From Persephonella sp. (GTDB lineage Bacteria; Aquificota; Aquificia; Aquificales; Hydrogenothermaceae): a stretch of DNA of 46,268 nucleotides. The stretch covers positions 1 through 46,268 of the forward strand of contig JALSNI010000030.1 of assembly GCA_026987075.1 (NCBI GenBank), in the 5' to 3' direction. The position numbers were made by a program, and so were the translations under genes. Below, piece by piece: positions 1 through 46,268 of this stretch. The notes beneath the pieces are model-generated. The model was not told the origin of the DNA and ran no database searches. It was given only the letters and a program-made list of their open reading frames with translations. Each line of letters opens with the position of its first letter. Within the stretch, counting starts at the first letter, position 1.

Positions 1-166
1 AGAAAAGATACCATATTTAGTCAGACCTATGGTAAAACATTACATCAAAGGGCTGAAAGAGATAGATGAAAAATTAAGACAGTTTTCTGTCTTAAAAAGA
101 ATTCCTGTTCAGACTATATATGCAGACGAAAATCCATTTTTAAAACTGAGGAAGATGTTTAGTTAA
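1..166 (+). CDS. C-terminal fragment of an unrecognised protein (5' end outside window)
   Basis: An open frame starts at base 2 and runs to TAA at 164-166, giving the last 54 residues of a protein that begins upstream. The fragment is rich in Lys, Glu and Leu and ends in KLRKMFS. I see no diagnostic motif and cannot assign a family. Its stop overlaps the stop of the convergent MscS gene. It looks real because the frame is open to the window edge and ends exactly at the neighbouring gene. Confidence 0.55.
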   Translation, partial: EKIPYLVRPMVKHYIKGLKEIDEKLRQFSVLKRIPVQTIYADENPFLKLRKMFS

Positions 167-1284
167 TCTTCTGTATAAAATGACAGTTTGTGAGGAAGCT
201 TTTCTACATATATAGACTGGCTTGGAAATGCAAAAGAAGAACCATTTCTCTCAACAATATCCATAATTTTCAGATTTATATCTTCCTTTATAGCCATATA
301 TTCAATCCAGTTTGCAGTATTTGTAAACGTATAAATGAAAATATCTAAAGAACTGTCAGAAAACTTGTCAAAAAATACAAGAAGTGTCTGGTTCTTTGCT
401 ATTCCCGGATGTTCCTGAAGCATCTGTTTTATCTCTTTTACAATTTTCCTTACAGTGTCTGGAGGTGTGCTGTAAACAAGTCCTATGGTCATCTTTATTC
501 TTCTTACGTCTCTCCTTGAAAAATTCTCTATAGGATTATTTGCTATGTATTGATTTGGAACAGTTACAAGAGACTTCTCAAAAGTTCTTATTTTTGTTGT
601 CCGCATACCTAAGTCTTCCACAATCCCTTCAACAGAACCAACCTTTATCCATTCTCCAATCTTCAAGGATTTATCTGCAAGTATTGTTAACCCACCAAAC
701 AGATTGGCAGCTGTATCCTTGGCAGCCAAGGCAATAGCAAGGCCACCTATCCCTAAGGAAGCTATAAGAGCTGTAACGTTAATACCCCACTCCTGGAGAA
801 CAGCAAGGATAGCTATAATAACAATAAATACCTTTACAGACTTTATCAGAAAAGAGCCGACTTCCTTTGCAAGCTCTTTTCCAAACTTTTCACTAAAAGT
901 ATAAATGTCTGTGCTAAAGACATTAATCCCATTATAAAAAACCCAGAAGACAAGGATTATAAACATAGAACGAACAATATGCTGTGCTATGTCAGCTTGA
1001 ATACTTAATATATCTAAAACTATCCACAATCCTATAACGATAAACAAAAATCTTAGAGGGCTTTCTATCATACTGAGAATTTTGTCGTCTATACTGGTTT
1101 TTGTTCTTGAAACGACAGTTTTTATACTGTTTACTATAATCCTGCTGAATATCTTTCTTAATAATAGGAACAAAATAAAAATAACGAGAGCAATAGCCCA
1201 CTTGTAGAGGGGCGTTCCTAAAACAACCTGATTTAAAAGCTGGTCAATACCAGATGTTAACTCCATTTCAATTATATTATCCAA
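163..1284 (-). CDS. MscS-family mechanosensitive ion channel
   Basis: A 373-residue inner-membrane protein that should release solutes when membrane tension rises after osmotic downshock. About four hydrophobic segments (near 28-47, 75-95, 103-120 and 150-165) precede a pore-lining helix rich in Gly and Ala near 170-197, with the typical SLGIGGLAIALAAKD pattern. The MscS beta domain follows (GEWIKVG, GIVEDLG, TVPNQ), then the alpha/beta C-terminal domain. The extra N-terminal segments make it longer than E. coli MscS and closer to the YnaI/MscM size class. It stands alone, divergent from the YbjN-like gene, and its stop overlaps that of the convergent partial gene. Confidence 0.9.
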   Translation of the reverse strand: MDNIIEMELTSGIDQLLNQVVLGTPLYKWAIALVIFILFLLLRKIFSRIIVNSIKTVVSRTKTSIDDKILSMIESPLRFLFIVIGLWIVLDILSIQADIAQHIVRSMFIILVFWVFYNGINVFSTDIYTFSEKFGKELAKEVGSFLIKSVKVFIVIIAILAVLQEWGINVTALIASLGIGGLAIALAAKDTAANLFGGLTILADKSLKIGEWIKVGSVEGIVEDLGMRTTKIRTFEKSLVTVPNQYIANNPIENFSRRDVRRIKMTIGLVYSTPPDTVRKIVKEIKQMLQEHPGIAKNQTLLVFFDKFSDSSLDIFIYTFTNTANWIEYMAIKEDINLKIMDIVERNGSSFAFPSQSIYVEKLPHKLSFYTED

Positions 1285-1381
1285 TATCTTTATTTAATTT
1301 TTCAATAAATATAAATAAAAAGCAGATATTAGAATATTTAATATTATAAGTTGAAAATTAATAAATTTCAGGAGAGGTGCC

Positions 1382-1864
1382 ATGAGGAGGAGAGCAGTAG
1401 GATTGTTAACGGTAATCCTTCCTTTAGCCTTTTTCTTTATCTCAACTCAAGCAAGTGCTGTTGACCTTATATCAGCTAAAGACCCCAAAGCCATTTTGAA
1501 TATTGCGAGAGGATTTGGGATGGCCAAACTTAAAAAGGATATCTTTGGGGACCCTCTAATCGTGGGAAGAATCAATGGAACCAAATACAGTATATACTTT
1601 TATAACTGCAGAAAAAACAGAAATTGCAAAGTTATTGCTTTTAAAGCTGGTTGGGAAGGGAAAAAAGTTTCTTTAGAAAAAATAAATAAATGGAACAAGG
1701 ATAACATCTTTGGGACAGCTTATAAAGTTGATGAAGAAACAGTAAAGCTAAAACTTCCTGTAGACCTTGAATATGGCGTAACAGAAGAAAATCTTGAGGA
1801 CATATTTGAACGCTGGACTTCTATTCTTAAAGATTTTGAAAGTGAAGTATTAGGTGTTAGATAA
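1382..1864 (+). CDS. Exported YbjN-domain protein
   Basis: 160 residues. The N-terminus is a signal peptide: basic MRRR, a hydrophobic stretch, then a likely cleavage near QASA-VD. The mature part resembles the YbjN (PF10722) alpha/beta fold: a segment around INGTKYSIYFYNC followed by residues typical of the family's central strands and a C-terminal helix ending in a WTSIL motif. YbjN proteins are linked to stress and motility regulation but have no defined biochemistry. A good Shine-Dalgarno sequence (aggagaggtg) lies just upstream of the ATG, and a strong intrinsic terminator follows, so it is probably monocistronic. Two Cys (NCRKNRNC) could form a disulfide in the periplasm. Confidence 0.7.
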   Translation: MRRRAVGLLTVILPLAFFFISTQASAVDLISAKDPKAILNIARGFGMAKLKKDIFGDPLIVGRINGTKYSIYFYNCRKNRNCKVIAFKAGWEGKKVSLEKINKWNKDNIFGTAYKVDEETVKLKLPVDLEYGVTEENLEDIFERWTSILKDFESEVLGVR

Positions 1865-1871
1865 CAATTTT

Positions 1872-1897
1872 AACAGGGGATTGCTTCCCCTGTTTTT
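1872..1897 (+). terminator. Intrinsic terminator after the YbjN-like gene
   Basis: A 9-bp perfect stem (aacagggga at 1872-1880 with tccccctgtt-type complement at 1886-1894) closes a 5-base loop and runs into five T residues. It begins 7 bases after the stop codon. It is the clearest intrinsic terminator in the window. Confidence 0.85.
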
Positions 1898-1908
1898 AAC
1901 TAAGACCA

Positions 1909-2316
1909 ATGGATTTTTACATTCACCACATAGCTATTTCTGTAACCGACATAGAAAAATCTGAGAAGTTTTACTCCCATTTTGGATTTAGAAAAATTAT
2001 AGAATATCAGTCTGAAGATGAAGGATTAAGAATAAGACATTTAAAAAAAGGAAATCTCATTATTGAACTTTTCCAATTTCAAAATCACATTTCTTCTAAA
2101 AAATATTCTCTGTGGGAAGACCTTAAGGTTCTGGGATACAAACACATAGCATTTAAGGTTGAAGACATTTATAGGGCAAAAGAGGAACTGATTAGAGAAG
2201 GTCTGATAAGCCCTAACACAGAAATAAAGAAAGGCAGAACTGGTATTCTATACTTTTTTCTTACAGACCCTGACGGCAATTTTGTAGAGATTGTTGAGGA
2301 CAAAAGGAAATTTTAA
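1909..2316 (+). CDS. VOC-superfamily (glyoxalase/dioxygenase-like) protein
   Basis: 135 residues, the size of a single vicinal-oxygen-chelate module. It has the paired beta-alpha-beta-beta-beta pattern: HHIAISVTDIEKSEKFY at the start, HIAFKVEDIYRAKEEL in the middle, and FFLTDPDGNFVEIVE at the end. His near residue 6 or 7, His in KHIAF and Glu in FVEIVE are plausible metal ligands. Substrate cannot be told; glyoxalase I, methylmalonyl-CoA epimerase and antibiotic-resistance relatives share the fold. The gene starts 12 bases after the terminator and its stop overlaps the stop of convergent gmhB by 4 bases. Confidence 0.8.
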   Translation: MDFYIHHIAISVTDIEKSEKFYSHFGFRKIIEYQSEDEGLRIRHLKKGNLIIELFQFQNHISSKKYSLWEDLKVLGYKHIAFKVEDIYRAKEELIREGLISPNTEIKKGRTGILYFFLTDPDGNFVEIVEDKRKF

Positions 2317-2876
2317 ACAGAAACACTTTTGAGTATAAAATTATCCACCACATCAAGTATGTTTTCTCCTACAAAGTCTGCTTCTGTATTCTCAACATAT
2401 TTCTTTCCCTGTCCAGTTTTAACTAAAGCTGCTTTTACACCTTCTTTATGGGCAGCTTTTATGTCATTTTCTTTGTCTCCAATAAGAAAAGATTGTGAAG
2501 GGTCTATGTTGAACTCCTCTATACCCTGTTTTATCATTCCACTTTCTGGTTTTCTACAACTGCATTTTATAGAAAGCTCAGGAATTATGCCTTCTGGATG
2601 ATGAGGACAGTAGTAGACTTTGTCAATATTTATACCTTTTTGTTTAAACACATCAAGCATATAGTCTGTTAACCTTTTAAAGTCATCTTCTGTATAGTAG
2701 CCTACGGCAATACCAGATTGATTTGTAACAATTAGCAACTTAAATCCTGCTTTTTGCAATTTTCTCAATGCAGGAAACACCTCTGGATATATGTGAAAGT
2801 TTTCAATTTTGTGCACGAAACCGTAATCCTCGTTAATTACTCCGTCTCTGTCTAAAAATACAGCCTTGTTTTTCAA
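2313..2876 (-). CDS. gmhB: D-glycero-beta-D-manno-heptose 1,7-bisphosphate 7-phosphatase
   Basis: 187 residues, the usual GmhB length. It removes the 7-phosphate from heptose bisphosphate on the way to ADP-heptose for the LPS core. HAD motif I is FLDRDGVIN (Asp9 nucleophile, Asp11 acid), motif II is LLIVTNQSG, and motif IV is FLIGDKENDI. The GmhB zinc loop is present (CPHHPEG followed by CSC). The start overlaps the tldD stop by 4 bases (ATGA), so the two are translationally coupled. No other heptose gene lies nearby. A histidinol-phosphatase role is the main alternative, as these enzymes are close relatives. Confidence 0.9.
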   Translation of the reverse strand: MKNKAVFLDRDGVINEDYGFVHKIENFHIYPEVFPALRKLQKAGFKLLIVTNQSGIAVGYYTEDDFKRLTDYMLDVFKQKGINIDKVYYCPHHPEGIIPELSIKCSCRKPESGMIKQGIEEFNIDPSQSFLIGDKENDIKAAHKEGVKAALVKTGQGKKYVENTEADFVGENILDVVDNFILKSVSV

Positions 2877-4258
2877 GATTGGCCTCCAACCACCATAGAT
2901 TTAACCATTATTGTAGGCTGAGCATCTGCAACAGGAACTCCCTGTCCATTTTTTCCACAAGTGCCTATAGACCAGCCAATGTCATATCCTACCCCTGCAA
3001 TATTTTTAAGCACTTCAGGACCATTACCGAGAAGGGATGCTCCTCTAACAGGATAGGATATTTTACCATCTTCTATCACATATCCTTCAATAATTTCAAA
3101 CATAAAATCTCCATTTACTGTATTAACCTGACCACCTCCCATTTTAACTACAAATATCCCCTTTTTTATGTCTCTTATAAAGTCGTGGGGATTATCCTTC
3201 CCTGGAGCTATAAATGTATTTCTCATTCTGACTATAGGAATGTGACGGTAACTTTCTCTTCTTCCATTTCCTGTTGATTTTTTTCCTGACACCATTGCCG
3301 TTAACCTGTCATACATAAAACCTGTTAGATAACCATCTTTTATGAGAACAGTTTTCTGTGCGGGAACTCCTTCGTCGTCAATACTGTAGCTCCCCATTTT
3401 ACCCTCAATAGTTCCATCATCTATAACTGTTATAAGCTCTGATGCAACTTTTTCTCCTATTTTATTTGAATATACAGACAGTCCTTTTTCTGCAAGGTCA
3501 GCTTCAAGTCCGTGTCCTACTGCCTCGTGAATCATAGTTCCTCCTGCTTCTGACGAGATAACAACAGGCATACTTCCAGCAGGAGCTTTTCTTGCTGATA
3601 AACCTGTTATAGCTCTATGAGCAGCTTTTTCTGAAACATAATTCACCACGTTAATCTCACCATCTTCAAAAATCTCGTATCCTTTACTTTTTCCGAAAGA
3701 GTCGTATCCCCTGTATAAATCACCATTTTGAGAAGCTATAGCTTCAACATAAAAAGCTGTTCTAATCTGAGTATCTTCTGCTATTTCCCCTAAACTGTTT
3801 ATTATAATGATTTCCCTTTTATTATCCTTTAACATAATACTTGATTGTATTATCCTGTTATCAAAACTTCTGACTGTATCATCTGCCCTTAAGAGAATTT
3901 CTTTTTTTCTATCAAGGAAATAATCTTCTGGGTCTAAAATAACGCGTGGAACGTTTTTTAGATAAGTTATTCCCACTTTTACTTTTCCTTCGTCTGCTGA
4001 AGTTACTATTCCCTTCACAATTTCTTCAAGGGACTCTTTTGATATGTTGTTTGTATATCCATAGTAAGTTTTACCATCTTTTATAAGTCTTATTCCTACA
4101 CCTTCATCATATCCTTCTACAGTTTTTTCAATCTTTCCTCCCTCTAATTTGAGAACAGTTGAAAAGGTTTTTTCGTAAAAAATTTCTCCATACTCTCCAC
4201 CATCAGACATCAATCTTGTAAGTAGATAAGGAGACAGCTCTCTAATTAACTCTTTCAT
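2873..4258 (-). CDS. tldD: TldD-family metalloprotease
   Basis: 461 residues, full length for TldD. The family degrades unfolded peptides as a TldD/TldE heterodimer with a zinc held by the HExxxH motif, seen here as HEAVGH at residues 244-249. The conserved downstream Cys lies in the SIGTCGKNGQGVPV region. The N-terminal domain carries the typical ...GYDEGVGIRLI segment. No tldE/pmbA partner is in the window. The gene follows an unknown gene by 3 bases and overlaps gmhB by 4 bases, giving a three-gene operon. Confidence 0.92.
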   Translation of the reverse strand: MKELIRELSPYLLTRLMSDGGEYGEIFYEKTFSTVLKLEGGKIEKTVEGYDEGVGIRLIKDGKTYYGYTNNISKESLEEIVKGIVTSADEGKVKVGITYLKNVPRVILDPEDYFLDRKKEILLRADDTVRSFDNRIIQSSIMLKDNKREIIIINSLGEIAEDTQIRTAFYVEAIASQNGDLYRGYDSFGKSKGYEIFEDGEINVVNYVSEKAAHRAITGLSARKAPAGSMPVVISSEAGGTMIHEAVGHGLEADLAEKGLSVYSNKIGEKVASELITVIDDGTIEGKMGSYSIDDEGVPAQKTVLIKDGYLTGFMYDRLTAMVSGKKSTGNGRRESYRHIPIVRMRNTFIAPGKDNPHDFIRDIKKGIFVVKMGGGQVNTVNGDFMFEIIEGYVIEDGKISYPVRGASLLGNGPEVLKNIAGVGYDIGWSIGTCGKNGQGVPVADAQPTIMVKSMVVGGQS

Positions 4259-4261
4259 GTC

Positions 4262-4756
4262 TCACAGTCCAAGTAAAAATGCTATTTCTTCAGGGGATTT
4301 ACCTTCAAGAAAATATGCAAGTGCCTGAAGACCTTTCTCATCAATTGATATGTAAAGGGCTTTATCTCCTGAGGAAAATGGGATGACAAGAACAGGAACT
4401 CTCCATGTCTGAATAAACCTTTTCCATTCTGGTTTAAAATCTGCAAGCAAAAACTGGGCTTCCCTTGTTTTTCCAAGTAGTATGTTTACAAGGGCAAACA
4501 TGTATTTAGCTTCTGGTATCTTTGATGCACTTTTTGCAAGCTCTCTTCGTGAACCTTTTATGTCTCCATCAATATACTTATTAAATCCTTCTACAAATGC
4601 TTTTTCTTCTTCTGGTAGGTCAAGATAGAATTCAAATGGTATTTCCATGTAAGATTCTGAATTATCTATCTCAAAAATAGGAGCCACCTGTGTTTTTACT
4701 CTATCTGGATGACCTTTAAAAATAAAAATTTGCATTTCTTTTTCCATTGTAGTCAT
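4262..4756 (-). CDS. Unknown cytoplasmic protein upstream of tldD
   Basis: 164 residues starting at the ATG at 4756, which has gaggtga just upstream at good spacing; a GTG two codons earlier is less well placed. No signal peptide or membrane segment. The centre (about 55-110) is helical with repeat-like character (YMFALVNILLGKTREAQFLL), reminiscent of a single TPR-like hairpin. The C-terminus, SPEEIAFLLGL, looks like a short helix that could be a docking peptide. I do not recognise the family. The 3-base gap to tldD indicates one transcript, so it may act with TldD. Confidence 0.75.
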   Translation of the reverse strand: MTTMEKEMQIFIFKGHPDRVKTQVAPIFEIDNSESYMEIPFEFYLDLPEEEKAFVEGFNKYIDGDIKGSRRELAKSASKIPEAKYMFALVNILLGKTREAQFLLADFKPEWKRFIQTWRVPVLVIPFSSGDKALYISIDEKGLQALAYFLEGKSPEEIAFLLGL

Positions 4757-4801
4757 CTTCACCTCGCATTTTTAATCACATTTTATTCCAATTTTTGTTG
4801 C

Positions 4802-4969
4802 TTATGTGTGATTTACCTCATCTGATTTTTCTTTTTTTTGATAATACTTTCTGTCTCTTTCATCAACGATAGTGTTGTTCCTACTCCAGTAAATCATCAG
4901 CCAGATTATTATCCCAAACATAAGACCAAATACGACAATAGTCAAAATAAGTTCAGCAGTTTCGTTCAT
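4802..4969 (-). CDS. Small single-pass membrane protein, 55 residues
   Basis: ATG at 4967-4969 with an ideal Shine-Dalgarno (ggagg, 6 bases upstream) and TAA at 4802-4804. The protein has a short acidic N-terminus, one strong membrane helix at about residues 7-28 ending in two Trp, and a highly charged C-terminal tail (DERDRKYYQKKEKSD). The layout resembles CcoQ/FixQ-type small subunits of cbb3 oxidase, but no oxidase gene is nearby and the resemblance is only in shape. It sits alone between the tldD operon and the divergent methyltransferase gene. Confidence 0.65.
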   Translation of the reverse strand: MNETAELILTIVVFGLMFGIIIWLMIYWSRNNTIVDERDRKYYQKKEKSDEVNHT

Positions 4970-5029
4970 CTCAAATCCTCCACATTATAAAATTGATTAT
5001 AATTATAAAACTAAAATGTGGAGTTACGA

Positions 5030-5674
5030 ATGTTTACAACAAAAAAAAGAGCAGAAAAAATAAGAAAGATTTTGACTAAAAGACAGAAAGACCTGCAGGT
5101 TTTTTCAGATAATGTAACAAATCCCCATAATTTTTCTGCAATATTGAGAACCTCTGATGCTGTAGGCGTTTTATACCTGTATTACAGATATAGTGGTAAT
5201 GAAGAAATAATAAACGAAGAGATTACAATGGGTTCCCACAAATGGATAATACACCAAAAAATCCCTGACGAAAAGATAGAAGAATTTTTTCACTTAAAAA
5301 AGAAAGATGGGTTTCAAATTGTTGCTACTTCCCTTTCTGAAGATAGTATTCACTTTAGAAAAGTTGATTATACGAAGCCTACTATCATTATTGTCGGACA
5401 CGAACTGAAAGGGGTCAGTGATGAAGTTTTGCGTTTTGCTGACCGCAAAATTATCATACCTATGTATGGAATGGCTCAGAGTCTTAATGTTTCTGTAGCT
5501 ACAGGTGTAATCCTGTATGAAGCTCAAAGACAAAGGGAAGAAAAAGGTATGTATGAAAGACCTTCTCTTACTGAGGAAGAAATAGAAAAGATATTAGAAA
5601 AGTGGACTACAGAAGATGTAATCAAAGACAAAATGGATAAAAGTGCTTTTAAACATTTTTTAAAAAACAATTGA
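5030..5674 (+). CDS. SpoU/TrmH-family RNA 2'-O-ribose methyltransferase
   Basis: About 214 residues. The SPOUT motifs are clear: motif 1 NPHNFSAILRTSDAVGV, motif 2 IIIVGHELKGVSDEVL, and motif 3 IIIPMYGMAQSLNVSVATGVILYE, which forms the knotted SAM site. The N-terminal helix (KKRAEKIRKILTKRQKDLQV) and the basic C-terminal extension fit tRNA (Gm18) methyltransferase TrmH. I chose the ATG at 5030 because ggag lies 6 bases before it; a GTG at 5018 has no such site. Other rRNA or tRNA 2'-O targets are possible. Confidence 0.88.
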   Translation: MFTTKKRAEKIRKILTKRQKDLQVFSDNVTNPHNFSAILRTSDAVGVLYLYYRYSGNEEIINEEITMGSHKWIIHQKIPDEKIEEFFHLKKKDGFQIVATSLSEDSIHFRKVDYTKPTIIIVGHELKGVSDEVLRFADRKIIIPMYGMAQSLNVSVATGVILYEAQRQREEKGMYERPSLTEEEIEKILEKWTTEDVIKDKMDKSAFKHFLKNN

Positions 5675-5744
5675 TTTAATTTATCACAATCATTAACTTA
5701 AATATATTAATTGAATAAACTGAAATAATTGAGGGGGTGCTACA

Positions 5745-6200
5745 TTGATAATAAAAAGTCCTGTTATTCATTATGGAGAGACAATCCCAAAAATTTATAC
5801 CTGTGATGGTTCAGATATATCTCCACCAATTATCTGGTCAGGTTATCCTATGGAAACTCAAAGTTTTGTCTTACTAATGGAAGACCCTGATGCACCTATA
5901 GGAGTATTTACCCACTGGGTGGTTTATGACATACCTGCCAACATAAATGAACTTCCTGAAGATTTTCCAAAAAATCCTGAAGTAAATGGCATAAAACAGG
6001 GAATAAATGATTTTGGAAAAATAGGGTATGGAGGACCCTGCCCTCCGTTTGGTAAGCCTCACAGATATTTTTTCAGAGTTTTTGCTTTAGATGTTCCTTA
6101 TTTGGAACTGCCAGCAGGTGCATCAAGACAGGAAGTAGAGGTGGTAATGACAGGCAAAATTATAGATGAAGGTTATCTAATGGGATTATACAGCAGATAA
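5745..6200 (+). CDS. YbhB/YbcL family (PEBP, Raf-kinase-inhibitor-like) protein
   Basis: 151 residues starting at TTG, which is preceded by gaggggg at 7-8 bases. The phosphatidylethanolamine-binding-protein fold is marked by YTCDGSDISPPIIWSGYP, the DPDAP signature followed by THWVVYDIP, and GPCPPFGKPHRYFFRVFALD. No signal peptide, so it should be cytoplasmic. Bacterial members have no settled biochemical role. The stop directly abuts the stop of the convergent cytochrome gene (6200/6201). Confidence 0.9.
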   Translation: MIIKSPVIHYGETIPKIYTCDGSDISPPIIWSGYPMETQSFVLLMEDPDAPIGVFTHWVVYDIPANINELPEDFPKNPEVNGIKQGINDFGKIGYGGPCPPFGKPHRYFFRVFALDVPYLELPAGASRQEVEVVMTGKIIDEGYLMGLYSR

Positions 6201-6572
6201 TTACTTAAAGTTTCTAAACATCCATAATGCTACAGACTGTTTTTCCTCTTCAGGAATATTCACAGGAGGCATTAAACCCCATCTTTTGATACAAGGTTTG
6301 CATACTGACTTTTCTGTATCTGGTTGAGACAAAAAGTCTACAACATACTGGACAAATTTTTCTTTGTTACGATAGTGGTATTTTATCTGTCTTGTTAAAG
6401 CGTCTATAGGTGGGGCCTTAAGGGATAGGTTATCTGTAAGCTCTGTTGTTTTTTCTACGTGACACTGGACACAGTTTTTTCTATATATCTCACCCCCCAA
6501 ATCAGAGCCATAAACAATTGTTGTTATTACAAAAAATGCAGTTATAGTCTTACCTATCAGATAACGCTCCAT
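6201..6572 (-). CDS. Small exported c-type cytochrome at the end of the pilus operon
   Basis: 123 residues. A signal peptide or N-terminal anchor (about 5-22) precedes NCVQCH, a single CXXCH heme c site; LMPPVNIP near the C-terminus offers the likely Met axial ligand. A second Cys pair (VCKPCIKRW) lacks the His and may be a disulfide. It is a class I mono-heme type cytochrome of the size of periplasmic electron carriers. The start lies 23 bases inside the end of the giant prepilin gene with gaggt about 12 bases upstream, so it is the last gene of the minus-strand pilus operon. Confidence 0.82.
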   Translation of the reverse strand: MERYLIGKTITAFFVITTIVYGSDLGGEIYRKNCVQCHVEKTTELTDNLSLKAPPIDALTRQIKYHYRNKEKFVQYVVDFLSQPDTEKSVCKPCIKRWGLMPPVNIPEEEKQSVALWMFRNFK

Positions 6573-8031
6573 TGTTATAATTTACCTCGCAGTTATTGTT
6601 TGTATCGTAACCTTTAAGGGAACTGTATCCGTATGTGGCTTCTGTTCTCCTGCATCTTCTATTGGTATACACAATTATACACTCTCCACTGGAGATATTT
6701 GCTGAGCTAAAAGAAGAACAACTTGAAGATGGAATACACCACCACAGTAAAATAGAGCCAACCCGGTAATACCTTTGGTTACCAATATTATACACTGTAA
6801 TGGAAGAGCAACTTCCTCCAGAGCCTGAACCTGAGCCTCCTCCTGAAGATATACAGTCAGGGTCTACCACTGTTAGAACATAACCTTTTGAAGCTGTCAT
6901 GTCACAGGATGTTGTTTCAACTGTAAAGTTATAGGGAGATGGATTGCTACATCCTGTATCTGACTGAACAGTTCCAGAAATCTGTCCATTAGAGAAGCTC
7001 AGGTTGTCTGGGAGACTACCTGTAAAATTCCAGCTATAGCTATCTCCTCCTCCCACGACAAAAAATGTAACTCTGTAATCACTTCCTTCGTATGCAGGGG
7101 GTAGAACCTCTGTTAATATTTTTACCTGTTGAGGAAAAACTTTTATAGTTAAATTACCTGTTAGATGATACTCATCTCCAAGGCTGTCTTTTACGCATAT
7201 ATCAGATATAGTTATATTCCCTCCACATCCTGTTACAGAGCCTACATTTGAATCTGTATCGTAATTGACCGTTCCTGTGATATAACCGTCTGCTGTTAGA
7301 GACAGTCCATAGCCACTCCACTGTGAAGCAGTATCGCAGGAGGTACCGTTCCACGTCCCAAATTGATAAGGGAGAACACCTCCTGAAACTTCTATTTTTG
7401 CCCGGTAAGGGGTGTCCTCCACTGCATCAGGTAAAGTCTGGTTAGAGTCTATAAATAGAGGTTTACACTTATCGTTGTGATGAAGCTCTGCCAAAGTAAC
7501 CCATTTTACGATATCGTCGTATTCTTCAATCCTGTTCATATCGTCAGGATATCCATCAACACTAACTCCATATTGATAAATCTTTATAGTGGTAGGAGAG
7601 TTTATGCCACCACTGCCTGCTGTTTGATTATTGTAGTTAGCTCCACCGCTAAGAACAATGAAAGCAACATCTGATATAGTCTGAACAGGTGTGGTGCAAG
7701 CAGAATCTGGACATATCTGAATAGTTATGTTTGTTTTTAGTCTTCCACAGTAATCTGTCAAACCTTCGTCGTATATGTAAACAATCTCTTTTCCGAAAGA
7801 ATCTTTTTTATTTCTTACAATAGTGCTAAAAGTGGATGCATCTGGAATTTTTCCTGAAGAAAAGGTATAGCCAAGAATCGCTTCTACATCTGCATTAACT
7901 ATCTCTTTTGTAGCATTTACCTGAGCTCTTTTTATAAGGATACCTAAAACTGTTATTCCTATTCCTGCGACAAGTCCTATTATGACCAAAACCATTGCCA
8001 ACTCAATTAATGTAAATCCCTTCTTATTCAT
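6550..8031 (-). CDS. Giant type IV prepilin with Ig-like repeats, candidate tip pilin
   Basis: 493 residues, two to three times the size of ordinary pilins. The N-terminus is a canonical class III signal: MNKKG cleaved before FTLIE with Glu at mature position 5, then a 20-residue hydrophobic helix. A globular pilin domain (about 30-190) is followed by two putative Ig (He_PIG-like) modules, about 200-300 and 305-390, each with a proline/GG strand and a GYITGT or GQISGT turn. Then comes a Gly/Ser linker (about 398-412) and a Cys-rich C-terminal domain. About a dozen Cys suggest disulfides. It overlaps the MshN-like gene by 8 bases. Probably a minor adhesive tip subunit; function is inference. 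Confidence 0.85.
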   Translation of the reverse strand: MNKKGFTLIELAMVLVIIGLVAGIGITVLGILIKRAQVNATKEIVNADVEAILGYTFSSGKIPDASTFSTIVRNKKDSFGKEIVYIYDEGLTDYCGRLKTNITIQICPDSACTTPVQTISDVAFIVLSGGANYNNQTAGSGGINSPTTIKIYQYGVSVDGYPDDMNRIEEYDDIVKWVTLAELHHNDKCKPLFIDSNQTLPDAVEDTPYRAKIEVSGGVLPYQFGTWNGTSCDTASQWSGYGLSLTADGYITGTVNYDTDSNVGSVTGCGGNITISDICVKDSLGDEYHLTGNLTIKVFPQQVKILTEVLPPAYEGSDYRVTFFVVGGGDSYSWNFTGSLPDNLSFSNGQISGTVQSDTGCSNPSPYNFTVETTSCDMTASKGYVLTVVDPDCISSGGGSGSGSGGSCSSITVYNIGNQRYYRVGSILLWWCIPSSSCSSFSSANISSGECIIVYTNRRCRRTEATYGYSSLKGYDTNNNCEVNYNNGALSDR

Positions 8032-8974
8032 AACTTCCTCCAGAAGTTTTCAACCTTTCATAAACTACCTTCCAAAGTTTAGAACTTTTATCCTTAATAA
8101 TTTTTAATGTATGTTCATAAATTTTCCGTGAAATGGAACGTTTGCCGTTGATTTCTAAAATTCTTCCATAAGCATAAGATATGTAAGGGTTTGAAGGGTT
8201 TTTTCTGAAAGCTTCTTTGTACTGTTTTTCTGCGTCATTCAGTTTTCCTTCTTTCTCATAAATTATTCCTAACAGATAGTCTGTGATACCTGAGCTGTCC
8301 TGAGATGACCTTTTCTGAAGAAACTCTTTGATTAACTGGTATTTCCCGCTATTAATGGCAACAAGTGCTATTTTGTATAGATTTTTTTCACTCTTTATAC
8401 TTTTAATCTCTTCTTTGATGTTATTGTTTCCTGACTTTATTTTCAGGATTATTATGTTTGTCAGAATGCTTTCTTCAGGTTTTATACTGTATGCTTTCTG
8501 GTAAAACATTAAACTTTTTTGATACTCCTTTTTTTTCAAATATTTGTTTGCTTGCGTTACGTAGAACACATACTTACCTTTTTCTATCTTTTTGGGAGTA
8601 GATGGTGTCTGTGGTTTTTTTGATTGATGTTTTTTATGCTGAACATTTTTCAGGGATGTGTCTGTTTTCGGGGTGATACTGTTTTTAGGTGTTTTTCTTA
8701 TATTTTTTTCTATGGATTTATCTTGCTTTTGGGAGACAGAAGTTTCTACCGGTTTTTTTACCTGTCTTATAGAAATATGCTCGTATTCTTCATTTATTAT
8801 AAGTTCATTTTCTAAAATCTTGAGAGCTAAAAATAAAATAAACAACACGATAACGACACTTGCAAGGAGAAACAGTCTCTTGTTTTTCTTTTTCTCAGGT
8901 TTGAGATTAGGGGGTAACAGTTTTCTGTCTGCAGATTTTTTAATTTTTTTTAAAGAATCTATAATCAGGCTCAT
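8024..8974 (-). CDS. MshN/GspB-like membrane TPR protein of pilus assembly
   Basis: 316 residues. The N-terminus MSLIIDSLKKIKKS matches the cytoplasmic start of GspB/MshN proteins. One membrane helix lies at about 34-53, then a Lys/Ser/Thr/Pro-rich periplasmic linker to about 130, then TPR repeats (KYVFYVTQANKYLKKKEYQKSLMFYQKAYSIKPEES and NDAEKQYKEAFRKNPSNPYISYAYGRILE). It is the usual neighbour of the secretin in MSHA loci and probably helps assemble or position it. It starts 10 bases after the secretin stop and overlaps the giant prepilin gene. Confidence 0.8.
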   Translation of the reverse strand: MSLIIDSLKKIKKSADRKLLPPNLKPEKKKNKRLFLLASVVIVLFILFLALKILENELIINEEYEHISIRQVKKPVETSVSQKQDKSIEKNIRKTPKNSITPKTDTSLKNVQHKKHQSKKPQTPSTPKKIEKGKYVFYVTQANKYLKKKEYQKSLMFYQKAYSIKPEESILTNIIILKIKSGNNNIKEEIKSIKSEKNLYKIALVAINSGKYQLIKEFLQKRSSQDSSGITDYLLGIIYEKEGKLNDAEKQYKEAFRKNPSNPYISYAYGRILEINGKRSISRKIYEHTLKIIKDKSSKLWKVVYERLKTSGGSYE

Positions 8975-8984
8975 AGGCTATTAC

Positions 8985-10595
8985 CTAATACACAGTTATT
9001 ATTCTGGGTCTAAGGAAAATTATCAACTCCTTTTTCTGCTTGATTATTTCTTTTTTCCTAAATAGCATTCCTATACCGGGTATATCCCCTAAACCGGGAA
9101 TTTTACTTATTATCTTCCTTTTTTCTGTTCCAATTAGGCCTCCAATTATAATCAGGTCTCCATCGTTAACTTTTACTATTGTCCCTGCCTCTTTTACATT
9201 CAAAACAGGTGCTTCAGCGACAACTTGATTGTTGTCTACAAGCTGGCGAATGTCTTCAATTTTTGTGGACACAGGAACGATGTTCATCATTATTTCTCCG
9301 TTCTCTATGTAAGGAGTGACTCCCAACATCACCCCATCTAACACATTACTTCTTGTGTAGTAAACTTGCTGCGAAGCTGCTGTTCCTGTTACTGTGCTCA
9401 CATACTTTTCCCAAAAAGGAATTATCAGCCCTGAAGAAATAATAGCAGTTTGTCCATTTATAACTCTTATCCGGGGGTTTGAAAGGGTTTCTATTTTCCC
9501 TGTTCTTTCTAATATGTCTAAAATAGACTGAAAGTCTGCACCTGTAACGAATACCTGCCCATATCCAGAGCCAAGCCTGAGATTTTGAACCAGCCTTACT
9601 GAACTACCTGTTCCAAGAAAATTCTTCATAAGTAAATTCCAGTCTATACCATACTTAAACTCCTTGCTTAATGTAACTTCTACTATTTTTGCCTCTATTA
9701 TTACTTGTTTTTTTATCTCTTTCTTTATGCTGTTTATCAGTTTTTCTATCTTTTTCATCTTATCTTTAGTTGCGGTCACAATCAGCGTTCCAGTAAATCT
9801 GTTTAATGTATAACTGTTAAGTATTTTTCTGTTATTACCTAAATTGGTGGCTAAGATGGCAGCATTTCCTTGCCCTGTAAACGGTAGCCCGAGAATGTTT
9901 GCAACACTTTCTTCTAATCTGTCGTAAAAGTTATTTATCTCTTCTGGACTTTCATACTGGAGGGAAAACTCTCCTTTTATGTTGGCTGTTGAGTAGGAAC
10001 TTCCTCCATAGCTTCCTCCTCCTGCACCTGTTCCTGCTGTTCCTACAGCTCCTGTGGAACCTGTAGCTCCACTTCCCAAAACATCGCCTCCAAGATCTGA
10101 TTTATACTGGGAAGTGGTATGAATGTAAGGCAGGTGAAACAGCTTTGTTTTTGTTGCTTTTATGTATATAACATTATCCTTAATTTCATACCACACTCCT
10201 GCTATGTCTGTTATTATGTCTAAAGCAGTTTGAGCTGGTGTATCGTTAAAATTTGCTGTAATAGGTATGTTAGAATCAACGTCAGGTGATATTATCAGGT
10301 TAAATCCTGTATCTTTTGCAAAGGCATAAAGAACAGTTTTTAGTGGTGCATTGTCTGCACTGAATGTAAAGGTTTGTCCCTCTAAAGGAGAAACTTCTTC
10401 AATAACTGGCTCTAATATTAATGGTGGTGGATTTGAGATGACTGGTTTCTTCTTTATATTTTTACTGATAACTGCTGTTGTTTCTTTTTTCACAGTTTCA
10501 TCTGAGAAACTGTTTTTCTTTTCATAAACTTTTGGAGAACAGCCAATAACATAAAAAACTATCAGCAACAGCGTTAGTTTAAAAATCTTATCCAT
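8985..10595 (-). CDS. mshL: Outer-membrane secretin of the pilus (MshL/PilQ-like)
   Basis: 536 residues. A lipoprotein signal peptide ends in VIGC with Cys19, so it is probably sorted to the outer membrane. An STN domain follows (about 70-150, FTFSADNAPLKTVLYAFAKD), then a Gly/Ser/Thr-rich insertion (about 170-205), an N1-type domain (RFTGTLIVTATKDKM, IEAKIVEVTLS), and the secretin beta domain with LSNPRIRVINGQTA, GVMLGVTPYIENG and GDLIIIGGLI. It forms the ring through which the pilus passes. The start overlaps the upstream gene by 22 bases. The symbol follows gene order; PilQ or GspD type are alternatives. Confidence 0.9.
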   Translation of the reverse strand: MDKIFKLTLLLIVFYVIGCSPKVYEKKNSFSDETVKKETTAVISKNIKKKPVISNPPPLILEPVIEEVSPLEGQTFTFSADNAPLKTVLYAFAKDTGFNLIISPDVDSNIPITANFNDTPAQTALDIITDIAGVWYEIKDNVIYIKATKTKLFHLPYIHTTSQYKSDLGGDVLGSGATGSTGAVGTAGTGAGGGSYGGSSYSTANIKGEFSLQYESPEEINNFYDRLEESVANILGLPFTGQGNAAILATNLGNNRKILNSYTLNRFTGTLIVTATKDKMKKIEKLINSIKKEIKKQVIIEAKIVEVTLSKEFKYGIDWNLLMKNFLGTGSSVRLVQNLRLGSGYGQVFVTGADFQSILDILERTGKIETLSNPRIRVINGQTAIISSGLIIPFWEKYVSTVTGTAASQQVYYTRSNVLDGVMLGVTPYIENGEIMMNIVPVSTKIEDIRQLVDNNQVVAEAPVLNVKEAGTIVKVNDGDLIIIGGLIGTEKRKIISKIPGLGDIPGIGMLFRKKEIIKQKKELIIFLRPRIITVY

Positions 10596-11026
10596 CGTTC
10601 ACCCCACTTGCCTTTTAGTAAAACTCCATCTCTGTATATTTTTATAATCTTTTCGTCTCTGGAAATATTTTCTCCTTCCTTCAAAAGTTTTCCGTTTATT
10701 ATTACATATCTATCCTTCCCAATATAGATAAAACTTATTTTGTATTGGGGAGGGCTTTCTTTTTTTTGAGCTGTTTTTGGTTTTACAGCTGCTTTATAAG
10801 GTTTTACAGTGATAATGCTTTCAATTTCTGACAGATTTATGTTTTCTGTTCTAATCTTGTAAGGAACTGAAAAGGTTTCTGGTTGAGCAGGGTTAGGTAA
10901 CTTCCATTTGGCCGTTACGAAATCTTTAAAAAAATCAACAGTCACAAAGTAAAACATCACCCAGAGAATAATAGGAAACGACAGATAAACAAGCTCTTTA
11001 GTTCCAAGTAATTTCAGTCTGCTCAT
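10574..11026 (-). CDS. PilP/MshK-like pilus assembly protein
   Basis: 150 residues starting at the ATG at 11024-11026, which shares one base with the upstream stop (TGATG) and has aaggg 6 bases before it. One membrane helix near 13-32, a Pro-rich linker (PNPAQPETF), a Lys/Pro segment, then a small beta-rich periplasmic domain (YKISFIYIGKDRYVIINGKLLKEG and DGVLLKGKWGERWI) like the PilP/GspC HR domain that contacts the secretin. The family match rests on topology and position between the PilO-like and secretin genes; sequence identity is not evident. Confidence 0.75.
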   Translation of the reverse strand: MSRLKLLGTKELVYLSFPIILWVMFYFVTVDFFKDFVTAKWKLPNPAQPETFSVPYKIRTENINLSEIESIITVKPYKAAVKPKTAQKKESPPQYKISFIYIGKDRYVIINGKLLKEGENISRDEKIIKIYRDGVLLKGKWGERWIRFLN

Positions 11027-11520
11027 CACTTGCCCTTAAAAGGTTGCTTTAATGTAATTTCAAAGTATGTTTTGGTTCCTTCTTTTAGATTATCTAAGCG
11101 AAAATTTTCAATTACAAGTTGTGGAGAGGTTATTTCAGATAGTTTGTAGAAAAATTTTATTAGGTCTTCAGAGCTTTCAGGATAGTAGTCAAAAGAAACT
11201 GTTATAAAAAATATATTATCTTTTTCTGATAAAGACTTTTTTACTGTAGCATCATACATTTTTACAAAATAGTCTGCTTTATCTAAAATTTCTTTTAATG
11301 CTTCTTCTCTACTCAGAGGTTTTATTTTCAGTTTTCTAACTTCCTCTTTTAATTTTAGAATACTTTTCTTTTCATTTTCTAAATCTGACAATGTTCTTTG
11401 CATCTGTAACTTTTTATCCTCTATAACCTGCGCTAAGTCAGAAAAGGCAACATAACTTTCTAACATTAAAACAGAAACTAAAGTTATAATCAGATATACA
11501 ACATACTTTTTATTCAGCAC
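11026..11520 (-). CDS. PilO/MshJ-like inner-membrane pilus assembly protein
   Basis: 164 residues. One membrane helix at about 6-27, a coiled coil at about 30-70 rich in Lys, Glu and Leu, and a ferredoxin-like periplasmic domain (FFITVSFDYYPESSEDLIKFFYKLSE) of PilO/GspM type. Such proteins dimerise with the PilN/GspL-type neighbour and link the cytoplasmic motor to the secretin. The start lies 11 bases inside the upstream gene, indicating coupling. Confidence 0.8.
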   Translation of the reverse strand: MLNKKYVVYLIITLVSVLMLESYVAFSDLAQVIEDKKLQMQRTLSDLENEKKSILKLKEEVRKLKIKPLSREEALKEILDKADYFVKMYDATVKKSLSEKDNIFFITVSFDYYPESSEDLIKFFYKLSEITSPQLVIENFRLDNLKEGTKTYFEITLKQPFKGK

Positions 11521-12835
11521 CTTCTTTCCTCTGTATTCGCATAGTGATTATAAGTTTTAAATCTTGCTGATTTTCTTTAATCTGAAGGTTTATATCAAAT
11601 GCTTTTTTCTTCTTTATCATTTCTGATATCTTATTTTTGAACATAATCATTTCTGGGAAGGAATTAAAGCTCTCTTCAGAAGTTACAGTCATTGTATAAT
11701 TTTTGCTATTGAACTGGATGTTTTTTTCGTTCAGGGCGAAAAATATGTCCCTCAGCTCATAAAAAAACGAAAGGGGATTAGATTTTTTACTTTCTTCTAT
11801 GTTTTTGAACACTTTTGAGTAAAAATCAATCTCTCTTTTAGATATTAACTGTCCAATCTCCCGACTTTCCTGATTAATTTGTAGTGATAGTCTGTTAAGG
11901 TAAACCACTTCTTTCTTCAGCTCAACAAATAAACTGAAATTAATTGCAAAAAGTATTGTTGCAACAAAAATAAATGTAAGAGTTAGTATGTTTAAAACAA
12001 AGTTAAATGTCCTTTTCTTTTTTATTTCTAAAGGAATAAAGTTAAATTTCTCTTCCAAAAATACTGTTCCTATAGGGATTAAGTAATCGTGGAAGTCTTC
12101 TTCAGATAAACCAGATATATAATTCTCTTTTTTTAAAATAACTGCTACTTTACCTGTTAAATTTTCAACCAAAGATAAAAATTCTCTAACATATGAGGCT
12201 TTACCTGAGATAAGGATGTCTTCTACTTCTATCCTTTTGTTCTGGTATACAAACAAGTAGGTCATGTTGAAGTTTTCGTAATAAATGTCTGGTAGTTTGT
12301 TTTTCTCCATAAACTCAGGAATAGGAACAGCTCTAACGTAAATCGGCCTGTCATCCTTAGAAACTACTATCAGTATTTTTTCATCATCTCCATAAAAGTG
12401 GAGTACTGTTTTTCCTGGTTTTTCTCTGTGAGAGAATGGAATAAGTGAGAAAACATCAATAGTAAAAAGAGAAATACTGTCAACGGAAAAATTACTTTCC
12501 TCCAAAGCATTAAAGAAAGCTTCTTCAGAAATAGCATAAACATCATAAGAAATCTCGCTTTCTGATATTTTCTCCTTCTCAAAGAGAGCAAAAGAATAAC
12601 TTTTATTTTCTTCTAAAAGACCTGATAATCTGTTTTGTAGAAGAAATAACAAAGTTTCATTGTCGCTGACAGGAGGAAGAACTACTTCTGAAAAGATAAT
12701 GTCTGGATAAAAAATGGAAAGGTAAACCTTATTTGAGCCTTTGTCAAAAGATATAAACTTAACAAAGTCCCCCTTTTTCTTAACTGTAATTCCTTTTCTT
12801 ATTTTTCTGCCTGATTCAACCGAATAAATTTTCAT
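11510..12835 (-). CDS. PilM-PilN-like / GspL-like inner-membrane assembly protein
   Basis: 441 residues. The N-terminal 270 residues resemble an actin-like cytoplasmic domain of the PilM/GspL/MshI class. A single membrane helix at about 275-300 is followed by a coiled coil (VELKKEVVYLNRLSLQINQESREI) and a periplasmic ferredoxin-like domain, the PilN part. It thus combines what PilM and PilN do as separate proteins, as GspL does in type II secretion. It is the first gene of the minus-strand pilus operon; its own ribosome site is weak (ggtaaa). ATP-binding motifs are not obvious. Confidence 0.78.
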   Translation of the reverse strand: MKIYSVESGRKIRKGITVKKKGDFVKFISFDKGSNKVYLSIFYPDIIFSEVVLPPVSDNETLLFLLQNRLSGLLEENKSYSFALFEKEKISESEISYDVYAISEEAFFNALEESNFSVDSISLFTIDVFSLIPFSHREKPGKTVLHFYGDDEKILIVVSKDDRPIYVRAVPIPEFMEKNKLPDIYYENFNMTYLFVYQNKRIEVEDILISGKASYVREFLSLVENLTGKVAVILKKENYISGLSEEDFHDYLIPIGTVFLEEKFNFIPLEIKKKRTFNFVLNILTLTFIFVATILFAINFSLFVELKKEVVYLNRLSLQINQESREIGQLISKREIDFYSKVFKNIEESKKSNPLSFFYELRDIFFALNEKNIQFNSKNYTMTVTSEESFNSFPEMIMFKNKISEMIKKKKAFDINLQIKENQQDLKLIITMRIQRKEGAE

Positions 12836-12893
12836 GATTATTTCATTTTACCAGCATATATTGTGTAACATAATCTGAATACTGCTATTAATA

Positions 12894-12922
12894 TTGTAAA
12901 AAAATTAATAAATTCCGATAAT
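12894..12922 (+). promoter_or_regulatory. Predicted sigma-70 promoter of the prepilin operon
   Basis: TTGTAA at 12894-12899 and GATAAT at 12917-12922, separated by 17 bases, lie upstream of the prepilin gene. The start point would be near 12929. The left arm of a 9-bp dyad covers most of the -10 box. Prediction by consensus only. Confidence 0.5.
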
Positions 12923-12936
12923 ATCTATATCGGAAT
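12912..12936. promoter_or_regulatory. Perfect 9-bp inverted repeat, candidate operator
   Basis: ATTCCGATA at 12912-12920 and TATCGGAAT at 12928-12936, with a 7-base centre, sit in the divergent region between the two pilus operons. The dyad overlaps the predicted -10 and start point of the prepilin promoter, as an operator for a dimeric repressor would. If transcription starts upstream of it, it would instead fold into a 5' leader hairpin. Confidence 0.5.
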
Positions 12937-12964
12937 ATGCAAACAAAATTTAAAGGAGGAGAAA

Positions 12965-13606
12965 ATGAGAAAAGCTGAAAGAGGTTTCACCCTTGTTGAA
13001 CTGGCAATTGTTCTTGTTATTATCGGAATTATTTTAGGGGCTATTTTGAAGGGACAGGAAGTTATAAAGAATGCACAGATAAAAAGACTTTTAAGTGATT
13101 TGAGGGGATTAGAAGCAGTAGTATGGACATTCCGCGACAGATACGGAAGAATGCCTGCAGATTGTAACAGTGATGGGCTGATTGACCCAACAACAAATAA
13201 CACAACTGGAGGATTAGATAATAACCCTGACAGTGGATTTTGTGGAGATACAGGATTTACCTCCACTGATAGAGATGCACCGTGGGCAGAACTGAAAAGG
13301 GCAGGTATTTTGCCAAACAGTGACAACAGGAAACTTTCTCTTACCCAGTTTGGAGGAAGATTCTTTATTGGTAGGGCTTATGTTAATTCTGGGCAGTATA
13401 GAAACGCCATATCAATAGCTAACATTCCATGTTTTGCAGCTAAAGCCATAGACTCTTCCATAGATGGAGCTCTTGACGCAGGAGACGGAAGGATAAGAGA
13501 ATTAACAGGAGCTTATTCTGCAAGAAATAGCTCTGATGCCTGGACAAACTGCACAACAGAAGACACTACAGTAAACATTGTTTACTTCTTTGAAAAATCT
13601 CCATAA
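12965..13606 (+). CDS. Type IV prepilin, probable major pilin
   Basis: 213 residues. The class III signal is MRKAERG cleaved before FTLVE with Glu at +5, followed by the hydrophobic assembly helix to about residue 30. The body includes DRYGRMPADCNSDG, an Asn/Asp/Gly-rich loop, and four Cys that could pair. A very strong Shine-Dalgarno (aaaggaggag) precedes the ATG, and it has its own promoter, as expected for an abundant major subunit. It leads the plus-strand operon of prepilin, ATPase, platform protein and patatin. No prepilin peptidase is in the window. Confidence 0.88.
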   Translation: MRKAERGFTLVELAIVLVIIGIILGAILKGQEVIKNAQIKRLLSDLRGLEAVVWTFRDRYGRMPADCNSDGLIDPTTNNTTGGLDNNPDSGFCGDTGFTSTDRDAPWAELKRAGILPNSDNRKLSLTQFGGRFFIGRAYVNSGQYRNAISIANIPCFAAKAIDSSIDGALDAGDGRIRELTGAYSARNSSDAWTNCTTEDTTVNIVYFFEKSP

Positions 13607-13608
13607 TA

Positions 13609-15282
13609 ATGGAGCGTAAACCTATCGGCCAGCTCCTTAAGGAGCTGGGCTACATAACTGACGAACAGATACAGGTTGCCCTTGAAGTCCAGAAAGTAAG
13701 GGGAGGATTATTTGGTCAGATACTTCAGGAACTGTCATTTGTTTCCCCAAGGGAAGTAGCTGAAGCTATTGCTCATCAGTCTGGTAAACCTTACATAGAC
13801 CTTTCCCAGTATCCACCTTCTAAAGAAGCTTTAAAGCTGATTGATAAAAACATGGCCAAACAGTTTCAGGTTCTTCCATTCAAAATTGAAAAAAATAGAG
13901 TTTTTCTTGCTATGTCAAATCCATTTGATCTGAATGCAATAGATATTGTTCAGCGAAGGACTGGATTACAGGTTGAGGTTTTTGTCGCAGATACAGAAAC
14001 ACTCCAAAAGACAATTGAGATTCAATACTTCCTGTTAGAAAGACCGATAGACGAAGAGATAAAACAGATAATAGAAAGGTCAAAGGCTGGTGCAGTAGTA
14101 GACATTCCTAAGTTTGTTGAGCTGATAATAAACAATGCTATCATAGAAAGAGCAACGGACATTCACATATCACCTGAAGATTTAGCTTCCCACATATTTT
14201 TCAGAATTGATGGTATAATGCAGCATTTTTATGCTTTCCCAAAGGAAATTCATAATCCTGTCGTTTCTCGGATAAAGGTTCTGTCTGGAATGGACATAGC
14301 AGAACAGAGACTGCCGCAGGATGGCTCATTTTCACATGAATTTTTTGAAGAAAGCTATGATATGAGAGTTTCAACAGTCCCAACAACCTATGGGGAAAAT
14401 GTGGTTATAAGGATACTGTCTAAAAATCTATCCCTCTTTAATCTAAAAAGTTTAGGCTTTGAAGAAAAAGTCCTGAAACAGTTAGAAGAAGAGTTTTTAA
14501 AGCCACAGGGAATTGTTCTGGTTACAGGTCCAACAGGTTCAGGTAAAACAACAACTCTGTATGCAGCCCTCAGGAGAATAAATGCTTTGAGAAGAAACAT
14601 ACTGACTGCTGAAGACCCCATAGAATACAAATTTCCCTTTATAAAACAGACACAGGTTAACGAAAAAGCAGGATATACTTTCGCAAGAGCTATTAGACAC
14701 TTTCTCAGACAGGACCCAGACGTTATTTTGATAGGTGAAATAAGAGACGAAGAAACTGCAGAGATGGCAATGAGAGCATCTATAACAGGACATCTGGTTC
14801 TGTCAACACTCCACACAAATGATGCAGTTAGTGCAATCCCAAGGTTAATAGATATGAAGATTAAAGATTACATGGTGGCCTCTGGTGTTTCTGCAATTAC
14901 TGCTCAGAGACTTGTCAGAAAAGTCTGTCCCTTTTGCAAAGAAGAAAAAAGCATAAAAGCAAAAGAGCTATTAAAATACGGATACGAGATTTCTTCTATA
15001 AAGAGATTTGCTCAGGTTGAAAATCTTGAGGAAGAGATTACCATTTATTACGGTAAAGGCTGTGAACACTGCAGAGGAACAGGATATTTAGGTAGAACTG
15101 TCATAGCTGAGCTTTTAAAGATAGACAATGAGATAGCAGATTTAATTGTAAAAGGTTCAACGCCTCTCACAATCATGGAAAGGGCAAGAGAGAAGGGAAT
15201 GTGGAGTTTGAAAGAAGACGGTCTTATAAAAGTTTTAAAAGGAGTTACAACAGCTGAAGAGGTTAAAAGGGTTGCAGGCTGA
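13609..15282 (+). CDS. mshE: Type IV pilus extension ATPase (PilB/MshE/GspE family)
   Basis: 557 residues. The N-terminal MshEN-like domain (about 1-150) has two GQLLKELG/GQILQELS-type repeats. The motor has Walker A GPTGSGKTTTLYAA near 305, an Asp box, Walker B DPDVILIGEIRDEETAEMA and a His box (HLVLSTLHTNDA). A four-Cys zinc module, CPFCKEE to CEHCRGTG, follows. It hexamerises on the inner membrane and powers pilin polymerisation. The ATG comes directly after the prepilin stop; its own stop overlaps the next start (GATGG). The Arg of the MshEN RLG motifs is not conserved, so c-di-GMP binding is uncertain. Confidence 0.93.
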   Translation: MERKPIGQLLKELGYITDEQIQVALEVQKVRGGLFGQILQELSFVSPREVAEAIAHQSGKPYIDLSQYPPSKEALKLIDKNMAKQFQVLPFKIEKNRVFLAMSNPFDLNAIDIVQRRTGLQVEVFVADTETLQKTIEIQYFLLERPIDEEIKQIIERSKAGAVVDIPKFVELIINNAIIERATDIHISPEDLASHIFFRIDGIMQHFYAFPKEIHNPVVSRIKVLSGMDIAEQRLPQDGSFSHEFFEESYDMRVSTVPTTYGENVVIRILSKNLSLFNLKSLGFEEKVLKQLEEEFLKPQGIVLVTGPTGSGKTTTLYAALRRINALRRNILTAEDPIEYKFPFIKQTQVNEKAGYTFARAIRHFLRQDPDVILIGEIRDEETAEMAMRASITGHLVLSTLHTNDAVSAIPRLIDMKIKDYMVASGVSAITAQRLVRKVCPFCKEEKSIKAKELLKYGYEISSIKRFAQVENLEEEITIYYGKGCEHCRGTGYLGRTVIAELLKIDNEIADLIVKGSTPLTIMERAREKGMWSLKEDGLIKVLKGVTTAEEVKRVAG

Positions 15283-16502
15283 TGGAAACATTTTTTGTTG
15301 AAGCGTTAGATAGATTTGGAAAAAAGCATAAAAAGCTCCTGCAGGTAGATTCGGAAGAAGACATATTTCCTATTCTTGAGTATTCTGGTCTTATTCCTTT
15401 AAAGATTAAAAAAGTTCCATATTTCTTCAGACTGTTAAACTTAAAGAGGTTTATCTACAGAATCAAAAAGCAAGAGATAATAGAATTTTTAGAAAATCTT
15501 CACCTTATTGTAAAATCGGGAATTCCTGTTATTAACGGTATAAAAGACTTGGCAGAAGATATTGATAATCCTGCACTGAAAGATATGCTTGTGGATATGG
15601 CATTTAAAATTCAGGCTGGATATACACTTTCAAGGGCATTTGAGTCTTACCAGCAGATATTTAGTCCTGTAGTTGTATCTCTGATAAAAATAGGGGAGGA
15701 AACAGGTTCTCTTGATAAGACCTTGAAAGATGCAGCTGAACATTTAAAAAAAATAGAAGACATAAAAGCAAAAACAAAACAAGCCCTTATTTATCCTGCT
15801 TTTGCTTTTTTCAGTGTATTTGGAGCTTTGTTGTTCTGGCTCGTTTATGTTCTCCCAAAAATTATCAATGCTTTTAAAGATTTTAATATTGAGCTTCCCC
15901 CTACCACTATATTTATTATGTATCTTTCAAAATACACACAGGAATACTTTTTGTTTATTTTAGGACTGTTAGTTATCGGTGGAATAGCTGTAAAACTGCT
16001 GAGGATGAAGAACAAAACGTTTAGATATGAAACAGACAAAATACTACTTAAATTACCTGTATTTGGTATTATTGTTATAAACTTTAATTATGCCTTTTTT
16101 GCTGAGTATATCAGGTTAATGATAGTTTCTGGAGTGCCTCTGTATCAGGCTTTAAACATAATGGAATCTGCAATAAAAAATGAAGTATTTAAAAGAGCCA
16201 TATCCAATACAAGAAGAAAAATAGAAGAGGGAAAGTTTTTTTCTGAATCCCTTAAAGAAGAGAATCTTTTTTCTCCCCTTATTATCAGAATGATTTCTAT
16301 AGGTGAACAGTCTGGACATCTTGACGAACAGCTAAAATACATATCTGATTACTACTATAACAAAGTAGATTACATAGCCCAGAACATAGCAAAAATGATA
16401 GAGCCTATAGTAATAGGTATAGTGGGAGGATTTATGCTTATAATTATGTTAGGTTTAGTAGGTCCTATTTATGACCTGATTACTCAGGTTTCAAAATTAT
16501 GA
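15282..16502 (+). CDS. mshG: Pilus inner-membrane platform protein (PilC/MshG/GspF family)
   Basis: 406 residues with two GspF repeats: FLENLHLIVKSGIPVINGI...IGEETGSLDKTL in the first, and YIRLMIVSGVPLYQALNIM...IGEQSGHLDEQL in the second. Three membrane segments are visible near 165-190, 220-240 and 370-395, as in the family. It anchors the ATPase and moves pilins into the fibre. It is shorter at the N-terminus than some PilC proteins but keeps the soluble lead-in domain. Its start overlaps the ATPase stop and its stop overlaps the patatin start by 4 bases. Confidence 0.93.
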   Translation: METFFVEALDRFGKKHKKLLQVDSEEDIFPILEYSGLIPLKIKKVPYFFRLLNLKRFIYRIKKQEIIEFLENLHLIVKSGIPVINGIKDLAEDIDNPALKDMLVDMAFKIQAGYTLSRAFESYQQIFSPVVVSLIKIGEETGSLDKTLKDAAEHLKKIEDIKAKTKQALIYPAFAFFSVFGALLFWLVYVLPKIINAFKDFNIELPPTTIFIMYLSKYTQEYFLFILGLLVIGGIAVKLLRMKNKTFRYETDKILLKLPVFGIIVINFNYAFFAEYIRLMIVSGVPLYQALNIMESAIKNEVFKRAISNTRRKIEEGKFFSESLKEENLFSPLIIRMISIGEQSGHLDEQLKYISDYYYNKVDYIAQNIAKMIEPIVIGIVGGFMLIIMLGLVGPIYDLITQVSKL

Positions 16503-17254
16503 AAAACATAGGTCTTGTCCTATCTGGTGGTGCTGTTAGAGGTGCAGCCCACATTGGTGTGTTAAAAGCATTAGAAGAGTATGGGATAAAACCATCTTGC
16601 CTGTCAGGTTCAAGTGCTGGAGCTATTGTATCTGTATTTTACGGAGCAGGATACTCTGCTTTAGAGATAGAAGAGATTCTTTTAAATACAAATATTTTTT
16701 CTTACTTAAAAGTAGCTATGAACTTTTCAGCTCTATTTTCTTTAGACAGATTAGAACAGTTTTTTAGAAAATACATCAACTACACAGACCTATCCCAACT
16801 AAAGATACCTGTTTATGTATGTGCAACAAATCTTAATTTAGGTAGACCTGAATATTTTTCTGAAGGGGATATATTCAAAACTGTTTCTGCATCCTGTGCT
16901 CTTCCTTTCATATTTAAGCCTGTTCAGATAGAGGAATATACATATATTGATGGTGGTGTAATGGATAATCTGCCTGTAGAACCCATATTAGAAAAAGTAG
17001 ATTTTATTATTGGCTCTGAAGTAAACCCCCTTGGTGAAGAAAAAAATCTGAACAATCCTTTTAACATTCTTGTGAGAAGTTTTTACCTTTCTATAAGGTC
17101 TAATGTGGAGGCACGAAAAAAGTATTGTGATGTATTTATTCAGCCAAAAGAATTGCTGAATGTAGGTCTATTTTCAACCTGGAAAATAAAGGATGCTATT
17201 GATATTGGTTATAAACACACTAAAAGGGTTATTCAGGAATTAGATATACTATAA
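16499..17254 (+). CDS. Patatin-like phospholipase (RssA type)
   Basis: 251 residues. The patatin signature is complete: oxyanion-hole GGAVRG at 10-15, nucleophile elbow GSSAG with Ser39, and catalytic Asp151 in DGG. No signal peptide, so it acts in the cytoplasm or at the inner face of the membrane. It should hydrolyse acyl chains of phospholipids, though many bacterial RssA-like members have no proven substrate. It is translationally coupled (ATGA) to the pilus platform gene, so it belongs to the pilus operon. The 3' end overlaps convergent dnaJ by 26 bases. Confidence 0.88.
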   Translation: MKNIGLVLSGGAVRGAAHIGVLKALEEYGIKPSCLSGSSAGAIVSVFYGAGYSALEIEEILLNTNIFSYLKVAMNFSALFSLDRLEQFFRKYINYTDLSQLKIPVYVCATNLNLGRPEYFSEGDIFKTVSASCALPFIFKPVQIEEYTYIDGGVMDNLPVEPILEKVDFIIGSEVNPLGEEKNLNNPFNILVRSFYLSIRSNVEARKKYCDVFIQPKELLNVGLFSTWKIKDAIDIGYKHTKRVIQELDIL

Positions 17255-18137
17255 AGTCTCCCCTTTTACCACTGTAATCTCTGTAACCTCTGTTTTTTAT
17301 TCTGTATTTAACAGTTTTTTCGCTATTTTTTATTTCCATTTTAAGGGGATATCCTTCTATGTCTGTAACACTGACATATCTGTTTTCTTTTAGATAGTCT
17401 TTAGGTAAATGAATTTTTGATACAATGTCTCTGCCCTTCAGGATAAATTTCCCTTTTTTAAATTTTATCTTTAAATAAAGATTTCCTGTTTTGCCTCCAT
17501 TAACTCCTTCATTTCCTCCTCCTTCTATCATCACTTTTTGACCTTCTATCAGTCCTGCAGGTATTTTAATTCTTTTCTTTTCATTTTTTTTGATAATTCC
17601 TCTTCCTTTACATACTTTGCAGGGATTTTCAATAACAAAACCTCTACCAAAGCATTTTATACAGGGGATTTCCAAAAAACCTTTTCTGACCCTTCCTTTT
17701 CCGCTACACTTTGTGCACACGTTAATCTTTGAGTTTGAAGATATCCCTTTTCCACTACAAAAAGAGCACTTTACTTCTCTTTTGTAAACAACATCTTTAA
17801 TAGTCCCATAAAAACCTTCTTCAACAGAGATTTTTAGGCTTAAGGTTATGTCTTCCCCTTTAATAGGTTTCGTATGAAATCCTAAAAATTCAGCTATGAG
17901 GTCTCCTACTATTTTTCCAAAATCTTTTTTCTCTAAAGCATATAAAGATGCATCGTATCTCTTTTTTTTCTCTGGGTCTATAAGTGTGTTGTAAGCCTGT
18001 GTTATCTGTTTAAAAAGCTGAGAATACTCTGGATTTATGTCAGGATGGTATTTTTTTGCTTTTTGACGAAAGGCCTTTTTAATTTCCTCTGGGGTGGCAT
18101 CTCTGCTCACCCCAAGGATTTTGTAGTAATCCATCAA
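17229..18137 (-). CDS. dnaJ: DnaJ-type co-chaperone lacking a Gly/Phe region
   Basis: 302 residues, shorter than the usual 370-380. J domain at 4-62 with HPD at 31-33. Residues 63-95 ([18 protein letters not shown]) are not Gly/Phe-rich. The zinc region has all four CxxCxGxG repeats (Cys pairs at 124/127, 141/144, 159/162, 173/176). The substrate-binding C-terminal domain follows ([29 protein letters not shown]) and appears truncated at the dimerisation end. It stimulates DnaK. The start overlaps the grpE stop by 4 bases; no dnaK is in the window. Confidence 0.9.
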
Positions 18138-18727
18138 GTAATTTCTTCCCTCTCTTCTGGAGGAATAGCTACTATAACTTTAGCAGGTCTTATTGTTTTT
18201 CCTTTGTATCTGTATCCTGTCTGGACAACCTTAATAATTTCGTTTGGCTGATGTTCTGTAGATATCACAGTTTCAATAGCTTCATGTTCTAAAGGATTAA
18301 AACCAGAGCTGGTATCAATCTTTTCTATACCCTGTTCCTGTAAAAACTTCGTAAGCTGGTAATGTATCATCTGAACACCTTTCAAGATAGCATTTATGTC
18401 TGTTGTTGATTTTACACTTTCTAATGCTTTCTCAAAGTTATCAACAATTTCCATAAATCCTTTTGCAAGTCTTAATGCTCCCTCTTCCTTTGCCTCCTCT
18501 TTTTCTCTTCTCATTCTCTCTTTATATGCCTCAAACTCATTCTGAATGGACTGGTATAGGGCACTTAATCTTTTTGCTGCTTCTTCTGTTTTTTGTAGTT
18601 TTTCCTGTAATCTTTCAATCTCTTTTTTTAGATTCTCATTTTCTTCCATACATTCCTCAATGCTTTTTTCCTCTTTTTGCTCAGACTTTTCTTCCTGACT
18701 CTGTTTTTCCTTTTTTTCTTCTTCCAT
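18134..18727 (-). CDS. grpE: Nucleotide exchange factor GrpE
   Basis: 197 residues. A very acidic and Lys-rich start is followed by a long coiled coil (about 25-95) that forms the dimer stalk, then [12 protein letters not shown] and the C-terminal beta domain with [34 protein letters not shown]. It releases ADP from DnaK. gaggata lies at suitable distance before the ATG. No HrcA/CIRCE-type repeat (TTAGCACTC with its complement) is seen upstream, so heat control is probably by another route. Confidence 0.95.
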
Positions 18728-18785
18728 CTATCATATCCTCCGTTTTTTTTAATAATTTTTTCTCAAATCAAATGTTTTCAAGATA

Positions 18786-19325
18786 TTACAGAAAAATGTC
18801 TTCTCCAAAAGAAGTAAGGTCTATAAACTCGTCTGCTATTTCCACAAGCTCCTTTGCCACAGTCTGTTTAAAGGCAGCTATTTCAACTTTTACTCCCTTT
18901 GTGTGGAGATATCTGACTAAATCAACAAAGTCTCCATCCCCACTGGCAAGTATAGCTACATCTATTTTCTCTGCAAGTGATATAGCATCCATTGCGATAC
19001 CCATATCCCAATCTGCCTTTACAGTTGTCCACAGATTTCCGCTTTCATCTAACCTTTTAAATATTTTAGGCTCTTTAACTCTTACCTGATAGCCTATGTG
19101 CTTTAAAGTGTTTATAAATCCTTTCTGGTCTACACCCTGCAGTTTCACAAGGTATGCCATTGCCCTCACTAAAACTCTTCCATCAAGAACAGTGTGCAAA
19201 ACTTTCTCAAAATCTACCTTTCTGTTAAACGCATCTCTTGCTGAGTAATAAAGGTTCTGTATGTCTACAAAAACCGCTACCCGCTGATTTTTAAATAAAT
19301 ACTTTGATTTTTCGGTCGTTTGCAT
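18786..19325 (-). CDS. NYN-domain (LabA/DUF88, PIN-like) protein
   Basis: 179 residues. PIN-like nuclease fold of the LabA/DUF88 group: first strand VAVFVDIQNLYYSARD with the leading Asp, KADWDMGIAMDA with two further acids, and the hallmark ILASGDGDFVDLV. These acids form a metal site thought to cleave RNA. It ends in a short acidic tail. It stands alone, 58 bases from grpE and divergent from the DUF2892 gene. The RNA target is unknown. Confidence 0.85.
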   Translation of the reverse strand: MQTTEKSKYLFKNQRVAVFVDIQNLYYSARDAFNRKVDFEKVLHTVLDGRVLVRAMAYLVKLQGVDQKGFINTLKHIGYQVRVKEPKIFKRLDESGNLWTTVKADWDMGIAMDAISLAEKIDVAILASGDGDFVDLVRYLHTKGVKVEIAAFKQTVAKELVEIADEFIDLTSFGEDIFL

Positions 19326-19339
19326 TACATCTCCTTGAT

Positions 19340-19368
19340 TTTACAGATTACTGATACAATTATATTAT
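19340..19368 (+). promoter_or_regulatory. Predicted promoter of the DUF2892-sbcD operon
   Basis: TTTACA at 19340-19345 and TATTAT at 19363-19368 with a 17-base spacer, followed by a ribosome site aaggagg before the ATG at 19400. Consensus-based only. Confidence 0.45.
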
Positions 19369-19399
19369 ATGTCTAAAACAAAATAATAAGGAGGCAGGT

Positions 19400-19603
19400 A
19401 TGTCAAAATCAGCCATAAGAGCTCAAAGATTTATGATGGGAACACTTCTTCTTATAGCTATGATACTATTAAACATTGGTCAGGACTGGGGAAAATACAT
19501 AGTTTATTTCATTATATTTATGCTTTATCTATCAGCATTTACTGGTTTTTGTCCTTCAGATGTAGTGTTTGAGAAACTGTTTGGCAAAAGGCAAACTGAA
19601 TGA
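19400..19603 (+). CDS. Small DUF2892-type membrane protein
   Basis: 67 residues with two membrane helices (about 11-27 and 30-48) and a GFCPSD motif after the second, typical of the DUF2892/YgaP-tail family found as free small proteins or fused to rhodanese domains. The conserved Cys of FCP is present. The role is unknown; sulfur-related functions have been suggested for YgaP. aaggaggcag precedes the ATG, and the stop overlaps the nuclease start by 4 bases. Confidence 0.8.
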   Translation: MSKSAIRAQRFMMGTLLLIAMILLNIGQDWGKYIVYFIIFMLYLSAFTGFCPSDVVFEKLFGKRQTE

Positions 19604-20736
19604 AATTTATCCACATATCAGATACCCATCTTGGTTACCATCAATATGGCTTAAAAGAAAGAGCAGAAGACTTTTTTGACGTTTTTATGGAAGCTGTAGA
19701 GTTTGCAATCAGCAAAAAAGTGGATTTTGTTTTACATACTGGGGACTTTTTCCATTCTTCCCGTCCCTCTAATCAGGTAATTCTTCAAGGAATGGAAGTT
19801 GTAAGAAAACTCAAAGATGCAAACATTCCTATTTTTGTGATATCTGGAAATCACGACAGAGGAAGTCAGATAAGAGATGTATCTCCCCTCCAGATACTTC
19901 AACCTGTTGGCTTACAAGTTGTTGATAAAGGAACCATTGAGCACGAAGGTGTATTTATAGGTGGATTGAAATACATTTCCAAAGCTGGATTGAAGAGAAT
20001 ATCTTTGAGGGAAATTTTAGAAGAATATTTAAAACATATGGGAAATGGTTTTAGAATACTAATGCTTCATCAGGAATTTCAGCCATTCTTTCCTGATTCA
20101 TCTCTTAACCTTAACACTGAGATACCAGAAGGATTTAACTATATTGGCATTGGACACTATCACGTTGCACAGGCTCCATTTACAATAAATGATGCAACAG
20201 TTATATATCCTGGCTCTACAGAGTTTACAGCTTACAGTGAAAAGGAAGAAAAACAGGTAAAAGGATTTTTCTTTGTGGATGTAACAGATAAATCAGTTAA
20301 CGCAGAGTTTATAAAATTACGCACAGGAAGGCCTTTTATATACGCCACCTTTGACGAAGAAAATATTCAATCAACAATAAACCATATAAAAGAAAAAATC
20401 TGTCAGTTGGAAAGTGAAAAAAAACCAGTATTAATAATTAAAGGAAAGATAAAAGACTTATCCCACAAGGATATTTACAAGCTCCTTGAAAAGGAAGATA
20501 TAAACGAAGATAAACTTCTGCATGTTCAGCTTAATCTTACAAAAGAGGTTGAGGATTTTGCAGAAAAAGTTAAAGTTGTTAGTCTCAGTGACCAATACAT
20601 ACAGGAAGAGCTAAAAAGATTTATTGATGACCCTGACCTTTCTTCAAAAGTGATAGAAGTTATACAACATCTAAAGTCTATTGAAAACATAGATGAAGTG
20701 AAAAAAATGCTAAAAGAAAACCCTGACATTTTGTAG
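19600..20736 (+). CDS. SbcD/Mre11-family DNA repair nuclease
   Basis: 378 residues. Calcineurin-like phosphoesterase motifs in order: ISDTHLG (Asp8, His10), HTGDFFH (Asp49), SGNHD (Asn84, His85), LHQEF and GHYHV. The capping domain and helical C-terminus follow, with a tail (FIDDPDLSSKVIEVIQHL) that may bind the Rad50/SbcC ATPase. It is of archaeal/Mre11 length rather than the longer E. coli SbcD. No rad50/sbcC gene is adjacent, although pairs are often in one operon. Coupled to the DUF2892 gene by ATGA overlap. Confidence 0.9.
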   Translation: MKFIHISDTHLGYHQYGLKERAEDFFDVFMEAVEFAISKKVDFVLHTGDFFHSSRPSNQVILQGMEVVRKLKDANIPIFVISGNHDRGSQIRDVSPLQILQPVGLQVVDKGTIEHEGVFIGGLKYISKAGLKRISLREILEEYLKHMGNGFRILMLHQEFQPFFPDSSLNLNTEIPEGFNYIGIGHYHVAQAPFTINDATVIYPGSTEFTAYSEKEEKQVKGFFFVDVTDKSVNAEFIKLRTGRPFIYATFDEENIQSTINHIKEKICQLESEKKPVLIIKGKIKDLSHKDIYKLLEKEDINEDKLLHVQLNLTKEVEDFAEKVKVVSLSDQYIQEELKRFIDDPDLSSKVIEVIQHLKSIENIDEVKKMLKENPDIL

Positions 20737-20762
20737 ACTGTGAACAGTGTGGACACTACAGT
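20737..20762 (+). terminator. Weak hairpin after the Mre11-like gene
   Basis: Two stacked 5-bp stems (ACTGT/ACAGT outer, AGTGT/ACACT inner, with a 4-base bulge) lie immediately after the stop and run into TTTA. The inner loop is only two bases and the T run is short, so terminator activity is doubtful. Confidence 0.3.
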
Positions 20763-20766
20763 TTAC

Positions 20767-20794
20767 TTGACTATTAATTTGTTGCGTGTATTCT
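20767..20794 (+). promoter_or_regulatory. Predicted promoter of the EAL-domain gene
   Basis: TTGACT at 20767-20772 and TATTCT at 20789-20794 with a 16-base spacer, 46 bases before the ATG at 20840. Consensus-based only. Confidence 0.45.
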
Positions 20795-20839
20795 TAATTA
20801 ATAATTCTGTTATAGAAAAATTACCATAAGGGTTTTACA

Positions 20840-22861
20840 ATGGAGCTATTAAAAAAAGTAGAAGACACAATACCAGAAATTTTTGAACAGATTAAAGAAA
20901 ACATACTATCAGAAGCTTCAATCTTTAAACTGCCCTTAAGTGAGGAAGACCTTGAAAGAACAATAAAAAATCAAGAAAGTTTGATAACAGACCTTTTAAA
21001 AGGCTACCCAGAGTTTCCAAAAAAAATCATAGAAAGAATAGAAAATTTTTACGGGAAAACAGACATTCCATACATAGTTTTAGAGGCAAATATAAATCTA
21101 TTTAAGGTAAAGACACTTGAATATTTGAATCAAGAAGGATTAGATAACGAAAGTATACACTCTATTAAAAAATTTTTAGACAAATTTCACAACTATGTTG
21201 CAAAAACATTCCTGAAAAAAGAGGTAAGCAACCTATCATCAGTTCAAGAACTTTCTATGGAAAAATATCTTTTATACAAGGCTCACGTAGAGTTTATCAG
21301 AAGTATTATATCTTCAATCCAGACAGAAAATTTATCAAGCTTTCCTATAGAAAGCCATAAAGAAACAAAATTTTATAAATACTTACATTATCCTGAATCT
21401 TTAATGGTATGTATGAACTCCAATCTGTGTTCATACATAATGGATTTATACATTAGCAGTAACAGGCTATCTCTATCCTTATATTCTGCTCTTTCGTCAG
21501 AAGACTACATAGAAGCCTACAGAATTTTTCAGATAATGTCTGATGACATTATGAAGTTATCAAAACTCCTTGCTGAGCTGTATTTTATAACCTTTACTGA
21601 TGCTGAAACAATGTTTTTTAAGCTTATTGAAAAGTCAGAACTGATAAAAAAGAGGAAGTATGTATTTTTGATAGACATAAAAAACATGAAAAATCTGAAC
21701 AGGTTATATACTACGAAAAGAGTAAATGAGCTTCTTAACATAATACACCAAGAGCTGTTAAATTTAATTTTTTCTAAAAAAGACAAATTTCTTTTAATCA
21801 GAGGCATTACAGCTAACTTTTACATGCTTGCCGTTGATGTAAGTCCTGAAGAGGTATCCAAGATAACCTATGAAATCAAGAAAAAGATAGAAAAATCGTA
21901 TAAGCTAAATGGAAGTTATGTGGACATCAACGTCACTATAACTGCCCTTGACATAGGAGAATACTTAGACCTACCAAAAGAAGACATGTTAAAAATGCTT
22001 CTTCACCTCAAGGAAATAGCTAAGAAAAAAAATGACGGAATCTACCTTGTAACAGATGACGAGGAAAAGAAAACCCTTAGAAACTGGATGGAGGAAAAGT
22101 ATAAAAAAGTTGAGTTTGTCAGAACTAAAATAGATAAAGAGGAAATTGAAGTAGTTTTCCAACCTATATGTGACCTTCAAACTCAGGAAATTAAGGCTGT
22201 TGAAACCCTTGCCAGAATAAAAGAAAATAACAAACTTATACCTGCCGGTGTTTTTATTGATATATTATACGAGCTTAATCTCATAACTCGCCTTGACGAA
22301 ATTGTTCTCAGAAAAATAACAGAAAAGAAAGACATTCTGAAAAAAGTTTCTAAATCTATATTTATAAATCTCAGCACAGAATCTCTTATGGATAAGATTT
22401 TTATAGAAAAGTTAAGAGATTTTGTATCAAAAATGAGAGAGTTTAATGTAGTTATAGAGTTAACAGAGCAGCGGTTACTTACTGATTACAAATACATACA
22501 CCTGATAGAAAAAGAGTTTGAACATTTTAGTATAGCCATTGACGATTTTGGAACAGGATATTCATCTTTAAAACTTGTGTCAGATTTTGCTCAAAAAGGT
22601 GTATTAAAAGTGCTAAAAATTGACGGTTCTTTAATCAAAGAGGTAGATACAAAAAAATATGCTAAAAGAGTGCTCAAAGTTATAGCATCTATGTCTAAAA
22701 GCTTAGAAATAACTTCCGTAGCAGAGTTTGTTGAAAATGAAAACATATACGAGGAGATAAAACATTTAGAGATAGATTTAGGCCAGGGTTACTACTTTTC
22801 TGAACCAAAAAGGGCAGAAGAGATTGTAGAAGTGTTAGAGAAAAGCTCCTTATTTTCCTAA
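20840..22861 (+). CDS. EAL-domain c-di-GMP phosphodiesterase with degenerate globin-, CZB- and GGDEF-like domains
   Basis: 673 residues, no membrane segment. Residues about 1-130 align without gaps to the globin-like domain of the cyclase at 32743-34038, but Tyr71 replaces the proximal His. Residues about 145-245 resemble its CZB domain: His149 matches one ligand, while Phe178, Tyr204 and Asn208 stand where Cys, His and His are expected. The GGDEF domain (about 270-430) is degenerate, with RGITANFYML at the active loop. The EAL domain (about 437-673) is complete: FQP...ETLAR, FINLS, IELTE, DDFGTGYSS, LKIDGS, VAEFVE and LGQGYYFSEP. It should linearise c-di-GMP. The sensing role of the lost-ligand domains is unknown. 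Confidence 0.88.
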   Translation: MELLKKVEDTIPEIFEQIKENILSEASIFKLPLSEEDLERTIKNQESLITDLLKGYPEFPKKIIERIENFYGKTDIPYIVLEANINLFKVKTLEYLNQEGLDNESIHSIKKFLDKFHNYVAKTFLKKEVSNLSSVQELSMEKYLLYKAHVEFIRSIISSIQTENLSSFPIESHKETKFYKYLHYPESLMVCMNSNLCSYIMDLYISSNRLSLSLYSALSSEDYIEAYRIFQIMSDDIMKLSKLLAELYFITFTDAETMFFKLIEKSELIKKRKYVFLIDIKNMKNLNRLYTTKRVNELLNIIHQELLNLIFSKKDKFLLIRGITANFYMLAVDVSPEEVSKITYEIKKKIEKSYKLNGSYVDINVTITALDIGEYLDLPKEDMLKMLLHLKEIAKKKNDGIYLVTDDEEKKTLRNWMEEKYKKVEFVRTKIDKEEIEVVFQPICDLQTQEIKAVETLARIKENNKLIPAGVFIDILYELNLITRLDEIVLRKITEKKDILKKVSKSIFINLSTESLMDKIFIEKLRDFVSKMREFNVVIELTEQRLLTDYKYIHLIEKEFEHFSIAIDDFGTGYSSLKLVSDFAQKGVLKVLKIDGSLIKEVDTKKYAKRVLKVIASMSKSLEITSVAEFVENENIYEEIKHLEIDLGQGYYFSEPKRAEEIVEVLEKSSLFS

Positions 22862-23968
22862 GTAACTTTTTAGCCTTTCTATGCCTTCCTTAAGGTGATT
22901 TATCTCTTTAGTGTATGCAAACCTGATATATCTATTAGTGTTATTATTACCAAAATCTACTCCCGGTGTTACTGCAACATGTATGTCTTCAAGTAGCTGT
23001 TTAGAAAAAAGAAAAGAGTTATCTGAATATCTATCTACATTTACCCAGATATAGAACGCCCCTTGAGGTTTTGCATCTATCTGGAATATCTCTTTTAGTT
23101 CCTTATACAGGAAGTTTCTTCTTTCTTCAAAAATTTTTTTATTTTTATCTAAATGTTCGTAATCAAAAGCACCTAAAGCTGCATACTGGCTTACCGTAGG
23201 GGGAGAAATAAAAACATTCTGCATAACAATTTCAGCTTTTCTTACAAGCTGTGGAGGAAGAATCATCCATCCCAATCTAAATCCAGGCATGCAGAAATAT
23301 TTTGAAAAGCCATTTATTACAATTGATTTATCTGAAAACTCAAGAGCAGTATGTTCCTCACCTTCATAGATAAGACCGTGGTAAATCTCATCAGATATCA
23401 GATATATGTTGTTCTGCTCGCAGTATTCTGCTAATTCCTGTAATACTTTTCTTGAGTAAACGTTTCCAACAGGATTTGATGGGGAGGATATGTGGACAGC
23501 CTTTATGTTCTTTTGCTCAGATAGTTTACAGGCAGTCAGCTGATAATCTGTGTCTTTTCCTGCTGGAACCAAAACAGGTTGAACATCTAATAGATAGGCA
23601 AAATTTTTATAACACGGATATGAAGGGTCTGGAAGAGCAATACGGTCTCCCTTATCCAGCAGTATAGAGTAAGCAATCAGAAAAGCACCTGATGTTCCTA
23701 CCGTTATCACTATTCTTGATGGGTCTATCTCAAGATTGTATCTGTTGTAATAATGCTGGGATATCTTCTCTCTCAGCTGTTGAAGACCGAGACTTTGAGT
23801 ATAATGGTTTAGCCTGTCTTTTACTGCTTTTTCAGCGAATTCCCACACAAGAGGTGGAGGCTGAAGGTCAGGCTCTCCAATCTCAAAATGAATAGTGTCA
23901 TCGTAACGGGAAGCCTCTCTCACAATATCCATAACAATAAATGGTTTAACAGGGTCTAATCTATTCAT
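22850..23968 (-). CDS. PLP-dependent class I/II aminotransferase
   Basis: 372 residues. Fold type I aminotransferase: FEIGEPDLQPPP at the start, ITVGTSGAFLIAYS for cofactor phosphate binding, SPSNPVGNVY, LISDEIYHGLIYEGE and NGFSKYFCMPGFRLGW, where Lys of SKYF forms the Schiff base and Arg of GFRLGW binds the substrate carboxylate. The closest named types are aspartate and aromatic aminotransferases; the amino donor cannot be told. The start overlaps thiO by 8 bases. Its stop overlaps the stop of the EAL gene by 12 bases. Confidence 0.9.
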   Translation of the reverse strand: MNRLDPVKPFIVMDIVREASRYDDTIHFEIGEPDLQPPPLVWEFAEKAVKDRLNHYTQSLGLQQLREKISQHYYNRYNLEIDPSRIVITVGTSGAFLIAYSILLDKGDRIALPDPSYPCYKNFAYLLDVQPVLVPAGKDTDYQLTACKLSEQKNIKAVHISSPSNPVGNVYSRKVLQELAEYCEQNNIYLISDEIYHGLIYEGEEHTALEFSDKSIVINGFSKYFCMPGFRLGWMILPPQLVRKAEIVMQNVFISPPTVSQYAALGAFDYEHLDKNKKIFEERRNFLYKELKEIFQIDAKPQGAFYIWVNVDRYSDNSFLFSKQLLEDIHVAVTPGVDFGNNNTNRYIRFAYTKEINHLKEGIERLKSYLGK

Positions 23969-25052
23969 TGGTAAACCTGTTTATGGAAAATTCTTTCAAG
24001 TAATGGCTTTCAATTCCTTTGTCTATAAGGTCAAACATTACTTTTGCTGTTATTGGGGCAAGCAAAATACCGTTTCTGTAATGTCCCGTGGCTATATATA
24101 GATTTTCAATTTCCGTTTTGCCAAGGACAGGTAAAAGGTCAGGTGTGGCAGGTCTGTAGCCAAACCAGGTTTCCTGAACATTTCTGTTGATTAAATAGGG
24201 AAGAGTATCTTCAAGACCTTTGAAGAGATGCATCAGTCCCTTTACAGTATTTCCATCTTTAAATCCTACCATCTCTTCTGTAGCTCCAATTACCAGTCTT
24301 TTGTAGTCTTTCCGTGGTATAAGGTAAGCCCGTGAGCTAAAAATTATCCTGTCAATGTCTTTCCTTGTTATGTCTATGGCAGCCATTTCTCCTTTTACAG
24401 GAAATACGTGGCTTTTTATGAAATGGTCAGACCATGCACCTGCTGTTATTACGCAAAAATCCCCTTCAACAATACCTTTTTTTGTCTGAACAGCAGCAAA
24501 TCTTCCGTTTTCCTCTATAATCTCAGAGGCTTCTGTAAACTCAAGAAGCTCTATCCTTCTGCTTCTTGCATACTTTTCTAATGCCAGCATCAACAACCTG
24601 TTATCAACTTGAGCATCATCTGGAAAGAGAGCTCCTCCCCTGATTTCCTCTCCTAACTTATGGTAAAAACCTTCCAGTGTTTTTCTGTCAATCCATTTTC
24701 CTTCCAGTCCCATATCTGCATATATCTTTATTCTTCCCTTTAGCTCTTCCTCTTCTTCTTCAGAAAATGCAGGACAGAGTATTCCGCACTTCCAGTATCC
24801 AACATCCATGTCCGTTTCCCTTTGGAGAGAACGAACGAAGGTTTCATACATATCTCTACTTTCAAGACAAAAATCAAGAAAGGTTCCTGGACGCAATCCC
24901 TCAGACTGGGGAGCAAGCATGCCACCAGCACTCCAAGAAGCCCCTCTTCCAACTCTGTAAATCTCTACTACTGTAACATCATACCCATTTTTGTTCAGCT
25001 CCCTTGCTATGGAAAGACCTATTATCCCACCACCTATTATTATTCCTTTCAT
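23961..25052 (-). CDS. thiO: Glycine oxidase ThiO (FAD-dependent, thiamine synthesis)
   Basis: 363 residues. The N-terminal FAD fold reads GGGIIGLSIARELNKNGYDV with the acidic VEIYRVGRGASWSAGGMLAP typical of ThiO, and the C-terminus has GYRPATPDLLPVLG and ATGHYRNGILLAP. It oxidises glycine to the imine used to build the thiazole of thiamine. No thiS, thiG or thiF is in the window. It sits 9 bases after the MBL hydrolase gene. A D-amino-acid oxidase role is less likely given these motifs. Confidence 0.9.
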   Translation of the reverse strand: MKGIIIGGGIIGLSIARELNKNGYDVTVVEIYRVGRGASWSAGGMLAPQSEGLRPGTFLDFCLESRDMYETFVRSLQRETDMDVGYWKCGILCPAFSEEEEEELKGRIKIYADMGLEGKWIDRKTLEGFYHKLGEEIRGGALFPDDAQVDNRLLMLALEKYARSRRIELLEFTEASEIIEENGRFAAVQTKKGIVEGDFCVITAGAWSDHFIKSHVFPVKGEMAAIDITRKDIDRIIFSSRAYLIPRKDYKRLVIGATEEMVGFKDGNTVKGLMHLFKGLEDTLPYLINRNVQETWFGYRPATPDLLPVLGKTEIENLYIATGHYRNGILLAPITAKVMFDLIDKGIESHYLKEFSINRFTNE

Positions 25053-25061
25053 TTCAGTCTC

Positions 25062-25829
25062 CTAAAAATCAATCCTCATTCCATCATATGCTGCAATTAC
25101 AGGAAGCCCTGTCTTTCTTGAAAGTCTTGCTGCTATTCTTTCTGGATCAGCTTTTAACATAGCAATACTAAAGTGAGTTATCACTGCTTTTTTTGGTTTA
25201 TATTTTTTTAGCATAACTTCAACATCCTGAGCAGACAGATGATAGTAATCATCCATCTCAACAGGAAATGTAGTATTAAAAATCATAAGGTCTGCATTTT
25301 CTGAATAGCCTTCAAGCATTCCTTCGTAAAATCTGCCACAGGGAACATACACGACCTTTTTATCTTTTGAATGAAACTCTATTCCATATGTTTCAGCACC
25401 CTGATGAATATGTTTAACTGTTCCAACAATCTTTATGTTTTTGTAGGAAATTTCTACATTTTCTTTTATATACCTGTATTCCTTTACAGCTTCTCTTAAA
25501 TATTTGAGAAGTATAGGGTCATCTCCCTCAATAACGTCTGATGGACAGACAAGGATATCTTTAGGATTTTTCTTACTTTCTGATGCAGATTCAACGACAG
25601 AGTTAAGGTCTGCACAGTGGTCAAGATGCCTGTGGGAAACAACAATAACATCAATATCCCTTGTATCAAATCCATTTTCAAAAATTCTGACAAGACTGCC
25701 AGGACCCGGGTCTATAAGCAGATTTACTCCATCTATATTAAGCCACATTCCTCCAGATTGTCTTATCTGTCTAAATACTACTACCCGTCCACCACCAGTT
25801 CCTAAGAAGGTCAGGCTGTCTTTCAGCAA
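25062..25829 (-). CDS. MBL-fold metallo-hydrolase
   Basis: 255 residues starting at TTG, with ggagg 9 bases upstream and a 7-base overlap with the SDR gene; the next Met would cut off the conserved FLGTGGGRVV strand. Metal motif SHRHLDHCADL (HxHxDH), then GTVKHIHQGAE, FNTTFP and AVITHFSIAML supply further ligands. The layout resembles the RNase Z/PhnP-like branch of the superfamily. Substrate unknown. Confidence 0.82.
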   Translation of the reverse strand: MLKDSLTFLGTGGGRVVVFRQIRQSGGMWLNIDGVNLLIDPGPGSLVRIFENGFDTRDIDVIVVSHRHLDHCADLNSVVESASESKKNPKDILVCPSDVIEGDDPILLKYLREAVKEYRYIKENVEISYKNIKIVGTVKHIHQGAETYGIEFHSKDKKVVYVPCGRFYEGMLEGYSENADLMIFNTTFPVEMDDYYHLSAQDVEVMLKKYKPKKAVITHFSIAMLKADPERIAARLSRKTGLPVIAAYDGMRIDF

Positions 25830-26548
25830 ATCAGTCTGCCTCCTTCTACAGGTATAAAAGCTCCTGTTGTAAATTCAGTTTCTATAAGATATTTTACAGC
25901 CTTGTAAACCTCTATCTCTCCTCCCCACTTTTTTAAAACAGTCTTCTTTAGAGGTTTGACAGTATCCTCAAGCCCCTCTGCAGGAATAATTGGACCAGGA
26001 AGAACAGCATTTACCAAAACATATGGAGCAAGCTCCTTTGCAAATGCTCTCGTCATCGTGAGCATAGCTCCTTTAGATATAGAGTAAGGAGTGTAATCTC
26101 TGTAAGGTCTGAGGGCACTGTAATCTGCAATGTTAATTATCCTACCCCACTTATTTTTATACATTGCTATACCAAGCTCTTTAGAAAGGAAAAAGGGAGC
26201 TTTAACATGGATACTATAAAATCTATCTAAGTCTGTCTCTTTTACTTCTTCTAACTTTGTTGGATAGTAGATAGATGCATTATTTATAAGAACATCAATT
26301 CTGCCAAACCTGTTAATACTTTCTGAAATTAACATTTGAACTTCTTCCATGTTCTCAAGGTCTGCCTTTATTTTAAATACATCTACACCAGATTTCTTTA
26401 TTTCTTCTTCTAAATAGTTGACTTCTTTTTCTGAAGAACGGTAATGTAACACTATATTCCCCCCATCTCTGGCAAGGGAATAGGCTAAATACCTGCCTAT
26501 TCTTCTACCGCTACCAGTTATAAGAATGTTTTTTCCTTTTATACTCAT
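25823..26548 (-). CDS. Short-chain dehydrogenase/reductase, pteridine-reductase-like
   Basis: About 241 residues from the ATG at 26546-26548, which has gagagg 5 bases before it. Rossmann signature TGSGRRIGRYLAYSLA, where the Arg-rich GRRIGR resembles pteridine reductases and FolM and suggests NADPH. NNAS, and the YSISK catalytic pair follow; the C-terminal GGRLIC ends the fold. A dihydropteridine or dihydrofolate reductase role is plausible, but a general SDR is equally possible. First gene of the SDR-MBL-thiO-aminotransferase operon. Confidence 0.85.
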   Translation of the reverse strand: MSIKGKNILITGSGRRIGRYLAYSLARDGGNIVLHYRSSEKEVNYLEEEIKKSGVDVFKIKADLENMEEVQMLISESINRFGRIDVLINNASIYYPTKLEEVKETDLDRFYSIHVKAPFFLSKELGIAMYKNKWGRIINIADYSALRPYRDYTPYSISKGAMLTMTRAFAKELAPYVLVNAVLPGPIIPAEGLEDTVKPLKKTVLKKWGGEIEVYKAVKYLIETEFTTGAFIPVEGGRLIC

Positions 26549-26612
26549 CTCCACCTCTCAAGGTTTATTTTACTATATAATTAAATTTTCAGTAAAAAGT
26601 AGGGATGCTTCT

Positions 26613-27725
26613 ATGTTTTCAGACATATACGGTGAGGACAAAAAGGAAAAATATCTAATAATAAGAAATCTATTAAGAGATAAAGGCTGTATAGGGGTTA
26701 TTTATGGTAAAAAGGGTGTTGGAAAAAAATATCTGGTTAGAAAAGTAATAGAGGAAATTAAAAAAGATGAAGACATTGTTCTATTTATTGATGCACAGGA
26801 AAACTGGCATTATGTTATTTTATCTGAATTAGGAATATATGAAAGAATAAGTAAAGAAGAGTTTTTAATAAAGTTCTTTGAGTTTCTTCAGAAATTTAAA
26901 GGGAGAGTTTTCATCATTTTTAACAACAGTCATCTTCTCTCTGATAAACAGTTTTTACAGATTGTAAAAATTTTAGGAATAAAAGACAAAGTTAGCCTTA
27001 TTTTTATAGGTGAAGAGAGTATCAAACAGTTACTAAACCCATCAAAAGCAGGGAAGATTAGCCCCCTCCTAAACTTTATTTTTGAGATTAAACCTCCTGA
27101 GTTTGAAGAGTTTTACAGATTTTTTAAAGACAAATATGGAAATAAACTTTCCAGAAAAAAAGTAAAACATTTATTTAAATTATCAGGAGGCTCTATATCT
27201 GAGGGCATAAGTATTCTTGAAGAAGGAAAAAGTCTCCGCAGAAAAAACATGTTTAAATTGCTATATTATCTTTCTGTTTTTACCATTGTTGCTATTATTT
27301 TTATTGTCTTTTACGGGAATGAAAAAAGAGAAGAAAAGAAAGTTGCTATCAAAGATATGAAACTTCCAGTAGAAGGCTCTGTTGAAGACAGTCTTCCTGT
27401 AAAAATTAAAAGAAAAAAAGAATTTGAACTAAAAGAGAAAGAGATAGAAAAAAATCTAAAGGAAATATATAATCAGGAAATACCTCCATTAAAGTTTTAT
27501 GAAAAAAAACGGTCTTATAAACTGCAGATAGCAACATTCAAAAGTTTGAAAAATGCAGAAAATTTAAGGGAAAAACTTCTGCAAACAGGTTTAGACTCTT
27601 CAGTTGAACATAAGAATGGATTACACAGAGTAATAGTTTACACTTCAAACAGAAATGAATTAGAAAAAGTATTAAAATCTTTAAAAGAAATGGGATTTAA
27701 ACCAATTGTTAAAAAGGTAAGATAA
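26613..27725 (+). CDS. DamX-like protein: degenerate ExeA-type AAA domain, membrane helix and SPOR domain
   Basis: 370 residues from the ATG at 26613, which has aggga 7 bases before it; an ATG farther upstream would overlap the divergent SDR gene and its ribosome site. The AAA-like domain has GKKGVGKK at 32-39, where Ser/Thr of the P loop is Lys, and its Walker B reads FIIFNNSH with both acids replaced by Asn, so ATP hydrolysis is unlikely. One membrane helix near 215-237, a charged linker, then a SPOR domain (YKLQIATFKSLKNAENL onward) that should bind denuded peptidoglycan. Same domain order as DamX. Stop and next start overlap (TAATG). Confidence 0.82.
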   Translation: MFSDIYGEDKKEKYLIIRNLLRDKGCIGVIYGKKGVGKKYLVRKVIEEIKKDEDIVLFIDAQENWHYVILSELGIYERISKEEFLIKFFEFLQKFKGRVFIIFNNSHLLSDKQFLQIVKILGIKDKVSLIFIGEESIKQLLNPSKAGKISPLLNFIFEIKPPEFEEFYRFFKDKYGNKLSRKKVKHLFKLSGGSISEGISILEEGKSLRRKNMFKLLYYLSVFTIVAIIFIVFYGNEKREEKKVAIKDMKLPVEGSVEDSLPVKIKRKKEFELKEKEIEKNLKEIYNQEIPPLKFYEKKRSYKLQIATFKSLKNAENLREKLLQTGLDSSVEHKNGLHRVIVYTSNRNELEKVLKSLKEMGFKPIVKKVR

Positions 27726-28861
27726 TGGCTGAATTCTTAGAATTTTTTGCTCTAAATGACGACCCTTTCAGGATAACACCAGATGTAGACTTTTTTTATA
27801 TGTCCCCTGTTCATCAGGAAGCTCTTTCTTCTATTGAGTATGTTATAGAAACAGGAGAGGGGTTTGCTGTAATTATTGGAGAGCCTGGGACAGGGAAAAC
27901 AATAACTATAAGGAAATTTATAAGCAAGCTTCCAGAAAATGTTGAATACGCTTACATCTTATTTCCAAACCTCTCTCCAGAAGAAATGTTCAGAGCAATA
28001 TTGGAAGATTTTGGCATCAATATTGACGATAACGTGTCAAAAAACAGACTGTTTTCCAAGCTTAAGGAGTTTTTACTGAAGAAGAAAGAAGAAGGGAAAA
28101 AAGTATTTATAGTCATCGATGAAGCCCAAAACCTTCCTGTTGAAACCTTAGAAGAGCTTAGGATTCTCTCTAATTTAGAAACAGACAAAGAAAAGCTAAT
28201 TCAGATAATACTCCTTGGACAGCCAGAGTTAGAAAGGAAACTTAATCTTCCTGAACTTCGCCAGCTAAAACAGAGAATAACTGTCCTTTATAGACTGAGA
28301 AATCTAAATAAAGATGAGATGATTGATTACATAAACTACAGACTTGCTAAAGCTGGTAACTCAACAATAAGAATAGATATGGGAGCCTACAGCACTGTTT
28401 ACAAATACTCTAATGGTAACCTTAGAACAATAAACTTGATAATGGAACGAGCATTAATGTCTGCTTTTGTGAATAACAGGCATAACATAACAAAAGAGGA
28501 CGTAAAAAGTGCTGTAAACAGTCTTGGCCTTGAGATTAATCAAGGTTTTAAACCAAAACATGTTGTAGCATTGTTTTTACTTTTGGCTTTGAGCGTACCC
28601 GCTTTTTATTACTTTTATAAATTTTTAAAAAACGGAAGAGAAACTAACTACCAGATTCATAAGAAAGAGTTAATAGGTATTATAAAGGCCAACAAGCTAA
28701 ATATGAGAAAACATCCCTCTAAAGATGCTGAAATTGTTTATGTGTTAAAAAAGGGAGATGTAGTGAAAGTTTTAAAAGAAAACAAAGAATGGTTCAAAGT
28801 GAAATACAAGAATATAACAGGATGGATTAACAAAAATTATATGGAGCTTGTCAAAAGATGA
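27725..28861 (+). CDS. ExeA/MshM-like AAA ATPase with membrane helix and SH3 domain
   Basis: 378 residues. The ExeA signature begins at once (FFALNDDPFRITPD and FFYMSPVHQEAL), then Walker A GEPGTGKT at 52-59, Walker B VFIVIDEAQNLP, and the sensor region ILLGQPELERKL. One membrane helix at about 279-297 and a periplasmic bacterial SH3 domain (about 315-378, KLNMRKHPSKDAEIVYVLKKGD...WFKVKY...GWI). ExeA-type proteins remodel peptidoglycan to let a secretin assemble, and MshM is their homologue in MSHA loci. It is about 10 kb from the pilus operons yet probably serves the same machine. Confidence 0.85.
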   Translation: MAEFLEFFALNDDPFRITPDVDFFYMSPVHQEALSSIEYVIETGEGFAVIIGEPGTGKTITIRKFISKLPENVEYAYILFPNLSPEEMFRAILEDFGINIDDNVSKNRLFSKLKEFLLKKKEEGKKVFIVIDEAQNLPVETLEELRILSNLETDKEKLIQIILLGQPELERKLNLPELRQLKQRITVLYRLRNLNKDEMIDYINYRLAKAGNSTIRIDMGAYSTVYKYSNGNLRTINLIMERALMSAFVNNRHNITKEDVKSAVNSLGLEINQGFKPKHVVALFLLLALSVPAFYYFYKFLKNGRETNYQIHKKELIGIIKANKLNMRKHPSKDAEIVYVLKKGDVVKVLKENKEWFKVKYKNITGWINKNYMELVKR

Positions 28862-29220
28862 AACAGATATTAGAAAGAGTTTTGAGCTACAATTTAAAGC
28901 ACGTTGATGCTGTCTTTGTGTATAAAGATAAACTTCCTGTTGCTTACAAGTTTGCCTATTACATTCCAGATAATCCAGATACATTTTACAAATTCAACTC
29001 CCAGATTGAAAAACTTCTTCCCTTTGTTAATAGATTAGAAGAGAATAAGCTGTATCATTACACGGTAACCATAGACAAAAAGCAGGTTTACCTTTTTGTC
29101 TACAGAATAAATACTGATACATACATTTTTGTTTTTTCCAACGACCTTGACATTGAGCTTGGCCCAGTAATATACGAAAACATAATAAAACCCCTCAAAG
29201 ACTATCTTGCTTCTCTGTAA
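28858..29220 (+). CDS. Unknown 120-residue protein coupled to the ExeA-like gene
   Basis: Starts within the ExeA-like stop codon region (4-base overlap). No signal peptide or membrane helix. Predicted alternation of a helix (QILERVLSYNLKHVDAVFVY), beta strands (YHYTVTIDKKQVYLFVYRI, TYIFVFSNDLDIELG) and a final helix suggests a roadblock/profilin-like small fold, but this is a guess from the pattern. Its 3' end overlaps convergent lipA by 19 bases. Confidence 0.7.
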   Translation: MKQILERVLSYNLKHVDAVFVYKDKLPVAYKFAYYIPDNPDTFYKFNSQIEKLLPFVNRLEENKLYHYTVTIDKKQVYLFVYRINTDTYIFVFSNDLDIELGPVIYENIIKPLKDYLASL

Positions 29221-30041
29221 ACCTCCTCTGCGTGATAAGAGCTTCTGACAAGAGTTCCGCTGAAAACCTGTTTGAATCCGAGAGAGTAACCTATCTCTTC
29301 AAGCTCTTTAAACTCCTCTTCTGTGTAGTATTTTTTTACTGGATAATGGTTTTTTGATGGCCTGAGATACTGTCCAATTGTAAGAACATCACAGTTAGCA
29401 TCTATGAGGTCTTTCATTACCTCTATTATTTCCTCTTTGCTCTCACCTAATCCAACCATAATACCTGACTTTGATATTATCTGTGGATTTATATCTTTTA
29501 TCCATTTTATTATCTGTAGAGACCTTCTGTAATCTCCCCTGTGCCTGACGACAGGGAAAAGTGATGGGACAGTTTCTATGTTGTGATTTATAACCTCTGG
29601 CTCTGCCTGAGCAACAGTTTCAAGGGATTTTCTATCACCTAAAAAGTCTGGAATCAGAACTTCTATACTGCATCCGGGATTTTCCTTTCTTACGGCCCTT
29701 ATAACCTTTGCAAAGTGGGAAGCTCCCCCGTCAGGAAGGTCATCTCTGTTAACAGATGTAATAACAACATATCTGAGATTAAGCATCTTTACTGCTCTTG
29801 CTATGTTGTAAGGCTCTGAAGGGTCAAGGGGAAGGGGTCTGTCGTGGGAGACATCACAGTAACTGCACTTTCTGGTGCATCTGTCTCCCATTATCATAAA
29901 CGTAGCTGTCTTTCTCCCAAAACAGTCCCCAATGTTAGGACAGGATGCCTCCTCGCACACAGTATGGAGATTGAGCATCCTGAGCATAGCTTTCATCTTT
30001 GTAACTTCTTCTGTTAAAAAGCTCTTGACCTTCGGTTTCAT
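29202..30041 (-). CDS. lipA: Lipoyl synthase
   Basis: About 279 residues from the ATG at 30041, which has aggagg 5 bases upstream; a longer reading to 30089 would run through that ribosome site into the divergent gene. LipA has two iron-sulfur clusters: the auxiliary one bound by CEEASCPNIGDC and the radical-SAM one by CTRKCSYCDV. SAM-binding VVITSVNRDDLPDGG and the C-terminal SSYHAEE Arg-Ser-Ser-Tyr motif are present. It inserts two sulfurs into octanoyl groups on carrier proteins. Confidence 0.95.
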   Translation of the reverse strand: MKPKVKSFLTEEVTKMKAMLRMLNLHTVCEEASCPNIGDCFGRKTATFMIMGDRCTRKCSYCDVSHDRPLPLDPSEPYNIARAVKMLNLRYVVITSVNRDDLPDGGASHFAKVIRAVRKENPGCSIEVLIPDFLGDRKSLETVAQAEPEVINHNIETVPSLFPVVRHRGDYRRSLQIIKWIKDINPQIISKSGIMVGLGESKEEIIEVMKDLIDANCDVLTIGQYLRPSKNHYPVKKYYTEEEFKELEEIGYSLGFKQVFSGTLVRSSYHAEEVYREAR

Positions 30042-30082
30042 AACATCCTCCTGATGTATAATAATAACAGGAGGTAGCAGAA

Positions 30083-30499
30083 ATGACAAAGGCTTATACA
30101 GAGTATCTCTGGTTTAACACGAAAAACAGAAGAGAGTTAATCAGAATAACAGACAGGGTTCAGGAAGCAGTAAAAAAGTCTGGCATTAAAGAGGGATTAT
30201 GCCTCGTATCTGCCATGCATCTGACAGCATCTGTGTTTGTTCAGGATGACGAAGAGGGACTGCATCAGGATATATGGGAGTGGCTGGAAAAACTTGCACC
30301 TTTTAGACAGGATTACAGACATCATCTTACAGGTGAAGACAACGCAGATGCTCACCTGAAAAATCTTCTCACACATCTTCAGGTTGTCCTTCCTGTAACA
30401 GAAGGAAAGTTAGATTTAGGCCCATGGCAGGAGATTTTTTATGCAGAGTATGACGGACAGAGGCCAAAAAGGGTTGTTATAAAAATAATAGGAATATGA
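30083..30499 (+). CDS. YjbQ family (UPF0047) protein
   Basis: 138 residues, full length. Conserved features: [23 protein letters not shown], the [17 protein letters not shown] stretch with His and Asp residues, and [33 protein letters not shown] at the end. Proteins of this family show weak thiamine-phosphate synthase activity, and the true role is open. gaggtag lies just before the ATG; the gene is divergent from lipA. Confidence 0.92.
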
Positions 30500-30536
30500 T
30501 ATTATTAGAATATAATTATTTATTGCAGGTGCTTCT

Positions 30537-30761
30537 ATGGACAGATTAGACGGAGCTCAGCAGATAATAAACAAACAGGTTGAACAGTGTGACCCTTACT
30601 CGTCCTTTGGGGTTTTCTGTAATACAAATGGTTTTATAGAAGGACTGATAGTTATAGCCGGTGTTATTCTTCTTGTTGGGGCAACAGTGTTTTTTGTTAA
30701 AAAAAATCAGGATGCAAATGCTGAAAAGCACAGGGAAAAATATAAGAAATACATTCAGTGA
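30537..30761 (+). CDS. Small membrane protein with two N-terminal cysteines
   Basis: 74 residues. A polar start with Cys near 18 and 28 (EQCDPYSSFGVFCNTNG), then one strong membrane helix (about 33-55) and a Lys-rich tail. With the positive-inside rule the N-terminus faces the periplasm, so the Cys pair could form a disulfide or bind a cofactor. No family recognised. aggtg precedes the ATG at reasonable spacing. Its stop overlaps the end of the convergent cytochrome gene by 7 bases. Confidence 0.65.
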   Translation: MDRLDGAQQIINKQVEQCDPYSSFGVFCNTNGFIEGLIVIAGVILLVGATVFFVKKNQDANAEKHREKYKKYIQ

Positions 30762-31126
30762 AACTGGGCATCAAGGTCTAATATTTCCTCTACATCTGTT
30801 TTCTTTTCTTTTTTGATATTTTTGACAGATTCAATGAGAACATAACGGGCAAGGGCTTTTGCTTCATCTAAAGGTATGTTAAAAGGCGGCATGTAAGCCA
30901 TTCCCGGCCAGTTTTCAGGTCTTGGTTTTATTATAAGCCGTGCAACCTTTTCAATGGCTTTTTCACTCTGACCGTATTTTTTGGATATTTCTAAAAATGA
31001 TGGCCCCACAACCCTTCTGTCTGGGGCATGACAGGAAGCACAGTTATATTTAACAAATAACTCTTCTCCAGAAAGCCCAAAAGATAGATTGAAAGTAAGA
31101 AATACTAAAAGTGTTGCTCTCTTCAT
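30755..31126 (-). CDS. Periplasmic mono-heme c-type cytochrome
   Basis: 123 residues. Signal peptide of about 17 residues (MKRATLLVFLTFNLSFG), then NCASCH at about 29-34 as the heme c site and AYMPPFNIP with the likely Met axial ligand. It has a charged C-terminal extension (KKEKKTDVEEILDLDAQFH). A class I soluble electron carrier, similar to c552-type proteins. It follows another cytochrome gene on the same strand, separated by a GC-rich hairpin that contains its ribosome site. Confidence 0.87.
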   Translation of the reverse strand: MKRATLLVFLTFNLSFGLSGEELFVKYNCASCHAPDRRVVGPSFLEISKKYGQSEKAIEKVARLIIKPRPENWPGMAYMPPFNIPLDEAKALARYVLIESVKNIKKEKKTDVEEILDLDAQFH

Positions 31127-31133
31127 GGATAAA

Positions 31134-31149
31134 TCCCCCCGAAGGGGGA
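31134..31149 (-). promoter_or_regulatory. GC-rich UUCG-loop hairpin between two cytochrome genes
   Basis: On the minus strand TCCCCC pairs with GGGGGA around a TTCG tetraloop, followed by TTT. The 3' arm is the only purine-rich element at ribosome-site distance (7 bases) before the downstream cytochrome ATG. It may act as a partial terminator or as a translational lock. Confidence 0.6.
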
Positions 31150-31156
31150 GTTTAAT

Positions 31157-31480
31157 TTAGTGTTTCAGGATAAATTCTGCCATTGCTTTCAGTTCGTCGT
31201 CAGACATTGCTTTTGTTGTGTTGAGCTGAGGTTTCATAATTCCAAACTTTGCAGGGTCTACGATAGGGTCAGCCTGTCCTTTTAGAAATTTAACTAATTG
31301 GTCTTCTTTTCCTTTGTAAGCCTGTGCAATTTTCTTCAGAGATGGTCCAACTGTGTCAACAGAAGCCTGGTGGCATGATGCACATCCTTTTGATTTAAAA
31401 AGGGCTCCTCCGTCTGCAGCCATTGCACCTGAGACTGTGATTGCAAGTCCCAACGCTGCTGCTGTTAAAACCTTCTTCAT
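31157..31480 (-). CDS. Periplasmic cytochrome c552/c551-type
   Basis: 107 residues. A clear signal peptide (about 1-21, ending AMAA) is followed by GCASCHQ and a GIMKPQL Met ligand, the layout of small soluble class I cytochromes that pass electrons to terminal oxidases or other periplasmic enzymes. A good Shine-Dalgarno sequence and a predicted promoter lie upstream. It is the first gene of the two-cytochrome unit and divergent from hemE. Confidence 0.9.
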   Translation of the reverse strand: MKKVLTAAALGLAITVSGAMAADGGALFKSKGCASCHQASVDTVGPSLKKIAQAYKGKEDQLVKFLKGQADPIVDPAKFGIMKPQLNTTKAMSDDELKAMAEFILKH

Positions 31481-31518
31481 CTTTCTAACCTCCGTCTATG
31501 ATTAATATATAAATCAAT

Positions 31519-31547
31519 AATATATACTAACAATGTATTTTTAACAA
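31519..31547 (-). promoter_or_regulatory. Predicted promoter of the c552-type cytochrome
   Basis: On the minus strand TTGTTA (31547-31542) and TATATT (31524-31519) are separated by exactly 17 bases, giving a start near 31512 and a leader of about 30 bases. The -35 box lies within one arm of a palindrome. Consensus-based. Confidence 0.5.
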
Positions 31548-31563
31548 CTTCTAAGAAGCTGTT
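31543..31563. promoter_or_regulatory. 21-bp imperfect palindrome, candidate operator
   Basis: Two 10-base arms around a single central base, AACAACTTCT and AGAAGCTGTT, with one mismatch. It overlaps the -35 box of the cytochrome promoter. A one-base centre cannot form a normal hairpin loop, so a protein-binding site is more likely. Confidence 0.4.
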
Positions 31564-31651
31564 TTATGTTCTAAATCATATTTTTATATTTTTTCGGATA
31601 TATGAATATGAGACTAAAGCTCAATTTCATCAATTTATGATTAAATATATT

Positions 31652-31680
31652 TTAACTTTTCATTTTATAACTGTTATAAT
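31652..31680 (+). promoter_or_regulatory. Predicted promoter of hemE
   Basis: TTAACT at 31652-31657 and a perfect TATAAT at 31675-31680 with a 17-base spacer. The predicted start point is only about 15 bases before the hemE ATG at 31702, and the leader still holds the ribosome site aaggaga. Confidence 0.55.
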
Positions 31681-31701
31681 TTTTCAAAAAAAGGAGAAGC
31701 A

Positions 31702-32742
31702 ATGAAGGATATAAAAAACGACCTTTTCCTGAGAGCCTGCTGGAGAGAGCCTGTAGAAAGAACACCAATATGGCTTATGAGACAGGCAGGCAGGTATATG
31801 CCTGAATATAGAGCACTGCGGGAAAAGGCAGGAGGATTTGTAACATTTTACAAAAATGTTGATTTATCTGTGGAAGCTACTATTCTGCCTAAAAAAATTC
31901 TGGGTATTGATGCTTCCATCATATTCTCAGATATTCTCACTCCCCTTGAATCTATAGGTATGAAGTTTGAGTTTAGGGAGGGAGAAGGTCCTGTATTTTT
32001 CAATCCTGTTGAAAAACCTGATGACATTCTAAAGCTGAAACCTTTTAAAAAGGAAGATGTGTATTATGTAGGGGAGATTATAAAGGGAGTAAACAGAGCG
32101 TTAAACAGAGAGATACCTACAATAGGTTTTTGCGGCGCACCTTTTACACTTGCAGCTTACATGATAGAAGGTAGAACATCAAGAGATTTCAAAAAGGCAA
32201 AAACATTTATGTATAACCATCCAGATGCTTTTAAAGAACTTTTAGATAAACTGGCAGATATGCTTATTGATTACCTTAACTTTCAGATAGAGTCTGGAGC
32301 TGATGCTGTCCAGATTTTTGACAGCTGGGGCGGTTATCTGTCTCCTGACGATTACAGGGAGTTTGCACTTCCTCCTGTTAAAAAAATCATCAAAGGTTTA
32401 AAGAGGGACTATCAGCCTGTTATACATTTTACAAAGGGAGTTGCAGGATTTTTTGACGATATGATTACCTCCGGAGCTGACGTTTATGGTGTAGACTGGA
32501 TGATTGATATTGGAGAGGTTAAGAAAAAGCTAAATGGAAAAGCAGCTGCACAGGGAAATCTTGACCCGATTGTCCTGTATGCAGAAAAAGAAGTTATAAA
32601 GGAAAAGGCAGTCCAGATACTGAAAAAATGGGGAAAGGATACAGGGCATATATTCAATTTAGGACATGGTCTGATGCCAGATATGGAAGTTGAAAAGGTC
32701 AAATATCTTGTGGATGTTGTAAAGAAGGAAAGCATAAGATGA
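31702..32742 (+). CDS. hemE: Uroporphyrinogen decarboxylase
   Basis: 346 residues, full length. Signature PIWLMRQAGRYMPEY at the N-terminus with the catalytic Arg, then IIFSDILTPLESIG with the conserved Asp, GFCGAPFTLAAYMIEG, and IFDSWGGYLSPDDY. It removes four acetate carboxyls from uroporphyrinogen III on the way to heme, fitting the cytochrome genes next to it. Monocistronic; its stop abuts that of the convergent GGDEF gene. Confidence 0.97.
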   Translation: MKDIKNDLFLRACWREPVERTPIWLMRQAGRYMPEYRALREKAGGFVTFYKNVDLSVEATILPKKILGIDASIIFSDILTPLESIGMKFEFREGEGPVFFNPVEKPDDILKLKPFKKEDVYYVGEIIKGVNRALNREIPTIGFCGAPFTLAAYMIEGRTSRDFKKAKTFMYNHPDAFKELLDKLADMLIDYLNFQIESGADAVQIFDSWGGYLSPDDYREFALPPVKKIIKGLKRDYQPVIHFTKGVAGFFDDMITSGADVYGVDWMIDIGEVKKKLNGKAAAQGNLDPIVLYAEKEVIKEKAVQILKKWGKDTGHIFNLGHGLMPDMEVEKVKYLVDVVKKESIR

Positions 32743-34038
32743 CTAAACCTTCAGTTCCTCCACTATAACCCTGTTTTTTCCTTCCTTTTTTGCTTCATAC
32801 ATAAGATTGTCAGCTTTATCTATAAGCTCGTTAAGGGGAATATATCTCCTGCTTTTTAATACAATGCCACCTATACTGACAGTTACTGATATTTCTTTGC
32901 TATCAACCCTGATTTTTGTCTGCTGTATTTCTTTTCTTATTTTCTCTAACAGATGGTAGAAGGCTTTTTTTGTTGTTCCATTAACAATTATGACAAATTC
33001 TTCTCCACCGTATCTGAACAGGTAATCTGACTTCCGTAAACTTTTTTTCATTATCTGAGCTAAATTTTTCAAAACCACATCTCCAGCATTATGTCCATAT
33101 TTATCATTGATAGATTTGAAATTGTCTATATCAACAAATGCTATTCCAAACTTTTGACCTGTTAAAATTGATAACTCCATAACTTTTGGATAAATTTCGT
33201 TCAAGACGCTACGAGTTAATAGTTTTGTAAGGTTATCCTTTTCTAACTCGTGTATTTTTTCAGAAAATAAAAAAGTTAAGAGAGAAGAGAGGAAAAGTAA
33301 ATTGTTCTTTACAAAAGAGCTGTATTCATTTACAAGAAGGTTATACTTTTCATTTTCTTTAAGAAATATTATTGTATGGGCAGTGATATGTATTTCCCTG
33401 TGTAATTTTTTTAATTTCTGGATTTGAGTGGAGTTAACATTTTTCTTACTTATTGCTGAAAACCACTGTCCTATTTCGCATTTAGTCTCTTCAATATTAA
33501 CATCTATGTTTTTTTTATTTTCTGCTATAAAATCTAATATATCTTCCTCCCAGTGAATATGCTTATCTATTATCTCCTCTATTTGTATTGCTTTTTCCTG
33601 TAATAAAATCTCTATAAATTCTCTTGTAGAGGCTTTTTCCCTGCTCACTAAATTCTTCAGGTAGCCTAAAGCAGTATAATCTTTTAGTAGTTCAAAAAAT
33701 TTTGTGTTGTAAAAAAATACCTCTTCTACATTTCCTGTTCTATACTTAAAAAGTTCTTTAACTGTCAGGATTTCCAGTCTGTTTATCGTTTCTAAAAATA
33801 CTGGATAATCTATTCCTAAATTTTCGTGAAATTTTCCAAGTTTAATAAGCTGTGATTTTAAAGCATTTAAATTATCTGAGGTAAACAGATAGTAAAGATT
33901 AAGAATTCCTTCTATCTGCCTGCTTTTTATCTCTTCAGTATCTTTGTTTTTGAAAAAAGGCTTAAATAAAGGATCTTCAGTCAGGTTATTAAAAAATTCG
34001 TCATATATGTTGTTTAAAACTGTTTTGAATAGTTCCAT
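32743..34038 (-). CDS. Globin-CZB-GGDEF diguanylate cyclase
   Basis: 431 residues, cytoplasmic. Residues about 1-130 look like a globin-coupled sensor domain: LGKFHENLGIDYPVF places His71 as the proximal heme ligand. Residues about 155-255 match a CZB zinc-sensor domain: His160 (HIHW), Cys187 (CEIGQW), His213 and His217, with spacings of 27, 26 and 4. GGDEF domain: DIDNFKSIND with metal-binding Asp, GGEEF at 344-348, and an inhibitory I-site RKSD (335-338) five residues before it. It should make c-di-GMP under control of heme ligands and zinc. DosC and DgcZ of E. coli are the nearest concepts. Last gene of a seven-gene operon. Confidence 0.9.
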   Translation of the reverse strand: MELFKTVLNNIYDEFFNNLTEDPLFKPFFKNKDTEEIKSRQIEGILNLYYLFTSDNLNALKSQLIKLGKFHENLGIDYPVFLETINRLEILTVKELFKYRTGNVEEVFFYNTKFFELLKDYTALGYLKNLVSREKASTREFIEILLQEKAIQIEEIIDKHIHWEEDILDFIAENKKNIDVNIEETKCEIGQWFSAISKKNVNSTQIQKLKKLHREIHITAHTIIFLKENEKYNLLVNEYSSFVKNNLLFLSSLLTFLFSEKIHELEKDNLTKLLTRSVLNEIYPKVMELSILTGQKFGIAFVDIDNFKSINDKYGHNAGDVVLKNLAQIMKKSLRKSDYLFRYGGEEFVIIVNGTTKKAFYHLLEKIRKEIQQTKIRVDSKEISVTVSIGGIVLKSRRYIPLNELIDKADNLMYEAKKEGKNRVIVEELKV

Positions 34039-34716
34039 TTAAAAAAACCTCTTTCTGTAGTTCTGGAGAAAAATGTGAGCTGTTCTCGTTGGCTCTGGCA
34101 GTTTGTACCTGCCTAAAGATTTAATAAGGAGTTTCAGACTGCTTTCAACAGATATGTTGTTTCCCGGTGAAATAAATACAGGGTTTGCATTCTTTTTCGT
34201 TCTGACAGCAAATCCTCTCAATTCTCCATCTACATAAACAGGGCTGTAAGACAGCTTTTTATCAGGAGGTTCCTCATAATCTCCGACAAGTTTTGACTTT
34301 CCACATCCTACAGAGACTGTATCTGTTATTACTCCAAAGTGGGATGCAATGCCCATCTTCCTTGGATGGAGAATACCCATACCGTCTAACATAAATGCAT
34401 CAGGTTTTGTTTTTAGTTTTTCGTATGCTTTCAGAATAACAGGAAGTTCTCTATATGCTAAAAATGTAGGAATGTATGGGAAATCAACTATTTTTTCTGC
34501 ATAAACTGTTTCTATCACTTTAAAATCATCAATTACATCCATTACAACAATACAGGCTATACCTGTTGTGGGATTTTTCCACACATCTGTAAATGTAACG
34601 TCAATACCTGCGACAGTTTTTATCTTTTCTACAGGTATCCTGTCTTTTATTTTCAGCTTTTTTAACAGGTTTAACTGCTCTTTTTTAAGTTCCTCTATCT
34701 GCTGGAGATTTTTCAT
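34039..34716 (-). CDS. nfi: Endonuclease V (deoxyinosine 3' endonuclease)
   Basis: 225 residues, usual length. Conserved VAGIDVTF with the first catalytic Asp, FPYIPTFLAYRELP with Glu, and MLDGMGILHPRKMGIASHFG with the last Asp. It nicks DNA one base 3' of deaminated adenine (inosine), a frequent lesion at high temperature. The C-terminal IFLQNYRKRFF is a little extended. Genes on both sides abut it (0-base gaps). Confidence 0.95.
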   Translation of the reverse strand: MKNLQQIEELKKEQLNLLKKLKIKDRIPVEKIKTVAGIDVTFTDVWKNPTTGIACIVVMDVIDDFKVIETVYAEKIVDFPYIPTFLAYRELPVILKAYEKLKTKPDAFMLDGMGILHPRKMGIASHFGVITDTVSVGCGKSKLVGDYEEPPDKKLSYSPVYVDGELRGFAVRTKKNANPVFISPGNNISVESSLKLLIKSLGRYKLPEPTRTAHIFLQNYRKRFF

Positions 34717-35826
34717 CTAAAAAACCACTAAGTTGTCTGTATGAACTACCTCTGTAAACTTTTTGTTTAAAATCCTTTCAACCTCAGCAGACTTTTTTCT
34801 TTTAACTTTTTTTAGCTCCTTTGAGCTGTAGTTTACAATACCTTTACCTATAATCTGTCCCTCTTCACTCACGATTGCAACAACATCATTTTTTGAAAAT
34901 ATACCTTCCACGTCTATTATCCCTGCTGGAAGTAGGCTTTTCCCTTCCTTTAATGCTTTTTCTGCTCCTTTATCAACGATTATCCTTCCCTTTGGAGCTG
35001 ACAGGAGTTTCAGCCAGCTTTTCTTTTTGGTCAGTTTTCTTTCTTTCTGGGGATGTATAAAAGTGCCTGCTAACTCACCATCAAAAATTTTGAGTAAGAT
35101 ATCCTTTTCCTTTGGTGCTATAACGACAGGTATCTGGTGGGATACCGCTATCTTTGCTGCTTCTAACTTGCTTCTCATACCCCCTGTTCCAAACTTTGAG
35201 GTTGATGCTTTAGCATACTGAAGGGCTTTATCTATCTCTTTTATCTCTAAGATTAGCTGTGAATCCTCTTCTTCCGGACTTTTAGTGTAAACGCCTCCTG
35301 CTGTTGATAGGATAACAAGCAGGTCTGCACCGATTAAAACAGAAACATGGGCTGCCAGAAAGTCGTTATCCCCAAAAACTATCTCATCAACAGCTATTGT
35401 GTCGTTCTCGTTTACTATTGGGATAACTCCCATCTCTATCAGCTTGTTTATTGTGTTCTGTGCCAGAACATAACGCTTTCTCTCTCTGAGGCCTTCAATA
35501 GTGAGCAAAATCTGTCCAATAATCTGGCCATTTTCAGAAAATATCTGGTCGTAAATCTGCATAAGGTAAGCCTGCCCAACAGATGCTACAGCCTGCTTTT
35601 CTGTAATTGATGTGGGCTTTTTCTTCAGGCCTAACTTTTTTACTCCAGCAAGAACAGCCCCTGATGAAACGATAACAGGTTCTATTCCTCTGCTTTGGAG
35701 GTGTTTTATATTTGATGACAGATTTTTTACAAAGTCTGTGTCTATCTGTCCATTTTTTTCTAAAAGCTGGGAGCCTATTTTTATAACTGCTCTTTTTGTA
35801 TTTTTTACAGCCTGCTTCCTATCCAT
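34717..35826 (-). CDS. proB: Glutamate 5-kinase with PUA domain
   Basis: 369 residues, full length. Amino-acid kinase domain: RAVIKIGSQLLE, VSSGAVLAGVKKLG, VNENDTIAVDEIVFGDNDFLAAHVSVLIGAD, and the C-terminal PUA domain (GRIIVDKGAEKALKEGKSLLPAGI). It phosphorylates glutamate in the first step of proline synthesis. proA is not adjacent. It starts 2 bases after trmI and abuts nfi, so expression is probably set by the operon. Confidence 0.96.
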   Translation of the reverse strand: MDRKQAVKNTKRAVIKIGSQLLEKNGQIDTDFVKNLSSNIKHLQSRGIEPVIVSSGAVLAGVKKLGLKKKPTSITEKQAVASVGQAYLMQIYDQIFSENGQIIGQILLTIEGLRERKRYVLAQNTINKLIEMGVIPIVNENDTIAVDEIVFGDNDFLAAHVSVLIGADLLVILSTAGGVYTKSPEEEDSQLILEIKEIDKALQYAKASTSKFGTGGMRSKLEAAKIAVSHQIPVVIAPKEKDILLKIFDGELAGTFIHPQKERKLTKKKSWLKLLSAPKGRIIVDKGAEKALKEGKSLLPAGIIDVEGIFSKNDVVAIVSEEGQIIGKGIVNYSSKELKKVKRKKSAEVERILNKKFTEVVHTDNLVVF

Positions 35827-35828
35827 TA

Positions 35829-36587
35829 TCAGCCATTTCTCCCAAATATAAGGTATCCTGTGTGGGCTACCATTCTGTCTTCAGGTCTGAGTCTGTCTGG
35901 AACAGGTTTGTAATGCCTCTCTAACAGCTCTACAACCTCTAAGTTTATAAAGTTGTTTTCTTTCAGTGCCTGCAGTGTATTGCTGACCTGATTTGTTGTG
36001 GGAACTAAGAAACCTATAGGAGAACCTTTTTTAAGGGATTTTTTTATGTTATCTATGTAAAGCCACGGCTCCCTAACGTCAATAAATGCTGCATCAAAAA
36101 AGTTTTCAGGTAAAGGCTGGTCAAGACTGTGATGTTTTATCTCCACATATCTTTCAAGACCTGCAAGCTTTATGTTACTGTAAGCATTTTTTATGTATTT
36201 TTCCTCTTTTTCGTATGAGTATATCTTTCCAGAAGGTTTTACAGCATTTGCCATAACAATTGTCAGTGCTCCGCTTCCCACTCCTGATTCTAAAACCTTC
36301 ATCCCATCTGTAAGTCCTAATTTTAGCGTTATGTAACTACTGTCTTTTGGGTATATAATCTGGGTTTTTCTTTTTATCCCAAACATTATGATGTCGTGAA
36401 GTGTAGGGCGGAGAATGATAAACGGGTGCCCTTTGTGGGTTTTTACCTCTCCGCCGTATCCTGCCGTAATAATTTCGTCATGTTTTATGTTACCCTTATG
36501 GGTTCCAAATATCTCACCTTTTTTAACCTTCAGGAAAAAGCTGTTTTTCCCATCTGTAAGCTGGACTGTATCTCCCTCTTTTATCAT
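35829..36587 (-). CDS. trmI: tRNA (adenine-N1)-methyltransferase TrmI
   Basis: 252 residues. The N-terminal beta domain is followed by a SAM fold: GMKVLESGVGSGALTIVMANAV, IYSYEKEEKYIKNAYSNI, DAAFIDVREPWLYIDN and GFLVPTTNQVSNTLQALK. Family members methylate N1 of A58 (and A57 in some archaea) in the T loop, which stabilises tRNA in thermophiles. The ending GYLIFGRNG is typical. Starts within the preceding gene (4-base overlap). Confidence 0.92.
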   Translation of the reverse strand: MIKEGDTVQLTDGKNSFFLKVKKGEIFGTHKGNIKHDEIITAGYGGEVKTHKGHPFIILRPTLHDIIMFGIKRKTQIIYPKDSSYITLKLGLTDGMKVLESGVGSGALTIVMANAVKPSGKIYSYEKEEKYIKNAYSNIKLAGLERYVEIKHHSLDQPLPENFFDAAFIDVREPWLYIDNIKKSLKKGSPIGFLVPTTNQVSNTLQALKENNFINLEVVELLERHYKPVPDRLRPEDRMVAHTGYLIFGRNG

Positions 36588-37228
36588 CGGGACAGCAGAT
36601 TTAGACTCAGCTCTTTATTGTTGTAAAGGTCTATAGAGTAGTTATCCCAGAATACACATGTTCCACCAGCTATAAACTTTCCTCCAGATTGGTCAACGTA
36701 CTCTGCAAATAAAACTGTTTCACAGCCAAGCTTTGATTCTGCAGTATTTTCTCCGTGTATAAGTGGTCTGACCTGAGGTTTTCTTGTGGTGATGGTATCA
36801 GTGCAGGCAAGCATAACTTTTTTTATTTCTCCCGGGAGGTTATAAGTATCTCCTGTTACTATCAGAAGATTATCTTTTTCATAGTTGCTCACATTGTCTG
36901 TAACAATGTCTCCATTAAAATGTATCCCAAATCTCTCAGACAGTGTGTTGCATGTGTCTGCTATTTTATCTTCATTTTTGTAGTATCCAAAAATACCGAC
37001 AGTTTTTCCACTTTTTACTAAATCTTCAATAAAGTCTGCTTCTTCTGATGTAAATGGTATCTCAGGATAGTTAAATATGATGGTGTCATACTGGGAAAAT
37101 TTCTCTACATCGTCAACTTCTTCAATGTGCAGTCCTGCTTCCTTTGCATATTTTTGAAGTTTTGAGAAGTAGTAATGGTCTGATATGATAAATTCCTGAT
37201 GTGCAACACTCCAGGCTACTTTTCTCAT
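36584..37228 (-). CDS. Unknown protein with GATase/DUF4350-like fold
   Basis: 214 residues. The chain alternates strands and helices: VAWSVAHQEFIISDHYYFSKLQ, DTIIFNYPEIPFTSEEADFIEDLVKSGKTVGIFGYYKN. It resembles the Rossmann-like GATase1 fold of proteins that sense ABC-type gliding or cell-surface functions (DUF4350, GldG-like), without a catalytic Cys triad in view. The end, CVFWDNYSIDLYNNKELSLNLLSR, resembles the closing strand of that fold, where the last segment covers the pocket. No signal or membrane segment. Function unknown. It overlaps its neighbours by 4 bases on both sides. Confidence 0.72.
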   Translation of the reverse strand: MRKVAWSVAHQEFIISDHYYFSKLQKYAKEAGLHIEEVDDVEKFSQYDTIIFNYPEIPFTSEEADFIEDLVKSGKTVGIFGYYKNEDKIADTCNTLSERFGIHFNGDIVTDNVSNYEKDNLLIVTGDTYNLPGEIKKVMLACTDTITTRKPQVRPLIHGENTAESKLGCETVLFAEYVDQSGGKFIAGGTCVFWDNYSIDLYNNKELSLNLLSR

Positions 37229-38091
37229 TTTTCCTCCTCTACATTTCCTAATTTTTTGTATATCTCAACAATAGATGAAAAGTCTTTGTCAGACAGCTTG
37301 TGGGCTTTTGCAGAACTTAAAAGGGTAAGAGTCTGTGAGGTTATCACTGCAGGAAAGTTATACTCCTTTGCTATATCTAATGCATAGCATATATCTTTGT
37401 GTATAAGTGAGATGGAAAAATGGGTTGAGTAATCTTTTTTCAGAAGTTTTTCTTTTTTTGCTTCTAAAACCGCTGACTTACCAGCTCCATCTGAAAGTAT
37501 CTGCATAACTGTTTCTGGTTCAAGACCAGCCTTTATACCAAATGTGAAAGCCTCTGAGATTACAGACATAAAGGAGGCAAGGACAGTGTTGTTTATCAGC
37601 TTCATCTTTGATGCATTGCCGTAATCTCCCATGTAATATATACTTTTTCCAACTGCACTGAATATATTTTTACATTTTTCAAAAGTTTCACTGTCTCCGC
37701 TCACCAGTACTGTCAGTTTTCCTTCTCTTGCAGGAATTACACTTCCCAGAACGGGAGCTTCAAGAAAATCTCCACCGTTTTTTATAATCAGCTCTGCTGT
37801 TTTTTTTGCCGTCTCTGGATGAACAGTTGTCATGTCTATAAATATCTTTCCCTTTATGCTGTGTTTTGTAATCTCTTTGTATACTTCTTCCACAGACTGG
37901 GAACCAAACAGCATTGTTATCACAACATCGCTTCTGCTCAGGAGCTCTTTTATCGTTTCTACAAAAGGCAGACCACTTTTTTCAGCTTTTTCTTTTGTCC
38001 TGTTCCACACAACAACATCAAATCCTTTCTCTGACAGATTTTTGGCCATAGGCAGACCCATATGACCGAGACCTATCCATCCTATTCTCAT
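37225..38091 (-). CDS. NAD(P)-dependent beta-hydroxyacid dehydrogenase family oxidoreductase
   Basis: About 288 residues from the ATG at 38091, which has ggag 6 bases upstream and lies one base after the cimA stop; an ATG 12 bases earlier has no room for a ribosome site. IGWIGLGHMGLPMAKNL binds the dinucleotide, FIDMTTVHPE and FLEAPVLGSVIPAREGKLTVLVSG are hallmark segments, and GNASKMKLINN carries the catalytic Lys. 3-hydroxyisobutyrate dehydrogenase, glyoxylate/succinic semialdehyde reductase or tartronate semialdehyde reductase are candidates. Confidence 0.88.
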   Translation of the reverse strand: MRIGWIGLGHMGLPMAKNLSEKGFDVVVWNRTKEKAEKSGLPFVETIKELLSRSDVVITMLFGSQSVEEVYKEITKHSIKGKIFIDMTTVHPETAKKTAELIIKNGGDFLEAPVLGSVIPAREGKLTVLVSGDSETFEKCKNIFSAVGKSIYYMGDYGNASKMKLINNTVLASFMSVISEAFTFGIKAGLEPETVMQILSDGAGKSAVLEAKKEKLLKKDYSTHFSISLIHKDICYALDIAKEYNFPAVITSQTLTLLSSAKAHKLSDKDFSSIVEIYKKLGNVEEEK

Positions 38092-38092
38092 C

Positions 38093-39664
38093 CTACACTC
38101 CATCCTTCACAAGTTTGTATATAAAGCTGTCAACAACAGCCTGCCACGAGGCTTCAATAACATTGTCTGACACGCCAACAGTTCCCCACTTTCTTTCTCT
38201 GTCTTTACTTTCCACCAAAACCCTTATTTTTGCTGCTGTTCCTGCACTTTCGTTTATTATCCTTACTTTGTAATCAATCAGTTCAACCTCTGAAAGGGAA
38301 GGATAAATTTCCACTAAAGCTTTTTTTAATGCTCTGTCTAACGCATTAACAGGACCATAACCTAAAGATGCGGTGTGTTCGTAATGGTTATCTATCTTTA
38401 TTCTTACTGTTGCTTCAGATACCGGTTCTTTATCTGTGTATCTTCTTGCTATCAGCACCCTGTATGCATCAAGGTCAAAATATTTCTTAAGCATTCCAAG
38501 ATGCTTTCTTATCAGCAGTTCCAGTGATGCTTCTGCTGCTTCGTAGTGGTATCCATAGTTTTCTAACCTTTTTATCTCCTGAACAAGCTCTGTTATCCGC
38601 GGGTCTTTTTCGTCAATCTCTATTCCCAGTTCCCTTGCCTTGTATATGATGTTTGATTTCCCAGCAAGGTCTGAAACCAGTATTTTCCTTCTGTTTCCAA
38701 CAAGTTCAGGGTTGATGTGCTCATACAGTTTTGGGTTTTTCAGGACTGCAGATGCATGAACACCTCCTTTGTGGGCAAAAGCACTGTCTCCCACAAAAGG
38801 CATATTTTTAGGGACAGGCAGATTGACAATGTCAGCCACAAAGTTTGACAGCTCTTTCAGCCTTCTTATGCTTTCTTCAGGTATAGTTTCATATCCAAGC
38901 TTTAGTGAGAGATTTGGGATAATGGAGCACAGGTTTGCATTTCCACACCTTTCTCCAAAACCATTTATAGTTCCGTGAACCTGAACAGCACCGTTGAGGA
39001 CTGCTGTTATAGAGTTCCACACGGCTGTATCACTGTCGTTGTGGGCATGTATCCCTAATTTTCCATCCAGTCCCTTTTCTTTTACCTGTTTGATTATGCT
39101 CTCTATCTCAATTGGAAGGGTTCCTCCATTTGTGTCTGCAAGGACGAGAAAGTCAGCTCCTGCTTCCTGTGCTGTTTTCATAACAGCATAAGCATAGTCT
39201 GGATTGGATTTATATCCGTCAAAGAAATGCTCTCCTATAAATACCACTTCATCAGTATGTTCCTTCAGGTATCTTACTGTATCGTAAACCATCTCAAGGT
39301 TGTTTTCTAACGTGGTTTTTAGTGCTTCTGTAACATGCATATCCCAGGCTTTACCAAATATTGTAATTACAGGTGTTTCTGCCTTTATCAGATTCTGGAT
39401 CAGTGGGTCGTCTTCAACCCTGAGGTAAGCCCTTCTTGTTGAACCAAATGCGGCTATCTTTGCATTTTTCAGCTTCAGATTTTTAACCTTTTTAAAATAC
39501 TCGTCGTCTTTTGGATTTGAACCGGGCCACCCACCTTCTATGTAATGAATTCCAAAGTCATCTAACTTTTCTGTTATTCTCAGCTTGTCCTCAACAGATA
39601 CACTGACCCCTTCAGCCTGTGTTCCATCCCTTAAAGTTGTATCGTATATAAATACCTTTTTCAT
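38093..39664 (-). CDS. cimA: (R)-citramalate synthase
   Basis: 523 residues, full length for the CimA type (TIGR00977) rather than 2-isopropylmalate synthase. [23 protein letters not shown] and [13 protein letters not shown] at the start, metal-binding [29 protein letters not shown], and the C-terminal LeuA-type regulatory domain (about 395-520). It condenses pyruvate and acetyl-CoA to citramalate, giving 2-oxobutyrate for isoleucine without threonine. First gene of a seven-gene minus operon running to the GGDEF gene. Confidence 0.94.
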
Positions 39665-39714
39665 CTCTGACTCCAGATGGATTTTGATAAAATTTTAGCA
39701 TTTAATCTGTGTAA

Positions 39715-40473
39715 TTACAGCCTGACAGGGATATTTTTACTTTTCAGATACTCTTTTACTTCCTGTATAGTGAGCTCTTTGAAGTGAAACAGTGATGCTG
39801 CAAGGGCAGCATCTGCCTTTCCCTCTGCAAATGCTTCATAGAAGTGTTCCTTCTTTCCTGCTCCTCCAGATGCTATAACAGGTATGGAAACTGCTTCACT
39901 TATTGCTTTTGTTAGCTCTATATCGTATCCAGCCTTTGTCCCATCCCTGTCCATTGAAGTGAGAAGTATCTCACCTGCTCCAAGGTCTTCTACTGCTCTT
40001 GCCCACTGAATTGCATCTATTCCTGTTGGCGTTCTTCCTCCGTGTATGTAAACCTCCCATTTACCGGGAGCTGTTTTTTTGGCATCAATAGCCACGACTA
40101 TCGTTGAAGAGCCAAATCTGATTGCTGCACTTTCCACTAAAGGAGGCTCTTTAACTGCTGCTGTGTTTATAGACACCTTGTCTGCTCCGCTTTCAAGGAG
40201 CTTCCTTATGTCTTCTAACGTTCTTACTCCCCCACCAACAGTTAAGGGCATAAAAACTGTTTCAGCTGTTTCCTTCACAACATCCAATATAATGTCCCTA
40301 TCTTCTGCCGATGCTGTTATGTCTAAAAATACCAGCTCGTCAGCTCCTGCTTCGTCGTATGCTCTGGCAGCTTCCACAGGGTCTCCTGCATCTATCAGAT
40401 TCACAAAGTTAACTCCTTTTACTACCCTTCCTCTGTTTACGTCAAGACACGGTATTATTCTTTTTGCAAGCAT
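39715..40473 (-). CDS. hisF: Imidazole glycerol phosphate synthase subunit HisF
   Basis: 252 residues, the usual length. (beta-alpha)8 barrel with [18 protein letters not shown] (catalytic Asp11), [61 protein letters not shown] (second catalytic Asp) and [13 protein letters not shown]. With HisH it forms the imidazole ring of histidine. hisH and other his genes are not in this window. It is downstream of the TOPRIM gene with a 9-base gap. Confidence 0.97.
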
Positions 40474-40482
40474 AACTTCTCC

Positions 40483-40827
40483 TTAGAGGGATATATCCTC
40501 AACATGTTTTATATCAAAATTTTTTAGACTTTCTCTAAATGTTGTATCTACCGGTATACCTTCTTTCTGGAACATCTGGGAGAGTTTTTTACAGATTTTT
40601 TCTCCCTGTTTGTCAAGGTCTGTAAGTATTATTACTATTTTGCTTTTTTCAAGTTCTTCTAATATGTCGTAAAATCTCCTGCCTCTGATGCTGTATATAT
40701 GCTCTACTCCCACTTTTTCTAATTTATCCCTGTCCCTTTTCCCTTCAACAAGCACAACTACCCCATCTGATTTAGAAAAATCTTTTAATCTACTTATCCA
40801 TTCTTTGAGGGTTTCATCTTTCATCAC
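40483..40827 (-). CDS. Small TOPRIM-domain protein
   Basis: 114 residues, essentially one TOPRIM domain: [13 protein letters not shown] with the catalytic Glu, and [19 protein letters not shown] with the DxD metal pair. It resembles the ribonuclease M5 (RnmV) and primase-like TOPRIM groups, with no further domain. It may process 5S rRNA or another nucleic acid, but no target is evident. It overlaps the response regulator gene by 4 bases. Confidence 0.82.
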
Positions 40828-41306
40828 TTCTTTGAAAAAAGAGACTTAAGGAAGCTCACTAATTTTTCTATAAGCTTTTTCAGGGCATTTTTATCAACCT
40901 GTTCTTCTTCTAACTTGGATTTTACGTATTCTTCCCCTTTTGTTTTCTTTAGATGTTCAACAATCGCCGTAAAGACCTCAAGAGGATTGAACGGTTTCTC
41001 TAATATTGCTGTTACACCCATATACTGATAAAAATCCTTTTCATCTTTTGTCAGTGATTCTGTCAGTATAATAAAAGGTATCTCCCTGACACCTTCCTCG
41101 TTCTTCATGTACTGTATTATTTCCCATGTAGGCTTTTCACCAATCTTTTGCTCTGCAACAATACCATCAATGTTATTGTTATTTTTCACAAACTCTTTTG
41201 CCCTTTCTATGTCTGTAATCTGGATTATTTCTGAACCACTGAGCTGGGCAACCTCACTAAGCACCTGATATGTTGCTCTGTCTTCGTCCAGCAGCAGAAT
41301 TTTCAT
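40824..41306 (-). CDS. Atypical response regulator with Glu at the phosphorylation site
   Basis: 160 residues. A receiver domain (about 1-120) with acidic pocket DED at 7-9, conserved Thr82 and Lys104 (LEKPF). At the phospho-acceptor position, the end of strand 3 (DGIVAEQ), Glu52 replaces Asp. After the receiver comes a charged helical tail (about 125-160) ending in a basic amphipathic stretch ([17 protein letters not shown]) with no DNA-binding domain. It is coupled to the TOPRIM gene. Its partner may be structural or phospho-independent. Confidence 0.82.
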   Translation of the reverse strand: MKILLLDEDRATYQVLSEVAQLSGSEIIQITDIERAKEFVKNNNNIDGIVAEQKIGEKPTWEIIQYMKNEEGVREIPFIILTESLTKDEKDFYQYMGVTAILEKPFNPLEVFTAIVEHLKKTKGEEYVKSKLEEEQVDKNALKKLIEKLVSFLKSLFSKK

Positions 41307-41314
41307 GGAAGCCC

Positions 41315-42178
41315 CTACACAAATTTTATTTCTGGTAATCTGTCAATAAATCCCTTTTCGTATGCTTCTTTTAAAAACAGCTCTATAGCTTTCCTTCCCC
41401 TTTCTCCATAATCTACCGTAAGCTCGTTTACGTACATTCCTATAAACTTATCAGCTTTTTCCTTTGACATGTCCCTTGCATATTTCAAGGCATATTCAAC
41501 GGCTTCTTCCCTGTGCTCAAGAGAATACTTTATACTTTCCCTCAGTATCTCAGAAATCTCCTTCATTGTTTCTTCGCCTAAATCTTTTCTGATAACATTT
41601 CCACCAAGTGGCAGTGGTAAGCCTCCAGTTTTTTCATACCACCACTTTCCAAGGTCTACTATGCATACGAGACCTTCATCCTGATATGTGAGCTGACCTT
41701 CGTGGATAATAAGACCTGCATCAACTTTTCCTTCTTTTACGGCCTTTATTATCTGGTCAAATGGGATAACCTCATAATCAAACCTGTTCGTTCCCAGATA
41801 AAGCTCAAGGGCTAAAAATGCAGAGGTTAATGTTCCAGGAACGGCTATCCTTTTGTTTTTCAGCTGGGAAGGGTCAAAATGTTCTTTAGACACAATCATG
41901 GGACCGTAGTTGTCTCCCATACTTGCTCCGCTGGAAAGAAGGGCGTATTTGTCAGCAACATATGGAAATGCATGTATAGATATGGCTGAAACTTCATACT
42001 CTCCTTCAAGGGCTTTTCTGTTAAGCGTTTCAATGTCTGAAAGAATGTCCACAAACTGGTATCCTTTTGTGTCTATCTTTTTCTGATTGATTGCATAAAA
42101 CATAAATGCATCGTCTGAATCTGGGCTGTGGGCAACTCTGATAACCTGCTTTTTTTCTTTAACTTCCACCATTTTCAC
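41315..42178 (-). CDS. mqnD: 1,4-dihydroxy-6-naphthoate synthase (futalosine pathway)
   Basis: 287 residues, family length. IRVAHSPDSDDAFMFYA at the start is the MqnD signature; SAISIHAFPYVADKYALLSSGASMGDNYGPMIV, and PLPLGGNVIRKDL fit the same periplasmic-binding-like fold. MqnD converts cyclic de-hypoxanthine futalosine to 1,4-dihydroxy-6-naphthoate, a menaquinone precursor. mqnE lies 2.3 kb away on the other strand. 8 bases before the response regulator gene, so possibly cotranscribed. Confidence 0.93.
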   Translation of the reverse strand: MKMVEVKEKKQVIRVAHSPDSDDAFMFYAINQKKIDTKGYQFVDILSDIETLNRKALEGEYEVSAISIHAFPYVADKYALLSSGASMGDNYGPMIVSKEHFDPSQLKNKRIAVPGTLTSAFLALELYLGTNRFDYEVIPFDQIIKAVKEGKVDAGLIIHEGQLTYQDEGLVCIVDLGKWWYEKTGGLPLPLGGNVIRKDLGEETMKEISEILRESIKYSLEHREEAVEYALKYARDMSKEKADKFIGMYVNELTVDYGERGRKAIELFLKEAYEKGFIDRLPEIKFV

Positions 42179-42200
42179 CTCTAAAAAAGTTTAATAAATT

Positions 42201-43022
42201 TTATAATAATCTGATAATTTTTCCAAAATTTTCAAAGTCTGGAAGAGGTTTTCCTATTATTGTTATTTTCTTTTTCAGATATGGGTGGAAAAATGATATT
42301 CTGTATGAGTGGAGCATCTGTCTCTTTATGTTTTTCAGCAGTGGGTCTGTGATGTTTTTCAGACCGTATGTTTTGTCTCCAACAATAGGATGCCTGATTT
42401 TTGACAGGTGTATCCTTATCTGGTGTTTTCTTCCTGTAGGTATTTCTATTTTAAATAGGGAAAATCCCCTGCCTGTTTTTAAGGTCTGAATGATGCTTTT
42501 TGCATACTTTTTCTCAACAGGAATGTTTACGACTTTTTTCCTGAAAACAGCTTCTCCGTGGCTTATGGCAAGATACTCCTTTTTGACCTTCTTTTCCTGC
42601 CACAGCTGTTTAAACTTCTCAAAAACAGCACTGTTTTTTGCAAAAAGTATAACCCCTGAAGTGTCCCTGTCTAACCTGTGTATAGCCTGTATTTTTCTGC
42701 TTTTTTTAAATCCCTTTAGCTTATCTTCAAGGCTGTTTTTACCCCCTTCACTTTCTACAAATGGAGGTTTGTTTATTGCGATAATATATTCATCCTCATA
42801 GAGGAGATGGTTTTTTATATCCCACTTGGGACTGTTTTCTATCAGGGGAATTTCAACAACATCTCCTTCTCTTAACATGTGGGAGGCTATCCATACCCTT
42901 TTATTGTTAACAAGTATAAGTTTTGTGTCTATCAGCTGTTTTGCCTTTTTCTTTGATATATTCAGATGCTCTGACAGGAAATCTCTCAGTGTCGTCTGCT
43001 TATTAACCTTAACCTTTTTCAT
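42201..43022 (-). CDS. RluA-family pseudouridine synthase
   Basis: 273 residues. An N-terminal S4 RNA-binding domain (TLRDFLSEHLNISKKKAKQLID) precedes the catalytic domain with IHRLDRDTSGVILFAKN, where Asp of RLDRD is the nucleophile, and GRKHQIRIHLSKIRHPIVGDKTYG. It isomerises uridines in 23S rRNA or tRNA. The short version lacks a clear marker to separate RluC, RluD and other types. It starts 6 bases before the hydrolase gene ends, so it is in the same unit. Confidence 0.93.
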   Translation of the reverse strand: MKKVKVNKQTTLRDFLSEHLNISKKKAKQLIDTKLILVNNKRVWIASHMLREGDVVEIPLIENSPKWDIKNHLLYEDEYIIAINKPPFVESEGGKNSLEDKLKGFKKSRKIQAIHRLDRDTSGVILFAKNSAVFEKFKQLWQEKKVKKEYLAISHGEAVFRKKVVNIPVEKKYAKSIIQTLKTGRGFSLFKIEIPTGRKHQIRIHLSKIRHPIVGDKTYGLKNITDPLLKNIKRQMLHSYRISFFHPYLKKKITIIGKPLPDFENFGKIIRLL

Positions 43023-43028
43023 ATACTA

Positions 43029-43787
43029 TTACTCTAAACTTTTCAGAAACTGTAATATATACCTGCTATACTTTTTCAGCAATACCACTCCGTGTCCCTT
43101 GCCGGGAAAAATAAACAGTGTGCCGTTGTTTGAGTTTTTCTCATACCAGATAGCATACTTTGTGCTTCCTATAGGGTCATTAATAGAAGAAACATACAAA
43201 ACAGGATTCAGGTAAGATGACAGGGCAAGTTTCACATTTTCTTCTCCCATAATAGCAGGGGAGCCGGGGGATATACATACCATTGCCTTTATGTCCTGAT
43301 ATGCAGGAACTGGTATTATACCGGTTGCTCCAAGGGATGCACCTATCAGTATGACGCTGTCAGGGTCTATTCTTTCATTTTCTATCAGGTAGTCTATCCA
43401 GAGTGATATATCTTCTGGTATTTTTGAGAAGTTAACCTTTTTACTGCTCTTTTTAAAAAATGAAACAAGGTCTAATAGGGAGCTGAAATCTTTTTTAAAC
43501 ACAATCCTGTTTTCTTTACCATTCTGGATAACAGACAGGCCGTGTCCCCTCAGGTCTATCAGCAGTGTTGCATATCCCATATCCCTTAATCTTTTTGCAA
43601 AATCAGACCATATAACGTGTGTTGTTCCAAACTGATGGGCCAAAATGATAACGGGATATTTTTCTTTCTTTTCCTCAGGATAGTAAAGAAAACCTCTTAA
43701 AATAAATCCGTCATCTGTTTTGACGCTCAGCTCTTTTCCCAAAACTGTTCCTGCAATAAGAAACACTGTCAAAAATATTTTTAACAT
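43029..43787 (-). CDS. Exported alpha/beta hydrolase
   Basis: 252 residues with a signal peptide (about 1-17, MLKIFLTVFLIAGTVLG). The alpha/beta hydrolase fold shows LAHQFGTTHVIWSDFAKRLRD, LLIDLRGHGLS, nucleophile elbow GASLGA, SSINDPIGS (acid) and GKGHGVVL (His). The C-terminus is short. Related to the dienelactone-hydrolase-like or esterase groups; a periplasmic esterase or peptidase is likely, substrate unknown. First gene of the hydrolase-rluA unit. Confidence 0.85.
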   Translation of the reverse strand: MLKIFLTVFLIAGTVLGKELSVKTDDGFILRGFLYYPEEKKEKYPVIILAHQFGTTHVIWSDFAKRLRDMGYATLLIDLRGHGLSVIQNGKENRIVFKKDFSSLLDLVSFFKKSSKKVNFSKIPEDISLWIDYLIENERIDPDSVILIGASLGATGIIPVPAYQDIKAMVCISPGSPAIMGEENVKLALSSYLNPVLYVSSINDPIGSTKYAIWYEKNSNNGTLFIFPGKGHGVVLLKKYSRYILQFLKSLE

Positions 43788-43806
43788 ACAAATATATTAG
43801 TTAAGA

Positions 43807-43834
43807 TTGAAAAAGATGGCAAATAGATGATAAT
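43807..43834 (+). promoter_or_regulatory. Predicted promoter of the Uma2-mqnE operon
   Basis: TTGAAA at 43807-43812 and GATAAT at 43829-43834 with a 16-base spacer; aaggagag precedes the ATG at 43869. Consensus-based. Confidence 0.45.
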
Positions 43835-43868
43835 TATATAGGGTAAGACCATTTAAGGAGAGGCAGTT

Positions 43869-44477
43869 ATGATAACTACCAAAAAAGAAAAAAAGAGAAG
43901 GTCTGTTCCCAGAGATCTTATATATGAGATGAGATACGGCTCCCCTATATATTACAGAGATTATGACAAAGTTTTAGCTGGTGAGAAAAGCTTGGAGGAG
44001 GTTATGGGGAGTAGTAAATTGCAGGCTTTGCTAATCTGGATAATATTAAAGTATCTTGCAAAGAAACTAAACCACGAAAGATACGAAGTTTTAACAAACG
44101 AAGCAGGTTTTCAGTGGGCACCAAGGACTTGGAGAAACTTAGATATAGCCGTATTTGATAAACGAAAACTTTTAAAGGAAGGGATAGACGATAAATATGC
44201 AAAAACTCCTCCAGAAGTAGTTATTGAGATAGATACCAAGGCTGATTTAAGGAAATATTCTGGAGAGATGCTGTCATACATGAAAGAAAAGATTAACGAC
44301 CTTTTAAATGCTGGTGTTAAAAAGGTTATATGGTATACAACAGACGACAAAAAAGTTATGGTAGCCACAAAGAAGGAAAAGTGGTTTATATCAGACTGGG
44401 ATGAGGATGTTGAGATTATTGATAATCTGAAGTTTAATTTAGCCAAACTGCTTACAGAAGAAGGTATAAAAATATAA
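43869..44477 (+). CDS. Uma2-family (DUF820) putative endonuclease
   Basis: 202 residues. PD-(D/E)XK-like core: WRNLDIAVFDKRKL, then PPEVVIEIDTKADL with the Glu/Lys pair, and the helical YMKEKINDLLNAGVKKVIWYTTDDK. This family is abundant in cyanobacteria and some thermophiles; a mobile or restriction-like role is often guessed. The N-terminus (KKEKKRRSVPRDLIYEMRYG) is very basic. Upstream of mqnE by 13 bases. No partner gene or terminal repeats are seen. Confidence 0.85.
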   Translation: MITTKKEKKRRSVPRDLIYEMRYGSPIYYRDYDKVLAGEKSLEEVMGSSKLQALLIWIILKYLAKKLNHERYEVLTNEAGFQWAPRTWRNLDIAVFDKRKLLKEGIDDKYAKTPPEVVIEIDTKADLRKYSGEMLSYMKEKINDLLNAGVKKVIWYTTDDKKVMVATKKEKWFISDWDEDVEIIDNLKFNLAKLLTEEGIKI

Positions 44478-44490
44478 CAAGGAGAAGAGT

Positions 44491-45615
44491 ATGCTGACAG
44501 CAAACATTGAAAAGATTGTTTCCCTCTCTTCAGACAAAAGTTTGTTTTCTGTTATAGATAAGGTCTTGGAAGAGAAAAGATTATCGCTTGAAGACGGAAT
44601 TAAACTGTTTGAGACTGATGACCTTCTGACTGTTGGAGCTCTTGCAAACTATGTTACAGAAAAGAAAAACGGAAAGTATGCATACTTTGTGATAAACAGA
44701 CAGATTAACCCAACAAATATATGTGCATTAGACTGTAATTTCTGCGCATTTGCCACAATGGATAAAAACGACCCGAAAGCGTACGAGATGAGTTATGAAG
44801 AGATAATAAAAAAGGCTGAGTATGCTGTTTCTCAGGGAGCCTGTGAGGTTCACATCGTTGGTGGTCTTCATCCTGACTGGAGCTTTGATGTGTATCTTAA
44901 GATGGTTTCCCTGCTAAAAGAGAGGTTTCCTAAGCTTCACATAAAAGCATTCACAGCTGTTGAGATAGATTACTTCTCCCGTGTATCTGGTCTGTCATAT
45001 GAAGATGTTCTAACAAAACTGAAAGAAGCTGGTCTGGGAAGTCTTCCGGGAGGTGGAGCTGAGATATTTGCACCAAGGGTCAGAAGAATTATAGCTCCAA
45101 TAAAGATTGGATGGAAAAAATATTTAGAGATACACAAAACAGCCCACAGACTCGGCCTTCATTCAACAGTAACCATGCTGTATGGACATGTTGAGACCTA
45201 TGAAGAGAGAATTGACCATATGCTAAAAGTTAGAGAAGCACAGGAGGAAACAGGTGGATTTACCTGTTTTATTCCTCTTGCGTATCAGCCAGAGAATAAC
45301 CAGCTAAACATTACTGAACACACCCATGGGGTTGATGACCTGAAAACAATTGCTGTATCAAGGCTTTTGCTGGACAACATTCCCCACATAAAAGCTTACT
45401 GGGTTATGATAGGGGAAAAGATTGCTCAGGTTGCCCTTAACTTTGGTGCAGATGACATGGACGGAACAGTAATGGAAGAAAAGATAGCCCACTTTGCAGG
45501 GGCTAAATCTCCAACACAGCAGCAAAAAGAAAAGCTTGTCAGACTGATAAAAGAAGCAGGGAAAATTCCTGTAGAAAGAGACACACTTTACAATCATATA
45601 AAGGTCTATGAGTAA
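44491..45615 (+). CDS. mqnE: Aminofutalosine synthase MqnE (radical SAM)
   Basis: 374 residues, full length. The radical SAM motif CALDCNFCAF (CxxxCxxC) sits after INPTNI; GACEVHIVGGLHPDWSFDVYL, SLPGGGAEIF and FIPLAYQPENN fit MqnE rather than MqnC. It makes 6-amino-6-deoxyfutalosine in the first part of the pathway. aaggaga precedes the ATG, and its stop overlaps the next gene by 8 bases. Confidence 0.94.
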   Translation: MLTANIEKIVSLSSDKSLFSVIDKVLEEKRLSLEDGIKLFETDDLLTVGALANYVTEKKNGKYAYFVINRQINPTNICALDCNFCAFATMDKNDPKAYEMSYEEIIKKAEYAVSQGACEVHIVGGLHPDWSFDVYLKMVSLLKERFPKLHIKAFTAVEIDYFSRVSGLSYEDVLTKLKEAGLGSLPGGGAEIFAPRVRRIIAPIKIGWKKYLEIHKTAHRLGLHSTVTMLYGHVETYEERIDHMLKVREAQEETGGFTCFIPLAYQPENNQLNITEHTHGVDDLKTIAVSRLLLDNIPHIKAYWVMIGEKIAQVALNFGADDMDGTVMEEKIAHFAGAKSPTQQQKEKLVRLIKEAGKIPVERDTLYNHIKVYE

Positions 45616-45859
45616 GAAATTTCCTGTAGAAAACAAGAAAACACCTTCCCAGTATATACTGGCATTTTTCGTGCTGCTACTTGTAGGGATAGCGTTTGTA
45701 GCTACTCTGATTGCCATTCCCTATCTGTTTTATCTGCTTATTGTAATATTTTTTAAAACATTTCAGTTTGGCGTTATTTTCGTGATAGTTTTCTGGCTTG
45801 TTGTTCTCCTCATCTTATGGACAGGAAAATTGCTGCAGATAATGGGAAAAAATGGATAA
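45608..45859 (+). CDS. Small two-pass membrane protein
   Basis: 83 residues. A polar Lys-rich start, then two long hydrophobic segments (about 17-45 and 49-73), and a short basic end. No family recognised. It begins inside the end of mqnE and its stop overlaps the next start by 8 bases, so it is translated from the same mRNA. It may be an accessory of quinone or phosphatase neighbours, but this is a guess from position. Confidence 0.72.
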   Translation: MSKKFPVENKKTPSQYILAFFVLLLVGIAFVATLIAIPYLFYLLIVIFFKTFQFGVIFVIVFWLVVLLILWTGKLLQIMGKNG

Positions 45860-46268
45860 CTACATAAGACTGAACATAAATTCCCAGCTTGTTGTTATCG
45901 GAGACATCCATGGGTGTTATTACGAATTTTTAGATATGATAGACCAGATACATACCCGGTATGGGGAGGATACTTTAATTGTGTCTGTGGGCGATACAGT
46001 AGATAGGGGAGATTTTAATATTGAAGTTGTAAATCTATGTTTTAAGCTGAAAGAAAAAGGTAAGTTTTTTGAAGTTCAGAGTAATCACAATCTGAAACTA
46101 TACAGATGGCTAAAAGGTAAAAAAGTAAAGATAAGCTACGGTATGCAGAAAACTGTCAGTCAGATACTGTCCCTTGATGAGGAGGAAAGGGAGAGTTTTA
46201 GAAGACGGTACATCAGCTATTACGAAAGCCTTCCCCTTTATCTGATAATCAATGACAGTGCTGTTATT
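45852..46268 (+). CDS. Calcineurin-like metallophosphoesterase, PrpE-like (3' end outside window)
   Basis: The first 139 residues are in the window. Metal motifs are GDIHGCYYEF, then VGDTVDRGDF and, third, SNHN where PPP-type phosphatases have GNHE/D. The fold and spacing fit PrpE/bacterial PPP phosphatases, including ApaH-like hydrolases. The Asn and His of the third motif remain, but its first Gly is Ser and the closing acid is Asn. The ATG overlaps the preceding stop by 8 bases. Confidence 0.85.
   Translation, partial: MDNYIRLNINSQLVVIGDIHGCYYEFLDMIDQIHTRYGEDTLIVSVGDTVDRGDFNIEVVNLCFKLKEKGKFFEVQSNHNLKLYRWLKGKKVKISYGMQKTVSQILSLDEEERESFRRRYISYYESLPLYLIINDSAVI

Follow-up and report, generated by a model that had tools for sequence, protein, structure and literature searches.

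A predicted Persephonella c-di-GMP phosphodiesterase with a globin-like domain lacking the proximal histidine and a CZB-derived bundle carrying an invariant cysteine pair

We analyzed a 46,268-nucleotide stretch of Persephonella DNA (hereafter, the window), which encodes a predicted c-di-GMP phosphodiesterase and, on the opposite strand, a homologous cyclase (Table 1). When the phosphodiesterase was searched on its own against Pfam, EAL scored above the cut-off (160.8 bits versus a curated value of 31.3) and GGDEF below, with neither a CZB nor a globin match; a match to BapA_N (0.0049–0.018) was judged to be chance. A preliminary description of this DNA had called the EAL site complete, and all eight residues checked are indeed present (E455, N510, E540, D568, D569, K593, E629 and Q649), as are the catalytic residues in nearly all family rows that cover the site. 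It had also reported the loss of the GGDEF active loop, and alignment to the cyclase agrees, with ITANF standing in place of GGEEF. Judged from its sequence, the protein is a soluble, cytosolic EAL phosphodiesterase with a dead GGDEF domain, predicted to hydrolyze c-di-GMP.

Table 1 Features of the phosphodiesterase and cyclase genes within the window. L002 denotes a paralogue encoded in the window's own genome.
Feature	Position	Strand	Length	Basis
c-di-GMP phosphodiesterase gene (predicted)	20840–22861	+	673 aa	ORF, Pfam EAL 4.7e-47, family of 47
Globin-like domain without proximal His, residues 1–136	20840–21247	+		hhalign, AF2, Foldseek
Tyr71, proximal (F8) His position	21050–21052	+		Family alignment
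CZB-derived four-helix bundle, residues 137–255	21248–21604	+		hhalign E 3.1e-9 vs cyclase CZB
His149, sole CZB ligand retained	21284–21286	+		Alignment
Thr176, zinc Cys position	21365–21367	+		Cys in 39/47 members
Phe178, conserved in family; no lost ligand	21371–21373	+		F in 25/26 rows
Cys191, invariant	21410–21412	+		47/47 family, 5/5 L002 clade
Cys197, invariant in family	21428–21430	+		47/47 family, 4/5 L002 clade
Tyr204, third CZB ligand position	21449–21451	+		His in 44/47 members
Asn208, fourth CZB ligand position	21461–21463	+		His in 39/47 members
Pseudo-GGDEF domain, residues 256–418	21605–22093	+		Pfam GGDEF 18.1 bits, below cut-off
Degenerate GGDEF loop RGITANF, residues 321–327	21800–21820	+		Alignment to cyclase RYGGEEF
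EAL phosphodiesterase domain, residues 428–656	22121–22807	+		Pfam and catalytic residues
Homologous cyclase: globin, CZB, GGDEF with intact GGEEF loop	32743–34038	−		Pfam, alignments, AF2, Foldseek
Cyclase His71	33826–33828	−		Alignment

BLASTP returned no match between the phosphodiesterase and the cyclase, so pairwise comparison could not have revealed their homology. At the profile level, the globin parts of the phosphodiesterase family and of the cyclases aligned with an hhalign E-value of 1.2e-5 (score 37.4, as compared to at most 18.9 for 20 column-shuffled controls and 12.5 for a reversed one) and the CZB parts with 3.1e-9 (score 54.4; shuffled controls at most 15.1). A deliberately mismatched pair, globin against CZB, gave no match. 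Taken as a whole, the front ends of the family and of nine cyclases aligned over 236 columns with a profile probability of 97.4%. The globin-CZB architecture that had been proposed for both proteins is borne out by these comparisons: residues 1–136 and 137–255 of the phosphodiesterase are, on sequence-profile grounds, homologous to the globin and CZB domains of the cyclase.

The cyclase itself is readily recognized by Pfam as a CZB (1.4e-8) and GGDEF (8.2e-42) protein and carries the CZB ligands H160, C187, H213 and H217. Its N-terminus yields a weak Protoglobin score (0.021), the best among nine related cyclases being 3.5e-5. Foldseek matched a confident AF2 model of its front end (pLDDT 89.1) to the BpeGReg and DosC sensor globins at a probability of 1.00 and a target TM score of 0.69–0.70, at E-values that were not small. 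A paralogue in the same genome, L002 (G000:C26:26710-28662; 659 aa), bridges the two proteins, matching the phosphodiesterase over 8–663 (233.7 bits) and the cyclase over 2–425 (E 1.5e-8). L002 retains His71 and all four zinc ligands, and scores above the Pfam cut-offs for Protoglobin (2.8e-6), CZB (2e-7), GGDEF and EAL. A profile combining the cyclases with the relatives of L002 matched the CZB structure of DgcZ (6.3e-5) as well as globins and DosC.

Within the globin-like domain, alignment places Tyr71 opposite His71 of the cyclase, gapless around this position and flanked by residues common to both proteins (F70, I76, Y78, V80, I85 and N86), exactly as first described. The position is covered by 44 of the 47 family rows and absent from three; it is occupied by Tyr in 35 members, by Phe in six and by Ile, Val or Thr in one each, and His occurs in none. 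Since no member with His71 was found across Aquificota and Campylobacterota, the loss is older than the family's spread and has remained stable. Compared with heme-based globin-coupled sensors, the protein has globin homology, evident from the family profile, and lacks the proximal His.

The globin part of the family aligned to that of the L002 clade with an hhalign E-value of 8.2e-12. Searches of the PDB with the front end of the phosphodiesterase (phmmer) or with the family profile alone yielded chance matches, helical ones in the latter case; a profile to which the L002 clade had been added ranked DosC at the top, but with a sub-significant E-value of 0.13, and in this alignment Tyr71 again stands opposite the DosC His. 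A confident AF2 model of residues 1–255 (pLDDT 86.9) was matched by Foldseek to the heme-less globin pXO2-61 (probability 0.98, target TM score 0.71), to phycobiliproteins including allophycocyanin (up to 0.97) and to the stressosome protein RsbR (0.84). With E-values above 1, these three matches are supportive only. Not one match of the model had an E-value below 0.1, and long helical proteins dominated the E-value ranking, globins being singled out only by the probability and TM columns. Given the weakness of the Foldseek matches, the globin fold of the protein rests mainly on profile homology.

In the CZB-derived bundle, His149 aligns with the first CZB ligand, and Tyr204 and Asn208 replace two histidines, in line with the preliminary description. 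The latter had, however, assigned the zinc cysteine position to Phe178, which proved to be wrong: Thr176 occupies that position, and 25 of 26 relatives share Phe178, Cys being found at 176 in most of the relatives. The full 3His/1Cys set is present in 38 of the 47 family members, with residue 149 being His in 41. The nine incomplete sets include those of the protein encoded at 20840–22861 (H149, T176, Y204, N208), of five relatives from the genus Persephonella (N, S, H, F), of L048 and L049 (H, S, E, F; from another family of the class, one of them named Desulfurobacteriaceae) and of one Campylobacterales member (I, C, H, H). By profile, the window's protein is thus a CZB homologue that lacks 3His/1Cys, and CZB Pfam matches do occur among its relatives (best 1.5e-8).

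On a tree built from the pseudo-GGDEF and EAL parts, which leaves out the zinc-ligand and Cys191 columns, positions 149, 176 and 208 require two changes each and Cys191 requires none. Zinc ligands were lost sporadically and late in the family, the window's protein included. As most relatives keep these ligands, zinc is probably still in use across the family at large. The Cys191/Cys197 pair is absent from the cyclases.

Close relatives of the phosphodiesterase are found in about twenty Aquificota genomes. A motif scan of 84,980 species genomes returned 14 loci of the family, in records named Hydrogenothermaceae, Persephonella, Aquificaceae, Aquificota, Desulfurobacteriaceae and Campylobacterales (including a Sulfurovum)—a lower bound, since the scan relies on a single peptide pattern. 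In the order of that Sulfurovum, 24 of 299 sampled genomes encode the family. The GGDEF loop is less degenerate (type GGDYY or GDFY) in family members from this order (L137–L141), most of which carry Phe71; they may resemble the ancestral state. No conserved gene neighbourhood emerged, the flanking genes of the relatives in genomes G083 and G082 differing from those in the window.

Mean pairwise identity within the family amounts to 32.0% for the globin, 45.2% for the CZB-derived, 32.8% for the pseudo-GGDEF and 45.5% for the EAL domain. For the CZB-derived domain, identity to the other members is 37.4% for the window's protein and 34.9% for L049, which are thus somewhat more divergent here than L035, L036, L040 and L030 (45–51%). 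That the CZB-derived domain is as conserved as the EAL domain speaks against a decaying remnant.

A tree of front ends resolved three separate groups, namely the phosphodiesterase family (100/100), the cyclases (98/89) and the L002 group (93/88), with a further branch (84/81) separating the family and the L002 group from the cyclases. Constraining the family and the window's cyclase together was 62.7 log units worse and was rejected (p-AU 2.7e-5); the two proteins are not the sisters they had been taken for, L002 being nearer. In the closely related genome G081 (99% complete), the cyclase sits at its syntenic place and an aldo/keto reductase is found at the place of the phosphodiesterase. Conversely, in those Aquificaceae, Desulfurobacteriaceae and Campylobacterales that were searched for the cyclase front end, matches were weak or confined to CZB. 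Because each gene occurs without the other, an obligate phosphodiesterase-cyclase pair is unlikely, and the suggested hetero-association is unsupported. Were a partner to be sought, L002 would be the better candidate, as it has kept His71 and all four zinc ligands.

The genome encodes a second globin-CZB cyclase, L010 (G000:C5:14927-16117), in whose clade residue 71 is Leu or Phe (alignment by hhalign, E 1.8e-6), an assignment that derives from a single profile comparison and is less certain than the corresponding one for the phosphodiesterase. Zinc ligands are mostly retained in this clade, and L078 has Ser for Cys. The four such enzymes of the genome comprise a cyclase and a phosphodiesterase with His71 and one of each without. 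With both output types existing in either state, the heme ligand appears to have been lost two or more times, once per output type.

Comparison with G081 further revealed local differences around the window. The cyclase shares 56% protein and about 61% DNA identity with its counterpart there (L110:5296-6579), and the neighbours on either side share 94–100% protein identity, suggesting allelic replacement or unusually fast divergence of the cyclase, bounded by the gene ends. A 940-aa repeat-protein ORF adjoins the G081 cyclase. Between 17229 and 25052, protein identity to the syntenic G081 locus (L114) drops to 72–91%, with an aldo/keto reductase and an ABC transporter in place of the phosphodiesterase and the next gene. 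The gene at 31702–32742 of the window, which from its sequence we take to be hemE (uroporphyrinogen decarboxylase), directly adjoins the globin cyclase gene, which is probably a coincidence. A GGDEF-EAL gene at G000:C66:22312-23612 (L003 and L022) is broken by stop codons and is a possible pseudogene.

The reading we favour, with slightly better than even confidence, is that of a phosphodiesterase that works as a homodimer and combines a globin module devoid of heme with a CZB-derived bundle whose constant element is the cysteine pair rather than zinc. Its front end would derive from the globin of a globin-coupled sensor with a CZB bundle behind it, a state retained by L002. By the time the family spread, the globin would already have been without its proximal His; it would now be a heme-less helical module, and the bundle would have been kept under strong constraint, with a fixed Cys-x5-Cys motif (Cys191, Cys197) and dispensable zinc ligands. 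The enzyme presumably acts as a homodimer that reads its input in the bundle, most likely via the chemistry of the two cysteines (candidates being a disulfide, oxidation, or a metal bound outside the 3His/1Cys site), and the long helices and the pseudo-GGDEF domain may relay this input to the EAL dimer, setting c-di-GMP hydrolysis. More tentatively, Cys191 and Cys197 might constitute a new thiol input site that controls c-di-GMP hydrolysis without heme or zinc, zinc being an optional second input in four-ligand relatives; invariant cysteines can also be structural. The front end is more plausibly a re-purposed sensor than a decayed twin of the neighbouring cyclase. The earlier notion of one working and one decayed set of sensors is at odds with the old loss of His71 and with a bundle conserved like the EAL domain; the zinc ligands alone were lost late.

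That the cyclase and the phosphodiesterase form a sister pair, the latter having decayed to a scaffold or dimer module and associating with the former, was suggested by their common front end and by the location of both genes within one 46-kb window. With the sister placement rejected, either gene found without the other, and the two lying about 10 kb apart on opposite strands, we consider this highly improbable; the strong conservation of the bundle and the intact EAL site argue that the phosphodiesterase is more than a scaffold. It is also very unlikely that Tyr71 ligates ferric heme, leaving the globin a heme sensor with an altered redox state: Tyr does occupy the F8 position in 35 of 44 family members, but heme ligation of the Tyr kind is not to be expected from Phe (six members) or from Ile, Val or Thr (one each), conservation of the domain is low (32%), and its structural neighbours include pXO2-61 and RsbR, both globins without heme.

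These same neighbours bear on a role of the globin-like domain in sensing a small hydrophobic molecule in the empty heme pocket, with the bundle as a transmitter only, which we regard as unlikely. Such sensing has been proposed for heme-less globin sensor domains, pXO2-61 and phycobiliproteins are the top globin-type Foldseek matches, and RsbR of the Bacillus type (PMC4976288) and MabR (PMC11617747) are established cases of globins without heme. Yet a pocket for a fixed ligand should be more constrained, and the globin is among the least conserved parts of the protein. Finally, the window's protein might bind zinc through an altered set, for example His149, His173 or His183, Cys191 and Cys197, given that His149 is kept, that His173 and His183 are nearby and that the cysteines are invariant. 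The Persephonella relatives with N, S, H and F lack these histidines, so such a site would not be general, and we deem it rather unlikely. The cysteine-centred, heme-less homodimer remains our preferred reading.

It is the zinc site that defines CZB domains, and a family with dispensable zinc ligands and a fixed cysteine pair makes it testable whether the bundle senses through zinc. The natural set of four enzymes, moreover, lets the contributions of heme and zinc to c-di-GMP control be separated in thermophilic vent bacteria. To our knowledge, no heme-less globin of the RsbR, pXO2-61 or MabR type is combined with a CZB bundle and an EAL domain. In the open-access literature, which does not comprise all journals, we found no paper on the globin-CZB-EAL combination or on the Cys-x5-Cys motif. 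CZB domains are known to sense zinc and hypochlorite through 3His/1Cys, EAL-CZB proteins form a recognized subgroup, and globins are on record as CZB partner domains (PMC8262984).

Among characterized systems, DcpG of Paenibacillus dendritiformis likewise couples a globin sensor to GGDEF and EAL domains (PMC10882959). DcpG is heme-regulated with both enzymes active, whereas the phosphodiesterase described here has lost the proximal His, has a dead GGDEF domain and contains a CZB-derived middle. RsbR, pXO2-61 and MabR similarly use a heme-free globin fold as a sensor or assembly module, and MabR also joins a heme-less globin to a GGDEF-like domain (PMC11617747), but their outputs differ. DosC (YddV/DgcO) and BpeGReg, the closest matches of the cyclase globin, share the order of globin, helical middle domain and GGDEF, and differ in that the middle domain is not CZB, the output is a cyclase and heme is bound. 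In DgcZ (YdeH) and other CZB-regulated enzymes, a CZB bundle likewise precedes a c-di-GMP output, and the window's cyclase and most family members keep 3His/1Cys as DgcZ does; in contrast to DgcZ, the family has an additional globin and the invariant Cys-x5-Cys, and the protein encoded at 20840–22861 lacks three of the four ligands.
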